IMG/VR virus record: IMGVR_UViG_3300009068_000152 | Location: 1 to 27,770 of that record | Length of the DNA: 27,770 bases | Strand: one strand, 5' to 3' | Source: a virus | In this document: piece by piece, positions 1 to 27,770 of the stretch | Numbering within the stretch: position 1 is the stretch's first letter | Layout of the letters: every line of letters starts with the position of its first letter | Position numbers and translations under genes: made by a program | Notes under the pieces: generated by a model | The model's input: only the letters and a program-made list of their open reading frames with translations | Database searches by the model: none | Told to the model about the DNA's origin: nothing

Positions 1-90
1 ATGAGGAAACCGCGGGCGGCGGTACACCCAAAACGCTGGCGTCGGCGGTTTGGCGAAAACGAAGCTTCACGACATAGGCTACTGCCGTAG
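1..90 (+). CDS. Possible 3' end of an upstream gene, very basic tail
   Basis: Frame 1 is open from the first base to a TAG at 88-90 and would encode about 29 residues rich in Arg and Lys. The window happens to begin with ATG, so this could be a tiny ORF, but it is more likely the tail of a gene running in from the left. The stop codon lies inside the promoter-like motif before the HNH gene, the same arrangement seen at the next motif copy, which gives mild support that a real gene ends here. No family is recognisable. Confidence 0.3.
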   Translation: MRKPRAAVHPKRWRRRFGENEASRHRLLP

Positions 91-96
91 ACTATT
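75..96 (+). promoter_or_regulatory. Promoter-like bipartite motif, copy 1 (HNH gene)
   Basis: TAGGCTAC (75-82), five unconserved bases, then TAGACTATT (88-96). The HNH start codon follows 3 nt later at 100, with no Shine-Dalgarno between. If TAGACT (88-93) is read as a TANNNT-type -10 box, transcription would begin at about the A of the ATG, giving a leaderless message. The same layout recurs at 1456, 6931, 20988 and 23080. Promoter function is inferred from recurrence and position; the recognising polymerase or sigma factor is unknown. Confidence 0.6.
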
Positions 97-99
97 GGC

Positions 100-1458
100 A
101 TGGATTGCGTCATTGGAGGATGCGCCACGCAAGGCAGACTGTGTTTTGTTTGCGGCCGAGAGTGCCCCGCGGCAGTCGGCTTGAACGCCCGCGTCTATTG
201 CTCGCCAGAGTGCCGAGCGAGGGGTCGAACGCAGAAGATTCGCAGGGCAAGGAAGAAGCCAGAGGCGATGCCGTGTGCTGTCTGCGGCGTCGAAATCCAG
301 CAAGACTTGAGTTCTTGCGGTCGCACTAAAAACCTCTGCTCGCAGCCTTGCAAGACGGCCTGGAAGCGAGCGAGGGAAGGGCGTCATCCGAAGCCAGAGT
401 CGGTGCCGTGCGCGGCCTGCGGTTGCGCGATACCGCAGGTCGCGAACTCACCTGGGCGTATCGCCACCATATGCTCAGACGAATGCAGGAGGGCGGCCGA
501 ACGCGCTCGAGAAAAGAAGGCGAAGAAGCAGTCATGCGAACGATGCGGCTGCGACTTCGATGCGATCTACACGAAGCGATTCTGTTCAAGGAAGTGCCAA
601 TACAAAGGACGCGGTCGAGTTCACGGCGAGACACGCCCGTGCGAGCGATGCGGCACCCCTGTCGTGCAGACGTGTAAAAGACATAGGTTCTGCTCTTACG
701 CATGTATAAAACCTGCGGCCGTGTTTCAGTGCTTGAATTGCGATGTTGAGTTTAAGAAGAAGATATTTAAGAGTGGTGCTTACTCCTGCGCGAAAAAGTA
801 TTGCTCGCGAGAGTGTGCGTTTGAGGCTCGCCGGCTAAAGAAGAAGTGTGCAAGACGCCCGTTCGACATTGCGCGAACGCTCGCTTCATGGTTCTTGTCG
901 TGGGGCGAATGCGAGCGGCCGAAAGTGAGGCAGTGCTCGTCGTGCGGAGTTCGCCGGCTCCTCGGCGAAAGCGAGGTATGCAAGGAATGCACGCGGCAGT
1001 CTGCACCGAGGGAGTGCCGCTCCTGCGGGATCGAAATCAGCAAGGCGAGATACCAGACGCGGTGCGAGTGGTGCAAAGACAAAGCCAAGCGAGAGGCAAA
1101 GCGAAAGGCCAAGAACAAGTACGGCCGCAACCACAAGCAACGAACGAGACGCCGGGGTGCCCCCTACACGCCGATCCGCAACACGGCGATATATGAGCGA
1201 GATAACTGGGAGTGCCAGATATGCTGCCGTCCGCTCGAGAGAGCGTGGAAGCAACTGAAGCGGGGAGACATTCCCTCGCCTCGGGCCAGGACTGTCGATC
1301 ATGTGATACCCCTAGCCCAAGGCAAGGACAGCCCAGGCCACGTCTGGCACAATCTGATAGCGTGCTGCCATGAGTGCAATACTGCGAAGTGCGACAAAGA
1401 CCCCACTGGCTGGCACTGCACCCTGCCGCGGTCGCCCGATCCCTTTGCACTGCCATAG
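100..1458 (+). CDS. HNH endonuclease with an N-terminal array of eight zinc-knuckle units
   Basis: A 452-residue protein. Residues 15-325 carry eight CxxC...CxxxC or CxxC...CxxC units (first Cys pair near 15, 59, 104, 146, 181, 211, 279 and 306); several end in FCSxxC or YCSxxC, as in MYM/TRASH-type treble-clef fingers. A Lys/Arg-rich linker (about 326-353) precedes a C-terminal HNH domain: CxxC at 372-375, D400-H401 followed by VIPLA, H417-N418, then CxxC at 423-426 followed by N427 and K430. HNH nucleases beside terminase genes are known to take part in packaging-linked DNA cleavage in HK97-like phages, and this gene directly precedes the small terminase. The finger array probably binds DNA or a packaging partner; that is inference. 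The ATG at 100 has no Shine-Dalgarno but sits 3 nt after the promoter-like motif. The stop TAG is the first three bases of the next motif copy. Confidence 0.9.
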   Translation: MDCVIGGCATQGRLCFVCGRECPAAVGLNARVYCSPECRARGRTQKIRRARKKPEAMPCAVCGVEIQQDLSSCGRTKNLCSQPCKTAWKRAREGRHPKPESVPCAACGCAIPQVANSPGRIATICSDECRRAAERAREKKAKKQSCERCGCDFDAIYTKRFCSRKCQYKGRGRVHGETRPCERCGTPVVQTCKRHRFCSYACIKPAAVFQCLNCDVEFKKKIFKSGAYSCAKKYCSRECAFEARRLKKKCARRPFDIARTLASWFLSWGECERPKVRQCSSCGVRRLLGESEVCKECTRQSAPRECRSCGIEISKARYQTRCEWCKDKAKREAKRKAKNKYGRNHKQRTRRRGAPYTPIRNTAIYERDNWECQICCRPLERAWKQLKRGDIPSPRARTVDHVIPLAQGKDSPGHVWHNLIACCHECNTAKCDKDPTGWHCTLPRSPDPFALP

Positions 1459-1477
1459 GCTACCGTGGCATACTATT
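1456..1477 (+). promoter_or_regulatory. Promoter-like bipartite motif, copy 2 (terminase operon)
   Basis: TAGGCTAC (1456-1463), five bases, then CATACTATT (1469-1477). The TAG is also the HNH stop codon. The small-terminase ATG begins 4 nt downstream at 1482, with no Shine-Dalgarno, so any transcript from this motif would be leaderless or nearly so. The block it would drive runs from the small terminase to the prohead protease without another copy. Function is inferred. Confidence 0.6.
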
Positions 1478-1481
1478 CAGC

Positions 1482-1964
1482 ATGGCAAAAGGCCCAGCAC
1501 CAACGCCGAAGCACATATTGGCCCTCCGAGGGTCGAAGGAAGCCAACTACCGCGAGGAGTTAGGCACGCCGATTTCGTCGCTTCCGGTGCCTCCCGAGTG
1601 GATGCGGCCTGCGGCGAAGGAGATGTTCAACCTCGTCTGCGGGTACACCCAGCGAATGGGCACGCTCGCGGAGAGCGACGTTGAGGTCATCGCCCGGTAT
1701 TCAATCGTCTGGGATCGATGGCGTGAGGCTGAGATGAACCTCGCCAAGATGGATTCGGGCTGGATCGAGGTGACCGCCCCCGACGGCTCCCTGCGTTTCA
1801 GCCGGCCAAACAAGTGGCAATCCCAGAGCAACCACTGCCATGAGCAACTCCGGCAGTTGGAGACAGTTCTTGGTCTGACCCCAGCCGACCGCACCCGCAT
1901 GGGCTACCACGCGGAGAAGGTCGTGCTCGATCCAATGGATGCTCTGCTCGCGAAACGTGGTTGA
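1482..1964 (+). CDS. terS: Terminase small subunit, P27 family
   Basis: A 160-residue protein starting MAKGPAPTPKHILALRG, which matches the usual P27-type (Terminase_4) N-terminus. The family pattern continues: a proline-rich PVPPEWMRPAA segment, helices around TLAESDVEVIARYSIVW, a short beta excursion near VTAPDGSLRFSRPN, and a C-terminal LGLTPADRTRM. The small subunit recognises the packaging site on concatemeric phage DNA and hands it to the large subunit. The frame is open upstream to 1374, but the start at 1482 is preferred because of family length and its position 4 nt after the promoter-like motif. It overlaps the large-subunit gene by 26 nt, as is common for terminase pairs. Confidence 0.9.
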   Translation: MAKGPAPTPKHILALRGSKEANYREELGTPISSLPVPPEWMRPAAKEMFNLVCGYTQRMGTLAESDVEVIARYSIVWDRWREAEMNLAKMDSGWIEVTAPDGSLRFSRPNKWQSQSNHCHEQLRQLETVLGLTPADRTRMGYHAEKVVLDPMDALLAKRG

Positions 1965-3471
1965 TATCCGCGATTTCATCGGCCTGCTCCAGCACAGTCG
2001 AGGTGACTTTGCCGGGAAGCCTTTCGTCCTAGAGAAGTGGCAGGACGAGTATCTCGACAAGCTCTTCAATACGAAGAAGCCCGACGGCCTCCGGCAATAT
2101 CGCACCAGTCTTCTGGCGATAAGTCGCAAGAACGGTAAGTCGGCGATGGCCGCCGCAATCGGGCTTTATATGCTCTGCTGCGACGACGTGGGGGCAGAGG
2201 TAATCGTCGCGGCCGGCGACCGCTCGCAGGCGGCTCTGTTACATACCGCGGCGAAACAGTTCGTCGAGTCGTGCCCGTCGCTATCGAAGAGGTGCAAGGT
2301 CTACCGGAACAGCATCGTCCTGCCCGAGAGGAACGCGACGATGATCTGCATCTCAAGTGAGGCCGGGACGAAGCACGGCTACAACCCAAGCTGTGTCCTA
2401 GTCGATGAATATCACGTCTTCCCAGACCGCGAGCTAGTCGATGTCCTAGAGACGGGCACCGGCTCCAGAAGCCAGCCGCTGACCCTTTACATAACGACAG
2501 CCGGCACCGATATGCTCGGCCCGTGCTACCGGGACTGGCAAAGGGCTGAAAAGATACGCGACGGCGTGCTCAAAGATGACTCGTTCCTGCCGTGCATATT
2601 CGCGGCTGGAATTGATGATGACCCCTTTGTGGAAACCACTTGGAAAAAAGCGAACCCGAACTACGGAATCACGCTAAAACCAGAGTATTTTGAGCAGTTT
2701 TCGCAGAAAGCGAAGGACAGCCCCGCCGACGAGATCGTCTTCCGCACGCTTCATCTCAACCAGTGGCAGAAGTCGGAAACGAAGTGGATTCGTCACGGTG
2801 CCTGGGACGCGAACAACGCCCCCCTGCGAGAAACTGCCGGCCGCCCCTGCTGGTGCGGCGTCGATCTTGCAAGCACGTTCGACACGACAGCTTTCGTCGC
2901 CGTCTGGCCGATGGCCGAGCCGGATGGCTCTCTGACCTATGACGTTCACGCCAAGTTCTTCATACCGGAAGAGAACGCACACAAGAGGTCGAAGGAGGAC
3001 AGAGTACCGTATCAAGCCTGGGCTGACGCTGGATATGTTAAATTAACGGAAGGCGATATCACGGACTATGACGCTGTTCGGGACTACATTCTCTCGTTTT
3101 GCGAGAAGAATTCCGTTCGGGCTATAGCCATTGATCGCTGGAACGCCGTTCATCTCACTACCCAACTCATAGGCGAGGGTATTGAAGTGAAGCCGTTCGG
3201 ACAGGGTTTTGCCAGCATGAGTTCGCCCTCTAAGCTGCTTGAAACCGCCGTAATTAGTAAACGCATCCGGCACGCTGGTAACCCCACCCTCGCGTGGCAG
3301 ATGAGCAATGTTCAGATTAAGATCGACGATGCGGCGAACATCAAACCGACTAAGAAGCACTCTCATTCGACGGCCCGTATCGACGGGGTTGTGGCATTGA
3401 TCATGGCTCTGGGCCTCGCCAGCGGCGAGAACCACGGCACTACCGACGAACCCACCCTCATGGTGCTCTAG
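1939..3471 (+). CDS. terL: Terminase large subunit, HK97-like (Terminase_1)
   Basis: A 510-residue packaging motor. The N-terminal ATPase has a Walker A-type SRKNGKS (residues 62-68), Walker B VLVDE (153-157) and a coupling motif TTAGTD (186-191). The C-terminal RNase H-like nuclease has candidate metal ligands D309 (GVDLAST), D399 (AIDRWN) and D482 (RIDGVVALIMA). It docks on the portal, pumps DNA into the prohead using ATP, and cuts the concatemer. The neighbouring HNH protein and small subunit complete the packaging set. The ATG at 1939 lies inside the small-subunit gene; the N-terminus is somewhat short for the family, so another start cannot be excluded. Confidence 0.95.
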   Translation: MLCSRNVVDIRDFIGLLQHSRGDFAGKPFVLEKWQDEYLDKLFNTKKPDGLRQYRTSLLAISRKNGKSAMAAAIGLYMLCCDDVGAEVIVAAGDRSQAALLHTAAKQFVESCPSLSKRCKVYRNSIVLPERNATMICISSEAGTKHGYNPSCVLVDEYHVFPDRELVDVLETGTGSRSQPLTLYITTAGTDMLGPCYRDWQRAEKIRDGVLKDDSFLPCIFAAGIDDDPFVETTWKKANPNYGITLKPEYFEQFSQKAKDSPADEIVFRTLHLNQWQKSETKWIRHGAWDANNAPLRETAGRPCWCGVDLASTFDTTAFVAVWPMAEPDGSLTYDVHAKFFIPEENAHKRSKEDRVPYQAWADAGYVKLTEGDITDYDAVRDYILSFCEKNSVRAIAIDRWNAVHLTTQLIGEGIEVKPFGQGFASMSSPSKLLETAVISKRIRHAGNPTLAWQMSNVQIKIDDAANIKPTKKHSHSTARIDGVVALIMALGLASGENHGTTDEPTLMVL

Positions 3472-3473
3472 CC

Positions 3474-5111
3474 GTGGACAAGACCGACGAAGAAGTCTCC
3501 GATCTGATTGAGCTTCGCGACGGCTATTCCCGAATCTTCGAGGAAATCAAGGAGTCTCGTCGGACGGCGTCGGGCATCAATGTCTCGCCCGAGACGAGCC
3601 TCCAGTGCGCGGCCGTATTAAGCTGCGTCAGAGTCCTCGCCGAATCGTTGGCGTCGATGCCAATGAACGTCTACCGCAGGCTCCCCGGCGGCGGCAAAGA
3701 AATCGCCGAAGATCAGCATCTGCATGAGCTACTCTGCCACCAGCCAAATTCTTGGATGACGGGCTTTGAGTTCAGGGAACTCCTCCAAAGCTGGCTTTTG
3801 CTCTGGGGTAATGCCTTTGCCTTGATCAAGAGCGGTCGGCAGGGCGGCGTGAGCGAACTGATCCCCCTCCATCCGTCGCGAATGGAGGTGAAACGTCTGT
3901 CGAACGGCAAGCTCCGCTACTACTACACTGAGCCGACCACGCCGATCCAGCCCCAGGTTCATGTCACCGAGTACCGGCAAGACGAGATTTTTACCCTTCG
4001 CTGGCTTTCGTCCGATGGGGTGACTGGATTCGTGCCCACGGCCTTGTCTCGAGATGCTATCGGGCTAGCACGGGCTACTGAACTGCACTCCGGTGCATTC
4101 TTCGGCAACGGCGCTACGCCTGGAACCTACATCGAAACCGATCAGCCGCATAAGCCCGAGGTGCTCGCACGGTTCAAGGAGCAGTGGAACGACGCTCACG
4201 CCGGCCCGAACAACTCATACAAAACCGTCGTCATGCCGTTTGGCTTCCACCGGAAGCAAATTGAGCAGCGGAATGATACGGCTATGCTCGTCGAGACTCG
4301 GCGCTACCAGTGTGAGGAGGTGGCGAGGGTCTACCGCGTCCCCGGCCATTTGATCGGCGACTTGTCGAACGTGCGTTTCAGTACGGTTGAGCAGGCGGCC
4401 ATCGACTTCGTCACCTTCTCGCTGATTCCTTGGTGCCGCCGATGGGAATCGGCCTGCCGCCGCGATCTCGTCGTTGACGACAAGCAGTATTTCGTCCAGT
4501 TCGATACGAACGCCCTCATGGCCGGCGACTACGCCGCTCGCAGCCAGTTCATCCGCGAGATGGCAAACCTCGGCGCACTCGACGTGAACGAGATTCGCGC
4601 CCAGATCGGCTACAACCCGCTCCCCGATGACCTTGGCAAGAAGCGTTTCGTTCAGGTCAATATGCAGTTGCTGGATGCGTTCACGGTGGAGAACCCGAAC
4701 GGCCAGAAGCCGCAGCCAGAAGGCGATCCTGCCCAGGCCACGAAGGAAGCGACGAACGACGGCGAGGTCGAACCGGCGAAGAACGACCCCGACGCCGCCG
4801 AAGAACCGGACGCCAGGGCAATTGCCGGGGCCGAAGTTGTCTTCAAGACGACGCTTCGACGACTCGCATCAGTCGAAGCCGACGGCGTGATCGAGCGCCG
4901 CAACAAGCCCGAGAAGATGGCCGCGTGGCTGGACACGATGGCTCTCCGTATCCGCGAAGAACTACGCGAGTCGGCCCAGGCTACCGGCAGAGATATCGAT
5001 CAGTTTGCAGCGAATTGGAATACCCGGTCGCGTGAACTCCTGCTGGAGTGCCACCGCAGCGGGCAGAAGTATGAGATTGCAACCGAAGGATGGTGCGATA
5101 AGCACCTCTAA
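3474..5111 (+). CDS. Portal protein, HK97-like
   Basis: A 545-residue protein with a GTG start 2 nt after the terminase stop. Family signatures are plain: a VSPETSLQCAAVLSCVRVLAESLASMPMxVY-type N-terminal segment, HELLCHQPNSWMTGFEF, the WGNAFALI segment, and the VPGHLIGDLSNVRFSTVEQ region that precedes the clip and stem. The portal is the twelve-subunit ring through which DNA enters and leaves the head. After about residue 400 there is a charged linker rich in E, D, P and A, then a helical tail of about 100 residues that I do not recognise and that goes beyond the compact HK97 portal. Stop at 5109-5111, two bases before the next gene. Confidence 0.95.
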   Translation: MDKTDEEVSDLIELRDGYSRIFEEIKESRRTASGINVSPETSLQCAAVLSCVRVLAESLASMPMNVYRRLPGGGKEIAEDQHLHELLCHQPNSWMTGFEFRELLQSWLLLWGNAFALIKSGRQGGVSELIPLHPSRMEVKRLSNGKLRYYYTEPTTPIQPQVHVTEYRQDEIFTLRWLSSDGVTGFVPTALSRDAIGLARATELHSGAFFGNGATPGTYIETDQPHKPEVLARFKEQWNDAHAGPNNSYKTVVMPFGFHRKQIEQRNDTAMLVETRRYQCEEVARVYRVPGHLIGDLSNVRFSTVEQAAIDFVTFSLIPWCRRWESACRRDLVVDDKQYFVQFDTNALMAGDYAARSQFIREMANLGALDVNEIRAQIGYNPLPDDLGKKRFVQVNMQLLDAFTVENPNGQKPQPEGDPAQATKEATNDGEVEPAKNDPDAAEEPDARAIAGAEVVFKTTLRRLASVEADGVIERRNKPEKMAAWLDTMALRIREELRESAQATGRDIDQFAANWNTRSRELLLECHRSGQKYEIATEGWCDKHL

Positions 5112-5113
5112 TC

Positions 5114-5581
5114 ATGCCACAACCACTTGAAGGCGTCGTCGAAGCTCTCCAAGCGTCCCTTGCACTGCATTGGTCGCAGGCTGAGATGTATGACCTCCAG
5201 TCAGTTCATCTGACCCGCTGGGGCTACCCTAAGCTAGGCAAAACGTGGGCGGCATACGCCAAGGACGAGCGTCATCACATTAAGAAACTGTCGCAGCGTC
5301 TTGAATTCTTCGACGTGCAGCCGGAGCCTGCTCACCAGCCGCCCGAAACGTGCCGGCACGATTTTGAAGAGGTGCTGGAGGACAACTATGAGGCCGATTT
5401 GCAGGCAGCAGAGGTCGAAAGGCAGGGATATCTGACGTGTAGCGCCGTCGGAGACAGCACTTCGGCCAAGCTTTTCGCCAAACTTCGCGCCGGAAGCGAG
5501 GAATCAATGGCAAATATCGAAGCAATTCGACAAGTGATTTCTGACATCGGCCTTGATAACTACCTCGCAGCACAGGTCTGA
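5114..5581 (+). CDS. Bacterioferritin-like four-helix protein in the head module
   Basis: A 155-residue protein, the size of a bacterioferritin. Compared from memory with E. coli Bfr it aligns along its length: a helix ending in RWGYPKLG (Bfr NWGLKRL), then KDERHHIKKLSQRLEFFDVQP (Bfr [20 protein letters not shown]), FEEVLEDNYEADLQAA, and a C-terminal GLDNYLAAQV (Bfr GLQNYLQAQI). With WG as anchor, Bfr Tyr25 matches Y26, Glu51 matches E52 and His54 matches H55, but Glu18 is H19, heme-ligand Met52 is R53, Glu94 is D95, and the Glu127/His130 pair is roughly S128/S131. The fold therefore looks kept while heme binding and a complete diiron site look lost or remodelled. It sits between portal and protease, 2 nt from each, so it is probably co-made with head proteins. 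Iron binding, a structural role or cargo use are all open. Confidence 0.8.
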   Translation: MPQPLEGVVEALQASLALHWSQAEMYDLQSVHLTRWGYPKLGKTWAAYAKDERHHIKKLSQRLEFFDVQPEPAHQPPETCRHDFEEVLEDNYEADLQAAEVERQGYLTCSAVGDSTSAKLFAKLRAGSEESMANIEAIRQVISDIGLDNYLAAQV

Positions 5582-5583
5582 CC

Positions 5584-6924
5584 ATGCCAAATATCGGTGA
5601 AATCGAACGCAGAACCATGCTTTCTGAGGCTCAAATTGAGCTTCGGGCCACCGAAAACGGCGATAAAAAGGCCGTAATTACGGGCTATGGGGCGGTATTT
5701 AACTCAGAAAGTCGCAACTTGGGTGGCTTTGTTGAGACGATTCACCCCGCCGCGTTCGACGACGTACTCTCGTCGAATCCCGACGTGATCGGCGTGTTCA
5801 ACCACGACCGAAACCTACTGCTGGGACGTACCACAAATGGTACATTAAAACTCAGCGCCGATGCCTACGGACTCCGTTACGAAATCACGCCGAACCCGAA
5901 CACAAGCATCGGGAAAGACGTGATTTCTTGGATTTCTGATCGTACTGTCGTGGGCAGCAGTTTCGCGTTCGCGATTTCTAAGGACAAAGGCGACTCTTGG
6001 TCTACCGACGCCCGCGGAATGCGTCGTCGTGAGGTGCGAAACATCGCCCTGCTCGAGGATGTCGGCCCCGTAGCTCGCCCCGCGTATGACTCGTCAAGTG
6101 TCGTCGTCAGCCGGCGAGCCATTGAGCTTGCCCTCGGCGACATCAATCGTCCGAATCAGACGATGGCGAACGCTGCGAAGCGTGGACTGAAGCTCGCCGA
6201 ACGAAATGAAGGCGTCGATAACGTGCTGGTCGGCATCGCCGAGCGGCTGGCCGCCCGCGAGATCGTCAGCATCGAAGAAGTCGCCTATCTCTCGGGCGTC
6301 TACGAGCGCTGTCTCGCGGCGAAGACCGTCGGATGGTCGGGAACGCCCGCCTGGATCGAATGGCAACTGGCCGGCGGCGACACCGGGCAGAAGTGGGTGG
6401 CTCGTCGAGCCGCATCAGACGACGAAGAGAAGGCCGAGCGTCTGATCCCGAACGAAGGCATGGCCGCCTCGGCCCGCCGCGGTCTGAAGCTGCACGAAGC
6501 AGGCCGCTCCGGCGACGGCCTGAAGCCCGAGACGGTTGCTCGAGCGCACAAGATCGCCGCCCGCGACGAACTGACACCCGAGCACGTCCGCGAGATGCGG
6601 GCGTGGTTCGCGCGGCACAAGGTTGACCGTCGCCCAGGCTGGGACGCTGCCGGCAAGGAGACGCCAGGGTTCGTCGCCTGGGAACTCTGGGGTGGAAACG
6701 CGGGTCAAGAGTGGAGCGAGTCGAAGGTCAAGATGATGGATAACGACAACGAGGCCGACGAGGCTCGCGAGGTCGCCGCTGTCGAAGTGCCCGCCGAGAT
6801 CGTCGAGGAGGCGGCACCAGTCGTCGTCGAAGCGCCGAAGCAGGAACGCGGCGAAGACTTCGCAGGCAAGATCGCATCGCTCAAGGCAACTATTCTTCGG
6901 AACAGTTTGCACGGCAATAGTTAA
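5584..6924 (+). CDS. Prohead maturation protease, HK97 U35 family, with a duplicated C-terminal domain
   Basis: A 446-residue protein. Residues 1-180 form the protease: ITGYGAVFNSES near 32-43, ETIHPAAFDD, catalytic His in VFNHDRN (H74), catalytic Ser in VVGSSFAFA (S125/S126), and EDVGPVARPAYDSS near 158-171. It would cleave capsid delta domains and itself during head maturation. Beyond that are two related domains of about 80 residues, 194-275 and 293-378, sharing RGLKL, an AARE/AARD segment, a TP..(W/F)..W.L stretch and GGxxGQxW. An acidic Ala/Val/Pro/Glu linker and a basic end follow. Similar units occur in other phage head proteins, but I cannot assign their job; a scaffold role is possible. 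The start is 2 nt after the ferritin-like stop; an internal ATG at 5617 is an alternative. Confidence 0.9.
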   Translation: MPNIGEIERRTMLSEAQIELRATENGDKKAVITGYGAVFNSESRNLGGFVETIHPAAFDDVLSSNPDVIGVFNHDRNLLLGRTTNGTLKLSADAYGLRYEITPNPNTSIGKDVISWISDRTVVGSSFAFAISKDKGDSWSTDARGMRRREVRNIALLEDVGPVARPAYDSSSVVVSRRAIELALGDINRPNQTMANAAKRGLKLAERNEGVDNVLVGIAERLAAREIVSIEEVAYLSGVYERCLAAKTVGWSGTPAWIEWQLAGGDTGQKWVARRAASDDEEKAERLIPNEGMAASARRGLKLHEAGRSGDGLKPETVARAHKIAARDELTPEHVREMRAWFARHKVDRRPGWDAAGKETPGFVAWELWGGNAGQEWSESKVKMMDNDNEADEAREVAAVEVPAEIVEEAAPVVVEAPKQERGEDFAGKIASLKATILRNSLHGNS

Positions 6925-6930
6925 GTTCGC

Positions 6931-6952
6931 TAGGCTACATAGATACACATTG
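6931..6952 (+). promoter_or_regulatory. Promoter-like bipartite motif, copy 3 (capsid operon)
   Basis: TAGGCTAC (6931-6938), five bases, then TACACATTG (6944-6952). It begins 6 nt after the protease stop and opens the largest untranslated gap in the window, ahead of the major capsid gene. Unlike copies 1, 2 and 5, it is followed by a long leader rather than an immediate start codon. Function is inferred from recurrence. Confidence 0.6.
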
Positions 6953-7079
6953 CTTCACGACGGAAGTCGTGAGGAGCAGTGCGAGCGACTTGAGGACTCA
7001 GGTCTGCGGCGCGCTAGCGGGAACACCCGCCAGCCGTCGCATTTCGCGTTTGGCTGGCTCAACTAGGAGCAGAAGCCAG
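6953..7079 (+). promoter_or_regulatory. Structured 5' leader of the capsid gene (three hairpins)
   Basis: The stretch between motif copy 3 and the capsid ATG holds three visible stem-loops. TCACGAC/GTCGTGA with a GGAA tetraloop (6955-6972) extends to about nine pairs through a G-U and a C-G pair. GCGGG/CCCGC has an AACA loop (7017-7030). GCCAGCC/GGCTGGC (7029-7058) contains a small nested CGC/GCG stem. The last two share two bases and could be alternatives. An AGGAG (7065-7069) sits 10 nt before the ATG at 7080. A GTG-started reading through the leader is possible but gives an Arg/Ser-rich extension unlike a capsid N-terminus. Stabilising or translation-tuning functions are inference. Confidence 0.55.
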
Positions 7080-8420
7080 ATGGCATCGAATCTCAAGCGA
7101 CTTCAGGATCGTGCCGCGGCCATCGCCGCGCGAATGACCGAACTGGCCGCCGTGGCCGAGCGTTCGGAAGACCAGACCGTCGAACTGCGGAAGCTCTCCG
7201 GCGAAGCCGACACCGTCAAGGCTGACCTTGACTTCGAGTCGATGATCGCTGCCAAGGAGAAGGAACTCCGCTCTGTCGTCGAGGTCGCCGCCCCAGCCGC
7301 TGTTGCCGCCCCGGCTCCTGAAGCCCCTAAGACCGAGATTCGTGCGGTCGGCATCCATCACACCCAGCTTCGTGCGTTCAACGACGGCCCCGAGGCTGTC
7401 GAGAGTGCCTACCGCTGCGGTCGGTGGCTGCGTGCTCACGCTTTCAAGAACGCCGACGACATTCGCTGGTGCAAGGATCACGGCGTCGAGGCCCGCGCTC
7501 TAAACGAGGGCAGCAACTCGGCCGGTGGTGCCCTGGTTCCAGAGGAATTTGCTGCTCGCGTGATCCGCTTGGTCGAAAACTACGGTACGTTCGCCGCATC
7601 GAACGTCGAGAAGGTCACGATGTCTCGCGACACGATGATCATCCCGAAGCGTATCACGGGCACCTCGGCCTACTTCGTGGGCGAAGGCACCGCAGTGACC
7701 GAGTCGGAGCCGACCTACGCCAACGTGCAGCTTATCGCGAAAAAGCTCGCGGTTGGCACCCGCATGTCCAGCGAAATCGTCGAAGACGCTCTTGTTTCGA
7801 TTGCAGATGCAGTCGCAACTGAGTTCGCCACGTCGCTGGCTCTCAAGCAGGACATGTGCGGCTGGCTCGGTGACGGCACCAGCACCTACGGTGGAATTTA
7901 CGGCGTCGTTCCGAAGATCAACGATGGCACTCACACGGCTGGCGTTCTCGGTGCGAGCACCGGAGCCACCGGCTTCGAGACGCTCACGATCACCGACTTC
8001 ATCAAGACCATCGGCAAGATGCCGCTCTACGCCCGCCAGGGTGCCGAGTGGTACATCTCGCCGGCTGGCTTCGCTGCGTCGATGGCTCGCCTCCGCTATG
8101 CGGCCGGCGGGAACACCGTCGAGCAGCTTGGCAACGGCGTGAGCGAGACTTTCCTTGGATACAAGGTCAACCTCGTCCACGTCATGGACACCACGCTCGG
8201 CGCCGATGCCAGCAAGGTGAAGGTGCTGTTCGCGAACCTGGGTCTGTCAAGCATCTACGCTCGTCGCCGGGACTTCTCGGTCAAGCTCTACGATCAGGTC
8301 TACGCGACCACGGATCAACTTTTGCTCCAGGGTCTGAGTCGCTTCGACATTGTTCATCACTCCCTCGGCGACAACACGACCGCCGGCCCGGTGATTGCCC
8401 TCAAGACCGCGGCGTCGTGA
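7080..8420 (+). CDS. Major capsid protein, HK97 fold
   Basis: A 446-residue protein from ATG 7080, which has AGGAG 10 nt upstream. Residues 1 to about 95 are helical and charged (LKRLQDRAAAIAARMTELAA and following), the delta or scaffold domain that the upstream protease would remove, followed by an Ala/Pro-rich linker. The body is typical of HK97-type capsids: GGALVPEEFAARVIRLVENYG near the start of the mature domain, a VGEGTAVTESEPTYANVQLIAKKLA-type stretch, LGDGTSTYGGIYGVVP, EWYISPAGFAASMARL and a C-terminal FDIVHHSLG. Hundreds of copies form the shell. It has its own promoter-like motif and structured leader, which fits a need for high expression. Confidence 0.95.
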   Translation: MASNLKRLQDRAAAIAARMTELAAVAERSEDQTVELRKLSGEADTVKADLDFESMIAAKEKELRSVVEVAAPAAVAAPAPEAPKTEIRAVGIHHTQLRAFNDGPEAVESAYRCGRWLRAHAFKNADDIRWCKDHGVEARALNEGSNSAGGALVPEEFAARVIRLVENYGTFAASNVEKVTMSRDTMIIPKRITGTSAYFVGEGTAVTESEPTYANVQLIAKKLAVGTRMSSEIVEDALVSIADAVATEFATSLALKQDMCGWLGDGTSTYGGIYGVVPKINDGTHTAGVLGASTGATGFETLTITDFIKTIGKMPLYARQGAEWYISPAGFAASMARLRYAAGGNTVEQLGNGVSETFLGYKVNLVHVMDTTLGADASKVKVLFANLGLSSIYARRRDFSVKLYDQVYATTDQLLLQGLSRFDIVHHSLGDNTTAGPVIALKTAAS

Positions 8421-8455
8421 GCCTAACCCAACCTCTTAGAAGGAGTATCTAGACC

Positions 8456-8881
8456 ATGATTCACAGTCAGATGGAAAAGATTGTCGCCGCCGTTCCCACG
8501 GCTGTCGGCAGCAGTGCCGTAACCCTGACAATCGACACGATTGGTTGGGATCACACCAGCGTCTCTGTCCTGCGGGCCAGCAACGCTTCGACGGTGTTCG
8601 CGAGCGTGCTCAAGGTGGAAGAGTCCGACGACAACTCGACGTTCTCGAACGTCACGGGCTTCCTCGGCGGCACCGACTTCACGATCCCCGCTGTCTCCGA
8701 CACGTCGTCGGCTTCCATCGTGAAGCTTGACATCAACACGCAGTCGAAGAAGCGTTACTTGAAGGTCACTGCGACCCCGGCTGTGAGCGTGAACACCATC
8801 GTGACTGCTCGTCAGTCGCGAGGCGAGAACGCACCGTCCACTGTGACCGAGGCTGGCGTCATCGGTTGGGTTAAGGGCTGA
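8456..8881 (+). CDS. Probable capsid decoration or head-associated protein
   Basis: A 141-residue beta-rich protein immediately after the capsid gene, with a strong AAGGAG about 12 nt before ATG 8456. It has the pattern LTIDTIGWDHTSVSVLRAS, VLKVEESDDNSTFSNVTGF, then RYLKVTATPAVSVN, a layout I associate with small head proteins encoded after the capsid in many siphoviruses. No signal peptide or membrane segment is present. A surface decoration or stabilising role is inferred from position and composition; a minor structural role is possible. Confidence 0.65.
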   Translation: MIHSQMEKIVAAVPTAVGSSAVTLTIDTIGWDHTSVSVLRASNASTVFASVLKVEESDDNSTFSNVTGFLGGTDFTIPAVSDTSSASIVKLDINTQSKKRYLKVTATPAVSVNTIVTARQSRGENAPSTVTEAGVIGWVKG

Positions 8882-8882
8882 T

Positions 8883-8933
8883 TCCCGTATCTGCGGGACG
8901 GCCATGACGGCCGACAAAGGCGCAAGGATGCGC
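8883..8933 (+). other. Three consecutive GC-rich hairpins between decoration and glycosyltransferase genes
   Basis: Within 51 nt there are three short stem-loops: TCCCG/CGGGA (8883-8898, loop TATCTG), CGGCC/GGCCG (8899-8913, loop ATGAC) and GCGCA/TGCGC (8920-8933, loop AGGA). The first starts 2 nt after the stop of the upstream gene and no T-run follows, so this is not a standard intrinsic terminator. It could protect the 3' end of the abundant capsid and decoration mRNA or attenuate reading into the genes beyond. The stems are seen directly; the role is inference. Confidence 0.5.
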
Positions 8934-8958
8934 GCCCGCTCCACACTAGGAGCGAACC

Positions 8959-9687
8959 GTGCTATTGCGTATTGGTAACGTCGAAGCGGAAATCAAAGTC
9001 GCGGCGGTGATGTCCACCCCGCGACTTGGATTTACCGATAACTTCTTCTGCGTCTCATCCGCGCTCGCGCCCCACGGCATCAGTCCCACGAAGGTGACTG
9101 GTGCGTTCTGGGGGCAGTGTCTCCAGCGGTCAATGGAACAGGTCATCGACAACAACGATGTGATCCTGACCGTTGACTACGACACGGTCTTCAATGCGAA
9201 GACGGTCGAGGCGCTTCTAGCCCTTCTAATGCACTCGGGCTATGACGCGATTGCCCCGCTTCAGACGAAACGGGAGGCGAACGCCGTCATGTTCGCTCTA
9301 GCCGGCAGCGATGTCGAAGAAAAGACTGAGGTGGGCCGCGAGTTCTTTGAGAAGGTCGTCCAGCCCGTGGAGACGGCTCACTTCGGCCTGACGTTCCTGC
9401 GAACGTCGGCGCTGAAGAAGATGAAGAAGCCGTGGTTTCTCGCCCGTGCTAATGACCAGGGCGAGTGGACGGGCGGGCACACCGACGAGGATATCTATTT
9501 CTGGAAGCAGTGGGCCGCCTGCGGCAATACGCTGGGCCTCGCCACTCACGTCAGCGTCGGGCACGCCGAACTGATGGTCACATGGCCCTCTAGGACTGAC
9601 GCCAGCGGCAAGGTGCAGCAGCACACGACCGAGTATTGGAACAGCGGCCAGAAGGCACCAGAGAAAGCCTGGGGGCAAGTCAATTGA
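8959..9687 (+). CDS. Glycosyltransferase-like protein (GT-A type) in the head operon
   Basis: A 242-residue protein with a GTG start and AGGAG (8948-8952) at 6-nt spacing. The core resembles family 2-type GT-A enzymes: a segment counting residues from a nucleotide fold, VILTVDYDTVF with a D-x-D metal/sugar-nucleotide motif at residues 73-75, AIAPLQTKR, a GLTFLR segment, GGHTDEDIYFWKQW (residues 172-185) where an acidic catalytic residue would lie, and VSVGHAE with a possible metal-binding His at 202. It would transfer a sugar from an activated donor. Lying between decoration and connector genes, it may modify virion proteins or a host surface glycan; the acceptor cannot be read from sequence. 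No membrane segment is seen. Confidence 0.75.
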   Translation: MLLRIGNVEAEIKVAAVMSTPRLGFTDNFFCVSSALAPHGISPTKVTGAFWGQCLQRSMEQVIDNNDVILTVDYDTVFNAKTVEALLALLMHSGYDAIAPLQTKREANAVMFALAGSDVEEKTEVGREFFEKVVQPVETAHFGLTFLRTSALKKMKKPWFLARANDQGEWTGGHTDEDIYFWKQWAACGNTLGLATHVSVGHAELMVTWPSRTDASGKVQQHTTEYWNSGQKAPEKAWGQVN

Positions 9688-9875
9688 AAATCCGCGTGCT
9701 ACAGAATTTCGACTGCTACGAGAAAGGCCAAGTCTTTGAGGATTGGCCGGGGGGCATGTGCGATCTGCTCATTCGCCGCGGGCTGATCGAAGAAGTCGAG
9801 ACGGCAGAGGCCGTACCCGAAACGATTGAGAGGGCCGACATGGGCGTAAGAACAAAGCCAAAGCAGAGGCGTTAA
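9684..9875 (+). CDS. Small phage protein of the KIRVL type
   Basis: A 63-residue protein starting at TTG 9684, which overlaps the glycosyltransferase stop in a TTGA junction. The start reads LKIRVLQNFDCYEKGQVFED, then GMCDLLIRRGLIEEVE, the layout of small head-region proteins (KIRLLRN... G..ydpGdvvdv...a..Li..G.ae.v) seen in many siphoviruses. An ATG upstream at 9636 would put the first 16 codons inside the glycosyltransferase and is less likely. The C-terminus is basic (KPKQRR). The function is unknown in the family; a small virion or neck accessory role is plausible. Confidence 0.7.
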   Translation: MKIRVLQNFDCYEKGQVFEDWPGGMCDLLIRRGLIEEVETAEAVPETIERADMGVRTKPKQRR

Positions 9876-10517
9876 ATGGACACGATTGTCTTCGGTACAC
9901 CGCAGAAGCCAACGGCGACGATTACGCCGTTTCGTAGTCTTCGCCGAATCACGCAGCCGGCCGTCGAGCCGGTTAGTTTGGCTTTCGCCAAGACCCACGC
10001 CCGCGTCGATACAGAGACGGACGATCTCTACATCCAATCTCTGATCTCGGTGGCGCGCGAGTATGTAGAGGACATTCTGGATATCACGATCTGCACCACG
10101 GTCTGGGAGGTCAAGTATGACCTGTTCCCAATCTGGGCCATCGTCCTGCCCCGCCTGCCCATGCAGGACAAGACGGTCACGGTGACCTACCGCAGCGGCG
10201 ACGGCACCTACGGCACGCTCTCGAGTGCGAATGCCGCCTTCCAGGTCGATGCCAGCGTCTTGCCGGGGCGAATCTACCCGCAATGGGCGACGGCGTGGCC
10301 GGCGACCCGCGGCGACGAGAACTCGGTCACGGTGCGGTATACGGCCGGTTACGGCGACGACGGGCAGACTGCCCCCCGCGTGGCAAAACACCTGATCTGC
10401 CTTCTTGTGGGGCACTGGTATGACACTCGCCAGCCGGCGGTCACCGGGGCACCGCAGTCGGTGCCTCAGACATTTGAGACGCTCTTGGCAGCCGCCAGCA
10501 TGGGGGTTTATCGATGA
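9876..10517 (+). CDS. Head-tail connector, HK97 gp6 / phiE125 gp8-like
   Basis: A 213-residue protein that starts directly after the previous stop. Signatures are EPVSLAFAKTHARVDTETDDLYIQSLI, a helix with AREYVEDIL, TTVWEVKYDLFP, PRLPMQDKTVTVTYRSGDGTY, then a late RYTAGYGDD, PRVAKHLICLLVGHWYDTRQ. This is the usual arrangement of the ring protein that binds under the portal and forms the first adaptor of the neck. It is followed by a 4-nt overlap with the next gene, and the closure and completion genes lie just downstream in the expected order. Confidence 0.88.
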   Translation: MDTIVFGTPQKPTATITPFRSLRRITQPAVEPVSLAFAKTHARVDTETDDLYIQSLISVAREYVEDILDITICTTVWEVKYDLFPIWAIVLPRLPMQDKTVTVTYRSGDGTYGTLSSANAAFQVDASVLPGRIYPQWATAWPATRGDENSVTVRYTAGYGDDGQTAPRVAKHLICLLVGHWYDTRQPAVTGAPQSVPQTFETLLAAASMGVYR

Positions 10518-10843
10518 CTCTTCGCGCCCGCATCGACACCGATGTTGTCTACCACAACGCCACCGACACCTCGCTGCTGGTCGGCACGTTGGCCGAGCAC
10601 CTAGCTCCGACTCTGACAACGGCCCAGACCATCACCGGAACGGTTGGCACGGCATCTGTGCAGATCGTCGGCACGACCCCGCTCTCAACCCTGGTCGTGA
10701 AGAACACGGGGGCTGGAGTTCTGCGGCTGGCCGGCAGCGTCGATGTCGCCGCAGGCCGGCTTTCCATCCTGCCAGTGACGGCGACAATTACGGTTTCGGC
10801 TCCGTCTGGGTCTGGTTCATATACCGCCATCTGGATGGGGTGA
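10514..10843 (+). CDS. Small beta-rich protein of unknown function in the neck cluster
   Basis: A 109-residue protein whose ATG overlaps the connector stop by 4 nt. After an N-terminal MTLRARIDTDVVYHN stretch it is nearly all Thr, Val, Ala, Gly and Ser in alternating strands, ending in a TVSAPSGSGSYTAIWMG segment. I do not recognise a family. Its place between connector and closure genes suggests a small virion component, perhaps an extra decoration or neck whisker protein, but this is only positional inference. Confidence 0.65.
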   Translation: MTLRARIDTDVVYHNATDTSLLVGTLAEHLAPTLTTAQTITGTVGTASVQIVGTTPLSTLVVKNTGAGVLRLAGSVDVAAGRLSILPVTATITVSAPSGSGSYTAIWMG

Positions 10844-10846
10844 GCC

Positions 10847-11167
10847 ATGATCAACTCTGGCGCGATGCGCGAGCGGGTCACGATCCAGAAGCCGGTCGAG
10901 AGCCAGAGTTCGTTTGGCGAGGCGACGATCTCCTGGGAAGACGAGGGCACGGTCTACGCCAGCGTCATGGGCGTCAGGGCCGCCGACTACTTCGCAGCCC
11001 AGCAGGCAGGCGTGCTGGTCACCCATCGCATCCGCATCCGCTTCTTCCCAGGCATCACCCACCAGCATCGGCTGATCTGGCGTGACCGCGTGATGGAGAT
11101 CAGCAGCGTGCTCGAGCGAGAGGCCCGGTCTGTGCACGAAATTCTGGCGAGGGAGGACGCGACATGA
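10847..11167 (+). CDS. Head-closure / head-tail joining protein (SPP1 gp16-like)
   Basis: A 106-residue protein with the classic short layout of the family: INSGAMRERVTIQKP at the N-terminus, FGEATISWEDEGTVYASVMG, an AADYFAAQQ helix, then HRIRIRFFPGIT, HRLIWRDRVMEI and a final LEREARSVHEILAREDA. These proteins seal the connector after packaging and provide the docking face for the tail. It starts 3 nt after the previous stop and overlaps the next gene by 4 nt, keeping the canonical connector - closure - gp10 order. Confidence 0.85.
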   Translation: MINSGAMRERVTIQKPVESQSSFGEATISWEDEGTVYASVMGVRAADYFAAQQAGVLVTHRIRIRFFPGITHQHRLIWRDRVMEISSVLEREARSVHEILAREDAT

Positions 11168-11901
11168 TTACGCAAGGCGTCGGCGCACCTCGGGTCATGG
11201 ACGGCCAGACCGGCAAGCAACTGACGAATGCGTTCGTCACGGTGAAGACGGCTGGCATCCGCGAGCTTGCCGAGAGGCTTGAGATGCTCGGAGCCAAGAT
11301 GGGGGAGCCGAAGGCGCTCGAGGAGTGCGTCGAAAAGGCGGGCGAGCATATCAAAAAGGGCTACAAGTCGAAGGTCAGCAACGTCACTGGCAACTTGATC
11401 AAGTCAGTTCGCATTGAAACCAAGACCTATGAGGCAGCAGCCGTCGCCATTATCGGCCCGTGGCAATCTGGAAGTGCTGGCTCCACAGAAAAACAAGCAT
11501 CGGGAAATCATGCTTGGTGGATCGAGTTCGGTACAGATGCCAGAAAGCCAGGAACAAAGGGTCGTCGCACCTACCTGAACGTCCATCAGATGATCAACGG
11601 GAAGATGAGGCGGCATTCGTCGGCGAACAACAAGCAGTTCGCGAATATGTCTCGCGGGTATTACTTCTTGATGAGCAGCTATGACGAGCCAACCCGGCAG
11701 GCGCGGATGGGTTCGGGCTATCCGCACGATTTCGGCTCCACAAACGGCAAGATGCATCCGGTCACGCTTCATCCGGGCGAAACCATAGCCCCCATGCCCG
11801 CGCAACACGCGATGGAGAAGACCATCAGCGAACAGCAGGGGGCCGTGTTTAACACTCTCAGGGCTGCCATCCAAAACTCACTGGACAGACTGACATCGTG
11901 A
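11164..11901 (+). CDS. HK97 gp10-like neck/tail completion protein
   Basis: A 245-residue protein with an ATGA overlap with the closure gene. The HK97 gp10 pattern is visible: IRELAERLEMLGAKM, ECVEKAGEHIKKGYKSKV, VTGNLIKSVRIETK, an HAWWIEFGT motif, and a C-terminal PMPAQHAMEKT followed by a helix. The family is needed for joining head and tail. It is longer than the usual 130-150 residues because of an extra stretch of about 90 residues after WWIEFGT, containing MINGKMRRHSSANNKQFANMSRG-type basic sequence; whether that is a phage-specific insertion is not clear. Confidence 0.82.
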   Translation: MITQGVGAPRVMDGQTGKQLTNAFVTVKTAGIRELAERLEMLGAKMGEPKALEECVEKAGEHIKKGYKSKVSNVTGNLIKSVRIETKTYEAAAVAIIGPWQSGSAGSTEKQASGNHAWWIEFGTDARKPGTKGRRTYLNVHQMINGKMRRHSSANNKQFANMSRGYYFLMSSYDEPTRQARMGSGYPHDFGSTNGKMHPVTLHPGETIAPMPAQHAMEKTISEQQGAVFNTLRAAIQNSLDRLTS

Positions 11902-12323
11902 TCATTTCACCAGAAAAACACGTTTTCCAGCGTCTTGTCACCACTCCCGCGGTGGCGAGGCTCGTTGGATTTCAGATTTACCCGATTGCGGTGCCGAAGA
12001 CCGCCGTTCTGCCGTTCTGCGTCTACAAGCGGAACAACATCACTCGCGAGTCGGCTCTTCTAGGGCCGATCTACCAGCCGATTGTGAACCTTCAGATAGC
12101 CTCCTGGGCACTCTATTACGATGCCGCCCGCGAGCTTGCCGACGAGGTTCGATTGGCCTTGGATGGCCGCATCGGCACCCTCTCGGGGGTTACAATTGAA
12201 GATATACGGCTCGTTTCGGAGACAGATGACTATCTAGACCCGGCAGCCGTGGGAGCGCAACTCCCGCCCGCATACGAAGTTCGACAACTATTTCAAATTC
12301 GGTGGCAAGAGGCCACTGAGTAA
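11898..12323 (+). CDS. Tail terminator / completion protein (DUF3168-like)
   Basis: A 141-residue protein starting at GTG 11898 in a GTGA overlap with the previous stop. It has the expected features of tail-terminator proteins: an N-terminal helix with VFQRLVTTPAVARLVGFQIYP, PKTAVLPFCVYKRNN, a central strand PIVNLQIASWALYYDAARELADEVRLAL and a C-terminal RQLFQIRWQE. The terminator caps the tail tube once it reaches its length and binds the neck. Its position just before the tail-tube genes agrees. Confidence 0.8.
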   Translation: MIISPEKHVFQRLVTTPAVARLVGFQIYPIAVPKTAVLPFCVYKRNNITRESALLGPIYQPIVNLQIASWALYYDAARELADEVRLALDGRIGTLSGVTIEDIRLVSETDDYLDPAAVGAQLPPAYEVRQLFQIRWQEATE

Positions 12324-12346
12324 GACTTTAGCGCAAGGAGGCGCAC

Positions 12347-12676
12347 ATGGCCGGTGTTGCTGCGATGGGCGTGTCGATCACCTACAACTCCGTAGGTATT
12401 ACCGCAACGAGCTTTAATGTCAACGACCAGATCGACACCGCTGACGGCTCGCACCTTGGTCAAGCTGTCGGTGACCGTCGCCAGTATGTTCCGACGTTCG
12501 TGCAGCGGGAAATCTCCGTTGACTACATCGGAACCACGGTCATTTCGACGCAGTCTGCCGCTATCAGCATCTCTGGCCCTGTTAGTTTCTCCGGCAACGC
12601 CACCCTCACGGCCTCGACCGTCAGCGGCAGCGTCGGCGATCTTGTCAAGGGCAGCGCGACGTGGCGAGTCGCCTAA
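12347..12676 (+). CDS. Tail-tube-like protein A
   Basis: A 109-residue protein with a strong AAGGAGG before ATG 12347. It is beta-rich: GVSITYNSVGITATSFNVND, IDTADGSHLGQ, a long EISVDYIGTTVIST segment and a C-terminal TASTVSGSVGDLVKGSATWRV. Position (after terminator, before chaperones) is where the major tail tube protein belongs, and the last segment has the look of the tube-fold C-terminus. It is short for a full tail-tube protein and resembles the next gene along its length, so the two may both contribute to the tube. The assignment rests on synteny and fold impression. Confidence 0.65.
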   Translation: MAGVAAMGVSITYNSVGITATSFNVNDQIDTADGSHLGQAVGDRRQYVPTFVQREISVDYIGTTVISTQSAAISISGPVSFSGNATLTASTVSGSVGDLVKGSATWRVA

Positions 12677-12696
12677 TAAAATAGTCGAGTGTCGTC

Positions 12697-13059
12697 ATGG
12701 CTGGATTCACAGCGCAGGGCGCGACGTTCACATACTCCGGCTTTTCCGGCAAAGTGACAGGCATATCTGTAGAGACACCCACGGCGGTGATCGCGGATAT
12801 GACCTCAAAGAACAATCCGAAAGGCTACATGGTAATGGTGCCGACCGGCGACTGGGCCGGCGGCACCATCACCGTGGATTTCATCGGGTCAGGCGACCCA
12901 CAGTCGCTTGTCAAAACGACAGGCGTCGTGATCTTCGCCTCCGCTGCGTTCACCATCTCTCGCCGCGTTGTGTGCCAAGCGGCATCAATCAGCGCAAAGG
13001 CTGGAGAGATAGTCAGCGGTTCCCTCAAGTTTCTTATTACCGACTACACAGGCACATAG
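12697..13059 (+). CDS. Tail-tube-like protein B, paralogue of A
   Basis: A 120-residue protein beginning MAGFTAQGATFTYSGFSG, parallel to the MAGVAAMGVSITYNSVG start of the preceding gene. Shared positions continue: an ADMTS/ADGSH segment, TITVDFIGSG against EISVDYIGTT, a VIFASAAFTISRR strand against SFSGNATLTAS, and a closing SISAKAGEIVSGSLKF against TVSGSVGDLVKGSATW. The pair probably arose by tandem duplication. One may be the main tube protein and the other a minor or alternative tube subunit. The following gap contains a small hairpin, AGGCA/TGCCT (13061-13073), and GGAG before the next gene. Confidence 0.65.
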   Translation: MAGFTAQGATFTYSGFSGKVTGISVETPTAVIADMTSKNNPKGYMVMVPTGDWAGGTITVDFIGSGDPQSLVKTTGVVIFASAAFTISRRVVCQAASISAKAGEIVSGSLKFLITDYTGT

Positions 13060-13102
13060 CAGGCAGGATGCCTCGCAAAATCACTTATCGGAGTAGATAG
13101 AC

Positions 13103-13474
13103 ATGGCTCTTGACCGCAAAAGCATCCTGGCCGCCGACGACGTTCGCAAAGAAAAGACTGCTGTGCCCGAGTGGGGTGGCGACGTTTTTCTTCGCGTTCT
13201 TACCGGCACCGACCGCGACCGTTTTGAGGAGTCCTACTCTGAGCAGAAGATGAAGGCTTTCCGTATTCGCTTTTTGCTCTTGGCCCTCTGCGACGAGGCC
13301 GGAAAGCGTCTCTTTGGAGACGACGAAGGCGACGTGCTCGGCGACAAGTCGTCGGTCGTGATCAATCGACTCTTCGAGGCCGGCTGGAAGCTGAATGCCT
13401 TCACCCAGGAGGCAGTGGATGCCTTGGGGGAAGATTCGCAGCCCGCCCCGAGCGGCGATTCTACTTCCGCCTAG
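13103..13474 (+). CDS. Tail assembly chaperone, G form
   Basis: A 123-residue protein, the size of lambda gpG-like chaperones, located directly before the tape measure. The sequence runs MALDRKSILAADDVRKEKT, EWGGDVFLRVLTGTDRDRFE, then FRIRFLLLALCDEAGKRLF and GWKLNAFTQEAVDALGE. Chaperones of this type coat the tape measure and recruit tube protein; they are not in the finished virion. The last 14 codons are overlapped by a -1 reading frame encoding the T domain, so a fraction of ribosomes should make the longer G-T fusion. GGAG at about 13091 serves as ribosome binding site. Confidence 0.85.
   Translation: MALDRKSILAADDVRKEKTAVPEWGGDVFLRVLTGTDRDRFEESYSEQKMKAFRIRFLLLALCDEAGKRLFGDDEGDVLGDKSSVVINRLFEAGWKLNAFTQEAVDALGEDSQPAPSGDSTSA
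13424..13432 (+). other. Programmed -1 ribosomal frameshift site, TTGGGGGAA
   Basis: In the G frame the codons are TTG GGG GAA, giving the heptamer G-GGG-GAA. Slipping back one base re-pairs the P-site glycine tRNA on GGG, and the next codon read would be GGA at 13429. Downstream of this point the -1 frame carries family-like T sequence, while the G frame ends after 14 more codons. The heptamer is not the textbook lambda GGGAAAG, since the A-site re-pairing is imperfect. The fusion would be about 215 residues. Confidence 0.7.
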
Positions 13475-13749
13475 CGGCAACGCTGGGGATGAGCGTCAAG
13501 CGGCTGCTGCAAGAGATCGACAGTACGGAGATCGCTGAGTGGTATGCCTATGACCAGCGGTGGCCGCTGCCTGACCCGTGGGGGCAGACGGCCAGATTGT
13601 GCAGGGTGATCATGGCTTCGTCGGGAAACTACAAGAAACACGATATCCCCGACGAGGCCGCTTTCATCCCCACCGCCGTCAAGCCAGAGCAGACGGCGAA
13701 TCAGATGATGAACGAACTGATGAAGTTGAATATGCAGCCAACGGGGTGA
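13429..13749 (+). CDS. Tail assembly chaperone T domain, made by -1 frameshift from G
   Basis: Read from GGA 13429, the -1 frame gives RRFYFRLAATLGMSVKRLLQ, then STEIAEWYAYDQRWPLPDPW and a helical end. This is the expected gpT pattern (f.la..lgm.v..ll..is..el.ew.ay). The conserved part starts about 15 codons before the first ATG at 13489, so starting there would cut the domain. The region should therefore be expressed as the C-terminal half of a G-T fusion, with 106 residues added after residue 109 of G. It stops 4 nt before the tape-measure ATG. Confidence 0.8.
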   Translation, partial: GRFAARPERRFYFRLAATLGMSVKRLLQEIDSTEIAEWYAYDQRWPLPDPWGQTARLCRVIMASSGNYKKHDIPDEAAFIPTAVKPEQTANQMMNELMKLNMQPTG

Positions 13750-13753
13750 TGCG

Positions 13754-16700
13754 ATGGCAAACGGTTATCTCGGCAAGATCAGCGCAATCGTCTCGGCGAA
13801 TACGGCCGACTTCGATAGCAAGCTGAGTAAGTCTGCTGCCGAGGTGCGTAAGTTCGCCGGCAGTATGCAGGGCACGCTGACCTCCGCGCAGACGGGGGCG
13901 GGAAATGCCCTTCGTGGCATTTACACAGACGCTCAGAAGGTTGAGCGTGCGTTGCAGGCAGTCGCAACGCAAAAGCTGCGGTTCAAGGGTTTTGATACAT
14001 CGAACCTTGAAGGCGCAGTCACGAAGATGCAGGCCGTCTATTCGGCTACAGAGCAGATCAACAAACCGCTTTCATCTGCCGTAAGGGGTTTCAACAAGTT
14101 GTCGATGGCGGTGCAAGGTGAGTTCAACGCCGCCCTTCAGGTCACTCAGGCGTCAGTCGAGAAACTAAACGCCGAGATTGACAGAACTGCGGGCGACTCC
14201 GCGGCGGATTTCTCAAGGCTTGCGGACAGACTTGCCACCGTCGCCAAGCAAGTAGATGTGACAGCCGCTGCTATGGAGCGGCTTAAAGAGGTCGGCGCGA
14301 TGACATCCGGCCTCGCCACGGGGAAGGAACTTCGATTCCAGAGGCCAGAGCTATCAGCGGAAATGCAGCGGTCGTCGGCGTTGCAGTCGCAGGCTTCGCA
14401 GATGTCTCCAGCGGCAATATCCAGCAACGGAGTAGCTAGCCTTGTTGCCCAGCAGCGGGCGGCAGCACTCGAGACAGAGCGACTCGCCGCAGCCCTGGAG
14501 AACGAAAGCCTCCTCATCAACGGCAACGTCGCTGGTGCCACGGCCGCGTATCAAGCGCAGCTTGCGGTTCAACGGCAGCTAAACGACGAGATTGAGCGAC
14601 GTATTGGTGCCGAGGCAGCGGAGAGCAAGGGCGCAGCGGGCGCAGCCGAAGCAGAGATCGCTTTACTCCAGCGACGTGAGCAGGCGGGGAAATCCGCAGA
14701 GCAAAAAAGGCTCGGAACCGGAGAGTTCCGCAACCTTGACCCAGACTTCGGAACGGCAGACCGGAAGCTGATGTCGCTTCGTTCTACTGTCGCTTCGCTG
14801 CAAGGCGACATGGAGAGGCTGCCGCTTCCGTTGCAGGCAAAGTTTATCCCGATGATCAACCAGGTCAGGGGCGAACTGAAAAAGCTGGACTCAACGTCCA
14901 CGTCTCACGAAATCGAGCAAGCAACGGCCAAGGCCGCTCTTCTTGGAAAAATGCTCCAGCGTGCAGGTCAAGGAGCCAAACTTGGCGGTACTCTCGGCGA
15001 CTCGCTTAACGATGTCGCATTTACTCGCACAGAAAAACAACTCAGCCTGATCCGGGGCAAGCTAATTGACGTGGGCGTAACGGCGCACGGCCCGGTAGCC
15101 ACGGCGTTCAACAACCTATCGAAATACGCAGGAGACGCAGCAAATGAAGGCGTGCTAGGTTTTGGTCGGACTCAAAAACAGATTGACATCTATATCGACA
15201 AGCTCGTTGCGGCGGCGGTCGCTGCCGGCAACCTGACGGTCGCCGAAGGCAAGGCTTTTAAGAAGGGAATCGGAGACGTTAGCCGCGGTGGCGTAGATAA
15301 ATACTCCCTTGCGTTGAATCAAGCCGCATTCGCGGTCGATGACTTCTTGTCGTCCGTCGGCGGTTGGGATCAGAAACTTCGGGCAGTCAGCAATAACGTC
15401 ACGCAGCTTGCTTTCGTGGCCGGTGGCACAAAAGGGCTGTTTATTGGCTTGGGTGCTGTTCTTGCGGGGCAGGCCGCCGTTGGCCTCTATAAGTGGATCA
15501 ACAACGGAAGATCGGCCGAAGATCAGACGAAGGCGTTGAATGACGCCCTCGCTCGCCAGAAGACGCTTGTCGAGGATTTGGCAAAAGCGTTCCGGTCGCT
15601 GGGCGATTCGATGTCGCGAGGCTTGTTCTCAGCAGGCGCGGAGCAAGACCAAGAATTCTCTCGGCAGCTTGACGACATCAAGAAAAAGCAGGAAGAGTCT
15701 GTAAAAAATAGCATCGTAGACCTTGATCCACAGGTCATTAAGGAAAGGGCCGAACAGAGAAAGCTCAAGAGAAAGATCGAAGGCAGCAGCGATGTAGGCG
15801 AAATCGTTGGCCTTCAGACCCAGATGGAGGTGTCTAAGCGGCGAGAGAAGGACGCAGCAGACCGCGTGGCGTCTGCTGCGCCGCCAGATTTGGGTGACGT
15901 TCAAGCCCGCATCAAAAAAGCATTCAGTGAGATGGCAGATGCCATTGAGATGGATGTCAACCAGTTTAACCCCGAGAACCCCGGCGCTGGGGAGGCCGCG
16001 GCAGCCCCGCTCAGAGAGAAGGCAGCAGGGGTCGAACAAGCCGGAAGCGTTAAGGAAGCACGGGATCAGCTTCAAACCACCATCAACGAGCTATCGACTC
16101 AGGTTGAAAGTGGTTTCTTTAACTCGCAGCAAGCCGAAGCGGCAAGACGCCAGATTCAGACTCTGCTTGCAACATTCAGTAGCCTAGAAGCCCCACTCAT
16201 GCGAGAGATCGATGCTCTCGCAAACGAAATCGCCGAAGCCTCCCGTGGCCCGGCCGTAAAGATTAGTCAAGCCCAAGAGGACGTGGCTGACGCTATCAAG
16301 CGAGGTGTTCCCAGTGCGGGTGCGTTCCAGCGCGAGCTTGATTCGTCGGCGAAGAAGCTCAGGGCTGCCTATGACAGGCTTGAGGAGGCTCAGAACGAGG
16401 ACACTCCAGAGAAGAAGCAGGAAAAGGTAAACCAGGCAAACGAAAACATCTTCCGTGTCAATCGGGAGATGGCTGGCCTTGACGCCCGCGCTCGCGAAGT
16501 CCGACTCGGTCGCACGTTTGGCGGCGAGCGGGCCACTTCGGCGCTTTCTGGATTGAGTGGAGAGCGTTTTGCCAACGAACGCACCGGTGCAACAGCAAAG
16601 CTGATTTCGGCCATCGACGCGGAAATTCAAGCTCGCAAAAATCTTGAGGCAGCCACGGCGAAGGGCGTAGACGGAGAAATAAAGGCAGCAGAAGCATCAC

Positions 16701-18106
16701 TTAAGGCCGCGCAGAAAGCATCGGAGGCGACGGCAGCGATGGCCGAAGCCGCCATCGCTCTTGAGGCCGCTATCACCCGTATCCGCAAGATCGGCGACTC
16801 GGCGGTGCAAAAGTCGGAGTCGGGTGCCGACGCAGCCCAGAAGTCATACGAGGACAACCCTTTCCAGGCCGGGGCGATGGAGGCTCGAGACGCTGCCGAG
16901 TCTCGTCTGATCGAAGACCGCGCCCGCGTGGCGAAGGCACAGGCCGACTTGGATAATCGCCGCAACGCAATTAAGTCCTTTCGCAATATGATCGGGATCA
17001 ATACTGAGATAGAGTCAAACACGCAGACAAGGAAAGACCTCGAGGCCAAGGCGGCCATCGGCGGTATAACACCAAAGGAACAGGACGAACTTGCTGCCGC
17101 GACAAAGCGTGACATCGAACTTATACGGCAGCGTGAGCAGCTTGCACAGCGGTTGACAGAGTCTGAGCGGAAGCAACTGGACGCGATCAACAACGGCATC
17201 GCGGCCCGAGAGAAAGAACTTGAAAAGGGTCGCCAGCGCACTGCTGAAGACCCCACTTTTAAGCGAGCAACTGACGCCTTGGGCCAAGTTATGGCCGAAA
17301 GCGAGCGGCAAACGAGCGAAGCAAGGCAGCGCTATATCGAAAATCCGACGCAAAAGAATTTTGACGAATTGAAAACGGCAGAGGCCCAGCTTCTCTACGA
17401 CCGCCAAAGCACGCAAGAGTTGCAGGACAGTTTGGACAACAAACGCAATGAGATTGAGCAGAGTATTCCTGTTGTCAGAGACAGAAAACAAATTGCGGAC
17501 AACGAGACACAATTGGCCGAGCTTGCCCAAATGGAAACGGCGGGTGGTCTGACGAAAGATCAGGTCGATGAGCGAGCCGCCCTTCAAGAAGACAACCGAC
17601 AGAGGCGACTTTGGATAGAGAATAATATGCTGGGCGGCACTGACGACGAACGAGCAGCCATTGACTTTGAAGCAAAGCAGCGAGTCCTTCGCGAGCGTGG
17701 CCGCCGTGGCCGTGAACTCGGGATGACTGAGATAGAGCGGTTCAGAAAGGATTTTGAGGAAAACACTGGGGCAGACATTGGGGCTCGCGGAAGACAGCTA
17801 AGGCAAAAAGGCGAAGACCCCACCAAGTTCCTCCGTCAGGCCATCAGCAACCAGATGGAGCAAGTCGCCCCGATGCTCAAAGGGTTCGAGGAAGAGCGGC
17901 AGAACGCTCTCATTCAGGGCCCATCCCGCAAGGCTCTCCAAGTCTCCGACGTTTCGACGAGTCAAGGAGCCAGCGAACTCACCCGACTTCTCCGAGGCGA
18001 CGATTCGGCGAAGGACGTGAACCTCGCAGAGCTACGGAAGCAGACGCAGAAGTTCGACGCACTCATCGAAATCATCAAACAACAAGTCCCAGGCGTTCTA
18101 CTCTAA
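13754..18106 (+). CDS. Tape measure protein
   Basis: A 1450-residue protein, by far the longest gene, following the chaperones as expected. It is dominated by Ala/Glu/Lys/Gln-rich helices and coiled coil, and it determines tail length and is ejected with DNA. One hydrophobic stretch near residues 555-580 (FVAGGTKGLFIGLGAVLAGQ followed by AAVGLYKW) is the membrane-active segment typical of tape measures. A two-copy internal repeat of about 100 residues is present at 1031-1130 and 1193-1288. I see no lysozyme, transglycosylase or peptidase motif. The rule of thumb of about 1.5 angstrom per residue would predict a tail near 200 nm. Confidence 0.93.
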   Translation: MANGYLGKISAIVSANTADFDSKLSKSAAEVRKFAGSMQGTLTSAQTGAGNALRGIYTDAQKVERALQAVATQKLRFKGFDTSNLEGAVTKMQAVYSATEQINKPLSSAVRGFNKLSMAVQGEFNAALQVTQASVEKLNAEIDRTAGDSAADFSRLADRLATVAKQVDVTAAAMERLKEVGAMTSGLATGKELRFQRPELSAEMQRSSALQSQASQMSPAAISSNGVASLVAQQRAAALETERLAAALENESLLINGNVAGATAAYQAQLAVQRQLNDEIERRIGAEAAESKGAAGAAEAEIALLQRREQAGKSAEQKRLGTGEFRNLDPDFGTADRKLMSLRSTVASLQGDMERLPLPLQAKFIPMINQVRGELKKLDSTSTSHEIEQATAKAALLGKMLQRAGQGAKLGGTLGDSLNDVAFTRTEKQLSLIRGKLIDVGVTAHGPVATAFNNLSKYAGDAANEGVLGFGRTQKQIDIYIDKLVAAAVAAGNLTVAEGKAFKKGIGDVSRGGVDKYSLALNQAAFAVDDFLSSVGGWDQKLRAVSNNVTQLAFVAGGTKGLFIGLGAVLAGQAAVGLYKWINNGRSAEDQTKALNDALARQKTLVEDLAKAFRSLGDSMSRGLFSAGAEQDQEFSRQLDDIKKKQEESVKNSIVDLDPQVIKERAEQRKLKRKIEGSSDVGEIVGLQTQMEVSKRREKDAADRVASAAPPDLGDVQARIKKAFSEMADAIEMDVNQFNPENPGAGEAAAAPLREKAAGVEQAGSVKEARDQLQTTINELSTQVESGFFNSQQAEAARRQIQTLLATFSSLEAPLMREIDALANEIAEASRGPAVKISQAQEDVADAIKRGVPSAGAFQRELDSSAKKLRAAYDRLEEAQNEDTPEKKQEKVNQANENIFRVNREMAGLDARAREVRLGRTFGGERATSALSGLSGERFANERTGATAKLISAIDAEIQARKNLEAATAKGVDGEIKAAEASLKAAQKASEATAAMAEAAIALEAAITRIRKIGDSAVQKSESGADAAQKSYEDNPFQAGAMEARDAAESRLIEDRARVAKAQADLDNRRNAIKSFRNMIGINTEIESNTQTRKDLEAKAAIGGITPKEQDELAAATKRDIELIRQREQLAQRLTESERKQLDAINNGIAAREKELEKGRQRTAEDPTFKRATDALGQVMAESERQTSEARQRYIENPTQKNFDELKTAEAQLLYDRQSTQELQDSLDNKRNEIEQSIPVVRDRKQIADNETQLAELAQMETAGGLTKDQVDERAALQEDNRQRRLWIENNMLGGTDDERAAIDFEAKQRVLRERGRRGRELGMTEIERFRKDFEENTGADIGARGRQLRQKGEDPTKFLRQAISNQMEQVAPMLKGFEEERQNALIQGPSRKALQVSDVSTSQGASELTRLLRGDDSAKDVNLAELRKQTQKFDALIEIIKQQVPGVLL
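16844..17617 (+). repeat. Internal duplication in the tape measure
   Basis: Copy A (16844-17143) and copy B (17330-17617) encode matching segments: SYEDNPFQ against RYIENPTQ, DLDNRRNAI against SLDNKRNEI, AAIGGITPKEQDELAA against METAGGLTKDQVDERAA, and IELIRQREQ against DNRQRRLWI. The starts are 486 nt (162 residues) apart. The DNA has diverged, so this is an old duplication. Changes in copy number of such units would alter tail length in fixed steps. Confidence 0.7.
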
Positions 18107-18109
18107 ATC

Positions 18110-19210
18110 ATGCCAAAGCTTGTATCAGAACTCGCGCAGGGCAATGCCTTCGGTCTTAGCTCCGATGGCGGCGGCGAGGCTTACAAAGCCACCCGCAAGT
18201 GGAAGGTTCTCCTTAACACGCCGAGCGAGAACTGGGATATCTTCGCTGCGGTCGGCGTGAACATCGGCGACCTGTACAGCAATGCCAATCCGATCCCGTG
18301 CGTGAGCGTTGAGGCCGTCCACGACGGCGAAGACCGGATGCTGTGCATCGTCACGGCTGAATACCGCTCAACCCCCAGCGCAGCGCCAGGTGCAGCAGAC
18401 CCGAAGTCGCAGGAACCGACGGTTCGACCGGCGATGTATTCGATGACAACGTCGCTGACGGAGATCGCGGCGTGGGGAGGCAAAGTCGTCACGGGCGGGT
18501 CTTCTGGGGCGATGGTGCCTGCGGTAAATCCAGCAGGCGATATGGTCGATGGGATTACTCGACTCGAACCCGTCGTCACAATCAACATTGATCAGTATTC
18601 GTCAACTGATATGAGCAACTACCTGGGGTACTGCGGATATGTCAACCAGTCTTCATTCACATTCAGCGGCCTCTCCATCGGCACCCACTGCTGTATGCTC
18701 CAGAGCATCTCATCATCGCCGGTCGTTGAGCAGTTCGGCGGCGTGACGTTTCGTGGTTTTAAGGTGACATTTAGCTTCGCCGTCCGCTCGCACTGGGCTT
18801 TTACTCGAGACGGTTTTCAAGCCATTGGCTGGGACATCGCCGTTCCACTAACTGGATTCAATATCATCAATAGTGGACTAGGGACAAGCGGCGTAGACCA
18901 AAAAGCACTTGTACTCGAGCATGACGACAACGGTCGCGTGAAGATGAATGGCAACGCCCCGGCGGCCCTGGCGACGGGAGCAACTGGAAAAGTGAGGGCT
19001 ATGGTGACGGTGGCGGCAACTGGCAGTGCCGTGGGCGGCTATACCCAAATACCGTGCGCTCAACCAATTCCTCTGAACGACAATGGCACACCTCGAGACA
19101 CGACGGTGTATGGCTTAACGGAGAAGGTGCTCATTAACCGCATCTGCCTTCAACCCGAAATGCCTTTCGGCAATAACTTCTCAGCCTTCGGCCTTCGCTG
19201 GTATACATAA
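18110..19210 (+). CDS. Unrecognised protein, probable distal tail component
   Basis: A 366-residue protein whose ATG lies 3 nt after the tape-measure stop. I do not recognise a family. It is soluble-looking and beta-rich, with an N-terminal AYKATRKWKVLLNTPSENWD, a central VTINIDQYSSTDMSNYLGYCGYVN stretch and repeated short aromatic and Gly-rich strands, and ends GNNFSAFGLRWYT. In siphoviruses the genes after the tape measure encode the distal tail and tail-tip proteins, so a tail-tip hub role is the most likely inference. No enzyme motif is visible. Confidence 0.7.
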   Translation: MPKLVSELAQGNAFGLSSDGGGEAYKATRKWKVLLNTPSENWDIFAAVGVNIGDLYSNANPIPCVSVEAVHDGEDRMLCIVTAEYRSTPSAAPGAADPKSQEPTVRPAMYSMTTSLTEIAAWGGKVVTGGSSGAMVPAVNPAGDMVDGITRLEPVVTINIDQYSSTDMSNYLGYCGYVNQSSFTFSGLSIGTHCCMLQSISSSPVVEQFGGVTFRGFKVTFSFAVRSHWAFTRDGFQAIGWDIAVPLTGFNIINSGLGTSGVDQKALVLEHDDNGRVKMNGNAPAALATGATGKVRAMVTVAATGSAVGGYTQIPCAQPIPLNDNGTPRDTTVYGLTEKVLINRICLQPEMPFGNNFSAFGLRWYT

Positions 19211-19230
19211 AAGACCACTGAATAAGAGTA

Positions 19231-19662
19231 ATGGCAGAAAACGGCAAATACCTGATCGGTCAGAGCCTCCGCGAAAAGCTGAAAAGCACAATCGCGAAGG
19301 TCGATGCGCTCTCGCCGGGCGCGCCGGTTACTCGCATAGAGACGGCTCATCAAGGGATGCCTGCGTTTAACCCAAAGACCTTCCGCGTCTGCACCTTCAC
19401 TGGCACATGGGCGATTGACACCGCAAAGACCGTGACGTTCCGCGGTGTGACGACCACGCCGAATACGGTCAGCGTGACGAATCTCGTCTGCGGCCTTGCG
19501 CCGACTGGGTCGTGCGACATTAGCGTGGCGAAGGAAGGGACGGCGTGGTATCTGATCCAGCCCAACCTGACGCAGCAGCCTGGGTATTCGGCCAGCGGGA
19601 CTCAGGTTCTCACTATCGTAAACGGCTCGCTCAAATGGATCGGCACCACTGCGTGCGCATAG
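19231..19662 (+). CDS. Unrecognised small structural protein
   Basis: A 143-residue protein with a short purine-rich AAGAG before ATG 19231. A helical N-terminus (MAENGKYLIGQSLREKLKST) is followed by a beta-rich body: RIETAHQGMPAFNPKTFRV, FTGTWAIDTAKTVTFRG, TGSCDISVAKEGTAWYLIQP, and a final TIVNGSLKWIGTTACA. The helix-then-beta layout is common in small phage adhesion and tip proteins. I cannot assign a family; tail-tip location is inferred from the neighbours. Confidence 0.65.
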   Translation: MAENGKYLIGQSLREKLKSTIAKVDALSPGAPVTRIETAHQGMPAFNPKTFRVCTFTGTWAIDTAKTVTFRGVTTTPNTVSVTNLVCGLAPTGSCDISVAKEGTAWYLIQPNLTQQPGYSASGTQVLTIVNGSLKWIGTTACA

Positions 19663-19666
19663 CATA

Positions 19667-20689
19667 ATGCCACTCGCCACAAAAAACGGATCGCTCATTA
19701 TCAAGAGCGGCAGCATTGCGGAGAACTGCAACTGCTGCTCAAACTCTTGCCCGAGAACAAGCAAGCCAGACTCCGTCACTGTCGTGCTATCATCAACGAT
19801 GACAGACAGGATTGTAGAGACGGTCACCACGACAAGATATTTCAATCAGAACGGCGCTCAAAGCTATCAAAGCAACAGGCAAACTGTTTGTTTGCTTGGT
19901 GCCATATCGGGAACATATAGCCTCACGCGCGTTCCAGAGTTGGACTATGAAGTCATTGATGGCGGAGTTGTCAGCAGCCACTCAATCTACTCATATAAAG
20001 ACAGCCGCATTGCACTATCAATTGTTGTGACAACAGGCGACTACGGGCTGCCATACAACGGCGGATCACCAGAAATACGTTGGCGGCTGTTTGTATTTCT
20101 TACCAACGTGAGGGATGTTCAGCAGCGCGTGAATCTTTTTCTGAACACACTTCAGCCTACCGAACCTCTCAAAACGTGGACAGCTGCGGAAATCCTAAGT
20201 AGCGGCGCTGGTCAGTGGCAAGCTGATCCAATCATCACTCAGATTGCAGCGATAAGCCTGACACAGACATGCGCCAGAGACGTAGTGAATACCTATGGAG
20301 TGTGGAGCGGAAGTGGAAATCCGTTCAGCGCAGAAAGGTTTCTTTCGTATCCTTCTGTGCAGGCGGTTCTGCCATCTGTAGCTATTACCGGACAAAGCTC
20401 GCACACCATATCCATTTCTGGTAGTGACCTGCTTGTCTGGGATTATTTCCAACCCGCTTTTCCTATTGAAGTAACAGGTACTTACCAAAAGCCTGGGCTG
20501 TATGTAGATTATGACGATATATCGCTTGTTTACTACGATGCATTCGGAAGATTGTTTTATGTTTTCCGAAACGATAGCCAGCAGGCTACTTACCAAGGGC
20601 AAACGTCAGGATCAACAATTCCTTTCCATATAAAAATTGAATCTATTAGGTACGTTTACAGCACAAGCGTTACGGACTTACCGCTATGA
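19667..20689 (+). CDS. Unrecognised beta-rich protein in AT-richer DNA with an N-terminal Cys cluster
   Basis: A 340-residue protein starting 4 nt after the previous stop. The N-terminus reads LATKNGSLIIKSGSIAENCNCC and then SNSC, a tight cysteine cluster that could bind metal or form disulfides. The rest is Ser/Thr/Tyr-rich strand-like sequence with no family I know. Third positions are often A or T (TTT, TAT, AAT, ATA codons), which contrasts with the strong G/C preference of neighbouring genes, suggesting separate acquisition, as for host-range genes. A tail-tip or receptor-contact role is plausible but unproven. Confidence 0.7.
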   Translation: MPLATKNGSLIIKSGSIAENCNCCSNSCPRTSKPDSVTVVLSSTMTDRIVETVTTTRYFNQNGAQSYQSNRQTVCLLGAISGTYSLTRVPELDYEVIDGGVVSSHSIYSYKDSRIALSIVVTTGDYGLPYNGGSPEIRWRLFVFLTNVRDVQQRVNLFLNTLQPTEPLKTWTAAEILSSGAGQWQADPIITQIAAISLTQTCARDVVNTYGVWSGSGNPFSAERFLSYPSVQAVLPSVAITGQSSHTISISGSDLLVWDYFQPAFPIEVTGTYQKPGLYVDYDDISLVYYDAFGRLFYVFRNDSQQATYQGQTSGSTIPFHIKIESIRYVYSTSVTDLPL

Positions 20690-20988
20690 CTTGGTTTTCA
20701 AGCATGATTCAGTACAACGTGCAGCATTGCTTGCCTGGAACAGAACTAAAAAAGCTACTGGGACGCATTGGAATTACCAGCACGCCCGACTGCTCGTGCA
20801 ACAGTGTCGCACGCAAGATGGACGCATGGGGGCCAGACGAGTGCGAGAAGCCAGAACGTATAGCCGAGGTGGTTGCCGTCATGCGAGCGGAGGCCGAGGC
20901 TCGAGGTCTTCCGTTCCTCGACGTTGCCGGTCGCTTTCTGATTCGCCGTGCTATCAAGAATGCACGCAAAAACACGATTGACCGCTAA
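20686..20988 (+). CDS. Small Cys-containing protein, possible zinc-binding
   Basis: A 100-residue protein with an ATGA overlap with the preceding stop. It has PGTELKKLLGRIGITSTPDC, then CSC at 36-38 and WGPDEC with C53; C15 lies further upstream. The second half is helical: IAEVVAVMRAEAEARGLPFL, then AGRFLIRRAIKNARK with a basic end. The pattern with CxC and a later Cys around a MDAWG segment resembles small conserved phage proteins that I cannot name. Metal binding is inferred from Cys spacing. It is the last gene before motif copy 5. Confidence 0.7.
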   Translation: MTWFSSMIQYNVQHCLPGTELKKLLGRIGITSTPDCSCNSVARKMDAWGPDECEKPERIAEVVAVMRAEAEARGLPFLDVAGRFLIRRAIKNARKNTIDR

Positions 20989-21009
20989 AGCCTACTGAGC
21001 CACACTAAT
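20988..21009 (+). promoter_or_regulatory. Promoter-like bipartite motif, copy 5 (enzyme island)
   Basis: AAGCCTAC (20988-20995), five bases, then CACACTAAT (21001-21009), with ATG 3 nt later at 21013. Against copy 1 the whole stretch to the start codon matches well, including CTACTG, ACTA and the identical ATG spacing. It is the most diverged copy in the first box (two changes). There is no Shine-Dalgarno. It would drive the four genes up to the deoxynucleotide kinase. Function is inferred. Confidence 0.5.
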
Positions 21010-21012
21010 GCT

Positions 21013-21228
21013 ATGGGAAAAACCCCCACGCCCAAGGATTTCTACTCCGACGACGACGACGACGATCTCGTCGAGGGCGGCGGCATCCCCGATGACGACG
21101 GCATGATCTACCTAAAGGACAAGCATGGACACGCTGACCGAGGAGATTCTGTTAAGCGCAAAGCCGACCCCAAAGCCGCAAAGTTGGTTCGACGTTCTTT
21201 CAAGCGACCACCAAAGCGCAATCCTTGA
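21013..21228 (+). CDS. Small bipolar protein: acidic N-terminus, basic C-terminus
   Basis: A 71-residue protein with MGKTPTPKDFYS, then six consecutive Asp, an EGGGIPDDDGMIYL stretch and a strongly basic end (KRKADPKAAKLVRRSFKRPP). I do not recognise it. The ATG is placed exactly as in the leaderless HNH gene relative to the promoter-like motif, which supports it as real. Its last 104 nt overlap the next gene in another frame, so the basic tail may be shaped partly by the overlapping gene. A nucleic-acid mimic or binding role is speculation. Confidence 0.55.
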   Translation: MGKTPTPKDFYSDDDDDDLVEGGGIPDDDGMIYLKDKHGHADRGDSVKRKADPKAAKLVRRSFKRPPKRNP

Positions 21229-21373
21229 TGTTCGTCGGCAGTGGCGGCAGACCGCCGAGGCCAGCGGCATCTCAGCCGCGCAGATGGCGAAGACAATCGT
21301 CGCCAAGCTCGTTGACCGCGGCTACAAGATAAACGGCTACAGAAAGGTTCAACGATGGCTGACGCAGGGCTAA
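21125..21373 (+). CDS. Small unrecognised protein, possible helix-turn-helix
   Basis: An 82-residue protein starting at ATG 21125, with AAAGGA 5 nt upstream, inside the previous gene. The body SWFDVLSSDHQSAILDVRRQ, then W, and the segment SAAQMAKTIVAKLVDRGYKI with GYRKVQRWLTQG look like a small helical domain; the last segment could be a helix-turn-helix recognition helix (VQRWL). It resembles small phage proteins of unknown function encoded before phosphoesterases, from memory. It overlaps the phosphoesterase start by 19 nt. Which of the two overlapping small genes is the more important cannot be told. Confidence 0.65.
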   Translation: MDTLTEEILLSAKPTPKPQSWFDVLSSDHQSAILDVRRQWRQTAEASGISAAQMAKTIVAKLVDRGYKINGYRKVQRWLTQG

Positions 21374-22530
21374 CCGGCGACATCATGTCGTCGGCGGCAG
21401 CGGCGGCAACGCCAAAGCCCGCCCCCGACGCCGAACAGGTGACGCAGCGGCGTGATGGCGAGGTGCTCGAGGCCCGCTCCACCAGCCGCCGAATCAAGAC
21501 GGTTGACGATCTGCTCGCCCATATCGAAGCGGACATGACCCGCTATGAGATCGCCTCATCTGAAGCGACTGTGTGGCAAGTGGCGACCGCCGGAAGCGAC
21601 GGCGAGCCGACGGTCACCGACCTCCACCGGGTCTGGGTGCGTCTCAAGCCAAAGGCTGGGCCGGGAATCAAAGAGGCCGTCGAGGCCATGATCGCGGCAG
21701 CCAATCTGCCCCGCATCAAGCACAAGCCCATCAAGCCAAAGGCCCGCGGTGACCTCTGGCAAGTGCTGGTGGTGGCGGACTGTCATTTTGGAAAATATGC
21801 CTGGGGCAAATCGACAGGCCACGACGACTACGATCTGTCGATAGCCGAGCGGATGGTCGGCGATGCCGGCCGGTCGCTCATCGAAATCGGCGACACCTAC
21901 GCCCCCGCCCGCAGGACGATCTTGTTCCTCGGCGACCTCTTCAACTCCGACGGGCCGTCTGGAGCGACGACCGCAGGGACGCCGCAGGACAACGACGGCC
22001 GGCTCCAGAAGATGATCCAAGTAGGGTGCGACACGCTCTTGGGGATCGTCGAGCGGTCATCCGACACCGCCCAGACCGACGTGGTCGTTGTGAACGGCAA
22101 TCACGACGAGACGCTCACTTGGGCATGGTTGAGAATCCTGCAAGAGCGGTTCCGCAACAGCGGCAGGGTCGCCATCTCACAGAACTACACCCGCCGGCAG
22201 TATGTGACCTACGGCAATAACTTGATCGGCGCGGCCCACGGCGACAAAGCGAAAAAGCGTCTGCCGCAGCTTATGGCGATGGAGGCCGCCGCCGATTGGT
22301 CGCGGTGCTGGTATCGCGAGTTCCACACGGGGCATCTGCACTCTCAAGCCGCCGAGCGTTCGATTGAGACACAGGATTCTGTGGTGCTTAGAACCTCGCC
22401 CTCGCTCACGCCCCCCGATGAATGGCACGCAGGCCAAGGGTACGTTTGCGCGAGGCAGTGCATGGAGACGTTCATCTACTTGCCCGAGGGCGGCCTGACC
22501 GCAATGCACATCGCGGGGCCGTCCAAATGA
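21355..22530 (+). CDS. Calcineurin-like metallophosphoesterase
   Basis: A 391-residue protein. Metallophosphatase motifs appear in order: ADCHFG (D142, H144), LGDLFNSD (G193-D194), GNHDE (N249, H250, D251), AAHGD (H295) and GHLHS (H327, H329), so the two-metal site is complete. An N-terminal region of about 130 residues, with a low-complexity Ala/Pro start, a TVDDLLAHIEADMTRYEIAS segment and a VTDLHRVWVRLKPK segment, may be a helical DNA- or partner-binding domain. The substrate is unknown; phage relatives may act on nucleic acids or signalling nucleotides. It overlaps the next gene by 4 nt (ATGA). An alternative ATG exists at 21385. Confidence 0.88.
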   Translation: MADAGLTGDIMSSAAAAATPKPAPDAEQVTQRRDGEVLEARSTSRRIKTVDDLLAHIEADMTRYEIASSEATVWQVATAGSDGEPTVTDLHRVWVRLKPKAGPGIKEAVEAMIAAANLPRIKHKPIKPKARGDLWQVLVVADCHFGKYAWGKSTGHDDYDLSIAERMVGDAGRSLIEIGDTYAPARRTILFLGDLFNSDGPSGATTAGTPQDNDGRLQKMIQVGCDTLLGIVERSSDTAQTDVVVVNGNHDETLTWAWLRILQERFRNSGRVAISQNYTRRQYVTYGNNLIGAAHGDKAKKRLPQLMAMEAAADWSRCWYREFHTGHLHSQAAERSIETQDSVVLRTSPSLTPPDEWHAGQGYVCARQCMETFIYLPEGGLTAMHIAGPSK

Positions 22531-23078
22531 GCGGCCGACTGATCGGACTCTGCGGGCCGGCGGGGGCCGGCAAGAATACCGTAGCAGAACTCCTCATCGA
22601 CTCGGATCGATGCACATTCCACCAGTTGGCCTTTGCCGACCCGATCTATGAGTGCATATCGGTGATCACAGGCATCTCAGTGGCTGGCCTCCAGCAGCGG
22701 GACGCGAAGGAAGCCGTGATCCCCTGGCTGGGCCAAAGCCCAAGGCAGATGCTTCAGACGCTTGGCACTGAGTGGGGCAGAGAGACGGTTAACTCGCAGA
22801 TTTGGATTCGGATCGCCATTGAGCGGGCCATCCCGCACCTCGCCGTGGGCCGCGGAGTCGTCATCACAGACGTTCGCTTCACCAACGAGGCCCAGGCCAT
22901 CGTCGATGCGGGAGGCGAGGTCTGGAGGGTCATTCGGCCTGGGTGGCGGTGTTTGGACGCGAACGCGGCCGCACACCAGAGCGAGGCCGGGGTCGGCGAG
23001 CAGTGGATCGCCCGAACCATCGACAACTCCGGCTCGCTGGATGACCTCAGACGGCAACTCCTCGCTGCTACAATTTAA
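22527..23078 (+). CDS. Deoxynucleoside monophosphate kinase (T4 gp1-like)
   Basis: A 183-residue protein from ATG 22527, which overlaps the phosphoesterase stop. The frame is open further upstream, but that part is a shadow of the previous gene. It has a P-loop LCGPAGAGKNTVAELL (residues 8-23), an AFADPIYECI segment, TLGTEWGRETVNSQIWIRIA and DVRFTNEAQAI, which together are characteristic of phage dNMP kinases. It would phosphorylate dNMPs to dNDPs with ATP, feeding DNA synthesis. Its placement with late tail genes, rather than a replication module, is unusual. It stops 1 nt before motif copy 4. Confidence 0.85.
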   Translation: MSGRLIGLCGPAGAGKNTVAELLIDSDRCTFHQLAFADPIYECISVITGISVAGLQQRDAKEAVIPWLGQSPRQMLQTLGTEWGRETVNSQIWIRIAIERAIPHLAVGRGVVITDVRFTNEAQAIVDAGGEVWRVIRPGWRCLDANAAAHQSEAGVGEQWIARTIDNSGSLDDLRRQLLAATI

Positions 23079-23079
23079 G

Positions 23080-23101
23080 TAGGCTACCGGCCTATATATT
23101 G
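23080..23101 (+). promoter_or_regulatory. Promoter-like bipartite motif, copy 4 (holin/fibre block)
   Basis: TAGGCTAC (23080-23087), five bases, then TATATATTG (23093-23101). It starts 1 nt after the kinase stop. A -10 at TATATT (23095-23100) would start transcription near 23107, leaving a leader of about 16 nt with GGAG (23113-23116) 6 nt before ATG 23123. Unlike copies 1, 2 and 5, this downstream gene has a normal Shine-Dalgarno. Function is inferred. Confidence 0.6.
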
Positions 23102-23122
23102 TGGTTTTCCGCGGAGTTCACG

Positions 23123-23437
23123 ATGAGCGACCCCCGTCCCTTGTCCCTTATTGAGGCCGGGTTTCGGGTGGCCGAACGATTCGGCGTCCCCGTCCTGCTT
23201 CTGGCCGTCATGGTCTGGTTCCTGCGTGACGCCGCTGTGACGCTTCACGGCACGGTTCTGGTGCCGATTGTGAAGAGCCATACAGAGTTCTTGGATTCGA
23301 CGCGGGCGACTCTGGATGAGATTGGTAAAACCCAGTTCAAGCAAGCGGAGACGCTTGACGCGATTGCCAAGGATCAGCACGAAATCAAGGCCGCCGTCGT
23401 CAAGCGGACTGGTTCGGCAGACTCTGCCAGCAACTGA
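23123..23437 (+). CDS. Small one-TM protein, candidate holin
   Basis: A 104-residue protein from ATG 23123 (GGAG 6 nt upstream). An in-frame TTG at 23099 lacks a Shine-Dalgarno and sits inside the promoter-like motif. A short N-terminus (SDPRPLSLIEAGFRVAERF) is followed by one membrane helix (residues about 20-38, GVPVLLLAVMVWFLRDAAV), then a long helical, probably coiled-coil tail (HTEFLDSTRATLDEIGKTQF and after). This shape fits phage holin-like or membrane-anchor proteins, but no lysin gene is visible beside it, so the role is uncertain. Confidence 0.6.
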   Translation: MSDPRPLSLIEAGFRVAERFGVPVLLLAVMVWFLRDAAVTLHGTVLVPIVKSHTEFLDSTRATLDEIGKTQFKQAETLDAIAKDQHEIKAAVVKRTGSADSASN

Positions 23438-23449
23438 CGAGGTGAGACA

Positions 23450-23815
23450 ATCGCAACCTTCAGCCAGCTTCCAGGTGTATTGGACATTCTCGCGGTACAC
23501 GGCGACGAAGTGAACGTCGCAATTTCGCTCGGCCGGGACGTTACTAGCTACTCCTGGGAGAGCTACGTTTACCAGAGCGACACGACCACGGCTGGCGGCG
23601 GTGCTGGCTCGCTCTCGGGCATCGGCACCACGGTAACGCAGCCGACCATCGGCATCTCCAACGCCTCAACTGGGGCGCTGGTGATCGGCCTAAACGAGAC
23701 GCAGACGAATCTCCTTTCGCCGGGGACGACCTACCGCTGGTATCTGCGGTGGATTTCGCCAACGGCCATCACCCGCACGATCATTAGCGGAAGCGTCACG
23801 GCGGTAGCCCCATGA
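23450..23815 (+). CDS. Small beta protein of adhesion cassette 1, probable AUC start
   Basis: The frame is open from 23438 and gives 121 residues from ATC 23450: IATFSQLPGVLDILAVHGDE, then VNVAISLGRDVTSYSWESYVY. A GAGGTGAG (23439-23446) ends 3 nt before this ATC, while the alternative TTG at 23480 has no Shine-Dalgarno. The paralogue at 26712 begins STYSVLPGTMNLAFKRAGDF, so the alignment demands the N-terminus beginning near ATC. The C-terminus (LSPGTTYRWYLRWISPTAITRTIISGSV) matches the paralogue's ALASGTYGWQLDWVAPGSVQRTALTGTV. The fold looks Ig-like, a BppU-type small virion domain perhaps. Its stop overlaps the fibre ATG by 4 nt. Confidence 0.7.
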   Translation: MATFSQLPGVLDILAVHGDEVNVAISLGRDVTSYSWESYVYQSDTTTAGGGAGSLSGIGTTVTQPTIGISNASTGALVIGLNETQTNLLSPGTTYRWYLRWISPTAITRTIISGSVTAVAP

Positions 23816-26238
23816 GCGAAATATCCGTCGTCGTCGTCGGATCGACGAGTATTTCAAGCACCGTGGGTAACGGCGACTCGGTCAGCGTCAATGTCGGCGA
23901 CCAGACCATCGGCGGCGGCAACGGAGCCGCGGCGACCGTACAAGTCGGCACGGTCACGACGCTCGGAACTACGGCGTCCGCATCCGTTGTGAATTCTGGC
24001 ACGTCCTATGCAGCCAAGCTGGATTTTGGATTGCCGCGCGGGCTGACGGGGGCAACCGGCCCCGCAAACTCGCTGTCCATTGGCAGCGTGACGACTGGAG
24101 CCACGGCGGCCGTCACTATCAGCGGCTCGGCACCATCGCAGACTCTCGCTTTTGTCCTTCAGCCGGGTGCTGCCGGTTCAGCCGGCCCCGCAAATTCTCT
24201 GTCGGTGGCAAGCGTGACGACGGGGACAACTGCGGCCGTGAGCATAAGCGGAACCGCACCCTCTCAGACTCTGTCTTTCGTGCTTCAGCCAGGGCCGACT
24301 GGAAATTCTGGGCCAGCCAATTCTATATCTATCGGCAGCGTCACCACCGGAACAACGGCTGCTGTCAGCATTAGCGGCACAGCACCGTCTCAGTCGCTCT
24401 CGTTCGTACTCCCAGCGGGGCCGGCGAACTTGCTATCCATCGGGAGCGTCACCACCGGAACAACGGCAGCGGTGAGCATTAGCGGAACCGCACCCTCTCA
24501 GACTCTGTCTTTCGTACTTCAGCCAGGGCCTGCCGGTGCCTCTGGCAGTACGAATATGTCCGACGCCACGCCAGCGGCACTGGGCACGGCGGCGGCTGGC
24601 ACCTCAAGCCTCGCCAGCAGAAGTGACCACGTTCATTCGCTGCCGACGATTTCGTATACGGCCTTGAGTAACGTGCCAACGTCTTTCTCGCCGGCCACCC
24701 ACACGCAGACCGCAAGCACCATAAGTGACTTCGCGGTTGAGGTGGCAAAGATCGGGAACGTGCTGTCGGTCAACGGGCTTACGGGCGCTGTGACGATCAC
24801 GGCCGGCGGCGGCACTTCTGGGGCATCGCTATCAAGCGCTACCCCGCAGCCACTCGGAACTGCTGCGCCTGGAACGTCAAGCCTTGCCTCTCGAGACGAT
24901 CACGTTCATTTGCTGCCTACGATTTCCTATACGGCACTGAGCAATGTGCCGACGAGTTTCTCGCCGGCCACCCATACCCAAACCGCAAGCACCATCAGCG
25001 ACTTCGCCACCCAGTCCGCCCTATACGGCCCGGTCACCTCAGTGGCGACGAGGACGGGCGCTATCACGCTGGTTAAGGGCGACGTGGGGTTGGGCAGCGT
25101 CGATAACGTCGCCGACGCAAGTAAGCCCGTCTCGACCGCCCAGGCGGCCGCTGACGCTGCCGTGCAGGCATACTCTATTCAGAGAACAAACCACACTGGA
25201 TCGCAGCTTGCGGCGACAATCAGCGACTTCGCCACCCAGTCCGCTCTCTATGGCCCGGTCACCTCAGTGGCGACGAGGACTGGGGATATTACGCTCGTCA
25301 AGGGCGACGTGGGGCTGGGCAACGTCGATAATGTCGCAGACGCAAGCAAGCCTGTCTCGACGGCCCAAGCCGCCGCAGACGCTGCCGTGCAGGCGTATTC
25401 GATCCAACGAACAAACCACACTGGATCGCAGCTTGCGGCGACAATTAGCGACTTCGCTGCTCAATCGGCCCTCTACGGCCCAGTCACGTCGGTGGCTTCG
25501 CGTACAGGCGCTGTGTCACTGACCAAGTCAGACGTGGGCTTGAGCGCGGTCGATAACGTAGCCGACGCCAGCAAGCCCGTTTCGACGGCTCAAGCGGCTG
25601 CGGACGCCGCGGTGCAGGCATACTCCATTCAGAGAACAAACCACACTGGATCGCAGCTTGCATCGACTATCAGCGACTTCGCTACCCAATCCGCCCTCTA
25701 CGGCCCGGTCACGTCGGTGGCGTCGAAGACCGGGGCCGTCTCGCTTGTTAAGGGCGACGTGGGGTTGGGCAGCGTCGATAACGTGGCCGACGCCAGTAAA
25801 CCCGTTTCGACGGCTCAAGCGGCTGCGGACGCTGCCGTGCAGGCATTTGCGATCCAGCGTGCGAATCACACTGGCACCCAAGCCTCGAGCACAGTTTCCG
25901 GCCTCGCCACAATCGCCACATCGGGGTCGGCAAGTGATTTGAGTACGGGCACGGTTCCTGCCGGCCGAATCCCCGCAGCCACAAACTCAAGTATCGGCGG
26001 CGTGATCGTCGGCACTGGTTTGGCTGTCAGTAGTGGCACCATCAGTGCGAACGTAGTCAGCGTTCAAGGCAGGACGGGCACGGTGACAATCACGACGACT
26101 GAGTTGTCGGCCGTGACCAGCATCGTGTCCGGCATTACCGGCGCGAACGCGGTGACGAATGTCGTCTACCTCACCGCCGCGGCGTATGCGGCGCTTGGCA
26201 CAAAGTCGTCCACGACGCTGTATGTCGTTTCGGGGTGA
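23812..26238 (+). CDS. Repetitive tail fibre, adhesion cassette 1
   Basis: An 808-residue Ser/Thr/Ala/Gly/Val-rich fibre. Order: N-terminal region with VVVVGSTSISSTVGNG; four GPANxLSIGSVTTGTTAAVSI-type units with collagen-like Gly-Pro turns (about residues 83-240); two 91-residue-spaced units with ATPxxLGTAAxGTSSLASRxDHVH, whose HVH triplets resemble metal-binding HxH of phage fibres (about 250-400); four 75-residue units with ALYGPVTSVATRTG, LVKGDVGLGxVDNVADASKP and AAADAAVQAYSIQRTNHTGSQ (394-693); and a C-terminal AAYAALGTKSSTTLYVVS ending like the YLTQAAYDALxxKDPNTLY motif of other fibres. Probably a trimeric receptor-binding stalk. No chaperone is apparent. Confidence 0.85.
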   Translation: MSEISVVVVGSTSISSTVGNGDSVSVNVGDQTIGGGNGAAATVQVGTVTTLGTTASASVVNSGTSYAAKLDFGLPRGLTGATGPANSLSIGSVTTGATAAVTISGSAPSQTLAFVLQPGAAGSAGPANSLSVASVTTGTTAAVSISGTAPSQTLSFVLQPGPTGNSGPANSISIGSVTTGTTAAVSISGTAPSQSLSFVLPAGPANLLSIGSVTTGTTAAVSISGTAPSQTLSFVLQPGPAGASGSTNMSDATPAALGTAAAGTSSLASRSDHVHSLPTISYTALSNVPTSFSPATHTQTASTISDFAVEVAKIGNVLSVNGLTGAVTITAGGGTSGASLSSATPQPLGTAAPGTSSLASRDDHVHLLPTISYTALSNVPTSFSPATHTQTASTISDFATQSALYGPVTSVATRTGAITLVKGDVGLGSVDNVADASKPVSTAQAAADAAVQAYSIQRTNHTGSQLAATISDFATQSALYGPVTSVATRTGDITLVKGDVGLGNVDNVADASKPVSTAQAAADAAVQAYSIQRTNHTGSQLAATISDFAAQSALYGPVTSVASRTGAVSLTKSDVGLSAVDNVADASKPVSTAQAAADAAVQAYSIQRTNHTGSQLASTISDFATQSALYGPVTSVASKTGAVSLVKGDVGLGSVDNVADASKPVSTAQAAADAAVQAFAIQRANHTGTQASSTVSGLATIATSGSASDLSTGTVPAGRIPAATNSSIGGVIVGTGLAVSSGTISANVVSVQGRTGTVTITTTELSAVTSIVSGITGANAVTNVVYLTAAAYAALGTKSSTTLYVVSG
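24058..24525 (+). repeat. Four tandem 42-residue units in the fibre (126, 126, 108 bp)
   Basis: Units begin at 24058, 24184, 24310 and 24418, with the core ANSLSIGSVTTGTTAAVSIS, GTAPSQTLSFVLQPG. Two stretches near 24249-24296 and 24481-24530 are nearly base-identical, which points to recent copy exchange. The fourth spacing is shorter by 18 bp, so the unit length varies in whole codons. Confidence 0.85.
24559..25011 (+). repeat. Two HVH-containing fibre units, 273 bp apart
   Basis: Copies begin at 24559 and 24832. Each encodes SxATPxxLGTAAxGTSSLAS, RxDHVHxLPTISYTALSNVP and SFSPATHTQTASTISDFA. The second half is nearly identical in protein. Another unit of this family occurs in the second fibre (SDATPLAPGAAAAGTAATAS, then RSDHRHAAP). 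Confidence 0.8.
24991..25890 (+). repeat. Four tandem 225-bp units in the fibre
   Basis: Units begin at 24991, 25216, 25441 and 25666, each exactly 225 bp (75 codons). They start at TISDFATQSALYGPV and run to the TNHTGSQLA-type end. Long runs are identical between copies, for example around 25168 and 25618, indicating recent duplication or gene conversion. Confidence 0.9.
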
Positions 26239-26241
26239 AAA

Positions 26242-26715
26242 GTGGCAATTTATCTGGGCACCGCAACACCGTCAGCGTACTACCTTGGCAGCAGTGCCGT
26301 GAGCGCAGTGTACATCGGCTCGTCGCAAGCATGGCCTGTCGTCTCAAGCGCGACTTTCTCTTCGTTCAACACAGCATGGAATGCGATTGGCTTTACGGGC
26401 AGCGGGACGAGTGCTTCGCCCTATGCAAAAACCAATTTCCAAAGTTACTCCGCGGCAGACGGTGCGCAAGCGACCGTCGTCTCTGCTGGGACTGTAAGGA
26501 TAACGGCGTCGGGCGTTGACTGCGACAATGCGTTCGTAATCTATAAAAACGGTGTAGCGGCTGATACTTACGCAGACAATTCTAGTGGAGCAGGTTTTTT
26601 GAACGGGAACGTCAACTCGACCATCACCGTCGCCGCTGGCAACGTAATAAAGCTCGGCGGAAGTTCAGACAATTTGACGTGGGGTGGCACACTATCTATC
26701 TGGTGGCAAGCATGA
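26242..26715 (+). CDS. Small YLG-repeat structural protein
   Basis: A 157-residue protein with a GTG start 3 nt after the fibre stop. The N-terminus is MAIYLGTATPSAYYLGSSAV followed by SAVYIGSSQAWP, the known short anchoring pattern (I/A-YLGxxxVxAVYLGxxxVW) of phage tail-associated proteins. The remaining 120 residues are beta-rich and end in LSIWWQA, with one TASGVDCDNAFVIYKNGV segment like a jelly-roll strand. Likely a minor adhesion or tail-tip accessory protein; family assignment uncertain. Confidence 0.7.
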   Translation: MAIYLGTATPSAYYLGSSAVSAVYIGSSQAWPVVSSATFSSFNTAWNAIGFTGSGTSASPYAKTNFQSYSAADGAQATVVSAGTVRITASGVDCDNAFVIYKNGVAADTYADNSSGAGFLNGNVNSTITVAAGNVIKLGGSSDNLTWGGTLSIWWQA

Positions 26716-27032
26716 GCACATACAGCGTCCTCCCCGGCACGATGAATCTTGCGTTCAAGCGGGCTGGGGACTTCAGCGTACTTATCGACTTCGACTTCGC
26801 CCTGACCTCATACACTGTCACGGCAAGCTTGACGAGCCTCGTCTCGAACACCGTGGTGCAGGCGTTCACGGCCTCGGTCGCCGACGCCGCCGCAGGGCAA
26901 GTCTCTGTGAGCCTCACCGACACGCAGACGGCCGCTCTCGCCTCGGGCACCTACGGATGGCAGCTTGATTGGGTGGCCCCGGGCAGCGTCCAGAGGACGG
27001 CGCTCACGGGCACCGTCGAGGTCGTCGCATGA
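26712..27032 (+). CDS. Small beta protein of adhesion cassette 2
   Basis: A 106-residue protein beginning at ATG 26712 in an ATGA overlap. It aligns with the small protein at 23450: YSVLPGTMNLAFKRAGDFSV against FSQLPGVLDILAVHGDEVNV, SYTVTASL against SYSWESYV, and a matching final GTYGWQLDWVAPGSVQRTAL against GTTYRWYLRWISPTAITRTI. It has an ordinary ATG, unlike its paralogue. Ig-like fold is inferred. It is directly followed by a fibre gene, as is its paralogue. Confidence 0.75.
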   Translation: MSTYSVLPGTMNLAFKRAGDFSVLIDFDFALTSYTVTASLTSLVSNTVVQAFTASVADAAAGQVSVSLTDTQTAALASGTYGWQLDWVAPGSVQRTALTGTVEVVA

Positions 27033-27637
27033 GCGATATCGCCGCAAACGTCGTCTCGCAGCCCATATCGGCGACGGTCAGCGGGGCTGGCGGGATCTCC
27101 GCGAGCGTCGGCTCGTCGGCTATCGGCGTGTCGGTGGGGGGCGGCATCGGGCCGCAAGGGCCGTCTGGTGACGCTGGAGGTGGCGGCGGTGCAACTCTGT
27201 CTGATGCCACGCCGCTTGCCCCAGGCGCGGCGGCTGCCGGTACGGCGGCAACGGCCTCACGATCTGATCACCGGCACGCGGCCCCCGCCATCGGCGACAT
27301 CTCTGGCTTGCAGGCAGCCATCGACGGCAAGCAGGCGGCCGGGAGCTACGCCGCTGCCTCGCACGCCTCTAGTCACGCAAGCGGTGGCTCTGATGCGCTG
27401 TCGCTCGCTGCTTCGCAGATCACTGGACTACCGACTGCTGGCACGGCCTCAACGAACTACTGTGCTGGAAATGACTCTCGTCTATCTGACTCGCGCACGC
27501 CGACTGGAACTGCCGGCGGCGACCTCACGGGGACTTACCCCAACCCGACGATTGCGGCCGGGGCCGTGATTGAGAGCGACCTAGCAAACGCAGTCCGCAA
27601 TCTGATTATTCATCCATTTCTCTTGATGGGAGGCTGA
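27029..27637 (+). CDS. Second tail fibre, adhesion cassette 2
   Basis: A 202-residue fibre from ATG 27029 (ATGA overlap). N-terminus SDIAANVVSQPISATVSGAG parallels the first fibre's N-terminus, followed by a collagen-like GPQGPSGDAGGGGGATLSDA turn, an ATPLAPGAAAAGTAATAS, RSDHRHAAP unit, GDISGLQAAIDGKQAAGSYA, ASHASSHASGGSDALSLAAS, the DSRLSDSRTPTGTA-type motif, then a GGDLTGTYPNPTIAAGAVIE segment. These are standard phage fibre motifs. It is a short version of the fibre at 23812. The frame is open upstream but that part overlaps the preceding gene. Confidence 0.8.
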   Translation: MSDIAANVVSQPISATVSGAGGISASVGSSAIGVSVGGGIGPQGPSGDAGGGGGATLSDATPLAPGAAAAGTAATASRSDHRHAAPAIGDISGLQAAIDGKQAAGSYAAASHASSHASGGSDALSLAASQITGLPTAGTASTNYCAGNDSRLSDSRTPTGTAGGDLTGTYPNPTIAAGAVIESDLANAVRNLIIHPFLLMGG

Positions 27638-27638
27638 C

Positions 27639-27770
27639 ATGGCCCAGGCACACAAAGTTCTCGGGCAGAGCAGCCCGGCGGCCACGACGCTGACAACGCT
27701 CTACACCGTGCCGTCGTCAACGCAGGCCGTCTGCTCGTCGCTGACGATCTGCAATACGGCATCCTCGGCA
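27639..27770 (+). CDS. Start of a further virion protein, truncated by the window end
   Basis: ATG 27639, 1 nt after the previous stop, with GGGAGG (27628-27633) upstream. The first 44 codons read MAQAHKVLGQSSPAATTLTT, then LYTVPSSTQAVCSSLTICNT and ASSA, open to the window edge. The LGQSSPAATTLTTLYTVPSS pattern is common in small phage virion proteins with repeated beta units. The remainder lies outside. Confidence 0.7.
   Translation, partial: MAQAHKVLGQSSPAATTLTTLYTVPSSTQAVCSSLTICNTASSA

Follow-up and report, generated by a model that had tools for sequence, protein, structure and literature searches.

A gene at one end of the window (the whole 27,770-base stretch of an IMG/VR virus record analysed here) encodes an HNH protein with a long N-terminal array of Cys units. 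We tentatively read it, at a probability of roughly 0.48, as an array-guided HNH nickase or nuclease acting near cos, specified by a homing-type accessory gene that is tied to a cassette formed by cos and the terminase small subunit (TerS). As read from the sequences of its relatives, the gene has been gained and lost repeatedly, is strictly linked to one type of TerS (TerS-a), takes part in cassette swaps with a breakpoint at the 3'-end of TerS, and has had its array swapped. Gain, loss and reshuffling are so frequent that the gene resembles a mobile helper rather than a permanent component of the packaging machine. Its location favours a link to packaging, and a packaging role is plausible, whereas its turnover and swapping speak for an accessory gene of the homing type.

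The protein has 452 residues, of which 50 are Cys. N-terminal to the HNH domain are eight non-overlapping units of the form C-x2-C ... C-x(2-3)-C (residues 15-38, 59-84, 104-129, 146-166, 181-202, 211-239, 279-297 and 306-325), spaced about 30-70 residues apart. The gene and its parts are:

100-1458, plus strand: array-HNH endonuclease gene, ATG start, 452 aa
142-705, plus strand: exchangeable section of the Cys array, made up of units 1-5 (residues 15-202)
730-906, plus strand: central unit 6 (C211-C239, KYCSRECAFEARR) and the ..WFLSW helical segment, which reaches about residue 269
934-1074, plus strand: units 7-8 (residues 279-325), missing from one subfamily (e.g. L015 and L019)
1141-1395, plus strand: HNH nuclease domain (residues 348-432) and a CxxC...CxxC of its own, PF01844, invariant residues

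Residue shuffles of the protein (n = 5000) yielded 1.33 units on average and no more than 5 in any one shuffle, which confirms the original prediction of an HNH protein with a long N-terminal array of eight such units. The FCSxxC-type endings that it described are also there: units 1-6 end in C-S-x2-C (YCSPEC, LCSQPC, ICSDEC, FCSRKC, FCSYAC and YCSREC), with FCS in units 4 and 5, and units 7 and 8 end in C-x2-C. Their assignment to MYM/TRASH fingers was not supported, as MYM, FCS and TRASH models gave zero matches in the window protein and 31 relatives. The profile search proposed for array and HNH domain succeeded for the protein as a whole, with matches to PF01844 and PHROG 1271, but not for the array unit of the window protein, which matched no Pfam or NCBIfam family; treble-clef or zinc-ribbon models were matched by just one or two of the 31 relatives. 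The PF01844 match (residues 372-431; 22.6 bits, above the Pfam cut-off of 21.4) recurs in all 31 relatives. The nearest whole family, PHROG 1271 ('HNH endonuclease'; 8.5e-25, residues 210-434), spans both fingers and HNH, and is the best match also for four relatives and for the Sinorhizobium and Arthrobacter proteins described below.

Residues R348, D400-H401, N418 and N427 and four Cys of the HNH domain are invariant in alignment A3, and the HNH motif residues are unchanged across the 31 relatives. Unit 6 and the ..WFLSW segment, present in nearly all relatives, have mostly invariant columns (alignments A2 and A3). The array comprises four to eight units in the 27 related proteins counted; its Cys pairs are kept while the remaining array residues diverge, and its linkers are basic. 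AlphaFold2 (mean pLDDT 80, pTM 0.32) folded each unit as a short beta-hairpin and then a helix, with confidence that is good locally but poor globally, so that in the model the units resemble loosely connected beads on a string. A Foldseek search against the PDB returned no significant fold match; likeness to C2H2 arrays (CTCF) was weak (E 1e-3, TM about 0.1). Two phage HNH proteins, from Gaia (Mycobacterium) and GTE8 (Gordonia), are among the top structural matches. The Cys units are predicted to bind metal, probably zinc, and the array is predicted to bind DNA; by analogy, it is likely to read the DNA sequence.

The gene lies at the head of the order array-HNH (100-1458), TerS, TerL (the terminase large subunit), portal, and the features around it are:

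1-6, no strand assigned: predicted left genome terminus (cos cut), from contig starts and a conserved core
18-40, plus strand: cosB-like cos-flank element GGCGGTACACCCAAAACGCTGGC, with a like element in TerS-a genomes with and without the HNH gene
49-93, plus strand: TTTGGCGAAAAC element and -10-like TAGACT, with the TTTGG...TAGNCT layout found in relatives
1438-1448, plus strand: GATCCCTTTGC, a 2-mismatch variant of GACTCCTTTGC, in the 3'-end of the HNH gene, 44 nt before TerS
1482-1964, plus strand: terminase small subunit, TerS type a (PF05119, 4e-14; PHROG 83)
1939-3471, plus strand: terminase large subunit, PF20441/PF03354 type, by profile match

Relatives were taken from about 200 loci found in scans with the array-HNH protein, TerS and TerL. 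About 36 of the 76 TerS-a contigs start at the terminus or adjacent to it, which puts their first base 75-185 nt ahead of the first packaging gene. Many independent contigs share this start (about 83-145 nt ahead of the HNH gene, and in loci that lack this gene about 75-185 nt ahead of TerS); in contigs that extend past it, the conserved core GCAGACCGCNTGTCC ends there, and base 1 of the window aligns directly after this core in relatives whose contigs cross the terminus. From assembly ends and conservation we infer that the shared start is a cos end and coincides with base 1, which would place the array-HNH gene between cos and TerS. Matches to the full cos core (AGACCGCNTGTCC) within the window are at chance level only, as expected if the window begins at the cut; the core is also absent from the right ends of long contigs, several of which finish in repeats. 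TerS-b genomes share the core but have a different flank element (GCGGACAAAACTGG), and thus the flank follows the type of TerS, not the HNH gene. The TTTGG...TAGNCT layout precedes the start codon in similar form in most relatives with the HNH gene, and 49-93 is probably the promoter of that gene, which would then have only a very short leader. Upstream of the cos core, L002 (1-330), L047, L055, L057 and L067 have tandem-repeat-like arrays, and some contigs finish in such arrays (right ends of the G007, G021 and G031 records); in L002, a GP88-like gene (PF17338) sits between the repeats and cos. Further along the window, a ferritin-like protein gene (5114-5581; PF00210, 6.8e-12) is found in the virion-structure operon, with portal and prohead protease on either side; a weak glycosyltransferase-like match (8959-9687; PF13632, below cut-off) falls among structural genes; and a tandem repeat of 225 bases in 3.8 copies (24994-25846) lies within a tail-tip-like protein gene (23812-26238).

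Exact GACTCCTTTGC is present as a single copy, always just upstream of TerS, in 10 of 16 genomes searched, and is absent from the other six. It stands 44 nt ahead of TerS in type-a genomes whether or not they carry the HNH gene (L015, 1274-1284; L019, 1079-1089; L056, 1958-1968) and also shortly upstream of TerS in type-b genomes; where the HNH gene is present it encodes the C-terminal residues DSFA. Because it precedes TerS in genomes that lack the HNH gene, it was first suspected to be a homing site broken by insertion, an idea rejected since the motif is intact inside the 3'-end of HNH ORFs. It is possibly a TerS promoter or a packaging-related site.

Every relative with the central finger YCSRECAFEARR is encoded 3-24 nt upstream of TerS-a, except for a few remote matches and one truncated contig; the HNH gene always adjoins TerS-a and is never paired with TerS-b. 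Searches for relatives of the array-HNH protein gave only short remote matches in the bacterial genomes searched, and none in plasmids. A second, short HNH gene of the PHROG 589/144 type is found in L211 (380-739) and L213 (543-884, minus strand), and in several long relatives, some with the array gene and some lacking it, PF01844 matches of similar size are located about 5-12 kb upstream of cos.

Within TerS-a loci, the HNH gene is present in 38 of 76 and absent from 38. Mapping presence and absence on the TerS-a tree requires 14 changes, at least 11 of them forced by well-supported branches, and on the TerL tree 12 changes (at least 11). As expected of a free-standing homing endonuclease, the gene comes and goes in otherwise near-identical loci: L155, which has it, and L157, which does not, have the same TerS, are 98.5% identical over 3.5 kb further downstream and differ hardly at all in their cos flank. 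Two loci without the gene retain relics of it, the HNH upstream region in L145 and the 3' codons in L176, so that at least these two look like losses; no decayed copies were seen besides such deletion relics. Cassettes with the HNH gene have TerL proteins that differ little from those of TerS-b genomes (L066/L071, 0.4%; L042/L035, 0.6%; window/L008, 3.1%), and loci with the gene are nearer by TerL to TerS-b genomes than are TerS-a loci without it (Mann-Whitney p = 1.5e-4, a value that ignores phylogenetic dependence and comes from a TerL set collected with an HNH-positive query). In the six pairs examined, identity climbs at the 3'-end of TerS, which marks the exchange boundary. The two types of TerS, together with the cos flank, are found swapped on near-identical TerL (1482-1964 of the window; L007, L029, L035, L046 and L071). 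Phage mosaicism by itself could account for the cassette swap.

The array has a history of its own. Between the window and L002, identity is 29% in the array, 98% in the HNH domain and 100% in TerS, and between L015 and L017 it is 53%, 95% and 97%, respectively; L066 and L067 have identical TerS (100%) and HNH domains only 56% identical. These values indicate that the array is exchanged independently of the HNH domain. Pairwise dN/dS, with several mis-segmented rows left out, is about 0.2-0.4 for the array, roughly 0.05-0.2 for HNH and 0.02-0.1 for TerS; by these ratios purifying selection acts on HNH, while evolution is faster in the array. Positive selection on the array was considered and rejected, its dN/dS being faster yet purifying. 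Co-variation of the array with the cos flank was likewise rejected as a specific signal: partial Mantel tests that controlled for TerS and for the other region gave r values of 0.16 (array) and 0.19 (HNH), and the array follows the flank no better than HNH or TerS does.

In the homing-type reading, the N-terminal string of treble-clef-like zinc knuckles would bind DNA and direct the HNH cut to the cos-TerS region; the gene would move with the cos flank and one type of TerS into related genomes, later to be removed by deletion, and would have its array exchanged. Cutting of the cos-TerS region would drive the spread of the cassette, and the protein may additionally assist the terminase in cos cleavage. 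The strict pairing with TerS-a and the lack of decayed copies fit a maintained packaging function equally well, and the main rival, which we hold to be possible but less probable, is a packaging helper of the kind of HK97 GP74, in which HNH would cut cos together with TerL and TerS while the array grips cos-flanking DNA or terminase. As expected of a GP74-type packaging HNH, the gene adjoins terminase, always 3-24 nt upstream of TerS, and a cos end predicted from conservation and contig ends; its HNH domain is under purifying selection, and GP74 with terminase promotes cos cleavage in vitro (PMC9410871). Unrelated cultured phages, too, have genes for finger-HNH proteins at the end of the genome or ahead of TerS: gp107 of Mycobacterium phage Shauna1 stops 66 nt from the right end, with TerS (gene 1) beginning 109 nt from the left end; in Gordonia phage Easley the finger-HNH gp1 is followed by TerS; in Arthrobacter 1191A (CDS70) the gene is immediately upstream of TerS; and KNLIENLN_00049 of Sinorhizobium NV1.1.1 lies a few hundred bases before genes of terminase-like size (putative terminase). 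However, Gaia and GTE8 have no such long HNH gene in the genome-end regions inspected, the correlation of array and cos is not above that of HNH or TerS and cos, and the packaging HNH could instead be the other, short one that some relatives encode several kb upstream of cos. Absence of the gene from half of the TerS-a loci, once beside an identical TerS and a near-identical cos flank, argues against an obligatory packaging role. We rank the homing-type nuclease above an obligatory packaging factor because cos flank, TerS and TerL are kept without the gene and some genomes carry another short HNH. The original prediction of a packaging protein of distinct architecture thus stands in the position of the gene, between a cos-like terminus and terminase, and is not supported as to the array, which tracks the cos flank no more closely than HNH or TerS does, nor as to the architecture, since finger-plus-HNH proteins near cos and terminase were already known (PHROG 1271, cultured phages) and the present one is an elaboration. 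Homologues losing the array without consequence, which it had named as counting against it, were found in part, as arrays range from four to eight units and the 38 loci lacking the gene keep cos flank, TerS and TerL.

A bolder form of the homing-type reading, which we regard as rather unlikely, casts the array as a modular, evolvable device for addressing DNA, nature's equivalent of an engineered zinc-finger nickase; it would target the cos-TerS alleles of co-infecting relatives and drive replacement of the cassette that sets packaging specificity, cos flank plus TerS, while TerL stays. Still less probable is an interference nuclease, whose array-guided attack on the cos/TerS regions of co-infecting phages or satellites would lead the array to diversify: rapid array change and array swapping agree with it, and satellites are attacked by Odn and other nucleases derived from HEGs (PMC10448857), but an array dN/dS below 1 gives no signal of diversifying selection, and PADLOC matches are weak and confined to the HNH region. 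That the array is structural, protein-binding or metal-free, without a role in DNA recognition, is the most improbable of all, the lack of a profile match for the unit and the weak CTCF-type resemblance being set against Cys pairs conserved amid diverging residues, basic linkers and knuckle-like folds modelled with local confidence.

Whether HNH genes beside terminase are packaging parts or homing genes at a hot spot is an open debate; Barth and colleagues placed a hot spot for HEG-like nucleases upstream of terminase and noted that both readings may hold (PMC10448857). The debate becomes directly testable with this family, which offers pairs of loci that match in TerS (identical) and cos flank (near-identical) but differ in the presence of the gene, and arrays swapped on a constant nuclease. 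The family also supplies natural variants for learning the recognition targets of Cys-knuckle arrays.

Among known systems, PHROG 1271 shares with the window protein the CxxC...CSxxC units ahead of a C-terminal HNH, and several of its phages carry the gene at the genome end or right before terminase; the cultured Mycobacterium, Gordonia, Arthrobacter and Sinorhizobium phages have shorter versions, with 1-4 units in the four proteins counted as against 4-8 in the window family. Zinc-ribbon HNH nicking endonucleases, reportedly described by Xu and Gupta in 2013 as encoded next to cos and terminase, are said to be similar in having additional zinc sites and in gene position, and to differ in being short, with one or two extra zinc sites rather than up to eight units. 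That 2013 work is cited in PMC5304195. HK97 GP74 is a short protein not known to have a finger array, unlike the window protein. Its HNH gene adjoins the cos-terminase region, as here, according to Kala 2014 as far as that work is cited in PMC9611059. T5orf172 homing nucleases carry repeated CapR/DUF723/DUF4397 Zn fingers that are altered by recombination (PMC10448857); they resemble the present family in combining a nuclease with a varying count of Zn-finger repeats, often close to terminase, and in repeat recombination, but have a T5orf172 nuclease domain instead of HNH, and other finger families. Thus, the finger-plus-HNH kind of protein is already known, and what is new is the array's length and dynamics.
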